NCBI GenBank assembly: GCA_964036295.1
Contig: OZ038463.1
Coordinates: 23,671,069-23,735,068, forward strand
DNA from: Plumapathes pennacea
Taxonomy: Eukaryota; Cnidaria; Anthozoa; Antipatharia; Myriopathidae
DNA: 64,000 bases
Direction of reading: 5' to 3'
Shown: positions 1 through 64,000 of the stretch, one piece after another
Numbering within the stretch: position 1 is the stretch's first letter
Layout: each line of letters starts with the position of its first letter
The notes under the pieces: generated by a model
Database searches by the model: none
What the model saw: only the letters and a program-made list of their open reading frames with translations
Told to the model about the DNA's origin: nothing
Made by a program: the position numbers and the translations under genes

Positions 1-430
1 TCTCGTCTTTGTATATCGAGCGCCTTCGTTCAGCTTGTTCCTTCAAGTTCTCAAGGTTCTGGATATCAGATTCTTCGTACATTTCTGTACAGTTGTGCAT
101 AGTTATGCAGTTCATTGATAAGTTCATTGCATTTGCTTTCATGGCTTTCAATATGGCTTTTAAGGCTGAACGGGCCGACCCAAGCCAAAACCGCTCAATG
201 AAATTTAGTGTGGGTATACTGCAGCCGGCGTATGCGTTTGTAAGTAAGATGAGTGGTCCATAAAATAATCCACAGAGCCAACTAAGGCAAGCAACCTGCT
301 ATCTTCAAAATGGCGAAACTGCTCGCCTCCCAAGTCACTTGATCACAACGTCATCACAAATCACATGATAATAAGAACCAATCACCGCATGCAGATTTGT
401 AACCCAGAAAAATAAAAAAATAAAAACACG
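1..430 (-). repeat. Repeat family Q copy carrying a conserved peptide frame
   Basis: Read on the minus strand, this is a diverged copy of the segment near 15330-15870. Both copies have a T-rich tract, then a core with GGTGATTGG followed by a CACGTG-like site (here 340-412), then an open frame (minus, about 290 to 1). The frame is kept between the copies despite an in-frame length difference. Shared words are WLCG, FYGPLILLTN, TLNFIERFWLGS and MHNCTEMYEE. The left edge is cut by the window. I do not recognise the peptide; it has one hydrophobic, membrane-like stretch. Confidence 0.75.
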
Positions 431-589
431 CTCCATTTTAAAGCTTGTGTCATCACAAACAATAAATAAAGATTGACTTTGGTGACTGTGCAAACTGATC
501 AAGTCACGATTGTAGTTGCGCTTTTTTTGGCTTTCAAGCCTCAAGAGTATTCTGTAGTTGCGTGTGAAAGTTGTCTCAGCGAATTTTGG

Positions 590-2170
590 AGTTTAGTTTA
601 GTTTAATGAATTCGCCACCTTTTACATATTACAAGTAGAATAACGTATAAAGGCACACAATTTACGAGCACGTGGAACAAAGAAATTAAGGGTGTGACTG
701 GGGAAAAGAACAGAACTTGCATCCCAATTGCAACTTAGCCCCTTAATATTAAAATAGAATAAGAGAAACTATAATGGTATTATACACTAATAAGTAGAAA
801 GGAGCAGATTTACACTAGCCTGGAGGACTGTAAGCTACTCGCTTTGAGGCATATATATTAAGAAGGCTAGATTTGAAAATAAGCAGTGAGTTGCACGACT
901 TGGTAATAGACGGCAGAGTGTTCCACAGTTCGGCAGACCTAATAAAATATGATTTCCTGTAATAGTCTTGTTTATGTTTGAGGATTAAGTTATAGTTATT
1001 TGGATCATAGTTTCGGGTTTGGTGTCTAGGTTGGAAAGTACACAGGTAATTTCTAACGTCAGTAGATACTAGGCCGGTTCTAGATTCAAAAAAGAGTATC
1101 AGATCTGAGATTTCCCCACGAAATTCTAAAGGGAGTAAATTTAGATTAGTCTATCAGGGTATGTCATGTCCTGAGGATAGTTCAATATAAATTTGGTGGC
1201 CCTTCGCTGAACATCTTCAATTAGTTTGCGATATTTTACACTATATGGCGACCATAAGTTCCTGGTGTATTCAAGTTTGGGTCGCACTATAGCACAATAC
1301 AAAAGTTTTCTGGTGATGGGGTCAGCCAGGTCCCAGCAAACTCTTTTAAGGAGGCCAAGAGTCTTATTGACGTTTGCAACAGTGTCTTCAATGTGTTTTG
1401 CCCATGAGAGGTCATTTGACAAGTGATACCAAGGTCAGTGATGGAAGATACACACTCAAGCGGCCGACTGCCAAGACTGTAGTTTCTCCTAGTTTCACAT
1501 GGGCTCTTCTTTTCGGAGATATGCATCACCTTGCATTTAGATGGATTGAATTCCATAGTCCAGTCTTGACTCCAGTTATGGAGACAGTCTAGGTCCTTTT
1601 GGAGAAGGCCGTCGTCGCCTGGTAGGACCATAGCTTGATATAATTTGGAATCATCTGCAAAGAGGGCAATGGCTGAGTTGAATCTGATGTATTCCGGAGC
1701 GTCGTTTACGTAAACAAGGAACATGAGCGGACCAAGAATTGACCCCTGTGGCACGCCGGACGTCACGGTCCGCCAATCTGAGGAGCCTTCTAGCACAACT
1801 TTCTGTTTTCTGTCAGTAAGGGAGCTACGAATCCACAATAGGAGTGGTCCGCTGATGCCGTATCGTTCAAGCTTAAGCAGCAGCAAATTGTGTAATACCT
1901 CGTCAAAGGTTTTTGACAGGTCAAGGTAGATAGCATCAACCTCTTTTCCACGTTCAGCTAGTTCAGCTAGAGTTCATCTAGTGTCCACGAAAATTGAAGA
2001 CTGCACGTTGTCTGAACTAAACCAGACTGCCGTGTGACAAAGATTTTTTTTAGCGACTGACTGGTGACGTCGCTACACAACCGTGGTTTGCAAAAAGATT
2101 TTAACATAATTCTAAGCAGAAGATAAACAAGAACCACACTTTCCAAAAACCCACTACAGAGCAAGGGGAT
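590..2170 (-). pseudogene. LINE (CR1/L2/jockey-like) reverse transcriptase, 5'-truncated and frameshifted
   Basis: Minus-strand relic of a non-LTR retrotransposon ORF2. In order on that strand: a QSG block (about 2030), YLDLSKTFDE (about 1900, RT motif with the first catalytic Asp), SGVPQGSILGPL (about 1730) and FADDSKLY (about 1645, catalytic FADD box). The thumb and C-terminal region follow, ending near 815, with LWNTLPS near 925. Frameshifts lie near 1965 and 1430. The 3' end carries short TTAAACTAAAC-type tandem units at 590-608, the microsatellite-like tail typical of CR1/L2 lineages. The endonuclease half is missing, as expected for 5' truncation. Family placement is from motifs only. 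Confidence 0.85.
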
Positions 2171-2356
2171 ATTTGCGATTATCGTATTTCTAGTATATCT
2201 TTTATAATGAATACAGATGGAGTTCCTGCTTTTAAATCTTCCAAAGTTTCCATCTGGCCTATTTATTTGATTGTAAACAAGCTCCCACACACCAAAAGAA
2301 TGGTGAAGGAAAACATGCTGCTTTCAGGTCTGTAGTTCGGTAAAAAGAAACCGCCA
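2171..2356. other. Unassigned spacer
   Basis: Short AT-rich stretch between the LINE relic and the next transposon scrap. No motif seen. Confidence 0.4.
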
Positions 2357-2580
2357 ATGTGGACATTCCTGAAACCACAGTATGAAAATCTTCGACAACC
2401 AGAGGAAGGCATAGGGCTAAAGGCACCACAACGAGGCAAGTTTACTTGTAAAGATGTGGTCCTTGCATGGATTTGTCACCTACCTGCTCACTGTCTGGTC
2501 TGTAATCACATGCAGTTCAATGGAGAATACAGTTGTTAGAAGTGCCTCCAACCTGGAAAACTGTAAAAGCTGAGGGCTGA
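2357..2580 (+). pseudogene. CACTA/Tnp2-like DNA transposase fragment
   Basis: The 60-codon frame has the arrangement seen in animal Tnp2-like (EnSpm/CACTA-type) proteins: a FLKPxYENL segment, an EEGIGLKAP segment, then C-x2-LPAHCLVCN, QFNGEYSC and, past a stop codon, KCLQPG. Those cysteines form the zinc-binding knuckle of the family. Only this central piece survives, with no TIRs in reach. The assignment rests on motif memory and is moderate. A related but different fragment lies at 41493-42285. Confidence 0.55.
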
Positions 2581-3147
2581 CAAACAAGAGCTTTCCCAAA
2601 TCAAGCAAATGAAATATGAAATATGAAAGATATGCTCCACATGAAACTCACTGTTAACAAAAGGTCTTGACTTATCTACTGCCACGCCCATAACAATGGC
2701 TCACTCAGAATTATCGAATTTTTGCTGCGAAGCACTGGCCACGCAGCAACACTAATCTTGCAACCAATCTCGAAATACTGTAGAATGTGTCGTTCTGGAT
2801 TATCAGTCATGTGACAGCTGATGGCCAATTAGGAACGCAGACGCTTGCACATGCGTACGCAAGTCATGATGCTCACACATGTTCGTTCTTTAAACGTAAG
2901 GTGAGTACTGAATGTGCTTCTGCCTTGTTGGAAATGATTCTGAGGGGATTGTGTAGAACGATTTATCAAGGTCTTCAAGGTTTGTGTATGTATGGCCCTT
3001 ATTCGCTATCTTCAACTCAAATCGTTAAAAGTGAAACTCCCACTGTGTCATCGAAGCATTCTCTCTCGTTATTAATGCAAAGGAATGTAAAAAATTATGG
3101 TAAATCCAGTTCGGGCTCGAATCACGCAAACTGAGTCATTGAACTCG
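2581..3147. other. No gene recognised
   Basis: AT-rich sequence. The short open frame at 2787-3134 has no recognisable motif and no codon-level support. I see no repeat shared with the rest of the window. Confidence 0.4.
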
Positions 3148-3312
3148 CTAGCCATTCATCTAACTGACCCGATGTGGTCACAAGACAAAAGGCATTGTTC
3201 TCGGCGGCCATTGAGCCAACCGACCCAATGTGGTCGCAAAACAAAACAACCGAGGCATTGTTCTCGGCGGCCATTGAGCCAACTGACCAGATGTGTTCTC
3301 GAAGCAAACCAA
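3148..3312. repeat. Tandem repeat, 63-bp period, about 2.5 copies
   Basis: GGCATTGTTCTCGGCGGCC starts at 3191 and again at 3254, exactly 63 bp apart. A degraded upstream partial unit (GACCCGATGTGGTCACAAG) starts near 3166. Several overlapping open frames on both strands here are products of the repeat, since 63 is a multiple of three, and are not genes. Confidence 0.8.
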
Positions 3313-4560
3313 CTCAACCACTGCACTCGGACGCAACCAACAGACGGTATGCACCGAACGAAGCCTTGCATAAAGCAGTTTCTCATCAGCTTTATCAAAC
3401 ACTTGCTTTACATGCAAGAGTTTGGATTGCTAGAATCATTTAATTACCCATTCTGAATTATTCAGGAAATGTCACTGCTATTTCATGGGATAGATACATT
3501 GCAGAAATGTCAACAAAGGGTACATGGTGTGACAACATAATTATTCAAGCAGTAGCCAATGCTGTTAACTGCATCTTATTATATGACTGTGACGTAGTTT
3601 TACTATATAAGGTCGCAACAGAGTGCCAGTATGAGAGCGTATTACACACTTCAAATCCGTATTACACTGTAGAAAACCGGTTTGACCGGTTTAGATGCGC
3701 GCATATCACAAATAAATCAAAGATTTTTCTGAGTGCAAGGTAAAACGGTGCAACGAAAGTCTATGACTTTTCAGATACAAGACCCTTCCATCGAAAGAAA
3801 CTGTTACTGAATAATTTGTCAAGGAAGAGAAAGCACAGTTCAGTTGGTGGAAAGCGAACAATCGCCATGGACAAACGGCAGTTCTGACTCCGTAAAATTT
3901 TCCGCACGATGCTGTCACTGTAAACACTGCAAAATGATTTTCGCCGTGTACGAACACTGTTTTGAGTGGTTCCTTTGCTTGAAGGGGTCTTAAACTTTCT
4001 ACAACCAGGCAGGAAATCGGTGAGTTGTTAATAATCTATAACTTGACAACATGTCGGCGGTAAAAATCCTAGTTGTGTTATGAAAGTTTCAGATTCTTCA
4101 ACATACACATTCGCTGGCTCTGTTCTTGTGTTTATTCCTTAACTACTCCGAGAAAATAAAAACCCTGTTTTGAGTACAAAGCTGCTTGCTATTGAAGAAC
4201 AAAAATGGTTAAAAGTTTAAGCAAAGTGATCGATTTCAACCGCTCGAAGCACGTTTGTTCACTGAATATTTATTCTGTCGAAGCAAGCATCTTCGTCTCC
4301 AGCGCATTTATCTCAGCACATTTAATCTGAATTGAACTTTGATCATTTGGTGGCATAACTTTTTTAATTTTCTCTGTCAAGATTTTTAAATCGATGACCG
4401 GATTGGAAGCTGTAAGTGAATCTTTGTGTAAATGAGTGTGCGTACATTTTGCCTGGGATTGAATGAAAACAGTTTTGCTCAAGTCTCTGTTTTAAGTTTG
4501 CTGAAATATATTTTATATAAAGGTAAAACTACGTCACAGTCATATAATAAATCCCTCATT
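3313..4560. other. No gene recognised
   Basis: AT-rich, with only short open frames and no protein motif on either strand. No tandem array or TIR found. Probably decayed repeat or intergenic sequence. Confidence 0.4.
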
Positions 4561-4690
4561 CGATGGTTTAGCGCGTGATACGGGCCGGCATTTTACTCGT
4601 TACTCGCATTTTTCCTCGCCCCGCGGTGGGGCTCCAAAAAAATACGAGCAACTCGTAAAATACTGACCCGTATTATGCGCTAAACCATCA
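4561..4690. repeat. Foldback (hairpin) element of about 130 bp
   Basis: GATGGTTTAGCGC near 4562 returns as GCGCTAAACCATC ending at 4689. The arms continue with TGATACGGG against CCCGTATTA, then ATTTTACTCGTTACTCG against CGAGCAACTCGTAAAAT. The loop region (about 4612-4635) is GC-rich (CCCCGCGGTGGGG) and forms a second small stem. One long imperfect hairpin like this is typical of a foldback or MITE-class element. No clear target duplication is visible. Confidence 0.75.
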
Positions 4691-4996
4691 AATAAGATGT
4701 ATATACATATCACCCAGTCCAATAACCATGGTGCTGTTATCACCACTCCCAAAAGTAGCAATGAAAATCGAAGTATTGTTTTCACTGGACACATTCCTGA
4801 AGTGCATTGCCTCAACTGTTGAGAATCATCCTTAAGATGATAGTGCAACACATCTTAAAAGAATGATATTGGAAACGGAATGTGCAAAAAATGGACACTT
4901 GTTCAAAAGAATCACAGGAAAGAATTAAAAAAACAGTCAGGACATACATGCAAAAAAAACCACAGCAAGTTGTAGAAACTGATAGTCTGTTGAATC
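4691..4996. other. No gene recognised
   Basis: Stretch between the foldback element and the Helitron relic. It may be decayed Helitron 5' sequence, but no motif supports this. Confidence 0.3.
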
Positions 4997-4997
4997 T

Positions 4998-6730
4998 GAT
5001 AAGCAAAGCAGCAAAGGCTTGCTAAAGACAGGGAACGCAAGAGAAATCGTTCTAAAAGTGAAACTGCTGAGAAGCAAAAAAAGCTTCAATCAGATAAGCA
5101 ATACAGAAGAAATAAGTGTAAAAGTGAAGCTCCTGAAAAAGCTGTGCCGAATGAGCCAAGTACTTCTTTTGAAAAAAAAAAAAAGGAAACTACCTGTGAG
5201 TCAAGCAGAGTACCTCAAAGAGTTCAATGTGCTCAGTCATGGTCCAACCCATGAACAAGATTAGGCCAACTCTAACATTAACAAATTCCACCAAGTGATT
5301 GAGTTTGGTATTAATCAGTGTACAATTTGTAAAGAGGCTTGGCCATTCAAATCAAAACCTAGGTCACTAGACACTTTCATCTGCTCACGATGTACTGGGG
5401 ATAAGAAATTTCTGAAGAAATTTTCAGATAAAAATCCTGATTCCTTCTCCAATCCCACCTCAGTTACAAGGTTTGATTCAAATAGAAGAGATATTGATTG
5501 CTCATGCTCTGCCTATAATGAGAGTAGTACTATTCAGATGCTGTAATAAATCAACTCTCTGCTGAATACCCAATGTCTTGGCCTGCAGTTGAGGATCAGC
5601 CATTGAATGAATATCAAACACCACACCTTGCTACTATGGCATTTCCTACACTATTCCCTGATGGTAAGGGAGACCCAATCAATCTGGCATTGCTAAAAGT
5701 GTTCCTCTCCAAGAGCGAATTAAGCATCTCATAAAATTTGCTGAGAAAATTGATGGTAAATGGGAAAATCGGTTTGCCAGCCATCCCAGGTTTTCATATT
5801 GGGCTTTGGATATGATTCAGAGAAAGAGAACTTTGCAACAAAGTGGGATATTTCTGAAACAGAATCCAGGTGAAGCACATCTTACAATTGATGAATTTCG
5901 TGAAATGGCTGCAAGTAATAATTCTACTGCCTTTATGTCTACAGTGTCCAGATATGTTGTTATTATTGCTGGCTCAAATGCTTATTGGCATAAGGTGAAA
6001 GAAGACCTTAAAGCTATAATAACAAGTGTTGGAACACCAACATTGTTCTTCACATTTTCATCAGCTGACATGCATTGGCCAGAACTTCATTCTCTGTTTG
6101 GAGACAACAGCAGTGAGGTCAGACGACAATATGTCATCAATAATCCACATGTTGTGGACTGGTTCTTCACTCAGAGATTAGAGAGATTCATAAAGTACTG
6201 GCTGTATAATACCCTTGATGCAAAATGGCACTGGTTTGGGTATGAATACCAAGGTAGAGGTAGTATACACTGCCATGGCACTGCTAAACTAAAGAATGAC
6301 CCAGGATTGTGTGAACTCACTGAGACTGTTTTGAAAGGTTTCTTGGCACAAAAATATAAAGATTACCATAGTATAGATACAACAGAACTAGACAAGGATA
6401 TTGAAACTGGCAATAAAGCTGCTGACACAGAATGTCAGTATGTTGATTGGTTGTTATCAACTGTTAATCCAAACCCACCAGAAGAAGGTATGTGGATAAG
6501 GCCACAAGTGCATCCATGTCAGAAATCGTATAAAGACATCCCTAATTCAGAAGTAGATTCTGACTACATAGATCTTGAATACAGTTCAGCGCCATACTCG
6601 TTGTAGTAATAACTATTGTCTGAGAAAGCACAATGAATCTGATTTGAAATGTAGGTTTCACTTTCCATTCGAACACTGTCCACAGACAAAGTTAGAATTT
6701 GAGCAAGTTCACAAACTTGGGCAAAATCGG
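4998..6730 (+). pseudogene. Helitron RepHel fragment (N-terminal region and HUH replicase), frameshifted
   Basis: Relic of a rolling-circle Helitron protein. From 4998 a Lys/Arg-rich frame (LAKDRERKRNRSKSE) leads into a CTICKEAWP...CSRC zinc-like region (about 5318-5390). Then come [19 protein letters not shown] (about 5615-5670) and a long clean frame at 5806-6606 with [16 protein letters not shown] (about 6040) and [12 protein letters not shown] (about 6245). The last is the HUH (His-x-His) metal site of the rolling-circle endonuclease. A second frame continues with [12 protein letters not shown] (from about 6590) to LEFEQVH. Homology stops near 6725, before the catalytic tyrosines and the Pif1 helicase. 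At least three frame breaks are visible between 5230 and 5810. The element is dead and 3'-truncated. Confidence 0.85.
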
Positions 6731-6839
6731 ATAATGTGCTTTATAGTAAGTATGTCAACTCATGTTATATTGTTTTACCTTGAAAGTAAAGTTATGAACA
6801 AAAAAGATCACACAGCATCTAAATGTGTATCTTTTCGTT

Positions 6840-6911
6840 GCAGAACTCTTTTACTACCTAACTTCACGTCGAAAAACTAGCGGAATTTCCATCCACTTAG
6901 TAAGTGCTTGT
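6840..6911 (+). other. Exon-like start, upstream copy of the piece at 7232
   Basis: TTTTCGTTGCAG followed by AACTCTTTTACTACC is a diverged copy of TTTCTTTGTAG followed by AACTCTTTTCCCACC at 7223-7247. Similarity runs about 70 bp past the AG. Both copies stay open in the same frame (ELFYYLTSRRKTSG here). This looks like a duplicated 3' splice site plus exon start. It is inference from sequence only. Confidence 0.4.
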
Positions 6912-7231
6912 GTTCCATTGTTTACTCTAAAGCAAATTGTAGGAAGCTAAAACACGATACATACACAAATATAACACAATAGATCTTAAATACGTTCTCT
7001 TTATGAACAGTGAAAAATATTCTTCCTTTTTTAGAATTTTCTTTGCTCCATTATCAAACAGTAACTTCGACAATATAACTGCGTATAAGCCATTTATTTT
7101 GTAGTGTAAAAAGGGTGTGGCTCTCATTCGCCTCTTTTATGCGTATGTTCACGATTTGATCATGTACATTTAGTCAAAATTTACCAATATTAAATCATAC
7201 AGAGTTGCTTAACTCTTCCTGTTTTCTTTGT

Positions 7232-7504
7232 AGAACTCTTTTCCCACCAAATTTCGCCTCGAAAAACCAGGAGAATTTCATTTACTGAGCAAGTGCGTCA
7301 TAAACTGTTTTCTCAGTTGTTCAGTCTGTTTCACAAAAACAAGCCTAAAATTAATCAATTCGGAACTCGTAGAAAATATCTTCACATTTTACTACAAGAG
7401 TTTCTTTCAAAACATTCCACTCCCGTTAATAACGCATTTATATTCTTCGTGCGATTCATGGTAAATAAAGATATACCTAACCAACTCACCAGCCCCACAA
7501 AATA
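7232..7504 (+). CDS. Candidate exon, unknown protein (open to stop at 7502)
   Basis: After a pyrimidine-rich tract and AG at 7231, a frame stays open for about 90 codons to TAG. It is basic and Phe/Lys-rich (RKTRRISFTEQVRHK, then FLSKHSTPVNNAF). I do not recognise it. Support is the splice-like start, the duplicated copy at 6840 and frame conservation between copies. There is no start codon until 7293 within the frame, so it would be an internal or terminal exon. Confidence 0.3.
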
Positions 7505-7585
7505 GACTTTATTTAGTTGTACGATGATGGTTATACCATTCCTCCTCAGATGTAACCACTTTCATCTGAATCAACTGCTACCCAC

Positions 7586-8239
7586 TTGTCAAGATTACCA
7601 CCGGCCTACTACATCGTGATCATGCCCATCAGCTTTATTTTTCCCGAAGTGCAATATATCCGAACCTGTCAACTCACCCCTGCGCAACTCAGTGAAATCA
7701 GTGACTACTTTAAAGCTTACCTATCAACTCCACTGACCTTCTGCTCCAACTGCAACACTCATCATGATGGCAACATTATCTGTTCCCGTTTTTCTACCTC
7801 CCAAGACGCCCTCAACATATTTTTTGACCTCATCGATGCCCACGCAAAAATTCCATGGTCGAAGCCCCATATAGTCCATCAAATCATCGAACTCTGCGCT
7901 TACTTTCAACTACCCTCATCTTTAATCTGGAGACCATTTACTCGAAAACTATTTTTACCTGCATTATGTTTCGAACAGTCTGATCTTGTTGCTGTAATCC
8001 ATCATCTTTATTCAGTTATGTTTACCAAACTAGCTGCTTATATATGTAATTTTTTAGCTTTTATGTCACCATCTTCAGGTGTTTATTGGCATGATTTATA
8101 TTCTTTTCCATCATTTAACAATTTCCTCCAATGTGTCAATAGCCGCCGTCGCCGATATTACCAATATATTCAAGATCATAAGCAATCTCCCCCACAAAAA
8201 TTTTGTTTTGACGTCTGGGACTTTAACCAATCATTTTAG
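7586..8239 (+). CDS. Unrecognised ORF, 217 codons
   Basis: Longest open frame in the 7-10 kb block. It has a short His/Cys cluster (CSNCNTHHDGNIIC, about codons 53-66), then an aromatic-rich region with repeated Leu/Ile/Phe and an Arg-rich stretch (SRRRRYYQYIQDHK) near the C-terminus. The cluster could bind metal. The last 15 or so codons lie inside a block duplicated at 9405-9480, so the annotated end may be repeat-derived. No family recognised. Codon use is AT-biased like the surroundings. The first listed codon may not be the real start, and an upstream exon is possible. Confidence 0.4.
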   Translation: MSRLPPAYYIVIMPISFIFPEVQYIRTCQLTPAQLSEISDYFKAYLSTPLTFCSNCNTHHDGNIICSRFSTSQDALNIFFDLIDAHAKIPWSKPHIVHQIIELCAYFQLPSSLIWRPFTRKLFLPALCFEQSDLVAVIHHLYSVMFTKLAAYICNFLAFMSPSSGVYWHDLYSFPSFNNFLQCVNSRRRRYYQYIQDHKQSPPQKFCFDVWDFNQSF

Positions 8240-8515
8240 TTATTTACATTTGTATCCCTTTACACAAAAGAATTTAAGCTACTAAGTTTTAGAATTTCCA
8301 GTTCAATAGTTTTTCTATTTTTGACCTTTTGCACCTACCTCTTTCCTCCTTGCACCCGTAGTGAAAATTGCAAAACAAATTCATCCTTGTCAAACTATTT
8401 TCATCACCATAGCGGCCGTAGTATTCCTGCGTTCTGTGAAACTTGTAGATAGTATAAAATAACAATACACTCAAGGTAAAAGAATCAGTCAAACATTGCA
8501 ATAAAAAAATGAAAC
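8190..8515. repeat. Duplicated block, copy 1 (partner at 9405-9795)
   Basis: Shares TTGACGTCTGGGACTTT-like sequence, CATTTGTATCCCTTTA, TTGACCTTTTGCACCTACC, ACAAATTCATCCTTGTC and CACTCAAGGTAAAAGAA with 9405-9795, in the same order. The second copy has about 65 bp more between the first two parts. The duplication includes the 3' end of the ORF at 7586. Confidence 0.8.
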
Positions 8516-9234
8516 CTGTAATGTTATCTGAAATTAAGATATTGACCTCACTAGTAACCCAGAGTCATCACATCACCAACATACATAATGCGTTTGTCAC
8601 ACATATCAACGCCTTATACATTTTACCTTGCCATACATCTGTGCATACCAGAAAATCATAACCAGAAATGTGGCACAGTCACCGCTTTGAAACGCAGGCT
8701 TACGTGATGCTCAGCGGGAGCTTTTCAGTTGTATTTTCCATTGGAAAAATTTTTCAAAAGGACCAATATTGCACATTTGAACAAGATACTGAACTTACAA
8801 ACCATATAAATCAAACAAAAAAGTCGCATTTTACGGATAACTTAATATATCATACACATTACGAAATACATCCATAAACAACGAAGTTGTAAACATCTGA
8901 AGCCTCAATCATCGGTAAACAGCGGTCTATGCCTTCAGAACTTTGTAACCGCTCTGTATTCTAAATGGCAAATCAGTGAAAGCAATTTCATTGCAGAAAA
9001 TCGTGGAGAATAGCTCTTAAACTGCTTCTAAAACCGTCAATGCCGTTAAAATCTACTCTTCAGTTATTGTCGTACTTCAGGACAGGCAAGAATTATTTTC
9101 TATACAAATTTACCCCTCGAAAACCATGGAATATCGAACTGTGATCTTCGCCAAAGAAGTTCAGATATACACATGTTGACAAGCGACTATTCTAGTTCCT
9201 CTAACTGTGGCTCAACCAAACACATAGTTCTCTA
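8516..9234. other. No gene recognised
   Basis: AT-rich, intron-like sequence between duplicated blocks. The ORF at 8668-8877 has no recognisable motif. Confidence 0.4.
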
Positions 9235-9391
9235 ACAACATTTAGACAAGTAACTTTTCAACTTAAATTCTTATTTCTGTTTTTCCTTTTTAGCAAAAGT
9301 CAAGAGCTCAAACAATGAACAACGGATAAAAGGTAAATATCTTTCAAATTCTTATCCTATCACTCATTTCCCAGAAAAGTTTCCTTATTTA
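9235..9391 (+). repeat. Tandem unit with 39-bp mini-exon, copy 1
   Basis: AACAACATTTAGACAAGTAA starts the unit, and a near-identical unit starts at 9798, about 562 bp on. Inside, TTTTTCCTTTTTAG precedes a 39-bp segment (9294-9332) followed by GTAAAT, an AG...GT-bounded candidate micro-exon. It is open in one frame (KVKSSNNEQRIK) with two leading bases and one trailing base. Confidence 0.6.
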
Positions 9392-9404
9392 TTCAAAGTA
9401 ATAA

Positions 9405-9795
9405 CCAACCTCCCCCATAAGATTTTCTTTTGACGTGTGAGACTTTCAGCAATCATTTTAGTAATTTACATTTGTATCCCTTTATATTTTTTAATTATGC
9501 GTTGAAACACAAATTCCATCCCAGCTTTAAAAAGTTAAGACGCAAAAAAAAAATTAAGCTACAAAATTTTAGACTTTCCAGTTCAATACTTTTTCTCCTC
9601 TTGACCTTTTGCACCTACCTCTTTCCTCCTTGCACCCATAGTGAAAATTGCAAAACAAATTCATCCTTGTCAAACTATTTTCATCACCATAGCGGTCGTA
9701 GTATTCCTGCATTCCATGAAACTCGTATATGGTATAAAAATAACAATACACTGAAGGTAAAAGAACCAGTCAAACATTCCAATAAAAGTGAAACC
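9405..9795. repeat. Duplicated block, copy 2 (partner at 8190-8515)
   Basis: Same order of shared words as copy 1. An added A-rich segment (about 9500-9555) separates the first and second parts. Open frames in it on both strands are repeat products. Confidence 0.8.
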
Positions 9796-9797
9796 TA

Positions 9798-9955
9798 ACA
9801 ACATTTAGACAAATAACTTTTCAATTTAAATTCTTATTTCTGTTTTTCCTTTCAGCAAAAGTCAGGGTCTCAAGCAATGAACAACGGAAAAAAGGTAAAT
9901 ATTTTCCAAATTGTTATCATATTACTCATTTTCCAGAAAGTTTTTCTTATACATA
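9798..9955 (+). repeat. Tandem unit with 39-bp mini-exon, copy 2
   Basis: Second copy of the unit at 9235. Polypyrimidine plus CAG, then 39 bp (9856-9894) ending AAAAAAG and GTAAAT. The frame kept open is the same as in copy 1 (KVRVSSNEQRKK). A 39-bp exon is symmetric, so either copy could be included or skipped without a frame change. Confidence 0.6.
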
Positions 9956-10056
9956 AAGCACATTAAATCTAACATCCCAAATGAAATCTAAAATACACAT
10001 ACATACCAACTCACCCATTCAAACAACATTCAACCTTTCTTTCATATATATTTCAG

Positions 10057-10114
10057 ATTGCTTTGAAGAAAAAGAAAACAACTCCTCATTCACCCAGTGT
10101 AAGAAGAAGAAAAG
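10057..10114 (+). CDS. Candidate 58-bp exon, lysine-rich
   Basis: CATATATATTTCAG precedes the segment, and GTAATA follows. If spliced to either 39-bp mini-exon, the split codon G/AT keeps the frame open and gives a very Lys/Glu-rich peptide (DCFEEKENNSSFTQCKKKK). This resembles a nuclear-localisation stretch, but no family is recognised. The three mini-exons together suggest a small multi-exon gene or pseudogene. No start or end exon was identified. Confidence 0.35.
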
Positions 10115-10170
10115 GTAATATATATATGTAATATAGTACATATAGTATATATATAATAATATATGTAATT
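10115..10170. repeat. AT-rich simple repeat
   Basis: Irregular TA/TATG microsatellite (TATATATATGTAATATAG and similar). Confidence 0.8.
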
Positions 10171-10312
10171 AAGTAAGTTCACTTCTCAAAGAAAGTGAAT
10201 ACACAGAACTTCCCAAAATCATATTAACATTTACCTTTAGTCAACAAGCTTCTTTCACAACTCCATGACTTAATTATACTATTCTTATATTAATAACATT
10301 GTTAAATTTTTG

Positions 10313-11205
10313 CTATTGTTGGGGACTGGGGCACAACCAATTAGTAAACAAAGTCACAAGATTAGTCACGCGACTAGCAACCGGAAACGCGTGAGAGTGA
10401 GAGCCAGTGAGAGGAGAGGGCGTAGCCCCGAGGGAATAACTTAGCAAAATAGGAATAACAAAAGGGAGAAGAGTGAGAGAGGGATTCAGTGAGCAACCAG
10501 TGTAATCAACGTGATTAAAACTCTGAAAACAGTGATTTGTTGTGGATACGATTCTTGGGAGGCAAGAGATTCCCAACACGTGGCACCTCCGACCAAGGAT
10601 ATTGTAAGTATCATTAAGTCCTCGTTTAAGCTCAAAACAATGGACGCCGCCGAAACAACCAAAGCTGCAATGGAATCGGCTGAAGCCGCGTTGACTCCCA
10701 AACTGGCGCAGCTGACCTACGCGATTAAAAGATCGGAAACAATCCTTGATACCGAACAATCAGAAGCCATCGGACAACAGCAAGAAGCGCTGAAGAAACT
10801 CACGGCCGAAGTAGACAACTTGCGAGGAGAAGTCGAAGGCCATAAAATAGCGGCGCAGCAAGAAACCCATGAGATCAACGAATGGAATACAAACATAGAC
10901 GCAGAGATATCAAAAGCGGACAAAATGATCGGAAGGTTGAAAGATTGGCTGAAAAATCAGGAGATGAAGCAAGAAACGCAAGAGCGTGAAGAAAAGCTGA
11001 AATTTGAGCTAAAGCTGCATGAGACCAAAATCAAACTCCAAACAGAACTGCAGGACAAACAAGCAACGCAAGCACAAGCGTCAAATGAAACAACCAGAAT
11101 GCAGGCGAAGCTTCCGAAACTGATCATTACCAAATTCAATGGGACGTACACTGACTGGCCCAGGTTTTGGGGACAATTTACGGAGACAATTGATCCGTTT
11201 TGTTT
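10313..11205 (+). pseudogene. BEL/Pao-type gag N-terminal fragment
   Basis: The likely start is ATG 10640 (MDAAETTKAAMESAEAAL), not the upstream leader codons. The frame encodes a long coiled coil (about codons 30-180 from that ATG, rich in Glu/Lys/Gln). Then comes LPKLIITKFNGTYTDWPRFW and GQFTETID (11110-11195), the opening of the gag-like DUF1759 region of BEL/Pao retrotransposons. The leader at 10313-10639 would be 5'-UTR. Homology ends at about 11195, where repeat R begins, so the open frame to 11368 is a chimera. No LTR was identified. gag should bind the element RNA in a particle; only its N-terminus is present. Confidence 0.75.
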
Positions 11206-11745
11206 TAAGGATTTTATTGCTCGCGGCTGCAGCGAGCTTAAAATTGCAAATTCTTTTTTTTCCCGTGTTTTTCTTTTCTGGGTCGAGAATCAGCACACGG
11301 TGATTGGTTCACATTGTCACATGACATGTGATGATGTAATTCACTTCGTTACTTGTGTGTTAAGTTAACTGCATCCCATCCAAACTCAACACCGTTTGGC
11401 TCTGTGGAACATGCACGGATAAACTAAATTTCAGGGAATCATTTTGGCTTGCTAGTTCACTGCGGAGATTTGGTGGATTCGATATTTGACGGAGACTGCT
11501 ACAGGATTGCAAATAGCTCTCTAGCTCCTAATCAATACTGCCAACGAAACTTTCTGTGGCGACACGAAATACTCCTGGGAAGATAATAGGCTAAAAATGA
11601 AACCAAAGCTACAATAAGCTTTAGCTGTAAAACAATGGCGATTTATGCTCATAAAATGCTTCTGGTTATCGCACATTGACTGTTGAAATTTTTCTTCCAT
11701 TCGATCATGTGGTCTTTGTTTCACAGTGGTCATTGTATAGGATCA
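11206..11745 (+). repeat. Repeat family R, 5' part
   Basis: Starts with the hairpin TTGCTCGCGGCTGCAGCGAGC plus an A-rich tract. It contains the shared core (11279-11345), then ATCCCATCCAAACTCAAC, TTTGGCTCTGTGGAACATGC, AACTTTCTGTGGCGACACG and CATTCGATCATGTGGTC. This is the same order as in the long copies at 29265-30412 and, inverted, at 16030-17790. About the first 540 bp of the roughly 1.15-kb unit is present. Confidence 0.85.
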
Positions 11746-13224
11746 TAAAAAACACAAACTCTTACGATCTAAAGCAATCTTCCCTTGAAACATGATCTGA
11801 CTCAACACGCATTTATTCAATTACTGTAAGCGGATGCTTCATTCAACTGTCAATTTCTAACTCGAGGTAATATAAGCTTACATTTCAGCCAAAATAAAGC
11901 ACTCGGTGTTTCTCAAACGTCACTGCATTTTCAAACTTTTCTGGAAAACCATTACGTGTACAATTAGAAAACCGCATTCAGATAATCCCGGACAAAATGT
12001 GTCGACACATGCTTTAAATGTCGTACTTTTGTCAAAACTACCATGCTGTGAGTCACCAGTTCCAAAGAAAACTGCTTTTAATCACCCCCATCCCCGTATC
12101 AATGTTGTAGCTTGAATTTGGAAGAGTTCCGGTAAGACTTTGACGGAAAATCGTTGTTAAATAATTAATTTATCAACATTGAATGGGGGGAGGGGAGAAT
12201 GTGTCAACACTTCTGTCCAAGATTGTAGATCGAGACCTTTTAAGGTTGATTCTTGAAAGACCTATGATTATATTATTAAGATTATATATTAAGATTGATT
12301 CTTAAAAGACCTATGAAGGAAGTCATTGCAGAACAAAACCTTCAGATTTTGAGGCTTATAAATGACAAGAAAGTTTAGGCCTAATCGTGCTTTGAAAAAC
12401 TGGACCCAGGTCTGCTCGTTCTGGTGATATTGGTCAGTGTTGTGTGTCAAAGCGGCAGGAGGGGAATCAACTTCGGGAGGTGCCTCTGGAGCATAGATTC
12501 CATCATTCAGCCATGAAATATATAAGTAAATAACTTTCATACTGGTCTCTTCTTTTTTAGCTGATTTATATAGGTAGTTCTTCATCTTCTACGTTCCAGT
12601 TTCTTTATTTATACGGTCTCAAAGCAGAGGGGGAAAATGGTTCTGTTCTCCCATGTCTTGGCAGTAATTAAAACAATAGAAAATATAATGATCATAAAGA
12701 AAACCTTGTAGATCTGAGAAAGGAGAAAGCAAACCTGCAGGAAACAAGTGTCAATGGTGATTAGAAGTTTCTGGCACTGGTTTGTGGTTTGGGCAAGGCC
12801 AACCAAAACTATGCATGTGTATGGCGCAAGTGCCCCCGAGTCTTGCTGGGAAACCAGCAAGCAATAATCCATTAATGATCCGAAGTATGGGGCCAGATCT
12901 ATCAAAGAAATAATAGCATTTGCCTCCACAAAGAAATATTATTGCAGGAAAGCACCACTTTTTTATTTTATCCATATGGACCACGTAATTATTGATACAC
13001 TACATCTGTTTTTGAGGATCTCTGATGTATTAATTGATCTGTTAATTAGACAATTAAGAAAGCAAGATGATATTGTGACAAACAATGCAAATATAAGGCA
13101 GTACTTGTAATTTAGAACGTCGATTTGTGAGTATCCGAGCTACTGTGAGGAACTCAATAAAGTCAAGTCTTGTTGACAAAATCCTACTCGTTGAGTCCCC
13201 CAGTCACGTTACAATATTGAAACA
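11746..13224. other. No gene recognised; small direct duplication at 12245-12320
   Basis: The frames here carry no motif. TTGATTCTTGAAAGACCTATGA at about 12245 is repeated as TTGATTCTTAAAAGACCTATGA at about 12295. The segment near 13120-13210 has AATAAA and a GTTGACAAAATCCTACTCG run that could be the tail of an unknown LTR or gene. This is not supported further. Confidence 0.4.
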
Positions 13225-13625
13225 AAACCAGAGGTATTTATCAGATATTAGTATGAGCATATGGCTGGCTATGATGCATTTCTGACAAACATTGGAATCT
13301 CTTTTAACTTTCGCGTCAACAAGGATGCCAAGAAACTTGAATACAGAGAGTTGACTGGTTCAGAGAAACAAAAACATCCCTGATCTGCTACCCAAGTTGG
13401 ATAACAGCAAGGACTTGCAAGAGTTATGGCATGGCTTTATGGAAATAATTGGTGACTTGAAGCTGGACTATACATCAGAGGATGCTATTGTGGAACTTAC
13501 AGCCAAGATGTTCTCGTGGTTTACTGCATTTCTTAAAACATTTCAGACAAAAGATGTAACTTCCTATATGCATGCATTATATTACCATGTTCCTCAGGGG
13601 GTGTTTACATGATACCAGTACAACT
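13225..13625 (+). pseudogene. Fragment of an unnamed transposon-associated cnidarian protein
   Basis: Joined frames read GYDAFLTNIGISFNFRV, KKLEYRELTGSEK, then DLQELWHGFMEIIGDL (13400-13460) and TKDVTSYMHALYYHVPQ (13549-13598). I associate this order (I-F-x-F plus LTG-x-EK, then V-T-x-YMH-x-x-x-HV) with a large uncharacterised family multiplied in anthozoan genomes, probably transposon-borne. Function is unknown. One frame break lies near 13380. Open frames past 13600 diverge. Confidence 0.45.
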
Positions 13626-13753
13626 TTCATTCCAGTATGAGATCCTATTTCATACCGCGTTTATATTGGGTCTTGCAATACCGGAATAACACAAGGTTTT
13701 TGTGAGCCCTCGTTATCACTACCCCAGCATATTCAGGGAAACAAAACAAAAAC

Positions 13754-14325
13754 ATGGCGGCCGACCTGCGACACCAGTTCTTGGTTTGGATGACTTCCCT
13801 GCTGACTCAGTTAGATAGCTTCATCCAACTTCTCCTTCTCCATAGACTCAGAATGAGAAAATGGTGCTTGGCAAACCTTTCAGTGATATCGAGTTCAGTT
13901 ATCTTGCGCTCCGGAGCATCAAAGAAAATAAGATGACAAAAACGGAAGCGATTCTGGATCAAACCTGGTAGAACAGATTTGTGGTGGCTTCACAAGATTA
14001 ACGACATATGTATGCCAGAAGATTGGAGAAAAAACTTTAGGATGAGCAAAGGTAACTTCCTAAAGCTTGTAGATGAACTGCAACCCTATATTTCACCTGA
14101 TCCCCATTCACCCAGGCCTGGCATTCCAGCGGAGAAAAAGGTTTGTTTTGGAGAACTCAAGTATTTATGCATCATGTGTGTCTCCTCTTTCAGATTCTGA
14201 AGAATTTATGTAAATTACCCAAATAATGTTACCGGTACATCTCCCATTCTCATAGGTTGGAATGACGCTGTACTATCTGAAAGATTCTGGAACAGTGATT
14301 ATGACTGCAAATGCTTTGTGAGTTT
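13754..14325 (+). pseudogene. PIF/Harbinger transposase (HARBI1-like) N-terminal fragment
   Basis: Relic of a DDE_Tnp_4 family transposase. After a disrupted start (MAADLRHQF at 13754), the frame reads KPGRTDLWWLHKIND (about 13962) and NFRMSKGNFLKLVDELQPYI (about 14033-14092). RPGIPAEKK follows, then after an intron-like gap (GT at 14142, AG at about 14255) GMTLYYLKDSGTVIMTANA. The split between AEKK and the V/GMTLYYLKD block fits an intron of about 110 bp. All catalytic Asp/Glu motifs lie downstream in this family and are absent, so this is a truncated N-terminus. No TIRs seen. Confidence 0.7.
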
Positions 14326-15329
14326 CCATACCAACTGTCACTGTCACAGTAAGAAAGGTGTGTTATGCTATAAAGGAGCACTTGTCAGCCCTGTACATTT
14401 TTGAAAATTACCATATTTCGGTTTGTCACCAGTCCCTCACGACTTTGTGAGATCTCGTATCGTGTTAAAAATTCCAAAAAAATTTAAACGGAAGTTCAAA
14501 AGCATCTTTATAACAATAATGACGTATTAAAAAAGCCGAAAAAGTTTCATTGACTAAATGCATCGGGAAGTACAGGTTTTAGCACATCAAACTTGAAGTA
14601 AATTTCAGCGGTTTACTGGCCTCCAGGCGGCGAAAACAAGGGGGGTGGTCAACCTCCAGAATGAAAAGTCAGAAAATCCTGCAAATAGTGCCATTCGTAA
14701 TCATATCCGTTAGACATCAAACGCTGAAAAAATTATTGCAATCAGCCGACCCCTATCTTTTGGCCCTGCCCGGTTTTCTCTGACAATCACTCTTAACGCC
14801 TAAACAATTTTAGGGAAAGAAGTCACACTCAGCACTAATGCACCTTTTTTTACCAATAATTTGTGTGCTATATAAACCTGGGGTTTTCACCTGCTTTCAA
14901 ACATTCTTGCTGAGTTTATACATCATTCAGGCAGTTCAATCGTTATCTGAGTGCATCAGAATATCACAGAAACGAGACATGGAAGACATTCAACCGTATT
15001 TATCAGAACTAGACGGTTGGGATGACGGTCAAAATTTCCCATCTGAACCCAGCACAACATTGCCCATTGGACAGGCATCTGAAGTGAATGAGACACAACT
15101 GTGATTGACGAGTGAGAAACTGTGATACTATCTGTGTGATGACGAGTATTCAATTTTAGCTATCGGATTCCCGCAGAGGAGCAGAAAGACATTCCACCAT
15201 ACCCAAAATGCTTCTCTAAGCTTATTCCCGGCCGAAATTGAGTGAACAATCATCACAATGTCCAGCAGATTCATATCCATGAAGATTTCAACGGTCTACC
15301 ATGTAAACAAAAGATTATTTACATAATTG
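14326..15329. other. No gene recognised
   Basis: Non-coding-looking sequence. An ORF at 14838-15104 ends in MEDIQPYLSELDGWDD and an acidic tail, faintly like the start of a family of cnidarian P2X-like or transposon proteins. This is too short to call. Confidence 0.35.
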
Positions 15330-16036
15330 CTCGTGGCGAAGCCGACGAGCTTAGGATTGGAAAGCGTGTCTTCATCATCGTCATATTTTTATTTTTATTT
15401 TTATTTTTATTTTTTTTCTGGGTTACGAATCAGCACACGGTGATTGGTTCATATTTTCACGTGATTTATGATGACGTTTTGTCATCACATGACTTGCCGG
15501 GTGAGCAGTTTCGCCATTTTGAAGGAGATATGTGGGCGATGGAATTGTGCGTTGCTTGCCTTGGTTGGCTCTGTGGATTCTTTTATGGACCGCTCATCCT
15601 ACTTACAAACGAGTACGCCGGCTGCGGTAGACCCACACTAAATTTCATTGAGCGGTTTTGGCTTGGGTCGGTCCGTTCAGCCTCGAAAGCTTTGGAAAAA
15701 GCCGCAAATGAAGCAATGAATATATCAGTGAACATATCAAAGAACATATTAATGTTCTTATCAATGAACTGCATAGCTATGCACAACTGTACAGAAATGT
15801 ACGAAGATCCTGACGTCCAGAACGTTGAGAACTTGAAGAAACAAGCTGAACGAAGGGGTTCCAAATGCAAAGATCAGAACCCGAATGATTTTAACTGCGA
15901 AGCAACTTCGATTCTTGGCCATCACTTGATAGTGTATATGGAACTGTTTAGTATGAAGGTGAACTTAAAGGTACTTTGTATTATTCTTGCTGATACAAGT
16001 AAAGCGTCAGAAAATCTGACTTTTCTTTGGAACTAG
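15330..16036 (+). repeat. Repeat family Q with embedded ORF (fullest copy)
   Basis: Begins with the hairpin GCTCGTGGCGAAGCCGACGAGC, then a TTTTTA microsatellite (15387-15416) and the shared core (15417-15490). An ORF (from MWAMELC at about 15530) runs to 15993 or beyond: hydrophobic CVACLGWLCGFFYGPLILLTN, then ERFWLGSVRSASKALEKAAN, NCTEMYEDPDVQNVENLKKQ and NDFNCEATSILGHHLIVYME. The copy at 1-430 keeps the same frame, which suggests selection or recent common coding origin. The peptide may be a small single-pass membrane protein or an exon of a larger gene. Not recognised. Confidence 0.6.
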
Positions 16037-17790
16037 ACTGGCCTTGCCAGTGAGCTCGCGGCGTGAGTTGGGTCGAGACCAGAATATAAAATGGAAAGTA
16101 GGGGACAAGAGCGGAACTCCCAAGAGAGACTTCCAATTTCTCACCATAAAAATATCACACAGTATAGAGAACTTGGCTTTTGACACCTTGCTCTTTTGAC
16201 ACCTTGATTAAACTAAAAATTATTATTACAACACTCATACACTTGCTTCTTAAAGGTTGAGCGACCCTGCATCTTGAGAATGCGTGACATATCTTTTTAT
16301 GCACAATCGATTATGACAGTTTGACCTTGACTCATATTTCTAATCAGGGGCCACGATTAATCCAGCCTTCGCTTCACTACTTATGTGTTTTATTTTGTTA
16401 ACTCAATACGTTTCTTCTATCAGGCTTTCGAGTATTCGTGCTCTGTAACAAATATAAAATTGAAAGCGAGGAATGTCACACGAGAGATGTTTACTATATC
16501 ATTGCGCTTTTGTTCACAGTGTGTTCAGTCCATTTGTGACTGCAAACTCAATCCTCAGAATTATTTCGGTGTATTTTTCATTTCTGGTATTCACTGACCA
16601 TTGCGAAACAAAGGCTACATCATCGAATGAAAGAAACACTTCAACAGGCAATGCCGTACAATACGCAGAAGAATTTTATGAGGCAACAGATGTCATGTAC
16701 AGAGTAAAGCATAAAGTGTCATTGTTTTACGGCTAAAGCTCACCGTAGCTTTGGTTTCTGCTTTCGCCCTGTTATCTTCCCAAAAGTATTTCGTGTCGCC
16801 ACAGAAAGTTTCGTCGGGACTAAATATTTATCGGCGACAGCAGTACCATCAAATATTTGTTTACGGCTATTCTCAAAGCTTGTGCGGTGAACGCGAGCCA
16901 AAATCTTTTCCTAAAATCCAGTTTATCCGTGCGCATTCCACAGAGCCAAATGGCGTTGAATTTGAATGGGATGCAGTTTACTTTTTCGCTTTACTACTTA
17001 TGTGTTTTCTCTTATTAACTCAATACGTTTCTTTCTATCAGGCTTTCGAGTATTCGTGCTATGTAACAAATATAAAATTGACAGCGAGGAATGTCACACG
17101 AGAGATGTTTACAATATTATTGCATTTTTGTTCACAGTGTGTTCAGTCCATTTGTGACTGCAAACTCAATCCTCAGAATTATTTCGGTGTATTTTTCATT
17201 TCTGGCATTCACTGACCATTGCGAAACAAAGGCTACATGATCGAATGAAAGAAACACTTCAACAGGCAATGTACGATACGCAGAAGAATTTTATGAAGCA
17301 ACAGATGTCATGTACAGAGTAAAGCATAAAGTGTCATTGTTTTACGGCTAAAGCTCACCGTAGCTTTGGTTTCTGCTTTCGCCCTGTTATCTTCCCAAAA
17401 GTATTTCTTGTCGCCACAGAAAGTTTCGTCGGGACTAAATATTTATCGGCGACAGCGGTACCATCAAATATTTGTTTACGGCTATTCTCAAAGCTTCCGC
17501 GGTGAACGCGAGCCAAAATCGTTCCCGAAAATCCAGTTTATCCATGCGCATTCCACAGAGCCAAATGGTGTTGAGTTTGGATGGGATGCAGTTAACTTTT
17601 ACACACAAGTAACGAGCAATTCACTGGCCGCATCTCGAGTTGTTTAGCGAAGTCAATTACGTCATCGCCCAGCACGTGATAATATGAACCAATCACCGTG
17701 TGCTGATCCTCGACCCACAAAAAGGAAAAATAAATAAATAAAAATGCCGATTTTTAAGCTCTCGTGGGCCCCAGGCCCCCGCGAGCAATC
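16030..17790 (-). repeat. Repeat family R, full copy, with internal tandem duplication
   Basis: Reverse complement of the 29265-30412 unit, from the CTAGACTGG end (16034) to the GCTCGCGGGGGCCTGGGGCC hairpin end (about 17790). The middle (about 16373-16990) is repeated once more at 16991-17608. CAGGCTTTCGAGTATTCGTG starts at 16421 and again at 17039, a 618-bp period. The core (CCAAT, CACGTG, TGACGT) is at 17639-17720. The four open frames inside are repeat products. Confidence 0.9.
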
Positions 17791-17846
17791 AACGTTTCAC
17801 TCTGTTGTGCATTTGTGTTGTTGTTGCGACATTTTGGCTCAGTGCC

Positions 17847-18867
17847 ATGAAGATCAAACAGGCAGCAGATAACATGGCGTTATTATTTGAAAATTGGAAC
17901 ATGATTGAAGAAGTGGTCGTTGGTAGATCTCGCTTTGAGCAGTTCTATTGTATTCCCAGTAATGTTTATGTGAAAGAAAATCGAACTCGTCCAAGACGAA
18001 GTCGTGAGCCAAGCCGAGTGCCTATGAATGAACTTTCGCGCGTCCTGAACAAGGACAGGAAAAGCAGGCGACTATTACGAGAATACATTTCAAAGAATGT
18101 CCCAAAGTCGTCAAAAGTTCATGATTATACCAGAGCTTACGTACTTCACAATGCTAATGCATTCCGTGAACGTGCGCGTAAACAACATGGAAACAATAGA
18201 AAGCCACAGAAATGCAAAGAGAAAATTAGGATCAATAAACCATCGCTGCGAGAAAGCTATAAGTTCAAAAAGAAGTTTGTCAAAAGTAAACGAGGTGCTA
18301 AGGTACGTTTGTATTTTAGAAGGACTTCAAGGACAAGCATTTCGAGACCAGCTGTGTTCAGAGATAGAAATCACAAAATCAATTACTACGCGTTTTCTCT
18401 GTCAAGGGATATAGAAAAAAATCCTGGTCCTTCAGTTGTCGATCCAAACAAAACGATCATTGCACCATACAGTCAAAGTAATGCTGCAAAATTTGGAGAT
18501 AATGCTGGACGACAATGTATAGCTATGTCTCTAGCAGCTGTCATATTTAACCACACGATTTTATTTCTTTATCAGAGGATTTCAGCAAAATTATGAATGC
18601 TGGGAACAATCTGTATTCCACTCTTTCGCAATTATCTAAGGACTATTTTTTTTTGCTGACAGATCTACCTGGAATGGTCACAATATGAAACTCAGTATGA
18701 GCTGCAATACAGTGAAAATTACGTGGGTAATTTGTTTGGAACTTGCTTTCCCATCGAAGGCTTTGCTTACTGTACAACACTGACTGGAGCTTTTAATTTA
18801 TTGCTCAGACAGGATTTCAGCTGCTTTATTCTGACAATAGGCTGTAGTACTGTAGCTGTATTTTGTT
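17847..18867 (+). pseudogene. 2A-containing protein with cysteine-protease-like region, 5' half
   Basis: Start chosen at ATG 17847. The N-terminal 180 or so residues are very basic (KDRKSRRLLREYISK, RKQHGNNRKPQKCKEK). At 18408-18431 lies DIEKNPGP, an exact match to the 2A consensus D-V/I-E-x-N-P-G-P. At 2A sites the ribosome skips a peptide bond, so the product would be two proteins. After it, YSQSNAAKFGDNAGRQCIAMSL supplies a candidate nucleophile Cys of a papain-fold protease (OTU-like or tegument-USP-like; inferred). Frameshifts lie near 18570 and 18680. The frame then runs to AVFC at 18865, where a large element interrupts it. It resumes at 25145. Confidence 0.65.
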
Positions 18868-18891
18868 CTCAGGCAACTTAAGGCATGGGTC
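18868..18891 (+). repeat. Left TIR of the 6.28-kb element
   Basis: 24 bp beginning CTCAGGCAAC and ending CATGGGTC, the exact reverse complement of 25121-25144. Sequence inside the two ends shows no further pairing. Confidence 0.9.
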
Positions 18892-19416
18892 TGGTACGAA
18901 AAATTGGAAATTATAGCAATAAATTACTTGAAAATCCATAAAAAATCGCGTTTAGGTGCGAATTGGCTAATTTTTTCCCTGTAGAAACAAAAGTTCAGGC
19001 TCGTCATTTTGTGCTGGTCAAGTAACCTGATATCTGTCACGTGACCAACCCTTAAGGAGAATAGTGACGTGTAAAACAAGGTTATCTTTTGGCTATCGGG
19101 AGGACTGCACAATCACCTGTGAAACAGTTCTAACCTATGTCAATATAAGAAGATTAGGTTCGTTATCACTGTTCCAATTCGAAAATTTAGACTTTTTATC
19201 ACTAACCTTGTTTAAGGCACTGAAATCGCATAATTGCATCAAATTTGCTTTTATTTGGTACGGTATAGCGCTTATGAGACAGTTATTTTAATATTTCGGA
19301 TTAGCAGTAGCAATTTCGAGTGTTTGGGGATATTTAAGGAACAGAAATATTAGACAATAATGTTTATAAGTAACCCTCCCACTCGAAAATAGAGTCGCAT
19401 GCTATTTCCTCTTCTC

Positions 19417-19540
19417 TGGCCGCCATGTTGGAAGATAAGCCCACTGTGAGTACGAACTCAAACCAGCGGTTATCTTGTTAAGACTAAACGAACCAATCAA
19501 AACGTTGTTTTGGCCACAGCAAAGATGGCGGATGTGTGGA
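19417..19540 (+). promoter_or_regulatory. Promoter-like leader with YY1-type sites
   Basis: GGCCGCCATGTTGG (19417) and AAAGATGGCGG (19523) match the YY1-type GCCAT motif in opposite orientations, upstream of the first coding exon. A similar CGGCCGCCATATTG occurs near 25025 at the other end. Such sites often mark TATA-less promoters. Role here is inference. Confidence 0.35.
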
Positions 19541-19872
19541 GGACGAAGACTGATGCTCGATCTACGCGACATTTCTCCAGTACGCGCTTGTAAAATATCC
19601 CGATCTTCACTCGGAGATGGGAAAGAGGCTGTTTACTGTCCAGGACTGAGACTTAATGTGTGTTACAATGAGGTAAACTGAAATAAATAACGTGGACTAT
19701 TCTTATTGCGATCAGACTCTGAATTTTCGTCTTTCGTGTATACTTGCATATTCCCGCCTTTTTGCTAATTCATTTGGAATTATTTGGCACCCGCGTTCCC
19801 AAATAGAGTATAGAGTACGATTTGCGCGCCTAAATTTTGTCTTAGCGCAGAATACGTCCGTTAAATCTCGTC

Positions 19873-20591
19873 ATGTGCAGAACGTTTTTGGATCCAAAAA
19901 CTTGTGGCTTTGCAAAGGTAGTTGCTATACATGCAGCCAAAGCAGCAAGGGCATTGAAAAGAGCAGAAAATGAAAACAACACGGAATTTGGCACCCGGTC
20001 TTTACAGGAAAGATTCAAAATCTTCAAAGATACATTTACGTTGAGAGCAGAATCGTTTGAAATGGACTTTGCCGAATTCAATCTTAAGTTTGCTGCTCTT
20101 CAATCGGGGGTTACCAAGTGGAGTCCAAGAAAAAAAGAAGAAAAACAACGCTACCTGGATGTGTTTTCAGTCGAGAACTGGAAAAAGCTTTCTGAAGCCA
20201 AACAGAGGGAACACACATTATTTGACTGCAAAGGATGTCACCAAACCTATCCAGACGTGCAAGCTTTATTTCCAGTAAGGTCTCCACGACTACAGAAACG
20301 AGCCAAGGAGAATCCCTTTGTCAAAACGAGGGAACTGGCCAAGGGAATGACAACAAAGCTTCTAAACAAAAGTCGGATCAAAGAAACTGCCAAATCTCTG
20401 TACGACAGCATAAATCCTGTGTTTCAAAGTGTGTCTGGTGGCATTTCATTTGCTGAAGCACTCACTAAAGTCCCTGACACAAACCTGGAAATGAAAAAAA
20501 GCAATGCTGAGAAAAAGGCTGCAAGAAGAAGCATATTGCGAGAAGTCAAGGAGAACATAGAGGGACAATGGCGGAACACATCTCTCATCAG
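19873..20591 (+). CDS. Candidate transposase, coding exon 1
   Basis: ATG 19873 follows an in-frame TAG at 19843, so it is a plausible true start. It encodes 239 codons plus two bases, ending ATCAG before GTAATT. The region is rich in Lys/Glu and includes FDCKGCHQTYPDVQALFP (about codons 117-134; a C-x2-C pair that may be half of a zinc site). A low-complexity helical C-terminal part follows. Codon use is less AT-rich than the neighbouring relics. No catalytic motif lies here; it is likely an N-terminal DNA-binding or dimerisation part. The split codon AG/A joins exon 2 in frame. Confidence 0.65.
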
Positions 20592-21110
20592 GTAATTAAC
20601 ATAATTACAACTGATGAGAAGCCACTGGGGAAAGATCACTTCATTTTATGTCACAAGTGGCAGATAAAGGAACACCTATAGCACATGTATATATTCAACA
20701 AGTGCATATACATACATAAAGACTATAACTGTAATATATTATAACACAACCACCATACATGTATGCTAAACATATGCATACAGCATACAAACAAAACAAC
20801 ATCATAAATGAAAGTTACATTTATTACATACATACAAACTTGATGTACCTGCATGACTGTATAATTCTGTTACATACAGTTGTGAATGAAGTCATGAAGA
20901 AACATTCATTAATGGAATAAAATAGTTATTACTAAGAACAGAAAAAAGATATGCAGTTTTCACAATTGTATAAATTATAATATTGTAGTGCACATAACAA
21001 GGCAATAAAAAAAGTTGGAGAATAAACACAAAACAGGATTTAGTATATTTCACATGCGTGCAATGACAGTAGTTTGTATATTTATGAACACATAAATCCT
21101 TTTTTGGTAG

Positions 21111-21505
21111 ATGCATGGGCAACCGGCAGTCATTCAGTGCACGGCAGCGTGACAGAATTGCCATGTCCTTCGAGAGTGGACCAGCAGCCAAGGTAAGAAA
21201 GGAATTAAATGAAAAGACTCCAGAAACAAAAAAGGACCATACAGGCAACATCGAGAAAATGATCTTGGACAAGGAAGGCCTCAAAGCTGAAGTTAATGGT
21301 TTTGAAGAATCCACCCAAGTAAACTGGAGTGCTCTGGCCAGGAGGTATAATGTTGTGAACCAGAAAGGAGAGCCAGCCAAGAATGGTGGACAAATCATTC
21401 AGGAATTTCTTAACAAAGAGGGGATAAACATCCAGCGATTTAAGAGGAGACATGACGAGACAGAGGAGCCAAGGCTCAGGAGAAAGAAACTGCGAGGAAT
21501 CGGGG
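21111..21505 (+). CDS. Candidate transposase, coding exon 2 (HTH-like)
   Basis: Acceptor TTTTTTGGTAG at 21110 and donor GGTATGT after 21505. Phase 2 in and phase 1 out match the neighbouring exons, so the frame is continuous through both introns. It contains ARQRDRIAMSFESGPAAKV and then NWSALARRYNVVNQKGEPAK and NGGQIIQEFLNKEGI, which look like a helix-turn-helix (WSALARRYNV as first helix and turn, GQIIQEFL as recognition part). The tail is very basic (RFKRRHDETEEPRLRRKKLR). Probable DNA-binding segment, inferred from composition and pattern. Confidence 0.65.
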
Positions 21506-21732
21506 GTATGTAAAAATACTACATATAATCTACTGATGTTGATATATGTACATGTAGCTAATGGATGATTGACATGTACTGTCATAATCTGACAAACTAC
21601 AATATGTTACATGCAATAAAAAACTATGGAAACGAACACTGACATGAATATGACAGTCAGCAAAATAATTAAGACATATGGCAGTTCTATGCAATTACGT
21701 ATCCTGACTTTTGGCATTGTTTTAACTCATAG

Positions 21733-24539
21733 GAGAAATAACAATTCCAACACCACAGACCAATGATGACCTCAAAAAAGACCTGAAGCTGCGAATTCAA
21801 AATGGCGAGTACACAGTGGGTGAACGTATTGTCCCGAGAAGGTATGAAAAGCTTGTCATCGACATAGAGGGAAATGTAAAGAGGGAAGAATTTGTAGTGG
21901 AAGGACGAAAGAGGCCTCTGGATGAAATTCGCAGAAAAACCTTGACGAAGCACAAGAAATACATCAGGAAGTATGCTGATAAGCACTATGATGAGATGAC
22001 CCGGCTTGCAGTGTCAAACAGGCTCAGTGAACTTGGTGAATTGGATGATGGGGAAGGGCTGACAATGATGAGAGAGAAGCTAAAGAAAATTGAAAGGCAA
22101 AGACATCTTCTGGTGTGGCACGACCATTCCACTGTGGCAAACCATGGCCATATAGTCTTCATGGTCTCCTCCATTTACGACCCTGCATTCTACCTCACAC
22201 CAGCAGAGTATCACCAGATGACCGGCCAGTGGGTAGATGTTCAAATAGAGGTGGAAAAGCCTGACATCTACATTGTGGGAAGGTGTGCCAGCAGTGATGC
22301 TGAGCAGCTGGCCTACATAGAAACCAGATGTGACTGCCTCGAACAACTCGCCAATCACATAGAAGTCTCACCTGGCATCCCAGTCTGTGACATAATGAGA
22401 TTCTTCAAAGGTGATGGTCCAGCTGTGGCTTTCGAGACTGGGCAGCAGAAAGGAGGCCACTTTTTCTGTTCTGTTTGTGGCATGCATGCTGCCATGGGGG
22501 ATGATTTGGACTATATGTTTAGATGCAAACATCGGTCACTGGAGGAAAAACAAAAGGTCATCCTTGCAGGTCCATTTCGCAAGCGGAACTCTCGTTTGGG
22601 AAGGCCAAAACCACTGAAAGGAATGAAGAAAGATGAGTTGATGGAGGAGCTGGAAGGAAGAAGACTTCTTGGAGGGGTGAAAAGCATGAAAAAGGTTGAC
22701 CTGGAAAGTGAGCTCACATATGAGCTACGTGGAGTTCAGCGTGTCCCAGCCTTGCTTTACTCCAACCCACAAGCATCTCTGGAAAGCCTTGGCCTGGGGT
22801 CTTATGAAGCCCTTCCATGTGAGCCTATGCATGACCTGTCCAACCACATCTCTAACCTCCTGGAGGAGTTGCCCAAGCACCTCACTGGTGAACAGAAGAG
22901 GACATTTGATGAGACTTGGGAGCTTACCCTGGGAGACAAGGAAACCAAACGAGCATGTGACTACCGATCTGCCATCATCATGTTTGCCAAGAGGTTGAGA
23001 GGGCTTCTGACAGAGACATTACAGACACTTCTGGATACCCTTGTGGAGATGGAGCAAGTACTGTACTCTGAAGACTGCAAGAGATGCCCCCGCCTCATAC
23101 TCAGGTATCACAATGTCAGCTTCCTTCACTTTGCCATGTGTCACCTTGAGTTTGGTTCAACACCTTTAGCACAGAGTGCCAGAAAACTGTATGGGAAATA
23201 CCTCCACAACCTTGTATCCCATGAGCCCATACAGCTTCGCCTAATATCTGGTCAGTCCTCCAATGCAGAAAATGAAGAACGAATCTTCAATGCTATCAAA
23301 GGAATCACCAATTCAACCTCAAGTTACAAACCAGGCCATGTTATCACAAATGTGTTCCTGAGGCTCCAGGCTGAAGAGCAACTTAGTATACATCAACATG
23401 CACACACAGAGCAGCAAAAGCAACAGAGCAAAATCACCAAACTTGCTGCAACTCTTCCAAAGTTTGGAAACACCAAGGTGCCCAGCTGGATTCTGGATGA
23501 TAAGGCAAAATACAACAAATGGTGGCAAGCTCATCTGGAACGAATTAGTGACTTTCTGTTGCCAGGGGAGGGAGTATGGTGGAAGTACAACCAGGTGAGA
23601 GGAGAGGTAGAATTCTTCGACTCAGATGCTGAACAAGACGTGCACAGTGAGGGCCCCATTCTTCACCATTTTCGATCTTCCAACTTAAAGAAAGAAGAAG
23701 AATACCTTGCTCGGTGCTGGAGTGAGTGCATTCAACAGAACCTAACAGTTCCTGCCCACTTCCTCAACATACCTGATGGAAATGGCAAAGTTACACGATT
23801 TGTTACCAACTTTCTTGAAGAAGATATTGGTGACCAGCAGCCCAATGAAGATCCAGTTGTGAGCGAAATTGAGGGAGGACTATCTGACAACCAAGATGAA
23901 GAAATGGAAGTCACAGTGCTTGAAGTATCCTTGGTCCAGGATCAAGTACCTGACTTGGGTTGTGATGAAATCCAAACAGCCCAAACTGTGGACCTACAAC
24001 CTAACTACGCTGCAGAAACAGACCCAAACACCATGGAAAACTGTTCTGAAACGCACCCTGAAGCAAATATTTCACAGTCACAACAACCATCTCACCTCAA
24101 TGAAATGCCTTTGACATGCTCAATCCCTGTCACATCTCCACAACCAAATCAAACTGAAATGGATAATACAGAAACATCAGCTCCTGGTCAGCAACACCAC
24201 ATATCTACACGACTTGGCAAGGCTGTACAAATTGTACTTGGAGCAACAGACAAAGTCCTGAAGTTTGATTCTGCCCGCTGTAATCTGAAGAGAACACCAA
24301 CTAGCAAATATGCAATTGAAAAGTACAAAGATAATTTAGCACAGATCCAGACACAAGTGCTGACACAAAAGGGACTCATAAAGAAACAACTTAAAGATTG
24401 GGAGAAGGAATTCTTCCTTCAACATGACTGCAGAATGGCTACAGTAAAGGAAATGAAAAGCAATGAACTAGCTTCGAAGTTGTTGAATCAACTGAAGTAC
24501 TGTGATGCCCTACTGAAAGAATGGAAAATTAAATTCTAG
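21733..24539 (+). CDS. Candidate transposase, coding exon 3 (core)
   Basis: Acceptor TTTTAACTCATAG at 21732; 935 codons to TAG at 24539. Landmarks: LLVWHDHSTVANHGHIVFMVS (HDH at 22119), FFKGDGPAVAFE with Asp at 22413, then GGHFFCSVCG (C-x2-C), a SAP-like helix pair (KGMKKDELMEELEGRRL, about 22617), EPMHDLSNHI (about 22823) and SSNAENEERIFNAIKG (Glu at 23268). The D / GDGP / ENEE order fits an RNase H-fold DDE enzyme. The triad is my proposal, not an established one. The C-terminal 250 residues are acidic, then a helical tail. No stop or frameshift occurs, unlike nearly every other transposon gene in the window. The same HDHS/GDGP architecture recurs, to my memory, in uncharacterised anthozoan proteins. 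Confidence 0.65.
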
Positions 24540-25120
24540 AATGCTATCAGAGGAAACTGATCCACATAAGTGTCAATCGACTGCTATTTTAAAACTAACC
24601 GGTCATATTTATGTGCTTTTATTTATGTGCTTTGTGCATCCTCAGATCAGAATTTTTTATGTATTATAAAGACGTTGCACATGAAAACAATGAAAATTTT
24701 CATTATCCCAGCACTTGGCATCACTGTAAATAAATATTTATAAAGCCCAGATTAAGCAACACAATATTAAATACGCCATTGTTTACCCCGAGAAATGCAT
24801 TCAGTACAATAACAAGTTTATAGTGTGCTTTTCTGAACGATAGCGAGTACGCGAAAATTACGCCATTCGAATTTCAAACCAGTAAATTGAAATATACTCA
24901 CCTAAACACCCCTCCATATGATTTCAGCCTCCATACGGTGCATTTCACAAAACACATCCACAGCATCTAACCACAAGTTTACAACGAAAGTGGATAATTT
25001 ATACTTTGGTGCGGCTCTCCCGATCGGCCGCCATATTGTCTGATCTCCCGTGTTTCCAATGGCAACGTGAGATTGCCTCGTTTTAAATATGGACTTCGCT
25101 GGGGGGCATTTTTTAATCTC
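24540..25120. other. 3' trailer of the 6.28-kb element
   Basis: Contains AATAAA-like poly(A) signals near 24730 and a YY1-like CGGCCGCCATATTG near 25025. The minus-strand ORF at 24902-25165 begins beyond the TIR and is judged a chance frame. Confidence 0.5.
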
Positions 25121-25144
25121 GACCCATGCCTTAAGTTGCCTGAG
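25121..25144 (-). repeat. Right TIR of the 6.28-kb element
   Basis: Exact reverse complement of 18868-18891. Confidence 0.9.
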
Positions 25145-25748
25145 TTTGTCAGGTGGCAGGTTCAAAGTATTTGATTCTCATAGTAGAGATAGTTTTGGCA
25201 CGGAACATCCTGAAGGAAAATGTGTATTAATTGAACTTCGTTCAGTTGGCAATTTATTGGAATATTTCCAGACTTTATATGTACACTTGCCTGCCATTAC
25301 ATTTGAAATTAAAGGAGTAAACATTTGTCTAACAGAAGACAGACACAACAGGCACAGATGTGAAGAACCTACGACTGTTCAGCAAAGAAGTAAAGCAATT
25401 ATTTGCAAATGTAAGCAGTGCTGTGCAATTTCTTTCTATAGCATTTGTTTCTCTGTAATTAAATCTTGCAGCTATTGGAATTCTGATACATTAAGTGCTG
25501 TAATTGAAAAAGGTAACACATTTTACAGGAAAATGAATGTTGACAAACACCTTGTGATAAGTGATTTACCAAATAAACTAGAGATATGTGCAGGCACTGA
25601 TGTTAATGTTGTCTTTACTGCTAAAAGACAAGGAGTTCTGTCTAAGGACAAAAGTTTAAGCAAGCAGAATCTTCATGAACTTATTACACAAAACAGTAGG
25701 AATAATACTGGCTTTCTGTTGCCAGCTGACAAAATAACATGTGTATAA
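25145..25748 (+). pseudogene. 2A/protease-like protein, 3' half
   Basis: Directly after the right TIR the frame reads GGRFKVFDSHSRDSFGTEHP, with FDSH as candidate catalytic His/Asp partner of the Cys at about 18510. KCVLIELRSVGNLLEYFQTLY and a C-terminal domain with FYRKMNVDKHLVISDLPNKLE follow, to a stop at about 25746. The two halves were one ORF before insertion. An arrangement of basic N-terminus, 2A and protease fold occurs upstream of Helitron replicases in some invertebrates (recalled, not checked). A Helitron-type fragment is present at 63166. Confidence 0.6.
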
Positions 25749-25856
25749 TTTATTGTTTCTTGATACAGTGTCTGATGAATAAATACAGACTGTACTGTGC
25801 TTGCACACCTCTATGGTTCTATCATTTCCATGCAGAAACTCTTGCATGAGGCAGAG

Positions 25857-26005
25857 TTCACTTCTTACATTCCTCACCTTCAATTTTATTTTTGTTACAA
25901 AGCACGAATACTCGAAAGCCTAATAAAAGAAACTCATTCAGTAAAAAGAAAACAGATTATTATTGGAGCAAAGGCTGGATTAATAATTAGTAATGGGAGC
26001 ACTTA
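25857..26005 (+). repeat. Repeat family R fragment
   Basis: CATTCCTCACCTTCAATTTT, ACTCGAAAGCCTAATAAAAG and GCAAAGGCTGGATTAATAAT match 29972-30120 in order, at lower identity. An internal slice only. Confidence 0.75.
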
Positions 26006-26356
26006 AAATTTAGGAGACCACTTGTGAAACTAGAGTTGCTCTTTGGTATGCCTCAATCAACACCATCTCTCGTGCTGTCACAACTTCCCACATGCATTGA
26101 GCTGAGCATGAACCACTTCATCATTAACACTAGACAATGCACAAACTATAGACTCTGAAAATAATTAATTTGCGCCTGTAAAAAACGTATAAAACCTATA
26201 GCTTAAGAAAACGTTTCTACGTCTCGTTCAGACGGACATGGTTTCGCATGAGACAATTCAAGCTTTGACAAGAGCAGACCTACCCGATGGAATATATTTC
26301 ATGGCACATCTCCCATAAGAAACAGCTGAGATTAAAATGAAGAGGGCTGACTGGCA
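26006..26356. other. No gene recognised
   Basis: AT-rich spacer up to the 9-bp target duplication of the next element. Confidence 0.4.
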
Positions 26357-26407
26357 TAAGATCAGGGTAATTGTGAACAAGTTGAACTGTCGGTAAGTAT
26401 ACGATTT

Positions 26408-26495
26408 ACCGACCACATACCGACCACGCGATTGACTTTACCGACCACATACCGACCACGCAAAAACTTTTACCGACCACTTACCGACCACACTT
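26408..26495 (+). repeat. ACCGACCAC array, left
   Basis: Six TACCGACCA(C) units, irregularly spaced, in the same orientation as the right array. Confidence 0.85.
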
Positions 26496-26666
26496 TTTGC
26501 TACGTATTTTTTTTTTCCGTTCTCTTTTATTTTTTAACAATTGAAAGCAAGAAAGACCGTTTGATTTATTCGCGATGTGATTTGCACGTGTGCTGTAATC
26601 GATGTGCGTGAGCGAAATCAGTCTGGTTGTCGAAGTGAAGTTGTCATTGAATTTTATTGAACTTGG

Positions 26667-26682
26667 TGGCTCCTAAAGGAGC
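26667..26682 (-). promoter_or_regulatory. Histone-type 3' stem-loop (minus strand)
   Basis: On the minus strand GGCTCCTTTAGGAGCC: a 6-bp stem and TTTA loop, followed by ACCA and then an AATAAAA tract. It fits the metazoan histone mRNA stem-loop consensus bound by SLBP. Confidence 0.55.
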
Positions 26683-27052
26683 CGTTGTTTTCGAGGCGAA
26701 TCTCTCTCAAAGAAGTTTTTGAAAAGAAAATTGAAAATTACTCGTCCAAGCTCGTGACTGACTGGACGCGCGTACTTATGGACGTGAGCCAAAAATTTAC
26801 TCGTATTTATACATTCACAATAAACTTGGCGGATCGAAATGCACTTACTTTTATTGGTCTAAAGAATCTTGTTTGTTCTATTCATGGATAAAAATACACC
26901 GAAATACACCAGCGTTTAGAAAAGCTTTTAAAAGGATTCATTGTTTACGCGATTTGACACCTCAACACGTCAACGCCTGAACGCCTCCTTTGGCTCATTA
27001 GCACTATAAACGTCTATTGAAACAGATTATTTGTGCTTGAGCTTCTTTGTGC

Positions 27053-27237
27053 TCTCTTTCAAGATTTAATAATTCTAGTGTTTGCAATGTGTTTGTGTTT
27101 TGTGTTTCGCCCAGAGGACTTATCCCTTCCGATCAGCATCGCGCGAATTTTATATTCTTAGCTCATGTTTCTAGTCGAATCTCTTTCAAGATTTAATAAT
27201 TCTAGTGTTTGCAAATGTGTTTGTGTTTTGTGTTTCG
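27053..27237 (+). repeat. Direct duplication of about 60 bp, 126-bp period
   Basis: TCTTTCAAGATTTAATAATT, CTAGTGTTTGCAA and TGTGTTTGTGTTTTGTG occur in order at 27056 and again at 27182. Confidence 0.85.
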
Positions 27238-27392
27238 AATTTTATTTATTTCACGAATTTTGTATTTTTGGAAATATAGTGTGGTTTATAGTGTGGTGGA
27301 AATATAGTGCGGCAATTCAATCAAGCTGACCGGTTCCTTTCAATCATCGAAGACATCGCCGCAGGCTACTAATGGCTTGCAACTCATAACAA

Positions 27393-27408
27393 CGGCTCTT
27401 TTAAGAGC
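27393..27408 (+). promoter_or_regulatory. Histone-type 3' stem-loop (plus strand)
   Basis: GGCTCTTTTAAGAGCC preceded by ACAAC and followed by ACCA, an exact fit to the histone stem-loop consensus (6-bp stem, 4-base loop). The downstream AATAAAAGTGAATGA resembles the sequence after the minus-strand loop at 26667, so the two are inverted relatives facing outward. Confidence 0.6.
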
Positions 27409-27477
27409 CACCACGTTAATAAAAGTGAATGATTCATCTAGCGCTTCAAATGAACGTTATCCGAAATGAAAAACGCT

Positions 27478-27716
27478 ACCGACCACTTACCGACCAAACC
27501 TTTCACTTTACCGACCACTTACCGACCACATCATAAATCTTACCGACCACATACCAACCACTTACCGACCATGTTACCGACCACGCTACCGACCACGTTA
27601 CCGACCACATACCGACCACATACCGACCACATACCGACCACATACCGACCACATACCGACCACTTACCGACCACATACCGACCACGTATACCGACCACTT
27701 ACCGACAGTTCAACTT
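27478..27716 (+). repeat. ACCGACCAC array, right, about 19 units
   Basis: The best-kept part (27598-27690) is an 11-bp ATACCGACCAC tandem. Unit edges vary (TT, AT, GT, GC before ACCG). Open frames of THR/PTT-rich peptides on both strands come from it. Confidence 0.9.
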
Positions 27717-27774
27717 GTTCACAATTACCTAAGATCAGACTACACGAAAAAAGGAGAAATAGGCTGAGTGCAAA

Positions 27775-28378
27775 GTGGACATCATACCTTTAATGGTACA
27801 TACAGGAGAGCAATCCGTATTCCCCAAGGAGCGATATGTTGGAGCAACTGCAAAGAAATTCACCAGGGCCTCAAAAGCTCTTGTACAGGTTTCCATCATA
27901 GACATTCTGAATGGCGTCTGGTGCCACTTTACCTTGGTTGAATCGCTGTTTCAACTTTTCAAGCATTCCTGGGCCAAGAAATAACAATGAAATGGAGCAA
28001 ACTGAACCACTCTTGTATTCCTTATTTGTATCTACGTAGGCTTAAGTATATATGTTCACACTGCTGGACTAGTCTAACTAAAGTTTGAAGGTGTACACAC
28101 GCTTTATTACGACTTGAGACAAGTACTTACGTAACAAAATGGTTTGCAATTGATCTTCCACTGGCGCCTTGTCGAAGAACGACTTTTCAGATCTCTCCAC
28201 ATGCACCACAAATGACAGACTCCTCTGGCTTTTCGTCGGACGAGTATACCAGACACTTCATGTTTGGTATGCAGTACTGTTGTTTTATTGGATTCAGGAG
28301 CTTGAAATAGCAAGATTTTGTTTTGGGCAGTGTATTTCCAGAAGTTATAGAAGATAATTGGATACAACCATGGACAGG
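27775..28378. other. No gene recognised
   Basis: Short frames only. The minus-strand frame 28367-28107 (VRRKARGVCHLWCMWRDLKSR) is basic with a few Cys but has no family match. Confidence 0.35.
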
Positions 28379-28741
28379 TTATGCCTCATGATAAAAGCCA
28401 TGACAAGAAGCAAACTGTCCCCTACAGTAACCCTTGTGCCACGGTTCATTTTCGGCAGCTTTGCTGTTTACTGCCCCTTCCATTGTTGAAACAACGTCTT
28501 TCACTTGTATTTCTTCTGTGCGGTCGGAAAATTCTTCGGTGAGCTGGATTTCTTGATCAGTGTTTTGATTGTCGTCAATTTTGTCATTTAGAGCTGGCAC
28601 ACTTTTTGTTAAATCAACGAGTGCAAGAAAGTTGGCATCATTCTCTTCTTCAAGATCATCAGCATCTAGACATAACATGATTAAACTAATATCATCTACT
28701 GCAGTTAAATCATCGCATACTATGCCTGCCTTTTCGTCTGC
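28379..28741 (-). CDS. Candidate exon, acidic unknown protein
   Basis: On the minus strand the frame is open from an AG at about 28742 to a stop at 28379; the first ATG is at 28678. It is very acidic (CDDLTAVDDISLIMLCLDAD, then DLEEENDANF) with a Cys/His-containing end (PWHKGYCRGQFASCHGFYHE). A weak acceptor precedes it. An equally acidic frame lies upstream at 29137-28844, so both could be exons of one gene. Not recognised; could also be decayed transposon coding sequence. Confidence 0.3.
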   Translation of the reverse strand, partial: ADEKAGIVCDDLTAVDDISLIMLCLDADDLEEENDANFLALVDLTKSVPALNDKIDDNQNTDQEIQLTEEFSDRTEEIQVKDVVSTMEGAVNSKAAENEPWHKGYCRGQFASCHGFYHEA

Positions 28742-28843
28742 CTACGTCTGTCCTACTATTAAACAAAAAGTGCGTGGAAAAATGACTTTTTAGGGGTATT
28801 TTAGAGGTTTGCTAAAAAGAAGGCTAAAACACGGAGCCTCCCC

Positions 28844-29137
28844 TTACATAACTGTTTTCAGTGACCCCTCCCCATCCCACCATCTGTCCTTGGTACACAA
28901 GAAGACTAGAGTACAGTTTGAATCAATACATAAATCGATATCAGGAACTCCAAAATCTTGTTCTGCAGTTATTTCACCTTCAGAAACGCACAACGTAGCA
29001 CCTTTGTAAATTTCCTGATCTTCAACACTCTGGGGCATGGGCACGTGGCTTGTCACATAATCATGTTTAACAACCTCGGTATTAGTTGTTAAGTGTTCTT
29101 CAACCATGTTGGAACATGCCTTGTTGTCACCACGCAT
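28844..29137 (-). CDS. Unrecognised acidic ORF
   Basis: 97 codons from ATG 29137: MRGDNKACSNMVEEHLTTNT, then a Glu/Asp-rich stretch and DLCIDSNCTLVFLC with three Cys. No family recognised. It may belong with the exon-like frame at 28741-28379. Confidence 0.3.
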   Translation of the reverse strand: MRGDNKACSNMVEEHLTTNTEVVKHDYVTSHVPMPQSVEDQEIYKGATLCVSEGEITAEQDFGVPDIDLCIDSNCTLVFLCTKDRWWDGEGSLKTVM

Positions 29138-29264
29138 TTGGTTTTAAAATACTGTTTGGGTGTCAAGTTTAGTTGAAGGATGTCTTCACAAACACTGACC
29201 CTGCAAATGGAAGCAGACAAAGCAATTCATTTTCTGAAGGGCTCAAAAACTTGGTGGCTGCGCT

Positions 29265-30412
29265 TTTTGCTCGCAGGGGCCTGGGGCCCATTGCGAGCTT
29301 AAAAACACAATTTTTTTTCCCTTTTTGTTGGTCGAGAATCAGCACACAGTGATTGGTTCATATTATCACGGTGATGATTTGTGATGATGTAAGTGACTTC
29401 GCTAAACAACTCGAGATGTGGCCAGTGAATTGCTCGTTACTTGTGTAAAAGTTAACTGCATCCCATCCAAACTTAACACCATTTGGCTCTGTGGAATATG
29501 CACAGATAAACTGGATTTTTGGGAACGATTTTCGCTCGCGTTCACCGCAGAATCTTCGAGAATAGCCCTAAACAAATGTTTGATGGATACCACTGGGGAA
29601 TTGCAAATATCTCTGTCGCCAATAAATATTTAGTCCCAACGAAACTTTCTGTGGTGACACGAAATACTTTTGGGAAGATAACAGGGCAAAAACAGAAACC
29701 AAAGCTACGGTGAGCTTTAGCCGTAAAACAACGATGCTTTATGCTTTACTCTGTACATGACATCTGTTGCCTCATAAAATTCTTCTGCGTATCGTACATT
29801 GCCTGTTGAAGTGTTTCTTTCACTCGATCATGTAGCCTTTGTTTTGCAATGATCATTGAATACCAGAAATAAACAATACACCAAAATAATTCTGAGGATT
29901 GAGTTTGCAGTCACAAATGGACAGAACACACTCTGAACAAAATCGCAATAATATTGTAAACATCTCTCGTGTGACATTCCTCGCTTTCAATTTTATATTT
30001 GTTACAGAGCACACATACTCGAAAGCCTGATGGAAGAAACATATTGAGTTAATAAAAGAAAACACATAAGTAGTGAAGCGAAGGCTGGATCGTGGCCTCT
30101 GATTAGAAATAAGAGTCAAATTCAAACTGTCATAATCGATTGTGCATAAAAATATGTCATGCATTCTCAAAATGCAGGGTCGCTCAACCTTTAAGAAGCA
30201 AGTGTATGAGTGTTGTAATAATAATTTTTAGTTTAATCAAGGTGTCAAAAGAGCAAGGTGTCAAAAGCCAAGTTCTCTATGCTGTGTAATATTTTTATGG
30301 TGAGAAACTGGAAGTCTCTCTTGGGAGTTCCGCTTTTGTCCCCTACTTTCCATTTTATATTCTGGTCTCGATGCAACTCACGCAGCAAGCTCACTGGCAA
30401 CTCCAGTCTAGT
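29265..30412 (+). repeat. Repeat family R, full-length reference copy
   Basis: Starts with the hairpin GCTCGCAGGGGCC...TGCGAGC, an A/T tract and the shared core (29328-29400). About 1.0 kb then ends in CCAGTCTAG. Copies or parts lie at 11206, 16030-17790 (inverted), 25857, 46325-46765, 47115 and 62745. No convincing coding frame is kept among copies, so it looks like a non-autonomous element. No TSD was resolved. Confidence 0.9.
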
Positions 30413-33078
30413 TCTTCATGATGAAATTACTGATGATCCTGATCCGTACACTGCATGTCAAGATCATGCCTTCCGAGGACAACTGGTCCATATGTATGAC
30501 GATAAGGGACTTTACGCTAAACATCAGGCATTGCCTTACACATTCAGGCATTCGCACACGTACGCTGACAATGGACAAAGTTTACATCACAGAATGACAA
30601 TTCTTTCTTATCACGAAAACATGCAATGAGCAATCAATTCTTTAAATGAAAGGGTTCTATTGATGAACTGTAATCTATTCTGGAACTTGGACAAAAGGAA
30701 GTTCTTGCACACACCTCGTCATGCAATACAGACCAATAAATAAAGATCTTTTGCACTAATACCATGCAGTACCAGTTGGACTTGCAAGTTTAACTCCGGA
30801 TATTCTCAGAACATGTGGAAAATAAGACACAGAAAATGGAGGTAAAATATTCAACCTACTTATACTTTTTAATGAGCTTATTAAAATCTCTCATGGCAGT
30901 ATAAACTGGTTATTTGAAATGGTACGACGCCTGGTTATCCCTGGCCAAGGTGAGGCTCCAGAAGATGAGGGCACTCGACAGGAGGGCAATACTGAAATCA
31001 GACTTCCCAAACCTGAAAACATCCAAAGCATCTACAGAAGGACGACTGTTAAAGATCCTGAGGTACGTCAAGAAGTTGTATTGCTTCAGAGCCATGGTAA
31101 CAAATTTCATGCACCTTTTGGATTAAAGCCAGAAAAAGCAGTGAATGTTTCATAAATGATTTGTGCCACTTCCTAATGCATATCTTAACAACAGCTATCC
31201 AGGTTACACTATCAAATGGGAGAACAGCTTTGTACGAACAAATCAGAGAGGACTTTGAGGAAAGCCACCAAAAAGAAGAAACCATGCCACTGGAGGTGAA
31301 GCCGAAGAACAAACTTTAAATACTGTACCAGAAGCCGACCTTTCGGTGCAGTCAAATACCGCCAACAAGGCGAGCACTACTAGTGCAAAGATGTTTAAAG
31401 TCTGTGAAACAGAACTCTACTCTTGCGGGTTTTGTTTTAATTTTTATTGCCAATATTTTATTGCCTATTTATTTTAGATTCAGAATTAAGACTTTATTCA
31501 GACCGACATTTTGCATTATTTTTGGAATGATATCCATAATTCACATCTGTACGAAATAGGTAGATAAATGGTGTTTTTGTTGCAGGATCCTGGTCATGAG
31601 ATGGACAACATTGATGAAGTTTTCAGGGCAATGGGAACGGATATCATTGAGCAGCTACAATTAAATAAAAAATCCTTGGAAATCAGAAGGCCATGATGGA
31701 AACCCTGAGCGATACTTTCCATCTTCTAAACACCAGAGTAAGAAAAGCTCGGCAGGTTACCTCCCAACAATCACCACCGTTAACAGCCAACCCCAAGGCC
31801 TCTGGGAAAACTCACCCGATGCATCAACGGGGGGTTCTACGCCAACTTCTCCTGCATCTGAACAACCCAACTTCCCGCTAAACCCACCAAGCGAAGGTGA
31901 AACTTCATTTAGTTCAGACGTTAGTTTGGAACAAGTGCCATGTGGGGCAATATTACACAAGAAAGTTAGTGCCACATAAGCAGCTTTGTCTTTATGCAAA
32001 AGTTTTGTTTTAAAATTGATAGAAAGCATGTTTAGCAAAAAAGAAATGTCCACCTTAAGGCATTCAGGAGGTACTAGAAAGTATCGGGGCTTACAATTGT
32101 GAAGCAAGCCCTATCTTCTGCTAGAATGAAAATGATTTTAAGTCAGCAAAATCAAAATACCCTAATGAGTTTTCTCATGTGGTAGACACGCCAGAGATTA
32201 GAAAGGCTGTCAATATGAAGTGCCAGAAGACAATCTACAGACCTGAAAATTGAGCTTGGAGATGCGCCTAAAGATAAATAGCACTGGATCTCGAAATACC
32301 TCAAATCCGACTGGTAGTGTGGAATTTTTTGCATTTATTTATTTACCGTACCCTCTATTTTGTTATGTTATCACTAACAATAAAATAATTCGATGTGCAC
32401 GCAGTCCGCTTTAATAGTATCGAATGTTTCAGTTTATACATGCATGTATCTTGTTCAGAGAGACCGAATATTTTGAGCCAAACCCTAAATACACGCACAG
32501 AAAACTGTCCCTTCCACAGGGTTAGGGAAAACTTGATCCGTGGTAGGACACAACTTGAAAACGCCCATACTGCACTTGGAAGGTGCATTTGGACGTTTGT
32601 AGGAAAACTTCAGAACTTTAGTTTATTTTCCCAGAGACAAGAAATGACAGTATCCAATTTAGCCTAATCCGATTTACCAAGCAGCTTCGCACATTCTCAA
32701 TGTTTCTGTAATGTAAAAATTTGAGACTTTTGTTTTCGGGCACAAATGCATCCAATACATACCAGAAATTGACACAGTTTGAACATAAAACCATTTTTAA
32801 AAAACCCAAAGGATTTCCACTGCGCCGCAGCCTCCGGCAGCCCCTCCAGCCGAACCCATAATGGCAGAAAGCGAATTGAGGAAAAAGAAAGTGGCTGACC
32901 TCATGACCCTCCTCAAGCAGAGAACTGGAAAAAAGCTCCACAAAAAAAAACAAGAAAACAAGTCTGTTGGACTAAAATGATTCAAACGCTGAGCGAGCAA
33001 GAAAAACTGTAACCCATAACCAGAAACCACAGTAAAAACAGAAGTGCCAAACAAAAGTGAGCAAAAGTGTGAAAACGG
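30413..33078. other. No gene recognised; decayed coding-like patches
   Basis: Patches at 30919-31155 (RTTVKDPEVRQEV), 31610-31800 (HEMDNIDEVFRAMGTDIIEQ) and 31895-32060 (SSDVSLEQVPCGAILHKKVS, KLIESMFSKKEM) look like decayed protein-coding sequence. The last faintly recalls a BEN-type segment. None is strong enough to name. Confidence 0.3.
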
Positions 33079-33079
33079 G

Positions 33080-33368
33080 ACGAAGAGTATGTGGAACCCA
33101 ATTGGGGGTAGAAGCTTGCTGTTTGTGCACCAAACAGGAAGCAACCTACCACACCACCAAATATGCATTCCCCCTGTTCTTTCTGGTTGTTAAGACCAAC
33201 ATTGACTATCAGATTGTGGGAAGCTTTGTACTTCAAAGCAAAGTGAGTCTGGAAATTGAAAGAGCACTTAGGGTCATTGCAGGCAGGAACAACAGTTGGT
33301 CCCCAAAGTACTTTATGGTAGACTCAGTGAAGATGAAATCCATGGGTGGCGTGTTTATTTCCTGGTAA
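33080..33368 (+). pseudogene. MULE transposase domain fragment
   Basis: The frame reads EATYHTTKYAFPLFFLVVKT, NIDYQIVGSFVLQS and SPKYFMVDSVKMKSMGGVF. The order [D/E]-ATY-x-T-x-Y-x-x-PLFF, a V-x-x-F strand and W/S-P-x-YFM-x-D is that of the Mutator-like transposase domain (pfam10551 type) in its animal versions. The second catalytic Asp would be the D of YFMVD. The first catalytic Asp is read here as Glu or lost. Only about 95 codons remain; flanks show no TIR. Upstream (32820-33060) is decayed sequence with PPAAPPAEPIMAESELRKKK, possibly its N-terminal part. Confidence 0.6.
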
Positions 33369-34488
33369 GGCTAACATAAAAAGAATTTGCTCTTTGCAAT
33401 GATTTCTTTCTCAATTTGACAACTGATATTTACAGAACTTGAAAAGCACTAAGTATCCTAAATACATACTGCAATTGAGCAGGTGAAGTAAGGTTGCTCT
33501 GAATTGACCACAAAGCCAGCCCTTTCTGTAATGCATGCAAAGTATAACAAGTGGTCTTCTCAAATAAGTACCTTCAATTCACATTCCCAAGTACTCAGGA
33601 AGTTCTTGGAAGGTGAAGTGAACTTAGTAAAGAAAGAACTCCCTCAAGGCAGATCTCTCACGAAATTCTATACAGGTCATATGGGGTGCCGCTGACATGA
33701 GGAAAGTGCATGCACAAAAGGAGAAGAGGTGAAGTAAACAAATGCTTATGTCACAATGTGCGAATACCACAAAATGTATGCTTCCTGAGGGTATGAATTT
33801 GTTGACCTGACTTGAGTATGCTACAGTGACCCAGAAGGGTCAATGCAAACAAAAACAATAAAGAGCACAACACAAATAAGAAGCCAAACCGCAAACAACA
33901 AAAGTCAACCAAAAAAATCACAACACAAACAAAAAACTGCAACAAGTTTTCCCCGAGACTGTGTAACAGACTATCTGTAAACACTCAAAGACATCCTGCT
34001 GTTACATACTGTAAAACCCTTGGTTGTATGATAAAAGGATGGGCAAATCCTTGACACAACTCTGCACCTTGTGGGTGAACATTTGTGTGCAGGATTTGCC
34101 CTTCCTTCACCCTCTTATGTTAATTTTTAACAAATTATACTTAAGCAACACACGGATGACATTAGTGCAAACTGTTGCAACGTATTTAACATTTAGACAG
34201 GAACTGAACAACACTTTGCTAGGCTGGGATATCTAAAAACTATGTAATACTACAGTAAGTTGCAGAAATCTAAGTTGAAGGAAGTGCATAACAACTACAT
34301 AGATTTGCATAATTTGCCCAACCCTTTAGTAACCATTAAATCACTGTTTATTTTCGAACCCTCCTTATATAAATATGGCCACTCAATTCTATTGTCAAAC
34401 AATCTTCATCCTCGTTGGTCGATTTCATCTACTAACAGTTGTAGTATCATAGCAGTTCACGTTTTGTAGTTGGTCCTGGACAAAGTCA
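33369..34488. other. No gene recognised
   Basis: AT-rich; short frames only, no motif. Confidence 0.4.
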
Positions 34489-35290
34489 GTGGCAGCTGTC
34501 CAGTATTGTTTTAACAGTGGATATTTTTTACACAATACAACCAGCACCTCAACTATGTCAACTTCCCAAAAACCCATCGTTGGCTTCGAGCAATTCAAAC
34601 GCCAGATAAAAAGCAGAGAGGACTTCAAGGTTTCAGCCAAAAACATATACGTTTGCAAAGTCGACGTTAACAATACTATCAGCCTAATGAAGTTTGAATC
34701 AAGTGGCATTTTCAAAAAAATGCAAGGACAAAACTATCGGTCCCTCACCCCCCACTCTGCTAATGGCAAGCTTGTCTCAAAAAGAGCAGTAAAGAGGCAT
34801 GATAAAAAATATCCACCAGGGATTTACTTTTTTGCTTACTTAGGAGTAGAAAAGAATTTGTTCTGAAAACTACAGAAAGATTGGGAAACGAAATAATCGT
34901 TGATTACACTGCAACAAAAGCGATTTTTTTTCTGAAATGCCATCTTGAGGAAGATTTTGACTCTGACAAGACTCGTCCCTCGAGGTGAAGAACAACCACT
35001 CTTTACAGGCAGATTATCCGTCTCACGCAATAAACATGACCATGTCTACAAACACTGGCATCGCGCCCAGTGCTGGCTCCACTGTGTCTGCAACAGCGAT
35101 GGATGCCAAGGAAATTAAAACAGATCCAACTGCTGTACTTGTTGATTGCCCAATGTTCTGTAATTGCTGACCACGCAGATTTCCACCGTGACGTCTCGGT
35201 AGAGGATGTCACTGAAAATTTTTTTCACAGCCGAAAAAACCCCCAGAGATTACAACACCACCAGGAACAGATAATGCAGCTACAGAAACC
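34489..35290 (+). pseudogene. Likely 5' part of the HECT-like relic
   Basis: The frame 34555-34866 (MSTSQKPIVGFEQFKRQIKS, then SREDFKVSAKNIYVCKVDVN) and following broken pieces (FFLKCHLEEDFDSDKTRPSR near 34935) lie just upstream of the HECT-like exon in the same direction. I recall similar segments N-terminal to a HECT-like module in anthozoan G2E3-like proteins. The link is positional and by memory, so weak. Confidence 0.3.
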
Positions 35291-35494
35291 TTAGAGGAGA
35301 TCCTGTAAAGCATGCTGACAGCCACATTAGCTGACAAGAAACCAGCACAGCTTAATATCCATAGGAAGCATATATGGACAGACTTCAAATAGGCACGACA
35401 TAGAAGGTAGTTGAAACCAGATGACCCCATCAAGATCGTTTTCATGGGAGAGCCAGCAGTTGATGATGGTGGGCCCAGGAGAGAATTTTTAGAG
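35291..35494 (+). pseudogene. HECT ubiquitin-ligase-like (G2E3-type) exon, with stops
   Basis: The frame, with three in-frame stops, reads TETLEEIL, KPAQLNIHRKHIWTDFK and LKPDDPIKIVFMGEPAVDDG, then GPRREFLE, ending GAG before GTATGA. The F-x-GE-x-AVD-x-GGPRREF block is the start of the HECT fold in G2E3-like proteins, where it precedes the ubiquitin-transfer lobe. The next exon (38854) continues in phase 0. The stops indicate a pseudogene, or a transposon-carried copy now dead. Confidence 0.6.
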
Positions 35495-35583
35495 GTATGA
35501 CTTGTCAGCCTTCTCAGTTTACTAATTTCATATCACAACCTTTATGTACTGTTAATTAACTCTTTTCCGACGGCCCCCTCTCC

Positions 35584-35605
35584 CATAGGTCGTGAACGAC
35601 CTATG
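35584..35605. repeat. Subterminal palindrome of piggyBac
   Basis: CATAGGTCGT GA ACGACCTATG: 10-bp arms with a 2-base centre, 24 bp inside the left end. Likely a transposase-binding site. Confidence 0.8.
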
Positions 35606-36041
35606 ACATCACAAGCGTTATTTTTTTCCCTGGTTTGTCTAAACGACCAATCAATAGCTGTACATTGGCTTTGTATTATAACCCAATCACTGACCAATTT
35701 TAAAATAAATCGGGTGAAACGATTGGTCAGTTTTTAGCTTTTTGTACTGTCACACGGCCACGTTCCGCCATCTCAACATGGCGTCTGCTGCTAAGAGACA
35801 GTGTGTAAGATATTTCAAACCGTACATGTAAAGCCGCTTGGAAAAATGTTTGTTGTATTAGTGTGCTACCTTGAAGTTGCATTTTGGTTGATGAAATTGA
35901 TTTTTGTGTGTGAAATGTGATTTGCTGACTGTGTGTGACAATTATTTATATCTTTGCCAGTGCCAATTAGCTGTTTTGTTTGTCGTTGGCCCGAAATAGA
36001 AGACAGAGGAGTGAGTAATGTCTATCATTTCATTTCAGTGA

Positions 36042-37853
36042 TGAGGAAGATATTGCCCAGGATGCAGTCACAGAACAGGACTATCAACCTGACTCTGGTG
36101 AATATAGTAGTAATGCTGCAGGTGGTCCTGTTGAAGGCGGTGCTGCTGAAGGCAGTGATGCTGAAGGCAGTGATGCTGAAGGCGGTGATGCTGAAGACAG
36201 TGACGCTGATGGCAGTGATTTTGATGGCAATGTTGCTGAAGTTGAAGTTGGTGGTGCTCGTGGTCGTGGTCCTGGGGCTAGGCGTGGAGGTGGTCATGGT
36301 TGTAGGGGTAGGCGTGGAGGTGGTCTTGATCGAGGTCGAGGTCGAGGTCATGGTCGTGGTCTTGGCAGAGCAGGTGGGCAAGCTGACCCAGAAGACAACG
36401 AAAAGGGTTATAATTATCCTGATGGTAGGAATGTCTTGCCAGATTTTGCACCCAATCGTCCTCCTGGGTTGCATTTACCAAACCAATTGCTCAGAAATAC
36501 AATGACAACTGCTGTAGAGTTTTTCAAATTATTCTTTACAGTAGAAATGATTGCTTCTAGCATACTAACACCTATGCTTATACCCATGTTGGAGCAGGTA
36601 ACAAGCAATACTACACTAGAGCAGATGGTAGCTGGCCTGAAACTTTTCCAGAGGAAATTTATAAACTTATTGCTTTGCAAATTTACTTTGGTCTTGTTCG
36701 TGTGAGTTCTTCTGACAGGTACTGGGGCACGAAAACACTTTATCATGGTTTGTGGGCAAGAGCCATCCTGTCCCGCAACAGGTACAAAGCTCTTATGGCC
36801 ATGTTACACATTGTTGATCCATGAGATGAGGAAGGAGGTGGTAAATTGCGTAAAGTTCAGGCTTTTGTTAGCTATTTCAAAACCAGGTGTCTAAGTTTGT
36901 ATCAACCGTACCAAAATGTTGCTGTGGATGAGCGAATGGTAAAGTCGAGGCACAGGTCTGGTATCTGACAATATATCAAAGATAAACCAACCAAATGGGG
37001 AATCAAGCTTTGGGTTTTGGCCGATAGTGCGAATGGTTATACTTGTGATTTTGACATTTACATTGGTAGGTCTGCAGGGAGGGACGTTAGTCAACATGGT
37101 CTGGGATATGACATTGTTATGAAACTGATGCAACCTTTTTTCAACCAGGGTTACCACTTATTTTTTGATAATTTTTATACTTCATTTCAACTTGTTAGTG
37201 ATTTGTTTCAGCGTGGAGTGCCTGCAACTGGAACCGTCCAGGAAAACCGTGTAGGATTCCCTGACTGCCTCAAGAAAGGAAAGGAGTGGGCAACTCGTAG
37301 GATGAGAGGGGCTATGCACTGGGAGAGAATTCCACCAGTCCTTGCCTTGCAGTGGAAGGACAACAAGGTAGTGTCTTTACTAACAACGATTGACCATTCC
37401 AATGATTCTGTTCAGGTTATCAGGAAAATAAAGAGGAACAACATCTGGGATGAGATTGTGGTACCCCAACCTCAAACCATCAAGCATTACAACTTATACA
37501 TGAATGCTGTTGATCGGTCAGATCAAATGTTGGCTACCAACAATGTTCTTAGGAAATGTATGCGATGGTGGAAGACTTTGTTCTTCCACCTCATTGACAT
37601 AGCAATTGTTAACAGCTATCTGCTTTTCAAGGAACACAGAGCCAATAATCCAGACGTCGAAGCTCTTCGAAGGCCACAGTCATACTCCCTTCTGGAGTAC
37701 AGGGAAGAACTTGTAAGACAACTTGCTGGGCTTGCTGAGTATGATTTGCCTCCTACAGATTCCAGGGTTCGACCTGCACATGAATTTGAGACTGTCCACA
37801 TGCCTACGTACTCAGGTAAGGAGGCAGTGCACAATCTGTTACAAGCATGGTAG
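36042..37853 (+). pseudogene. piggyBac (DDE_Tnp_1_7) transposase, two stops and one frameshift
   Basis: An acidic N-terminus of AEGSD repeats (36145-36235) and an RG-rich stretch precede NRPPGLHLPNQLL and FFKLFFTVEMIAS. A frameshift near 36552 changes frame to NTYAYTHVGAG and WPETFPEEIYKLIALQIYFG, then YWGTKTLYHGLWARA and LHIVDP. Next come VAVDERMVKSRHRSG (first catalytic Asp) and KLWVLADSANGYTCDFDIYI (second). The clean frame 37017-37853 has HLFFDNFYTS (third Asp) and YNLYMNAVDRSDQM. Stops at about 36821 and 36967 are both TGA where family members have CGA, consistent with CpG decay. The C-terminal Cys-rich finger (37885-37950: CSAPQCGVYLHP) lies past the stop in another frame. Confidence 0.85.
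36130..36240 (+). repeat. 15-bp minisatellite coding (AEGSD)n
   Basis: GATGCTGAAGGCAGT-type units in tandem within the acidic N-terminus of the piggyBac protein. Confidence 0.8.
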
Positions 37854-38853
37854 AGGCCAGCTGAAGGTAAATACATATTGTAGTGCTCCACAGTGTGGAG
37901 TGTACCTGCACCCTGCCAGCAGAGAGAGAAACTGCTTCCAAGAGTACCACAGCAGGGAATATCACAGGAACTAGTGGCAAAACAGTTATATTGTTATACT
38001 GGTATTTGTAATATTTGCACGGGTGACGTGGATTCGATTCCCTGGCATGGTGGCGTTTGGTAACTCACCCAGTTAAGGTTTGCATTGCACTTATGCAAAC
38101 TAGAATGCTTATATCCTCACATTCTAACCCTGATTTCAACCTGTAACCCATTATCCTAACTCACTGCATTCATGGATACATTGCACTACCCGTATCCTTA
38201 TTCAGCTAAATTCACCTTTGACTATGTAGTAAATTGAGCCATGTTTTATGAAATTTTATGCTCTTGTAATTCATTTTAGTGGTACAAGATGATATATGTT
38301 ACATCTTGCTTATCCATTGCAGAACTCCTGGTCCCAGTGTCAAGAATGCATGGGTTCCTCAACAGGTTTGTTGACTATACTTGAGATCTACCAACATTTT
38401 ACTGAAATATAAACTTTTCGGTGGTCTGACTAAAAACCTTCTGATGTCAGTTCTATTCATCCAATTTCATGCAAACTTGCTGAGCATGTAGCCAGTATGA
38501 CAGGGTAACTTTTTTTATTCTGAACTTTCTTCTTGGTACATATTTTGGGGGGACCAAATTGAAATTTACTTCTGAACATGCATAAATTAGTGGTAATTTA
38601 TGCAGATTTATGTATCATTATTAGGAGTTATTATTATCCGACTCAAAAAATAGTATAGTTTTTTTAAAATTCAGACTGTCTGGCTTCAAAACAAGGTACA
38701 GGATTCAATATTTGTAACATTTCCCATCCAGAAATAATTATCTAAAGAAAAAGCACCATTTTCCCTGTTTTTGGACCAGTCGGAAAAGAGTTAACAGTCA
38801 TAAGCTAAACATAACACCACCTGCTTTCTTTTTGTGTTCTTTATTAACCACAG

Positions 38854-39000
38854 GAATCACGAAGGCTAGTGTCAGGGGAAAACCAACTGATTTCAGTTTC
38901 CCTAACCAATGAGAACTTGCACTTTGCTGGGAAAGTGATGGCCATGTCAATCCTTCAAGGTGGACCTGCGCCTTCCTTTCTACGACCTTGTGATTTTTAT
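38854..39000 (+). pseudogene. HECT-like relic, next exon
   Basis: After the CAG the phase-0 frame reads ESRRLVSGENQLISVSLTNE, then NLHFAGKVMAMSILQGGPAP and SFLRPCDFY. The GK-x-x-A-x-SI-x-QGGP-x-P-x-FL pattern continues the GGPRREF exon at 35494 and matches the same G2E3-like HECT module. Downstream exons with the catalytic Cys are not found, so the relic is 3'-incomplete. Confidence 0.6.
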
Positions 39001-39335
39001 ACCTATCAAACAAGCCACTGTCACCAGAGGAGAATTAACACAAGTACAACACAGTTGCCAAGAGATATGAAATATACGTGTACGTATGAACCCCATACTA
39101 TCGTGCATAATCATTGAGGATAGGAATTTATTGCAATATACTTTCCAGTCAAGTCTGCCAGTTTTTTTTGTCATAATATACTAGAAATATGCTTATTGCA
39201 GATCTTTGGATGATACCTTTTTTGGCTTTAATGCGATTGCTATGAAACTTTGAAAAACACTGCAGCTATCATTCAGCAATATGATAGAATTCAATATAAC
39301 TGGAAGAAAATATTTTCAGTGACATTGTAGCTTAA
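39001..39335. other. No gene recognised
   Basis: AT-rich spacer between HECT-like and gypsy relics. Confidence 0.4.
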
Positions 39336-40560
39336 GTGGACAGCACTTTTTCCAGGAGCATGTTTGAGGCAGAAACAGGTGGCAGTTATTCTGTAAGTCA
39401 ATATGATTTAGTCTCAGGAGGTATTGCAGAGGAATGTCTACTCGGTGCAGACTTCCTTGCTAGACACAAAGGTGTCAGGCAAGTTCCATTTTTGGGGAGG
39501 ACAACTTTAAAGTTACAAATAGAAGGGAGCTTCCTATGTAATTCTGGGGTTAGCCTTGGGCATGTCACTATCCCAGCGAGGCAAACATTTATCTATATGT
39601 CTTTGGATTTGTAAATGTTAAATGTTAGGGTTAGTCTTTGCCAAACATTTCCGTCCCTTCCTGTATGGAGGACCATATGTAGTTAGAAAAGACCACAGTG
39701 CACTGAAGTGGCTCCAGAGCTTCAAAGAACATAAAGGTGAGATAGCCTGTAGGTCATAACAGATAGCCGAGTATGATTTTAAAGTTCAGCATCATGCTGG
39801 AGCAAAACATGGCAATCCCAATTCCATGTCAAAAATTCTCCAGGAAAACCCAAAGGTTACAGTGTGTAACATGCTTTCAATAGGTAAGCACAGGGCCACC
39901 TGGAAAGCCCAAACAAGAGACTCCTGGTTGGCCAGTTGCACCCCTCAAGAGCTAAAAGAGAAATTGCACAAGGATGAAGACCTGCATCAAGAGGCAGCCT
40001 GTGTACATAGTGCTTCAAAACTGCTGCAGTCTAAAGCTCACAGACCTGTGAAAAGGGTCTCTGGATGCAGTGGGCCCAGTTATGCCTTTACAGAGAATAT
40101 ATAACATCAGATGGCAAAAAACGAAGGCTGCAGTTAGTGGTGCCACTGGTACTGGTAGCCACTGCATCACAGCACTATCAGAACCATACGCTCGCAGGAC
40201 ACCTAGGGGTATATCTCACGGTTTCCAAAATTACAGAGGTTTAATTTGGTGGGTTTAGCAAGCTAACATCACAAGCTAGATTTGAGACTGTAAACATTGC
40301 ACAGCCTGTGATAAAACAAGTTGATGAGCCCCAATAGTCACCATGCAGTCAGAATTTCCCTTAATGCGGGTAGCAGTTGACATAATGGGTCCTCTTCTAA
40401 TGACCAAAACTGGAAACAAGTACATAATGGTTCTTTCAGATTACCGGACAAAGGCATATCCATTCCCAGCGTCCAGAATTGCTGCCATCCCACATTGATT
40501 GCAATAAATACCTCTACAGGGACTATAACCCACTGCAGTTTCAAATGGTGTTAGTTAACA
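39336..40560 (+). pseudogene. Ty3/gypsy pol relic (protease, RNase H, integrase scraps)
   Basis: ECLLGADFLARHKG (about 39433) is the C-terminal end of a retropepsin. After a deletion that removes the reverse transcriptase, FLYGGPYVVRKDHSALKWLQ (39658-39718) and EYDFKVQHHAGAKHGN (39770-39815) mark RNase H. Past several stops, VAVDIMGPLLMTKTGNKYIM (40372-40431) and DYRTKAYPFPASR mark the integrase core with its first catalytic Asp. Multiple stops and shifts; no LTRs identified. Order and motifs fit metazoan gypsy. Confidence 0.75.
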
Positions 40561-41492
40561 TCCGCATATCAATTATTAATTGGGATTTTTGGATCTGGAA
40601 GTCAAACAAAACAAGGAAAGCACTGCCACTCAACTAGAGAACCATGTAAAGCAGGGTAAAAGAACTATTTCTTTGATGCAATTAACTACAAGTTGCAAAT
40701 TTTGTGTGAAAGAGAGAAAAAGCCACTTGACTTCTTTCGATCTAAACATAGACATGACTCATTGAGTATGAGACTCGCTTGTCAATCAAGTAACAGAAAT
40801 TATTCATAACACGTCACAGCCACGAGAGTGTGTTTCTTTGAAAAAGAGTGCAGCAGAAATCACTAATAATGTATTTCCGGATTTTGTATCCTCCAAGTGA
40901 GTGTTTGCTTATTAAATCTTGCTGTTGGCGGCGACTGGCAAATTGTGTGGCACGTGACCTTTAGCATGTTGGGCGAGTCAGGTGGCTCTTGCAGATGTTT
41001 TATAGCTCAAAACTCACACAATTCTACCAAATATACACTCTGTTGGCCTTATGAGTTGCTTAAAACATTGTGAGGCTTAGTTGGGAGAATTTACAGCAAT
41101 TAAAATCGCCAATTATGTCATTCTACTGGCAGGCGAATTTACAGCAAAAACGACAAATTGAGTGAATTTTGGAAGCTCACAACACACTGAAGGAGATTGA
41201 GGCCAAAGGGTTTTATTGCAGAAAATTGTAGATGGAACCTTAAACTTTAATTTGATGTGCCTTGCTTTGGAATAAAGTTTCCCACTTTTTGCTAAATCCA
41301 TTGTGAAAATGGTCAAACGTGGTCCTCGAGAAACACAGCCTTGGTTGGGTCAACCATTCAGTCTCGCATTTCACAAATATTAGAGGAAATGAGATTTTTA
41401 ACTCTTCTGTATAAAGAAAAGACAAGAAACGTACATATAATTTAAGTTTAAAGCTCGGGATCTTATACTTCCAATAAAGCGATTCATCGAAA
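40561..41492. other. No gene recognised
   Basis: AT-rich; no motif on either strand and no shared repeat detected. Confidence 0.4.
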
Positions 41493-42285
41493 TTGCCTAA
41501 TTTTCAGAATTTCAACAGGCACATAAAATTAAGATTCTTACAAGACACAATAAGAGACTTGAGCCACATGCTCCATCACAGCATGAGTGATGGAGAAAAA
41601 CAATTGCACTCAGGTGTTACGTGTGATGACCCAGCCAAAGTTCCAGTGAAATCAATCAAGCAGTACTCTGGGTATTATGGTTGTGACAAGTGTGCACAAT
41701 TAGGTTTTTGGCAAGGCAGAATAACATTCCAAGATGTGGAAATGTGGAGCTGCGCACTGATGAGTTATTTAGAAACCAGTCTAACAAAGAACACCATCGT
41801 GGTGTCTCCTTTCTGTGGTTTACCTATTGATATGGTAAAAACATTTCCAATTAATTACATGCACTAGAGTTGTCTTGGTGTAATGAAGAAAATAATCCTT
41901 ACATGGATGAGAGGTGACAGAGAAGTGAGAATTTCTGCAGTCCAGATTCATCAGATCAGATAAACTGTTAGAAATGAAAAGGTCTATTCCCAACAGCTTT
42001 GCCTGCAAACCAAGGGGCCTGCATGAGGTAGATAGATGGACAGCCACGAAAACTGTGCTACGAGGTATTCTACCACCACCCATCTATTCTCCTCTGCCCA
42101 AGCACTGTTGTAGTCCACAGGAATTATGCACATGAGCTGTTGGTTTACTTTGTTAACAAAACCCGCACCTTATATGGCATTGAATTTCTAGTATCCAATA
42201 TTCAGACCATGATTTATTTGGCTGCAGATGCAGAGGAATATGGTAGCTTAGACAAATGTGCATGCATTTCCACTTTTCCTTGCCC
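41493..42285 (+). pseudogene. CACTA/Tnp2-like transposase, C-terminal relic
   Basis: The frame 41493-41867 has CDDPAKVPVKSIKQYSGYYG, CDKCAQLGFWQGRITF (zinc knuckle) and SPFCGLPIDMVKTFPINYMH. The next frame continues with CLGVMKKIILTWMRG, then FACKPRGLHEVDRW (about 42003). After more breaks, LYGIEFLVSNIQTMIYLAAD and AEEYGSLDKCA follow (42172-42260). This ordered series matches the large animal Tnp2-like family. At least two frame changes occur. No TIRs found. Confidence 0.65.
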
Positions 42286-42379
42286 GAGGTTGACATTGAC
42301 CATCTCGGCGACTGCGTTCAAGCATGTGAAGACTCACTTGACTGATACGACTCAAACATCACTGGATACTACAAATCAA

Positions 42380-42800
42380 ATGTAAAGATAGCCTACTTGA
42401 ACATAAATAGTATCCTCAACAAATTTGACGAAGTACGGGAAATGCTAAACAGGAGCATGTTTGACATTTTATTGCCGAAACAAAGGTTGACAACACCGTA
42501 TCCGATGCCTTTCTGACATGCCCTGGGTTTCGTATAATTCAAAAAGATCTGGGGGCCTTCTCGCGTATATACGCACAGACATGAAGACGTAAACTAGAAC
42601 CGAGCAATGTTGAGTCGATATGCCTAGATGTTGAAGACTCAAACCACAGCCGACTTCTTGTGTGTACATGCTACAGGTCTCCGGGAAATTGCAAAGAATC
42701 TGTCTTTATTGATGCGCTATCAAGTTCTACTGAAACCATGTACAGGACAAGGAAAGATTTGCTTCTACTAGGTGACTTCAACATGGTCTTGCGGTTTTCA
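42380..42800 (+). pseudogene. LINE ORF2 endonuclease fragment
   Basis: In order: KIAYLNINSILNKFDEV (42388), LLACV-type block lost, then CLDVEDSN, LLVCTCYRSPGNCKESVF (42655-42710) and LLLLGDFNM (about 42760-42786). N-x-NS, YRSP and GDFN are conserved blocks of APE-type endonucleases of CR1/L2-like LINEs. Frameshifts lie near 42470 and 42590. It is cut just after GDFN; the reverse transcriptase is absent. Confidence 0.75.
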
Positions 42801-43420
42801 GCCTTGAAAATCCTGGTTATTTCTCCATACAGCCGCCATTATTACACAATAATCTCCTTAACATGTGTTCCTTTGCGAAGTTCGGTTGCGCTCGCAGCAT
42901 TGTCAATCTTTCGGTTATCGATGTTAAATCAAACATCACATCAAGTTCTCGTCTCATGCCAAAAATAAGCTCGATCCATGCTATAGTTCCTGCGGTTTTT
43001 CGTTGTGAACATATGTGACTTTCTGAGATAACGCACGTGATGCTCATACAGCAAACTTGACGATAACAACCCAAGCAACTCAACTTTCTCTTCATCACTT
43101 CGTTCAGCAATTTTGAATATAACCCAGAAATCAGTGCAGCCTTCTATCTCCGTCGAGACCTGGGAATGACTGCAATTTTGGCGGCAATATTTATATTTTC
43201 CATTGCTAAATAGAAGGACAGTTTCATATCTTTGACTCTTGTTGTATAAAAGTATAATATATTATGTAAAACGCAAAGGAATACATCATCTTTGTCTGCC
43301 TGTGTACTTAATACCCATCTGGCCTTAAAATCATTTAAGGAGCTAGTTTAGGATTTTACAGCACTATCCCTCAAAGTTGGAGACATAATCACTGCTGAGA
43401 AATGGGAAATTGAATTAAAT
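42801..43420. other. No gene recognised
   Basis: No motif. The minus-strand frame 43110-42817 has a few Cys but no recognisable pattern. Confidence 0.35.
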
Positions 43421-43954
43421 GTGGCTCAGTCTACAGTTCAAACTTTATCGAGAGAAATAGCAAGTTGGAAAGTGAAGTATGAAAACCTTGAGAAAGAGAA
43501 AGAAGAGCTGTATCTAAAAATTCAAGAGTCAGTAGAGGAAAATCAACTACTCAAAAACTACATGAGGAAACTTGAAAGGCAGGAAACGAATGGTACAAAG
43601 GGAACGCCCATATATGAGCTCAAGTCCAGGCAAGCAAAGAGTCGCAAGCTTAAGGAGCTTAAAGTGCAAGTAAAATGGTTCCCCCAAAAATGGTATTTTT
43701 TTAAATTTTGGATAAACAAAGTTTGGGTAGAACTTTCCAATGGAAAAAAATGTATTATTGTCCCGTTTTCGCTTTCAAGAAAGCTTCAAAAGTCGCAAAA
43801 ACCGGATAAGACGATAAACTATCAGTTCAAACTCCCATTCCGCTACAATCCACCGCGTCTTCCGGATAGTCTTCAAACAAACACAAGAATGTCGAATTGC
43901 GAAAAAGAGCTACAATCAGTGACAAGTCTTGGGACACTCGCACAGTTTCAGTAA
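43421..43954 (+). CDS. Coiled-coil ORF, transposon-associated in style, unknown
   Basis: 177 codons. Residues 8-55 form a clear heptad coiled coil (EIASWKVKYENLEKEKEELY). Then ETNGTKGTPIYELKSRQAKS and RKLKELKVQVKWFPQKW lead into a short mixed region. I recall similar (Y-x-L-K-S-K-x-A-K-x-RKLKEL) stretches in uncharacterised anthozoan proteins. The last 15 or so codons lie in a MITE (from 43913), so the real C-terminus is lost. Function unknown. Confidence 0.35.
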   Translation: MAQSTVQTLSREIASWKVKYENLEKEKEELYLKIQESVEENQLLKNYMRKLERQETNGTKGTPIYELKSRQAKSRKLKELKVQVKWFPQKWYFFKFWINKVWVELSNGKKCIIVPFSLSRKLQKSQKPDKTINYQFKLPFRYNPPRLPDSLQTNTRMSNCEKELQSVTSLGTLAQFQ

Positions 43955-44164
43955 TTTCTCTGATGTTTCAGTTGAAAGACAACCCCCCTCCCCCCTTTCA
44001 ATGTTGAAGTGACCTGAACTTGTTTTCCCAAACACACGCACCATTGTACAGAGGGGAGGGGGGAGAAAAATGGTTTCGCGCCTTTCAGTACGCTTAGTCA
44101 ATGACTTGTGTCTGAGATACATCAATTTTTTTTAAAGTGTCCCAAGAACTTTTGTCACTGATTG
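43913..44164. mobile_element. MITE, 252 bp, CAATCAGTGAC family, copy 1
   Basis: Ends CAATCAGTGACAAGTCTTGG and (inverted) CCAAGAACTTTTGTCACTGATTG. The interior has CCCCCCTCCCCCC and GTTTTCCCAAACACACGCA. The TIR sequence resembles Tc1/mariner termini; the TA just left of the element fits. Other copies are at 45830 and, inverted, 57564. Confidence 0.8.
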
Positions 44165-44460
44165 TCTGAGACTACGTTTATCAGTTTATTCATAATCTAT
44201 AAGTTTCAGCCGGGAAAGACTTGCACTTTTCTGCTAAATCCGACAAGATAGGATACCGCATATTATTATATGGTCCTTTCATAAAGAGTTCGCGATTTGA
44301 TTTCTGATTTAATGATTTATAAACATGTACGTCCAAAGGCCAACGGTCACTTTGCGCGGTTTGAATGGTGCACAAGGGTTAAGCGGAGGCAACGTATTAG
44401 ACGTAGATATCATTGAACCTTTTGAATTGGAGTCTGATCGAAGATTTTATGCGAGATTGT
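44165..44460 (+). repeat. Host repeat carrying the MITE, copy 1
   Basis: CTGAGACTACGTTTATCAGT, AGTTTCAGCCGGGAAAGACT and TTCGCGATTTG-like words, in order, match 57275-57563 inverted. The two loci share both MITE and flank, so they descend from one larger duplicated unit. The frames here are not genes. Confidence 0.75.
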
Positions 44461-45829
44461 GCTCCTTCTGCAGTTTCAAATTACACCGACAAAAGCACAG
44501 GAGACTGAGTCAGAGAAACGTGAGACCTCTGTGGTTACCCGTGAATTACGTGCGGTGGCCATATTTCACTTTAATACGCAAATTCCGAGCAAGAAGAGTT
44601 CAACGCTTAGTCGGTTGAAAAGATTCGCAAGACACATCATTTGTGCTCACAATGAAAACGATTTGCTGTGAATGTACAGAGATACCACGAGTAACCGCTG
44701 TGATATTATAAAACAGTAACAGAGTATTTGTTATTAATATTGGTGTGGTTACTCGTGGTTACTCGCGAGAAATCTTTTGTCAAGCAGATTTTCTCGGTTA
44801 TTGTGTTGGTTTCAATCGTGCTTTTGTCAGCTCAGATACGTTTCCGGGTACTGCAGTATTTTTAAGCAGCAGCGGCTCAGAAAACGAGGAAAGTGTTGCA
44901 AGTCTTGGGTAACCATTTAATTAGCATAAGACAATTGTTACACGACACGCTAATCCCACGGGATGCACGATTGGAATGTCGGTTTGTGATCAGTGAAGTT
45001 CGTCTTCCTCTCTGGTATGATTTTGGTGGGTTTTCACGATCGGTTTGTTTTACAGAATCTTGATAAATAGATAATACGAACAGAAAACTGTTCATAGTTC
45101 TATTTTGTGATATCATTTCAATATAGTCAGTGTCACACTGTCACATCTTTTCCGGCTTTTAAGTTTAATTGGACTAAAGCCAGGACCCATTGGTGGAACT
45201 CAAAAAAACACCGTAGCTATTTCGGCTAAAGCTGCAATATTAGCGGCAAGTTTCTTACCCAGCTCCCCCTGCTGAGCTCACATTTGTAACCAGATTTGTT
45301 TGACCCGTCAAAAGCTCACTTTCGCGCACATTTTAAAGTGCTCTGTTTTTTAGTTTTCCGCTGCTCAAAGAAATTACACCTTCACTAATCACTGGTAACA
45401 ATCATCATTTTTTACAATAAGACCAAAAAGACCCTTCATCCGACCCTCCGGCTAGAAACATCATTCGATTGCGCGTCTGTGGGCGCCCGCGCACGGTCAG
45501 CGGTATCACATATTTCATATAAAATCCAACCGCATACAAACTAAGGGCATCTGGTGGGTCTGTACGACACTGTATATGTATTCACAGTATTTTCTTTTAA
45601 AATCGGAACGATATTTACGAGCATATTATGTTATCACACCTTGCTTCTCATCTGTTGGTGTTAGTCAAAGCATCAATTGGAAACAATTACGTCATGATTT
45701 CGGTAGACGTTGAGCAATGTCATTACGCCTTTTGCAGAAGTATACTTTTACTGAAAATTAGCCGAAATCAAGGTCATAACAGGTGTTTAAAGCATATTTT
45801 TTGTTATATTCCTGAATAACCATTCAAGA
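44461..45829. other. No gene recognised
   Basis: Short frames without motif. A small GTGGTTACTCG duplication at about 44750. Nothing else seen. Confidence 0.4.
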
Positions 45830-46080
45830 CAATCAGTGACAAAAGTCTTGGGACACTCGCAGTTTCAGTAATTTCTCCGATGTTTCAGTTGAAAGACAAC
45901 CCCCCTCCCCCCTTTCAATGTTGAAGTGGCCTGAACTTGTTTTCCCAAACACACGCAACATTGTACAGAGGGGAAGGGGGAGAAAAATGGTTTCGCGCTT
46001 TTCAGTACGCTTAGTCAATGACTTGTGTCTGAGATACATCAATTTTTTGAAAGTGTCTCAAGAACTTTTCTCACTGATTG
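45830..46080. mobile_element. MITE, CAATCAGTGAC family, copy 2
   Basis: Near-identical to copy 1 over its 251 bp, with ends CAATCAGTGACAAAAGTCTT and ACTTTTCTCACTGATTG. It lacks the 44165-44460 flank. Confidence 0.85.
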
Positions 46081-46324
46081 TAGGTAATTAATGAAACTGG
46101 CACTCTAAGGAATCCAACTTAGTTATTTGAGCCATATAATGTTGTACACAAAACAAGGTGCCTGTAATAGCATTATTAGCTGTTTTGAAACTGTGAATTA
46201 ATGCTGTTGTAGCAATAATACCAATGTTCAGAGCCAAAGCACTCTGGTACTTTAGACACCAAAGTTGTTGTTCCTTGTTGAAATACACACTACAGTGGGC
46301 GCCGCGATTGAATTGTACTTTCAT

Positions 46325-46765
46325 ACAATTGCGTGTAAAGTTAGCTATATCCCATCCAAACTCAACATCGTTTGGCTCTGTAGAACATGCACGGGTAAAC
46401 TAGATTTCAGGGAACGATTTTTGGCTGGCATTCACAAGTTCATCGTCATAAGCGTAAACAAATTGTTTGATGGATTCGATTATATTTAATGCACATCGCT
46501 ACAGGATTGCAAATAACTCTGTCGCTGCTAATTACTTAGCCATTAAATATAATTGAATCCATCAAACATTTGTTTATGGCTATGATGGTGAACTTAAGAA
46601 CGCAAGCCAAAAATCGAATGGAAGAAACATTTCAACAGGCATTGTGTGATAAGCAGAAGCATTTTTTGAGCCAACAGATGTCATGTATAGTGTAAAGCAT
46701 AAATCGCCAATGTTTTATGGGTAAAGCTCATCGTAGCTTTGGTTTCCGTTTTCCTATCACTGTCA
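46325..46765. repeat. Repeat R, rearranged into an inverted pair
   Basis: 46325-46492 is R in plus orientation (ATCCCATCCAAACTCAAC). 46541-46765 is R in minus orientation (AGCTCATCGTAGCTTTGGTT). Arms GTTTGATGGATTCGATTATA and its near-complement pair across about 50 bp. Confidence 0.8.
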
Positions 46766-47114
46766 CAAATAGGAAATTGTTACAGCTGTTTCGATTTCAA
46801 GTTTGGTATGTAGTCTCCTGTCGAGTTTTCGACTGTTTCGGACATTTTTTTTTCCTTATGCACTGCCTTGTTGAAGAGGTGGACAAGGAATAAAATCACT
46901 AAGCAAAAACCAGCAAACAGGGTTGCATTGTGTGTGTGTTTGCATGTGTGTTTGAGAGGGGATGGGGTTTGGGAATTGTGGGGGGCTTAATTGAGTTTCT
47001 CTGGAGCCATTTTATCATAAGAGTATTCAGTGTGTGTGATTGGAAATCTGTTCTTTGATGCTGTTACTATAAAGAATTGCGTTACAACACTCTGGAAATA
47101 CCGGGGCTCAATCA
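46766..47114. other. No gene recognised
   Basis: Includes a GT-rich stretch (46927-46960). No motif. Confidence 0.4.
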
Positions 47115-47205
47115 TCATTGTTTACGGCTAAAATTCGTCATGGCTTTGGCCGTGTTGCCACAGAAAGTTCGTTGGGGCTAGGAAACGAGGCGAGCTTGGC
47201 GGCGA
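47115..47205 (-). repeat. Repeat R fragment
   Basis: TTGTTTACGGCTAAA and GCCACAGAAAGTTCGTTGGG resemble 16730-16820, at low identity. Confidence 0.55.
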
Positions 47206-47299
47206 CATTGCTTATATTTACAGTTTACGCTACCATAGGCCCGACATCAAAGCACTGCTATTCATCTCATTGCTCAGGGCAAAGGTATCGTTTACAGTA

Positions 47300-48556
47300 G
47301 GTTGGTTGTGATCGTCCGGGACTGTTGTTGGTGACTGACGTTTCGACTACCTGAGCGGAAGTCATCTTCAGAGTCAAGTGAAAAGTATTCGTCAGATGGC
47401 GGTACATATGTCTCTGGTCATAGAAGTGATTGGTCCGTTATGTCGGCCTATGGTTGGTCAAGTCGGCTTGGTAGTGTTGATGTTGTTGATGTCAGTTGAT
47501 GTTCTTTTGTCCTGTTGATTAGTCTATTGTTCGTTCGGTTGCGTTTGATGTCATCTATCAGTCATTTGTAAGGTGCCGGTAATTGTTGGCATCTGTTGAG
47601 AGGTTTCCATTCTAAGTTTGTGTACCAGCTTTCCAGTGTAAGTCGTTGGTAGTAGTTGGTACTGTGGCTGATGCATTCAGCAGAGTCCCAGTTGATGTCG
47701 TGTTTAGTCTGTCGGTGGTGTTCAGAAATGTGATTTCTGATGTCGCCGTTTCTGGTAGCTCGTTTGTGTTCAATAAGTCTCGTGTTCAGGTTTCTGCCAG
47801 TTTCACCGATGTAGGTGGCTTTGCAGTCAGTACAAGATATTCTGTATACTGTTCCCCGTCTGTTGATGGGTTCGTCTTTGTCCTTTACGTTGGTCAGTAA
47901 GTCGCGTAGAGTCGTGATGGGTTTGTGGACTACCCGGATGTTGTAGGGTCGTAGAATATGTGCTATCGTCTCAGAGGTGCCTCTGATGTATGGTAGTGTG
48001 GCCAAGGTCAATGGAGTTATGTTGTCAGTGGTTTCGTTGTCGGTAGTCTCGTTGGGTGCGGTGTTCTTGTGAGTGTTGCGTTTGACAAAGTTAGGGTCCT
48101 AGTCGTTCTTCTGGAAAACGCGTTCCAGGTGTCGGGTCTCGTTAAGTCGTCGGGAGAGTCACAAAGTAGTTGCGCTCGTTTCGTCAGCATTTTAATCGTG
48201 GTAGCCTTGTGTGAAGTAGGGTTGTAAGAAGTCTGGTCAAGTAGTCTGTCAGTGTGTGTTGGTTTTCTGTAGACTGTTGTTTGTAGCCTGTCGTTGTCGT
48301 GGCTCACGAGGCAATCTAAGAACGGAAGTTTTCCGTTGTCTTCGATTTCCTTAGTGAACTATATGTCAGGGTTTTGGTCGTTCAGGTGTTTGTGGAAGGA
48401 GTCAATGTCGTCTTTGTGTACAGCAGTAAACGTGTCGTCAACGTATTGTAGCCAGATAGGCAGCGTTTGTTCATAGGTTGCAAGGGCGCGTTCTTCGATG
48501 TGTTGCATCACAATTTCTGCTACAATAACAGAGACCGGTGAATGGTTGGGCAGAGA
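47300..48556 (-). pseudogene. Penelope-like element: RT end plus GIY-YIG endonuclease, 5'-truncated
   Basis: On the minus strand: SPVSVIVAEIVMQHIEERAL (about 48540), LPIWLQYVDDTFTAVHKDD (about 48460; YVDD is the RT catalytic box), NRLQTTVYRKPTHTDRLLDQ (about 48290) and SHKATTIKMLTKRAQLLCDS. After a break come RGTVYRISCTDCKATYIGET and GRNLNTRLIEHK (about 47860-47770), the GIY-YIG-type nuclease that defines Penelope-like elements. Frameshifts lie near 48340 and 48060. The 5' RT half is missing at about 48556, directly against the Ginger-like gene. A 3' segment at 47318-47395 has hammerhead-like bases. Confidence 0.85.
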
Positions 48557-48559
48557 ACG

Positions 48560-50803
48560 ACCAAGCAAAAAACAGCTCTCGTCAGGTTTTGGAGAAACCG
48601 AGATAACCTCAGCTTACGTGACGAAAAATTGTTCTTCCATGACAAAGCTATTGTTAAGGAATCTGATGTCAGAGGCATCGTGAAACAGACATTCAAAGCT
48701 ACGAAGGGATCTGGGACAGGAAAACTATACCATAGGCTGAGGGAAAACTACAGTGGTGTTTCGGAAAGGGAGGTGCAGAAATCTTGCTGAAGTCATCTGT
48801 TCATCAGAGGTTGAATGCCAGATTCCAATACAAGGCAAGACTACGACCAGTACGAGCTCGCGCCGTTCAAGTTCGTCATCAAATTGATCTTATTGATATG
48901 TCGAACTTGCAAACAAAATGGAAAGGAAAGGTCTTCAAATATGTGCTATCCTTAATCGAGGTATTCAGTCGCTATCAATGGCTTTTACCTCTGCATCGAA
49001 AAAAAAGCACTCACATTGCGCGAGACCTAATTGGTATCTATACTGAACATGGGGTACCCAAGGTTCTACAGCACCACCAAGGTCCAGAATTTGATGGCGC
49101 AGTGACAGCTTTATGTAAGAAGCTCAAGATCAAAGTCATTAAAGGCCGTCCCTACCATCCTCAGTCACAAGGAAAAGTGGAGAGAGCACACAGATCCTTC
49201 AGGAAGAAAATTATGTATGACTTTCTTGTCATGAAAAAGGCTGGAGTTAATTGGGTTAAACGACTGCCAGAATACGCAAGGACATTAAATCAGGATGCAA
49301 AAGAAGAACTTGCATGGAAATCTCCTTTTGAAGTGTTTTATAGACGTAAACCAAATAACCAACACTTCTCAAGTAATACACTACAGCAAGAATGGGCTCT
49401 TGATTCTGGCTCGTATCAGAACTTAGTAACTCCACGACCTAATGACTATGTCACACATGAGCACAATACCCGTAAAATCCGGAGTTCTGCTGTCAAAGCG
49501 ACAAAAAAATGTGAAGAACGTATGATTTCTCGTGGTCTCCGAAACAATCCACCCTCAAAATATAGTGTCGGTGAGACAGTTCTTATCCGCTATCCTTCAG
49601 CAAAGAAAATCGCAAGCAAAAGGCACGTTTTGAAGGCTAATGTTATCAAAAGAAACTTGAATACATTTAAGTACAAAGTGGCATTCAAGTTACCGAAGTC
49701 GGGTACTAAAGTGGAAAAGTGGATTTCCGTCAATGATATAACAAGTCTCACAATGGAACTGGAAAAAGAGAAGCAAAAGGCTAAAAGCCGCTCTGTGAAA
49801 AATAAGAAGCTTCACCGCAGAAAATATTTACAGCTGCACGAAAATGAAAGAGATTTGTTTGAAAACCGCTCTACTGCCTCACATTACTCAATCACCTATG
49901 ATCCACCAAAAGACGGTAATTGTCAGTTTGCTGCAATTTCCCATAAGCTACAAAACATAGGCATCCACAGATCGCCCAAAACTTTGCGAGATGAAATTAT
50001 ATTTTATCTTCAAGGAAACCCAAATAACGTTGACGGGATACCCCTTGAACTATTTGCTGGTATGCCATGGTGTGAATATCTGTCTGGTATGTCCTCTAAT
50101 GGTACATACGGAGACCACATTACTCTTCAAGCTGCATCCAACCTCTTCAACGTTGACATTATAGTACTCTCTACTCTTGGACCGGGGGCTACAGCTGTGA
50201 TTTCTTCAGGGACAGGAAGCCCTGCTGGCGTGCTTGTTTTGGGACATTTTGCGGAGGGTGCCAGAGAACATTATGTATGCCTCGAAAATACTAATTACTC
50301 TATGTCTGATTATGAAACAATTGAAGGCGAGGAATCCCGTTCACATCAGCCGATTGAAACTGCCATGAGTCATCAAGAGTTCACATATCCATTTAATAGA
50401 CGGAGACGTCGAATACAGCAGCCACACAGGAGACCGGATGCAATAACACTAACATAGAGAGGTATAATTATATCCTTAATGAAGATGTGCTGGAGGTAGT
50501 GATACAAACAACCCTAAATCTGCACCCTTGCATGCGTCAAACACTGCGTGCTGTTTCTAGAATCTTTAGAAACATTGTTGACCGGCAACCACTCCCCAGG
50601 ATTCATATTCCCGACTTAACAGAAGTACCAGACTTGCGCAGGGTGAGCATGCGGCGGATCATGAAGTTAAAAGGCAAGAGCAGCGGTGTGGTGCTTCAAT
50701 TACGGCAACTAATAAACTCTGTAAAATGGATCACAGCCTGGTTCAGTTTGTTTTACACCAGTAATGGATGGTTTTTAATTAAAAAAATTTACTGGAAGGA
50801 CCA
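48560..50803 (+). pseudogene. Ginger-type transposase: integrase plus OTU protease, frameshifted
   Basis: An N-terminal piece (48560-48780: VRFWRNRDNLSLRDEKLFFH) joins after a shift near 48781 to the integrase core: VRHQIDLIDMS (first Asp), VLQHHQGPEFDG (His at 49075 where the second Asp is expected) and SQGKVERAHRSF (Glu). An SH3-like region follows (YSVGETVLIRYPS, about 49561). Then a Lys-rich linker and an OTU domain: DPPKDGNCQFAAISHKL (nucleophile Cys) and REHYVCLENT (His). After a shift near 50445, a C-terminal part (LNEDVLEVVIQTT, LPRIHIPDL, WFLIKKIYW) runs to 50803. An INT core fused to a C-terminal OTU is the published hallmark of Ginger1 DNA transposons. TIRs and CCGG/CCGT TSD were not found. 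Confidence 0.75.
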
Positions 50804-50807
50804 TTAA

Positions 50808-51169
50808 TAAGGATATACCGTATTCTTGGGACATTCGTTGTATTCAGTGATTAATTTTGTAACATGTAATTGTTAAGCAAGGTGGAATAACAGTTTAAAC
50901 ATTTAGCTCTTATGTTTAGTAGAGAGACGTTCGGTTATGGTTATGATTCTGGTAACGTTACACTAAGCCTATGACGATCGTAGAGATCCGGACTCCTGTG
51001 CGGCTGCCGTGCTGAACATTGTGATTTCCAGTCAATGATAAAATAATTCTTTAGCAATAAATACCTCTATTTGTTTAAATAATGTGACCACCATTTACCT
51101 GTCCCCATGCCACCGACCTCTTCTACACAGGCCGCCTAAAATTTTAAGTAAAAACACCCTTCATTTTCA
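50808..51169. other. No gene recognised
   Basis: Possibly the 3' trailer of the Ginger-like element. TGGTAACGTTACACTAA near 50955 is unplaced. Confidence 0.35.
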
Positions 51170-51426
51170 GGGCTGCATTTAATGAGGGCATAATTGAGAG
51201 CACAGATCATCCAGATCTTTGGAATGCAAGAGTTCCAAGGACAAGTCAAGCTTGTGAGAAAATAAATAAGCTAATAAGAGAGCCTGACAGCCTTAGTGAG
51301 GCTGATGAAACTGAGGATGAACCAAAGCCCTGCAACAAATCGAAGAAAAAGAAAATACTCACAAAATTTGGGCTGTCAGAGATAATTCCGGAGAAAGAAA
51401 TCAAAACAAGAACTGTACTACTCTAG
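51170..51426 (+). CDS. Exon-like ORF, unknown, no start codon
   Basis: After CCCTTCATTTTCAG the frame stays open for 84 codons to TAG: AAFNEGIIESTDHPDLWNAR, RTSQACEKINKLIREPDS, an acidic patch, then Lys-rich KSKKKKILTKFGLSEII. It looks like the last exon of a gene or transposon ORF. Not recognised. It lies just left of the Merlin element, whose insertion is downstream of its stop. Confidence 0.35.
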
Positions 51427-51552
51427 CAGACAACCAAAAACGAGAAGGGAAAATCAAAATTTCTGAGTTTGTTCTCAATCGGAGACCAAAGGTGGTGGCC
51501 AAAGTCTTAAACACCGTGTGGTAGATGACTACAGCATGTGATCGTTTGCCGG

Positions 51553-52022
51553 ATCATTACGGGTATCGGGCCACAGGCAAAGTAGAGGTCGCATTCTTAC
51601 CATGAGTGATTTGATCATGTAAAGTATACGACCGGGGGTGATTGAATCGATCATTTCCAGTATACGACCTCAACCATAATTTCTAGGAGGGGGGGGGGGG
51701 AATTTTGATCATTTTAGGAACACGACCGGTCGTTTTCTTAAAACGATCAAGTTTTTCAATTTAGGTTTACGACTGGTCGTATTCTTAACATGAAAAACGT
51801 GCTCAATTTAGGAACACGACCGGTCGTTTTCTTAAAATGAGCATGTTTTTCAATTTAGGTCCACGACCGGTCGTGTTCTTAACATGAAAAACATGCTCAT
51901 TTCAGGAATACGACCGGTCGTTTTCTTAAAATGAGCATTTTTTTCAATTTAGGTTTACGACAGGTCGTATTCTTAACATGAAAAACGTGCTCATTTCAGG
52001 AACACGACCGGCTGTTTTCTTA
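51553..52022 (+). repeat. Left TIR with 47-bp-phased palindromes
   Basis: The palindrome ACGACCGGTCGT or one-base variants starts at 51722, 51769, 51816, 51863, 51910, 51957 and 52004: seven copies exactly 47 bp apart. Two spacer types alternate (TTTTCAATTTAGG and ACATGAAAAACGTGCTC), so the true unit is 94 bp. Confidence 0.9.
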
Positions 52023-52029
52023 AAGTTAA

Positions 52030-52266
52030 AATCATGGCCAAAAGTGTTGGGACGATACAAATCCCCCCTCCTCCCCTCCCTGAAATAAATGTTGGAATAT
52101 CAGTTGCACCAACTCACACCAACACTGATTCAGAGGGGTGGGGCATCATAGCTACCTCTAGTGTTGATGATTTTGTTTCAGTACAAATTACATAGCCTTG
52201 GGGTAAAGCAGTAGGTCGTAAATTCATATTCAGTCAGCATTGTCCCAACTAATTTTGGCCATTATT
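52030..52266. mobile_element. MITE nested in Merlin
   Basis: Left ATGGCCAAAAGTGTTGGGAC (52034) pairs with right GTCCCAACTAATTTTGGCCAT ending at 52262. The interior has a C-rich and a G-rich run like the CAATCAGTGAC family but different ends. Tc1/mariner-like termini. Confidence 0.75.
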
Positions 52267-52746
52267 ATAGGTTTTTCATAGGTTTATGACAGGTTGCTTT
52301 TTTCCAAAAAAAGGAAAAAAACAAATCGGGTAATGGTAGCGCTCTATAGTTTGTACTATTGTTCTTTACGCATGAAAGCATAAGCACAAGCGTAAGCACA
52401 ACAGTCATTATTTCACAGTGAAAACAGGCTCGACGTAAGCGAAAGCACAAGGAACAAAATATGTTTATATGTAAGATAAATTATATGGTCAATCTTCCAC
52501 AGTATAAGCCGCTTTGTTGATTTTATAGGAAATATTTATCATCGTAGTATGTTGTAGGAAACGTGGGTAACGTATCTCCCACCCGGTGGTTATTATTTAC
52601 ATATAGTCTTCGTTCCTAGCTTCCTTATAACCAAAGGCTTGAAACTAAAGGAAGTGACGCAAATGAATGAAGTGTGTTGAGTGCAGGCAAGGCGTTATAA
52701 ACTGATACTGAAGGTCATACTCAACGGCTTAGTTTCACCAGAAAAA
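52267..52746. other. Leader between Merlin TIR and first exon
   Basis: Includes GCATAAGCACAAGCGTAAGC repeats near 52375-52450. A possible upstream acceptor at TGAGTGCAG (52686) is noted but not used. Confidence 0.4.
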
Positions 52747-54208
52747 ATGAATTTGAGAGAACTGATGGCAATAATAATGAGCCCTCCACTGGTTTTGATC
52801 CAATGGCTTCAAAATCAGGGACTATCAGCAGGGCACATGGAGTGCAATAATCATCCCCATCCAGTAAATATGCTTCTGAAGAGGCGGGCGGAGCGCATCG
52901 ACGGATACACATGGTAAGTATTTGTGTGAACAGTTCCTAGATATGGAAGATGGATTACATCTCTTTGTCGACATTGTAGGACGTGGTGATATTTAAAGTT
53001 ACCGGGTGAAAATTTCTGAAAATATTAAGTATTTGCCCTAAAATTACACACTTTGACCAGTAGTTCTTTGTAGGAGATGCCCTGATTGCCACAGGAGATC
53101 GGTGCGCGAGGGTTTGCTCCTTGCAGAGTTCCCCAGGCTACAGATGGGAACCTTGGTGGGGCTTATTTTTATGTGGACTGCAGAGGGAAAGCAGACTAGA
53201 ATGTCAGAATATTGGAATATTGGGAAAGGAGCTGTTTCCAATGTCTTCAGAAAGTGCCGAGATATTTGTAGTCAAGAGCTCAGAAGGATGCCTGTTATTC
53301 CCTTTGGAGGACCAGCAGACCTTGTGCAGATCGACGAAAGCAAATTTAACAGAAAGCCAAACGTGAGGCTGCAATGAGAACGTAGCACATAGCACAGTGA
53401 GAAGAAAGATATTGTAGTTTATTGCTGTCCATCCACTTCCTTTCTGACGTGTCCTTTTTGAATCATTATATGTTTAAAAGGCCAGGTAATCCTGAAAACA
53501 ATACACATTTCTATATGGTGTATATATGGGCGTCCCCCAACCCCTGTATGAATTCCCTCTCCTCCCCACCCCCTCCCCACCAATATTCTTGGCTGTTCGC
53601 TTTCCAGCATTGAAAGGAAGAGGGGGTGAGAGGGTGTTTGCCGTATTACAAGCATAAAGCCCGATACTATCCTGACATTATTTTTTCTGGACCAGCAGCT
53701 GTCTCTTTTTCTTTCTGGATTCGATTAAGCATTTGGATTTGTGATTTTAGTACAATAGAGGAAGACCTCATCGTCGTTGCAAATGGGTGTTTGGGTTAGT
53801 GTCAACACTACACACCATCCCGAGGTTACTTCCAAGTAGTCCGTCGACGAGATGCGGCCCATCTCTATCCCATAATCAGAAGAGCTCTCCTGCCGGGATC
53901 AGTAGTGCACAGTGACGACTGGGGAGCATACACTACAAGCAAGGCTTGCTAACGTTGCCGCCCACGAGGGCGTTGTTCATCGATATCATTTTGTCGATCC
54001 AATGACAGGTGTACATACACAACATATAGAATCGTGTTGGAACAGAATGAAATCGAAAATAAAAGAAAAGAGGGGAAATAGGGATGTTGACCTACAGCCG
54101 TTTCTATGGTGTGGTGAGATTGGTACGGACTTGATGACTATTTCGGCAATTTCATCCTGGCAATACGTGCCCATTATCCAGTCTAATCATTTTGAATATA
54201 TCTGTTAG
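52747..54208 (+). pseudogene. Merlin transposase (IS1595-like DDE), three exons, two frameshifts
   Basis: Exon 1: 52747-52913 (ATG chosen at MNLRELMAIIM; zinc-like C/H and RIDGYTW). Exon 2: 53074-53362 (RCPDCHRRSVREG, GTLVGLIFMWTAEGKQTR, GKGAVSNVFRKCRDICSQEL, LVQIDESKFNRKPN with the first Asp). Exon 3: 53751-54208 ([19 protein letters not shown], then HSDDWGAYT with the second Asp, YHFVDPMTGVHTQHIESCWN with Glu). Donors GTAAGT and GTGAGG and their acceptors keep phase. One-base shifts near 53818 and 53938 break exon 3 twice and offset each other. Both lie between intact motifs, so decay is recent. The enzyme would cut and paste the element. Confidence 0.85.
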
Positions 54209-54404
54209 AAGTGGAAGGGTCATAGTTCTTTATGTGCACGTCATTTACAACTCATATTAAAGACAAAGGAAGGACTTTCACTGTGTCTTTTTATTCCTTC
54301 TGCCCTCGTCGACACGTTATCAATTGGATCATGCAGAAAGTCGGGCAATGAGTAATATATAAAATATTCACTATTGAATGTTTCTGTAAATTAAAGAATT
54401 TGAT

Positions 54405-54841
54405 CGTTAAAAAAAAGACCGGTCGTAAACCTAAATTGAAAAACTTGATCATTTTAAGAAAACGACCGGTCGTGTTCCTAAATTGAGCACATTTTCATGT
54501 TAAGAATACGACCGGTCGTAAACCTAAACTGAAAAACTTGATCATTTTAAGAAAACGACCAGTCGTGTTCCTAAATTGAGCACGTTTTTCATGTTAAGAA
54601 TACGACCGGTCGTAAACCTAAACTGAAAAACTTGACCATTTTAAGAAAACGACCGGTCGTGTTCCTAAAATGATCAAAATCCTATTTCCCCCCCTGGAAA
54701 TTATGGTCGAGGTCGTATACTGGAAATGATCGATTCAATCACTTTAAGAATACAACCCCCGGTCGTATACTTTACATGATCAAATCACTCATGTTAAGAA
54801 TGCGACCTCTACTTTGCCTGTGGCCCGATACCCGTAATGAT
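54405..54841 (-). repeat. Right TIR with 47-bp-phased palindromes
   Basis: Six ACGACCGGTCGT-type sites start at 54415, 54462, 54508, 54555, 54602 and 54649 (spacing 47, one 46). The outer part mirrors 51553-51720. Confidence 0.9.
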
Positions 54842-55173
54842 ATCGTTTGCCTTGCTCCAGAGAGAACCAAATAGAAATGTTACTGCTATGAGTTGCATGA
54901 CTTCCTCTGGAAATCGTTTGTTTTAGACTCACTTTTGCATGACCACGCTTTCTGCTTCTTAGTGCTTTTGTGGGCTTTGAAGCCCAGTTTTTGTTTTGTC
55001 TACTGCAAACCTTTACTAATCCATTGTCAAAGAAGGAAATCAGGGTTTTTAGTTCATTTCCTGCTTTCCTTTAGTTCAGTTATTTTATTATGCATTTAGT
55101 TTTTGTTTCGTTTGTTTACATGGTTCATAGTTATGACATTATGTCAGAAGTAGCTACCAGTTTCAACAACCCC
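54842..55173. other. No gene recognised
   Basis: Begins with the Merlin target duplication. No motif beyond it. Confidence 0.4.
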
Positions 55174-55655
55174 CACCGAGGATAATGAACAACAACAGAA
55201 GCTCCAAGAAATTATCAGGGAGGTTGAACATGCAATTGCCTGCCACAATGCAATGGATTACGGATTGAATCTGGCAAGTACTACAAAGAAATGGAATTGA
55301 TGTGCAGTCCTTTTTGCACACAGTGAAAGAAGCCTTAGACAAGGGACAAAGAAAGTATAGAAATACTACAAATGCGATAATCGCAGATACCCCTTGCTCT
55401 GCCATTGATTGGACTTCTACTTTGGTACTGTTCAACAAGAGCAGCCTTTGTTTTACCAAAATGTTGACTCAATCTTTTCTTCGAAGTCAAGTGCTATACA
55501 CAAAGGAGAAAAAGAATGGCGTGTGTTATACTTTTGCGTTGAAAAAAAGAATCAATTGCGTGACGAAGTACGTATTTCCCACGGTCGGCACGACAAATTA
55601 ATTAATTCAGTCTACCAAGCACGTTCTCAAAATCTAATACTCAAATTTTGAAGTT
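55174..55655 (+). pseudogene. Decayed coding patch, unknown
   Basis: Shifting frames carry EIIREVEHAIACHNAMDYGL, DVQSFLHTVKEALDKGQRK and, later, CVEKKNQLRDEVRISHGRHD. The pieces look protein-derived and run in one direction. I recall similar (F-x-V-K-x-ALDKG-x-KYRN) segments in transposon proteins but cannot name the family. Confidence 0.3.
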
Positions 55656-56188
55656 GGTTGGCTGTCGTAGTATGGGAAAAAAGAAACACTGATTTTCCAA
55701 TTTTGAATTCATAGGCAGTACAATTAAATAGGCTTCCTGTGCAATTTGTTTTTACTCTGGACTGCATGCACAAGACTCAGGCATGCATGTTTCATGAGCT
55801 CGAATTGTTTTGTACGTGAACCCGCTCAAAACAACATAATTTCTCCCAGAATCAAAGCAAAACTTGAACGGTTTATTTCAAATAAAACACAGGCTTCAGA
55901 CCTTGTCATACTTCTAAGGGCTTGTGAACGATTCTCGCTGCAATTAACGCATGTCAAATTACAGTATTTGTTACAGTTTTAGTCTGGAAAGAGATAATAA
56001 GACATCTGACTAATTCATTCAAGACTCCAAGTTCTAATTGCTCTGAGCCAATACAGTAGCCAAAACTGGCAACAGAAGCGTATTAAAACAATACTTTGAG
56101 GGAAAATTATCAGCATACAGATTTTAATACATTCTTAAAGTGATCGAGTTACAAGATACAGGTAGAATATATTTGTCACGGTGATTGT
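55656..56188. other. No gene recognised
   Basis: Short frames only. Confidence 0.4.
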
Positions 56189-56515
56189 TCAATTTCCACT
56201 GACTAACCTTTGTTGCTTGTCCTTTCTGAATAAGTATCTGAGTTTAACACATGACGGGATCTGAAGCTCCTGATTTGCTTTCAAGCGCCGTTCCCTTTGC
56301 GGAGCCGTTTCTTTGGCACACTTCCGTTCATGATGCTGTCGGTTATCACATGTTTGTTGTCTTTTCTCTAGACGTATTTGGCGCTGTTTGATCGTTTCAC
56401 GATTTTGCCTTGCCTGTGCCTGGTCCCTTCTCTTTTGAAGACGAGCTTCGCGAGATTGTTTTGTTTCAGGTTTTCCAGTTTTCAAATTCATTTTCGTGAA
56501 TGCAGTTACGTACAA
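56189..56515 (-). pseudogene. Basic repeat-rich N-terminus, Helitron-accessory-like
   Basis: Minus-strand frame of 108 codons from ATG 56515. It is built from Arg/Gln-rich units: ETKQSREARLQKRRDQAQAR, QNRETIKQRQIRLEKRQQT and KETAPQRERRLKANQE. Such E-T-x-x-QRE-x-RL-x-x-RR units recur at the N-terminus of Helitron-type proteins in anthozoans (recalled). A helical basic protein of another kind cannot be ruled out. No downstream replicase is adjacent. Confidence 0.4.
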
Positions 56516-56639
56516 TTGTTGTCAGTAAAATTAACCACCGGTCAGTAAAACCACTGGCAGAGACACTAATCGATAATTATTGCATCATTGCTTATACGTC
56601 ATTGCCTTAGGCACCTGGCCTAAAATGTCATACACCAGA

Positions 56640-57102
56640 CTGACTGACAGGTGAACATTAAATTTCGAGATGGCCACATGAAATGCTTTTATCTCACCTG
56701 ATGTCACGCCATTCTCAGGCCAACTTCTGAATCGCTAGTTTTGAGGCAAATGATCCCTTCCTCGTAGAGAAGCAAGAGTTTCCCTGGCATATTTGTTCAT
56801 TTACATAGCTATTTCTTCAAATAGGTTGTCAGGGAAAAGCAGATTGAAGTAATCTGAGAAGGAAAGATCATCTGGTAAGTCCGCGTTCAAGCTGTGAAGT
56901 CAAGTTGTGTTGGTTCGCATGCACCAATGACCCAGTTGTCTTGTTCAATTTCTTCTTCACTGTCGCTTTCTTCTTCCCTCTCATCATTTTCCTCTACTCT
57001 GCTTTCAGAATCACTCGAGCTTTCCTCTCCTGCACTGTCTTCTCCGCTGAAAACTTCATCAATACTTCCCTTGTCCACAAACACAATTCTTGCCGCCATC
57101 TT
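56640..57102 (-). pseudogene. piggyBac transposase N-terminal fragment (second family)
   Basis: On the minus strand ATG near 57101 starts MAARIVFVDKGSIDEVFSGE, then a long acidic Ser/Glu stretch (SSDSESRVEENDEREEESDS) and EPTQLDFTA. A shift gives DLPDDLSFSDYFNLLFPDNL and FEEIAM, a stop, then NKYARETLASL and WPENGVTSGEIKAFH. The D-Y-F-x-L-F-P/F-x-x-L-x-x-x-I...NKYA...W...E-x-KAF series is the start of the piggyBac fold. The catalytic core is absent. It is distinct in sequence from the element at 35560. Confidence 0.65.
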
Positions 57103-57274
57103 GTTTTTTTTTTTAATCACACGTGATATTTTTATGCTAATCATGTCTATTGTTATCTTCTGGACTTTGGCTCTCTGTCGGGTGCTTTCTTTATGTCCCC
57201 CGGGTATTAGCATGACATAGTCCCGACCCTACCCCGAGGCCACACAATGAGAAACAATGGTGTTCGGAAATCCG

Positions 57275-57563
57275 GAATATCACATAAAATCTTCGATCAG
57301 ACTCCAATTCAAAAGGTTCAATGGAATCTACGTCTAATAGGTTGTGTCCGCTTCACCCTTGTGTATCATTCAAACCACGCAAAGTGACAGTTGGCCTTTG
57401 GACATACATGTTTAAAAATCATTAAATCAGAAACCAAACCACAAACAAAGGGACCATATAATAATATGGGGTATCCTATCTTGCACTGATTTAGCAGAAA
57501 AGTGCAAGTCTTTCCTGGCTGAAACTTATAGATTACGAATAAACTGATACATGTAGTCTCAGA
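57275..57563 (-). repeat. Host repeat carrying the MITE, copy 2 (inverted)
   Basis: Inverted match to 44165-44460: ATCTTCGATCAGACTCCAAT, AAAGTGCAAGTCTTTCCTGG and others in mirrored order. Confidence 0.75.
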
Positions 57564-57812
57564 CAATCAGCGGAAAACGTTCTTGTGACACATTCAAAAA
57601 TTGATGTATCTCAGACAAGTCATTGACTAAGCGTACTGAAAGGCGCGAAACCATTCTTCTTCTTCCTCCCCTCTGTACAATGCTGTGTGTGTTTGGGAAA
57701 ACAAGTTCAAGGCACTTCAACATTGAAGGGGGGAGGGGGGTTGTCTTTCAACTAAAACAGTAGAGAAATTACTGAAACTGTGTGAGTGTCCCAAGACTTT
57801 TGTCACTGATTG
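57564..57812. mobile_element. MITE, CAATCAGTGAC family, copy 3 (inverted)
   Basis: 249 bp, inverted relative to copies 1 and 2. CAATCAG at 57564 and GTCACTGATTG ending at 57812. Confidence 0.85.
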
Positions 57813-57866
57813 TAGGTCACTTTCCATTTGGTTTAGTTTTATTTCTGTATTGTATGCCCGTTTTAC

Positions 57867-59990
57867 ATGATGTCTTTAACACGACCCCTTGAAGATACAC
57901 AAGGCACAACGTTGAGCCAGTCCAAGTCCAAGACCGTTACAGCTGACAAAATTCTGTGGGCTATCCAAGCATCCCAATCAGCAGCAATTGAAGCCGCCTC
58001 AGCCACAACAGCATGCATGGTGAAGCTCACCTCATTCAAACACAAGCTGACGAAGGAAACAGCAGCAAACGCAGCCAAGAAGGTTAGGGCAGAGAAACAG
58101 CCCACACTCAAGCAAAAAGGGAATGAGCACCAATTAGAGCACATCATGGCTGTTCTGGACAAAGTGGACGAGGCCATAACAGCCTTGTAGCGCAATGACA
58201 TTGAGCGCACAAAGGAGTCCTTACAATCAGCCTTATCAACAAGGCCTGCCACAGGGCACCATGGTCCGATTAACAGTCCACAGCAATTCTCGGGCCAAAG
58301 TGATGGAAGATGGGCCCATTCCCTTACAAACCGTCAAAACACGATCTGTTTTGCATTCGGCCTCAAGGGGCATTTACAGTATGCTTGCCCCAACCAAACA
58401 AGTAAATGACAATAGGTTTTCTTAAGGCAACAAATCAGATCATATTTAGATACAGATACATGTATTCTCTATTTTTTCAGACCATGTATGCGGCTGGGAC
58501 AGTCGTAATTGGGAAGCTGCTAGCAAAGTCAAAGTAGATTAGTAATAAACTTATAGCACGTTATTGAGTATATTACCCTCCGTAAATTCAAATACAAGGA
58601 TCTCAGAATGGTTTCCACCTTATTTGAGAAAGGTTAATTTTTCTCTACTTTTGACCTTGAATCTGGTTACCATCTTGTGGATATTTTTCTCCTTCCAGGA
58701 AATACCTTGGTTTCTCCTGGCGGTTCTCAAACGGCCAGATTAGATATTTTAAATTTAGCATACTTCCTTTTGGTTTATCCCCTGCATGCTAGGAGTTTAC
58801 TAAGCTCTTGTGCCCCTTAGTTAAGCGCTGGTGCTGCCTTGCCTATAGCAGCATTGTATACTTAGACGAAGGCATTACAGGCCGAAGATCCTTCAATCTT
58901 GCCATGAGTGCCAGCAATCAAGTGCGCCAGGATCTCCAGAACTGCCACCTCACCGCAAATGAGAAGAAATGCATGTGGTTTCTGATGCAAATCGAGGAGT
59001 GACTAGGAATGATAATTAATGCCATGACTTTTGTTGGAAAGCAAAAGAAGCTCGATAAGCTCTTGTCCTCGGTGGACAGCAATTTATCCCAGCTACCTTC
59101 CCTAGTAACAGCCAAAGAATTGGTGTATATTGTGGGGCAAATTATATCTGTGTGACTAGCCCCTGGACCTGTTTCTCGCCTAATGACGAGAAACACGTAC
59201 AAGTGCATTACCAAGTGCCACTCGTGGTTCTATTGTTTTTCCCTAAATGTGCGAACAACCTCAGAGCTGGTTTTCTGGTGGGATAAGATCCATTAATACA
59301 ACAGTAACAGCATAAAGTCATCGCCTACTATGACCAGGGTAGTTTATTCTGATGCAAGCGACACAGGCTACGGCGGTTTTCTTGTAGAGCGCCTTGGAAA
59401 GCAATTAGCAAGCAGAAATTTTTCCCCAGCACTGCGAAACACTAGTTCTACCCAATGAGAACTTGCCGCCATTAAAGTTCATTCTAGATTCTTTTGGGCC
59501 TTCTATAAATCACCAATGGGTAAAGTGGTTTACAGATCAAAATACTGCCAGAATAATCCAAGTTGGCAGTACTAAACCACATCTGCAGGCACACGCAATG
59601 AGATATTTGGCTTTTGCCTACAGCACGATGTCTACCTAAACCCAAAGTAGGTTCCCCGTGACCAGAATACCAAAGCAGATGCCCTCAGTAGAGTTATTGA
59701 CTATCACAATTGGTCGCTTAACCACAAGCAATTTCTGGCATTCGACCGATTATGAGAGCCGCATACGATCAATCGGTTCACAACCGACCACAACAAACAG
59801 CTAGATCGATTTATTTCAAAATACTTCTGCCCCGGCACATCAGGTGTAGACCTTTTAGCGTTCGACTGGGCAGACACGAACAATTTATTGTGCCCACCAA
59901 TTTCTTTAATAGTTGGCGCATTCAGACGCCATTCTTCAATTGCTTGTTTCAATCAAGTATTGGCCAGACCAGGCTTGTCTGCTTCAACAG
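57867..59990 (+). pseudogene. DIRS-type retroelement relic (gag-like, RT, RNase H)
   Basis: A gag-like frame at 57867-58190 is Ala/Lys-rich and helical. Next to it CFAFGLKGHLQYACPN (about 58348) is a degenerate CCHC knuckle. Further on, RYFKFSILPFGLSPAC (about 58740) and SIVYLDEGI (58848-58875; the YxDD catalytic box reads YLDE) mark RT. LLSSVDSNLSQLPSLVTAKE and RVVYSDASDTGYGGFLVERL (59338-59397) mark the connection and RNase H. DHNKQLDRFISKYFCPGTSG (59788-59847) and VDLLAFDWADTNNLLCPP follow, typical of DIRS-like pol. The tyrosine recombinase is not found. Several stops. Confidence 0.7.
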
Positions 59991-60043
59991 CAACCTTTAA
60001 GGACAGTACAAGGAACTTCCAAGAAAAAAATTGCAGTCAATAT

Positions 60044-60850
60044 GACAAATTTCTGGACCAGTTCGAAGTTTGGGACAACGGACATCATCATTGATCAAAG
60101 GATAATGGTAAGTGAAGCTCCTAAAAAGCTTCACTTTAAAGTTACTAAAGGTCTAAATTTGAAAGAAACTTTAAGCTTTACTGGGATAAAGGACTTGGCT
60201 AATATGCAATTGATAACTATTAAGGGTAAAGTGTCCCAGTTAAGTGGAACAAAAATGTGTGAAACTCAGCATGGCACACTCAAAAGGCAAACTGGATAGT
60301 AGATCCTGCAGGATATAAGAAACTTGTGTTGTGGGAACCTTTCACCAACACTGTAGAATATGGAAAAACTTACTGGTTTAGAAATGTGTCAGTGAAAAAA
60401 ACTTCACAAGGAGGTGTACATAAATACGGCTAGAAATGGCTCCACTATAGAGGTGTGCAAGGCATTTAAGGGGCAATTTGCCGTTCCAGAAGATCTCCTC
60501 GCATTAGCTGTCCAAATATTGGAAGGGAAACTGTTTGGGCTGCATGCCATCTCAAAATTTCGCACTTGTTCTTTTTGCTCGAAAAAGCTCAAAATTGATG
60601 ATGCAAATTTGGTTGAGTGCGAATCTTATAAATTGAGAGTACAAGCTCTTGCAAGTTCCATTGGTTTCTTAAAAGCCTTTCCAAAGTGAGAGCAATCCTG
60701 ATGAGATAGTCCAGCTGGCCATGTTCCACCAAAACACAAAAATGGCTATCTATGATCAAACAATTCATATTCAGACCATTTCAGAATCCGAACTTACCAA
60801 GAAGTTTCTCAGGATAGGCTTGCAGTAGGTTACCAAATAACGTATTACTA
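60044..60850 (+). pseudogene. RPA-like OB-fold protein relic (transposon-associated)
   Basis: The frame at 60044-60297 has LANMQLITIKGKVSQLSG. Past a stop, VDPAGYKKLVLWEPFTNTVE and YGKTYWFRNVSVKK (60298-60405) follow. This K-G-K-V, then D-x-x-G-x-x-x-L-x-LW, then G-x-x-Y-x-x-x-N-x-x-V series is that of RPA70-type single-strand-binding OB folds. Downstream CSFCSKKLKIDDANLVECES (60568-60630) resembles the zinc ribbon seen in such transposon-borne copies. At least two breaks. The host copy of RPA1 is expected elsewhere. Confidence 0.5.
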
Positions 60851-61260
60851 ATCTCACTTTTACTTCTCAGTCTGAAGTAAACAAAATGCCATTCCTATTA
60901 CTCCACCCCCAAAGACAGTATGAGCAGAATCATCCCAAAACATGTTATGCAATTGGGCAGAATAGTCCATTAATGCAAAACTAATTTCTCCATTGCGTTT
61001 GATACTGTCAAACACCTCCCAGCCAAGCTTCCCACAAATAAAAGCGTTTTCGCATTGTTCATTCGTTAAGTTTGTAACATTCCAAGAACTCAGTTCCAGA
61101 ATAATCTCAAAAAAAATGCACCCAAAATAGGTGTTACAGTTGTGGTCAAAGAAGATGGCAGGAATTTTACATGGTCGTGCTCCAAATCCACAATATTTGC
61201 TCTAAATTGTGTCTATTTCGTGATTATTTGTGATTGTTTGAGTGTCTTTGTATGTGTAAC
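60851..61260. other. No gene recognised
   Basis: Lead-in to the LINE. Probably its 5'-UTR, without motif support. Confidence 0.35.
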
Positions 61261-61947
61261 CATGACAGATGTCAATATCATCAAGAAGGTACTACAAGCA
61301 ACTCTTGACGAAGCCCTGGATCGAACGTTAAATCCACTAAAATCCAACACTGATGAAATCATGAAGACAATTACATTCATCAGCCACCAGTACAATGACC
61401 TCATAAAGAAAGTTGATAAGATGGAGGAAGAAAACAAAAAGCTGTATCAAGAAAATGAAAATTTGAAAGAAACTTTTCAAGACTGCAAACGAAGTCAAAA
61501 TGACGAAAGAGAATAGCGACGCCATGGAGCAGTATAATCGGCGAGATTGCCTGGAAGTGCATGGTGTACCCGCCCAACATGAAGAGAACACCAACGATAT
61601 TATACTGGAGATTGGCTCTAAGATTGGATTGGACCTAGATGAAAAGATTCTATCGAGCAAGGAAAGAACTGAAAGAAATAACAACGCGGGATTTGGGATT
61701 TACAAGTATCGCAGACAAGAAAATATTCATTGTGGAAAGCCTGACCCAGAAAAACAAGACCCTATTCAACTCTTCCTTCCGTGCTAAGAAAGACTTGAAC
61801 TACCGCTTCCTGTGGACCCGATCAGGAAAAATCTTTCTCCATTTAGATGAAAAGAGTCCTATGGTTCATATATCTGGAGATGGAGATCTTCAAAAGTTGT
61901 ATGAGGCAAACCACAGGCCAATGCCAGGTAAGCAACTACATAAATGA
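61261..61947 (+). pseudogene. LINE ORF1 (coiled coil plus RRM-like), frameshifted
   Basis: ATG 61261 starts MTDVNIIKKVLQATLDEALD. A coiled coil (QYNDLIKKVDKMEEENKKLY) runs to about 61515, where a stop and shift occur. Other frames continue with QYNRRDCLEVHGVPAQHEEN, then FYRARKELKEITTRDLGFTS, KKIFIVESLTQKNKTLFNSS and NYRFLWTRSGKIFLHLDEKS. The order coiled coil, RRM-like, C-terminal domain is that of L1/CR1-type ORF1 proteins, which bind element RNA. The stop overlaps the ORF2 start (ATGA at 61944). Confidence 0.75.
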
Positions 61948-62325
61948 CAAATACAACATATTGCCCTAACTGTACTAGGATCGTAAAGGACAACTGCAGA
62001 GCAATACAGTGTGATTTGTGCAATGAATGGTTCCATTTGAAATGTACACTATTAACTCTTAAGTGCTACAAACACTTCTCCACAACAAGTGACCTTTGGC
62101 TCTGCACCCTATGTAGATCAGATGTTTTCCCATTTCATAACCTGGAAAATTCAGATGTTATTGAGTTATCATTCAACTCAAATACAGCATGTTTATGTTC
62201 TAGTAACATTTCCAATCTGAAGCTAGGTTCATTACCTTGTCTAGAACTCTTGTCTTCCATCAGAAATATCCCACATCTCTCCAGCATAGATGTAGATGAA
62301 CACCTACCACTTCAAACTAATTGCT
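61944..62325 (+). pseudogene. LINE ORF2 start with PHD finger, truncated
   Basis: ATG 61944 overlaps the ORF1 stop. It encodes a PHD-type finger: CPNCTRIVKDNCRAIQCDLC, NEWFHLKC and DLWLCTLCRSDVFPFHNL (Cys4-His-Cys3 spacing). DVDEHLPLQTNC follows. A PHD finger at the start of ORF2 is known in CR1/L2-like LINEs of marine animals. Homology ends near 62325, where repeat Q begins. The endonuclease and RT are absent. Confidence 0.75.
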
Positions 62326-62460
62326 GTGGCAAAGCGACGAGCTTAGGTTTCAAGACCGTGTCTTTATCTTCTTCGTTTTATTATTTTTATTTTCTTTGTG
62401 GGTTACGAATCTGCACACGGTGATTGGTTCATATTATCACGTGATATGCGATGACGTAAA
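62326..62460 (+). repeat. Repeat Q fragment with core
   Basis: Hairpin-like GCGACGAGCTTAGG, T-rich tract and the core (62399-62458), then cut by the SINE. Confidence 0.85.
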
Positions 62461-62720
62461 CCGCCGTCCGGTTGGCTTAGTTGGTTGAGTGCCGGTCTTT
62501 CGTGCGGGAGGTTGCGGGTTTGAACCCCGGCTGGACCAGCACTCAGGGTCTTAAAATAACTAAGAATAAGATGCTGCCTTTGTTTCTATCAGCAAATGGT
62601 AAGATCTTTCACGTGGCTCGCATGACTATGTAAAATGGCGGTCCCATCTCCCTACTTCTATACTTGATTACAGGGGGGACGTACAAGAACAGCTCAGGAT
62701 GTAAACAAATCTCTGGCAGT
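62461..62720 (+). mobile_element. tRNA-derived SINE (coral type)
   Basis: GTCCGGTTGGCTTAGTTGG (A box TGGCTTAGTTGG at 62473) and GCGGGTTTGAACCCCGG (B box GGGTTTGAACCCC) are 40-odd bp apart. GTCCGG at 62466 pairs with CTGGAC near 62531 like an acceptor stem. The body continues ACTCAGGGTCTTAAAATAAC, GATGCTGCCTTTG and CAGCAAATGGTAAGA. It is read by Pol III and moved by LINE machinery. The 3' end is unclear. Confidence 0.8.
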
Positions 62721-62744
62721 GACCACCCTCAGTGCCTGTACTCC

Positions 62745-63002
62745 AAAACAATGGCGATTTATGCTATACTCTGTACATGACATCTGTTGCCTCAACATTC
62801 TTCTGCTTATCATACATTGCCTGTTGAAATGTTTCTTTCATTTGATCATGTAGCCTTTGTTTCGCAATGGTCATTGTATACCAGATATGAAAAATACACT
62901 AGAAATAAGAGTTGAAGTCAAACTGTCAAAAATCGATTGTGCATAAAAAGATAGGTCATGCATTCTCAAAATGCAGGGTCGCTCAAACTTTAAGAAGTGT
63001 AT
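62745..63002 (+). repeat. Repeat R fragment
   Basis: CTCTGTACATGACATCTGTT, CTTTCATTTGATCATGTAGC and CATGCATTCTCAAAATGCAG match 29740-30190 with an internal deletion. Confidence 0.85.
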
Positions 63003-63165
63003 AACTGTTGCTTAGGTTTGGAGACCGCGTCTATCTTCTTCGTTTTATTATTTTTATTCTCTTTCTGGGTTACGAATCTGCACACGGTGATTGGTTCATA
63101 TTTTCACGTGATTTTAGATGACATTTTGTGATCACATGACTTGCCGGGGGAGCAGTTTCGCTACA
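63003..63165 (+). repeat. Repeat Q fragment with core
   Basis: TTAGGTTTGGAGACCGCGTC and T-rich tract, then the core (63065-63130), ending GACTTGCCGGGGGAGCAGTT. Confidence 0.85.
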
Positions 63166-63690
63166 AAAGGATCTTTTGTTTAAAAATGTTGAAAAATACA
63201 AATCAATGGAACCTAAAGAAAAGGACCTTTTGTCTAAAAATGTTGAAAAATACAAATTAATGGATCCTAAACGAAAGGACCTTTTGTGTAAATATGCTGA
63301 AAAGCACAAATCAATGGAACCTAAAGAAAAGAAGGAATTTTTGTATACCAACATAGCAATTGACATTAAAAATATTGACAACAATTTGACAAGTCTAGCT
63401 GATCAAAATGCATCAGAAGATATGAATTCAAGTTCACCTGATGAAGAAAGCTCCACTGTTGATAGAATATTTGATGATATTGATGTAATAAATGACAACT
63501 CAGAGGAAAATGATGACCCATTGAATGAACAGAGCACCAACTAATGAAACCTGTTTACAGTCTGTAACTCCGGATTACCCTGTAATTTTGGAGGAGCAAG
63601 ATGAAAGTAATCTTTCATTAGGAAATGAAGTTTACAATGTTGCACCTGGACAAAATAAGCATCCTGTGTCATTAAAGTGCCACTTTGATC
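63166..63690 (+). pseudogene. Helitron-type protein fragment (accessory/N-terminal part)
   Basis: Three 18-codon repeats (KNVEKYKSMEPKEKDLLS type, 54-bp period, 63182-63340) lead to NIAIDIKNIDNNLTSLADQN and an acidic stretch ending DDPLNE. A one-base shift at about 63533 leads to RAPTNETCLQSVTPDYPVIL, then EVYNVAPGQNKHPVSL. In anthozoan Helitrons this region sits just N-terminal to the HUH replicase (recalled). The homology ends near 63680, so the replicase itself is missing. Confidence 0.6.
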
Positions 63691-64000
63691 GATTTTGTTG
63701 TATCTTGTCCTTGTTACTCCCTCTTCATGTAGATTTTCATTGTATAAGTGTTTCAGCGAAGTTTAAATTCCAAATTTCGTTGTTGAACCTCTGAATTTCC
63801 TCCATGTTTGGTGGACATCGGTGAGGACTTCGTATCCGCCATTAAATTTTCCCACAATGCCCAGTGGGATGTGGTGACGTCATCTACTCAACCAAGTCAG
63901 AAACCTCCAGTCTTTCCATGTGCGAAATACGCAATAAGCTATAGACAAAATATCATAATATGCCTTCAGGTCATTGTGTCGTTCAGCTTTGTAGCAATAA
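63691..64000. other. No gene recognised
   Basis: Window end. CGTATCCGCCATTAAATTTT and GTGGTGACGTCATCT (CRE-like) near 63830-63890 may be a promoter region. Not supported further. Confidence 0.35.

Follow-up and report, generated by a model that had tools for sequence, protein, structure and literature searches.

The window, i.e., the whole stretch of 64,000 nucleotides of Plumapathes pennacea DNA that was analysed, contains a DNA transposon confirmed to be complete and to carry an intact gene, the only one seen within it (Table 1). An Rfam search of 18600-25400 gave no match.

Table 1. Coordinates of the element, its gene and the conserved positions of the protein (row counts refer to the nine-row alignment unless otherwise indicated)
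Feature	Position	Strand	Basis
Complete DNA transposon, 6277 bp	18868..25144	+	inverted ends, copies, empty-site comparison
Left terminal inverted repeat (TIR), 24 bp, perfect	18868..18891	+	alignment of ends
Right TIR, 24 bp, perfect	25121..25144	-	alignment of ends
TT target site duplication, left copy	18866..18867	.	joined flanks, empty sites
TT target site duplication, right copy	25145..25146	.	joined flanks, empty sites
Coding exon 1, 719 nt, ATG start	19873..20591	+	frame/splice reading; position common to L043
Coding exon 2, 395 nt	21111..21505	+	frame/splice reading; position common to L043
Coding exon 3, 2807 nt including stop, with putative DDE core	21733..24539	+	frame/splice reading
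First putative catalytic D (WHDHS), D501	22122..22124	+	4/4 covering rows; 9/10 tblastn rows
Second putative catalytic D (FKGDGPA), D598	22413..22415	+	7/7 covering rows
C(2)C, C616/C619, proposed counterpart of RAG1 C727/C730 (ZnC2)	22467..22478	+	8/8 and 7/8 rows
Stretch homologous to SAP domain of L060, within catalytic region, own SAP match absent	22611..22727	+	alignment
H of [M/L]H (CEPMHD), H737, proposed counterpart of RAG1 H795	22830..22832	+	8/9 rows
H(4)H (HNLVSH), H862/H867, proposed counterpart of RAG1 H937/H942 (ZnH2)	23205..23222	+	9/9 rows
Putative catalytic E (NAENEERIF), E883, proposed counterpart of RAG1 E962	23268..23270	+	9/9 rows; E-to-F spacing

Insertion site and copies in the genome

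The TIRs are identical across 24 bp, as an earlier preliminary description had claimed, and 84% identical across 37 bp. The same description held that the element splits an older ORF, and the flanks bear this out: joined after removal of one TT they restore an open frame, and, among 179 candidate places, the 40 that were scored match them along all 500 bp (98%). The empty paralogues are uninterrupted through the site and define an exact TT duplication, as read base by base in two of the 40 listed. A reading without duplication, suggested by a two-base difference in length between the joined flanks and the genomic empty sites, was discarded, the difference being accounted for by an AT indel elsewhere (two sites read).

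With up to three mismatches allowed, the TIR is found at 14 genomic sites as opposed to none for the reversed pattern, and the 24-base end is thus specific; the 10-base end (CTCAGGCAAC) was abandoned as a copy counter, being too common (375 occurrences vs 235 for the reversed pattern). Elements having both ends sit at four different sites (that of the window and three others), so that the copies with like ends expected under the earlier description do exist, and all four have CT..AG termini and a 2-bp target duplication, which is TT in the window and AG, TT and TG in the others. Many decayed relatives are also present. The suggestion that the family was recently active receives moderate support: the nearest copy diverges by 2.6% (K2P) and the window's copy has no large deletions, whereas the other two both-ended copies of its subfamily have such deletions. 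A 23% difference between the copies L039 and L042 was taken as a misalignment around large deletions and was left out of the results.

The gene and its conserved residues

The three-exon gene originally proposed stands as described, with GT..AG borders at both introns, a single stop and a product of 1306 aa; its layout and open frame recur in a relative, L043, that is 69% identical, has the same ends and contains an intact gene of 722+407+2771 nt (1299 aa). Exon 3 is under purifying selection: across 917 codons compared with L043, dN and dS amount to 0.203 and 1.80 (NG86), 0.207 and 1.73 (YN00) or 0.195 and 1.02 (LWL85), i.e., a ratio of 0.11-0.19 depending on the method, with dS near saturation.

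Residue conservation was assessed in an alignment of nine rows, the counts covering the rows that span each position. Of the three acidic residues formerly assigned to the active site, the second D and the E had been placed correctly and are kept in every covering row, whereas the codon of the first D lies at 22122 and not at 22119, the residue itself being conserved; among the ten rows of a looser tblastn set it is replaced by A in one, the damaged copy L039. Another E, three residues past E883, is kept in 8/9 rows, and the [M/L]H motif reads MH in the window and LH in L060 and L061. The SAP domain rises over the Pfam cut-off in one of the eight stretches tested, that of the window remaining below it.

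The successive D-D/D-C/C-H/H-H/H-E spacings are 97/18/118/125/16 in the window protein, 108/19/65/142/20 in mouse RAG1 and 91/19/78/132/20 in the EnSpm element L057, and the extra C-H length of the first (118) accommodates the SAP-like stretch. Permutation of the alignment columns produced such a pattern in 24 of 200,000 trials with loose limits and in 14 of 1,000,000 with tight ones, both sets of limits having been fixed after inspection of the sequences.

Sequence and profile comparisons

Neither the whole protein nor any of seven exon-3 sequences, one from the window and six from relatives, matched a Pfam model over its cut-off; the best match, to mIF3 (E 0.011), falls short of it and is unrelated. 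Transposase_21 (PF02992) was absent from all eight scans of the window protein and its relatives, and the same holds for the RAG1 profile PF12940 in the whole protein and the seven exon-3 sequences; searched against the genome, PF12940 had no match, but this carries no information, the control profiles likewise matching nowhere. The 427-aa core found no match by sequence in the PDB, and an exon-3 profile only two, both with E of at least 1. Since scans of virus and prokaryote contigs gave no relative, a viral or bacterial origin is without support. The literature searched, available in part and including PMC12730594, PMC4079192, PMC7204232, PMC10045372 and PMC3706591, yielded no description of the family. 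The earlier statement that the protein matches no named superfamily is upheld as regards sequence matches (Pfam, PDB) but not as regards kind, which is suggested by its CMC/CMCT signature, described below.

When the nine-row profile was aligned to RAG1 by hhalign without guidance, H937/H942 were paired with H(4)H and C727/C730 with C(2)C in the two local matches listed; the second D was paired with that of EnSpm L059, of EnSpm L064 and of the EnSpm profile, C(2)C being also aligned in the latter two. The score against RAG1 (21.9, as compared with 16.3 ± 2.7 for shuffles and 18.9 for reversed RAG1) is weak, being reached by 13/300 shuffles (1/60 in another run), and that against the EnSpm profile (17.4) is reached by 21/60. 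All four single EnSpm sequences score lower (15.2-19.2) than does an integrase ORF located in the window (19.8), and two of them (L057 and L058b) align out of register. With a smaller alignment (A1) the highest-scoring match to RAG1 (21.8) is out of register and EnSpm L057 gives nothing. This type of test lacks power, because the positive control, EnSpm against RAG1, fails, its score being reached by 51/60 shuffles.

Place among DDE transposases

According to the available portions of PMC12730594 and PMC4079192, C(2)C, [M/L]H, H(4)H and E constitute the signature of the CMC/CMCT transposases, RAG1 included; as delimited by Kojima 2025 (PMC12730594), the CMCT clade comprises EnSpm/CACTA, Mirage, Chapaev, Transib, Plavaka, ESTA, Lanisha and RAG1, has mostly 5'-CA..TG-3' termini and generates target duplications of 2-5 bp. 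Like the members of this clade, the window protein has the order D, D, E, its second D and its E being separated by C(2)C, H and H(3-4)H, and its family's 2-bp duplication falls within the range; it differs in its CT..AG ends, in having no significant sequence match and in the SAP-like module of the catalytic region, which the available portions of PMC12730594 do not mention. With the RAG1/Transib core it has in common the order and rough spacing of all the presumed catalytic and zinc residues and an F six residues after the E, while differing in the lack of a RAG1 Pfam match, in the single gene of the element and in the 2-bp duplication, that of Transib being 5 bp. The EnSpm/CACTA elements of the same genome (L057-L059, L064) resemble it in the distance from the second D to C(2)C (19, as against 18 in the window), in PMH and in the H pair before the E, but differ in protein layout and in Transposase_21, which has no match in the window protein.

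On these grounds the element is probably an autonomous cut-and-paste transposon whose product is a DDE transposase akin to those of CMC, Transib and RAG1, and would represent an unnamed lineage, apart from those named CMC families that were open to testing. We infer an RNase H fold in which D501, D598 and E883 would bind metal ions, while C616/C619 and H862/H867 would form a split zinc site clamping the insertion domain onto the core and H737 would take the place of RAG1 H795. DNA binding is probably the task of the N-terminal exons and of the SAP-like stretch in the insertion domain. Such an enzyme would cut at the CTCAGG termini and join them to a pair of target phosphates separated by 2 bp, whence the 2-bp duplication, and excision may proceed via flank hairpins, as it does with RAG1 and Transib. 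A further step, that the family forms a superfamily of its own within the RAG1 clade, on a par with EnSpm, Chapaev, Mirage and Transib, marked by CT..AG ends, 2-bp duplications and a SAP module in the insertion domain and offering an independent branch from which to view how RAG1-type transposases originated, is proposed tentatively, with rather less than even confidence.

Alternatively, the element could belong to an already named CMC family (EnSpm, Chapaev, Mirage, Plavaka, ESTA or Lanisha) whose sequence no longer tells, a reading that overlaps with the preferred one in mechanism, differs from it in naming and appears unlikely. The motifs that mark the transposases of Chapaev, namely C(2)C, LH and H(4)H (PMC4079192, in part), are all present here with MH in the window; however, the same partial source gives Chapaev duplications of 3-4 bp and ends that are CAC..GTG without exception, as opposed to 2 bp and CTC..GAG, and its silkworm representative a protein of 556 aa from two exons, as opposed to 1306 aa from three. 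PlavakaA (TGT..ACA ends) and ESTA (TA duplications) are also at variance, judging from the descriptions in the available parts of PMC12730594 and PMC4079192, the comparison covering EnSpm, Chapaev, Plavaka and ESTA, and Transposase_21 is missing from the family although it has 23 matches over the cut-off elsewhere in the genome. The protein might also be a DDE transposase from outside the CMC/RAG1 clade (e.g., hAT-, P- or MuDR-like, or an independent superfamily) with C(2)C and H(4)H in other, local zinc sites, which we regard as likewise unlikely. The conserved C-x2-C-x2-H with a further C could make a local zinc finger, the ERxF after the E and the C-x2-H overlapping C(2)C recall hAT, and the hhalign tests against RAG1 and EnSpm are weak or negative. 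On the other hand, all five zinc and active-site residues and the E follow the order and spacing of RAG1 and EnSpm, and P and hAT produce duplications of about 8 bp (PMC3706591, in part) as opposed to 2 bp. Tc1/mariner duplicates TA as opposed to the TT, AG, TT and TG of this family. Given the CT..AG ends and the 2-bp duplication, EnSpm, Chapaev and hAT do not fit. Finally, an intact gene with exon 3 under purifying selection might be expected of a host gene lying between chance inverted repeats or of a domesticated transposase; this is extremely improbable, being contradicted by the insertion into one copy of a repeat that has 40 listed uninterrupted copies, by the both-ended elements at four sites and by the many decayed relatives.

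Antibody genes are assembled by RAG1, an enzyme descended from the CMC/Transib/RAG1 transposase clade. Should the assignment to this clade be true, an intact unnamed branch with end sequences of its own, a 2-bp target cut and a SAP-like module in the catalytic insert would provide a new comparison point for the origin of the split zinc site and of the insertion domain, as well as an outgroup for the placement of Transib and CACTA; should the family already be listed in Repbase, the element would be an ordinary one. Because no Pfam model covers the protein, its relatives elsewhere may, we suppose, sit unnamed in genome annotations; similar proteins, likewise unnamed, may occur in corals and anemones.

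Gene and target site of the element

The window (C2:23671069-23735068 of the 290-Mb genome) contains the element, its gene and the other features collected in the table. The coordinates and residues of the preliminary description are borne out, save for the codon of the first D, which actually lies at 22122. The two ends of the element are identical over 24 bp and are flanked by TTTTGTT on the left and TTTGTC on the right; once one TT is dropped, the joined flanks form an open frame. The interrupted host repeat is multi-copy, and the joined 500 bp of flanks yield full-length matches (98%) at 40 listed genome places (40 scored of 179 candidates). Two of these, the paralogues L065 and L066, read base by base, present TGTATTTTGTTTGTCAGG without interruption and, since they are continuous through the insertion site, the target duplication of the window element is exactly TT. 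A tabulation of duplications at other copies sharing the ends, proposed in the same description, gives AG in L039, TT in L042 and TG in L043, so that the duplication is of 2 bp in all four both-ended elements. The host repeat itself has 40 uninterrupted copies listed genome-wide (of the same 179 candidates, 40 being scored), some pieces of which are found within open frames of more than 1000 codons.

Features of the window
Positions	Feature	Remarks
2201-2584	Decayed EnSpm/CACTA (Transposase_21) piece	three stops
5806-6606	266-aa ORF	Helitron_like_N
17805-18596	Host repeat, left part	ORF encoding 2A-like DIEKNPGP peptide
18868-25144	Window element	6277 bp
19873-20591, 21111-21505, 21733-24539	Coding exons of window element	GT..AG introns, one stop, 1306 residues
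25145-25748	Host repeat, right part	reading frame carries on across insertion
27466-27732	Short ORF of TTYRPH-like repeat	likely an array of tandem repeats
37017-37853	278-aa ORF	piggyBac-type DDE_Tnp_1_7
48784-50457	557-aa ORF	OTU cysteine protease domain over cut-off, integrase-like (rve) match below cut-off

Conserved residues and comparison with RAG1 and EnSpm

No Pfam model exceeds its cut-off with the window protein, a sequence comparison with the PDB gave no useful match, and no relatives were found in the virus and prokaryote contigs scanned. The residues were examined in an alignment of nine rows, comprising the window protein and eight relatives, in which H862, H867, E883 and F889 (numbering of the complete 1306-residue protein) are kept in every row, the second D (D598) in 7/7 and the first (D501) in 4/4 of the rows covering them, C616 in 8/8, C619 in 7/8 and H737 in 8/9. 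Among ten tblastn rows covering the first D, nine keep it, the exception being the damaged copy L039, which has A. The key residues of RAG1 are D600, D708, C727, C730, H937, H942 and E962, and the letters of the PDB RAG1 sequence agree at all of them.

Members of the CMC/CMCT clade are described as having C(2)C and H(3-4)H between the second D and the E (PMC12730594), and PMC4079192 lists C(2)C, LH and H(4)H as the motifs of Chapaev; in RAG1 the zinc site consists of ZnC2 and ZnH2, and H795 is part of the active site (PMC7204232). The D-D/D-C/C-H/H-H/H-E spacing of the window protein is 97/18/118/125/16; mouse RAG1 has 108/19/65/142/20 and the EnSpm sequence L057 91/19/78/132/20, and the distance from the second D to C is 19 also in EnSpm L059 and L064. 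Column permutations of the core alignment gave the ordered pattern in 24/200,000 cases with loose limits and 14/1,000,000 with tight ones, figures that are a guide only, since the limits were fixed after inspection.

The long C-H interval of the window protein contains a SAP-like stretch. Among the eight homologous stretches tested, Pfam SAP is over cut-off solely in the distant relative L060 (2.3e-7), where it occupies the corresponding position, after C(2)C and before [M/L]H; it is the best, albeit sub-threshold, match in L043 (0.013), L062 (0.042), L056 (0.052), L054 (0.13) and L061 (0.14), and is absent from the window and L052 stretches. No mention of a SAP module within the DDE core of the CMCT clade was met in the literature searched, which is no proof of novelty.

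With hhalign the nine-row core scored 21.9 against RAG1 (shuffles 16.3 ± 2.7, 13/300 at or above), 18.9 against reversed RAG1 and 14.1 against piggyBac. RAG1 ranked top among 9 single templates, followed by an integrase ORF (19.8) that exceeded the four EnSpm sequences (15.2-19.2). The EnSpm profile did no better than shuffles (21/60) against this core, nor did the positive control, EnSpm versus RAG1 (51/60), and the best match of a smaller alignment, A1, with RAG1 was out of register; these scores prove nothing. Even so, without guidance both listed RAG1 alignments with the nine-row core coincide with H937/H942 and C727/C730; the second D is aligned in the EnSpm profile and in two of the four single EnSpm sequences, the remaining two being out of register.

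We consider it probable that the window element functions like a member of the CMC clade, its fold, zinc binding and catalysis all being predicted. It would transpose by cut-and-paste through a RAG1/CACTA-like enzyme, strand transfer presumably occurring at positions 2 bp apart. As identities of the element, EnSpm, Chapaev, hAT and mariner are ruled out by the features tested.

Copies, divergence and selection

Other copies with the same ends, for which a search had likewise been suggested, are present: with up to 3 mismatches allowed, the 24-bp end occurs at 14 genome sites as against 0 for the reversed pattern, 8 of them bordering four complete elements (the window's included) and 6 being single. 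L039 and L042 diverge from the window copy by 2.6% and 5.2% (K2P), respectively, and both have large internal deletions; L043, whose exon 3 is 69% identical, shares the exon layout and has a frame open across 1299 codons, so that the gene is intact in two of the four both-ended elements. For the window/L043 pair, compared over 917 codons of exon 3, dN is well under dS (0.20 and 1.8 by NG86; 0.195 and 1.02 by LWL85), which shows that the protein was under selection. Genome-wide, the window protein matches 59 pieces at an identity of at least 30%, and L060 (36%) matches 57.

L040 and L041 (C1:13272500-13293500), truncated copies of the element that are nearly identical to each other, are oppositely oriented and separated by ~9.4 kb, an arrangement resembling an inverted duplication, and the occurrence of three near-identical defective relatives without the DDE core (L046, L047 and L048) at three places on contig C4 suggests a segmental duplication. 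Transposase_21 has 23 matches over cut-off in the genome.
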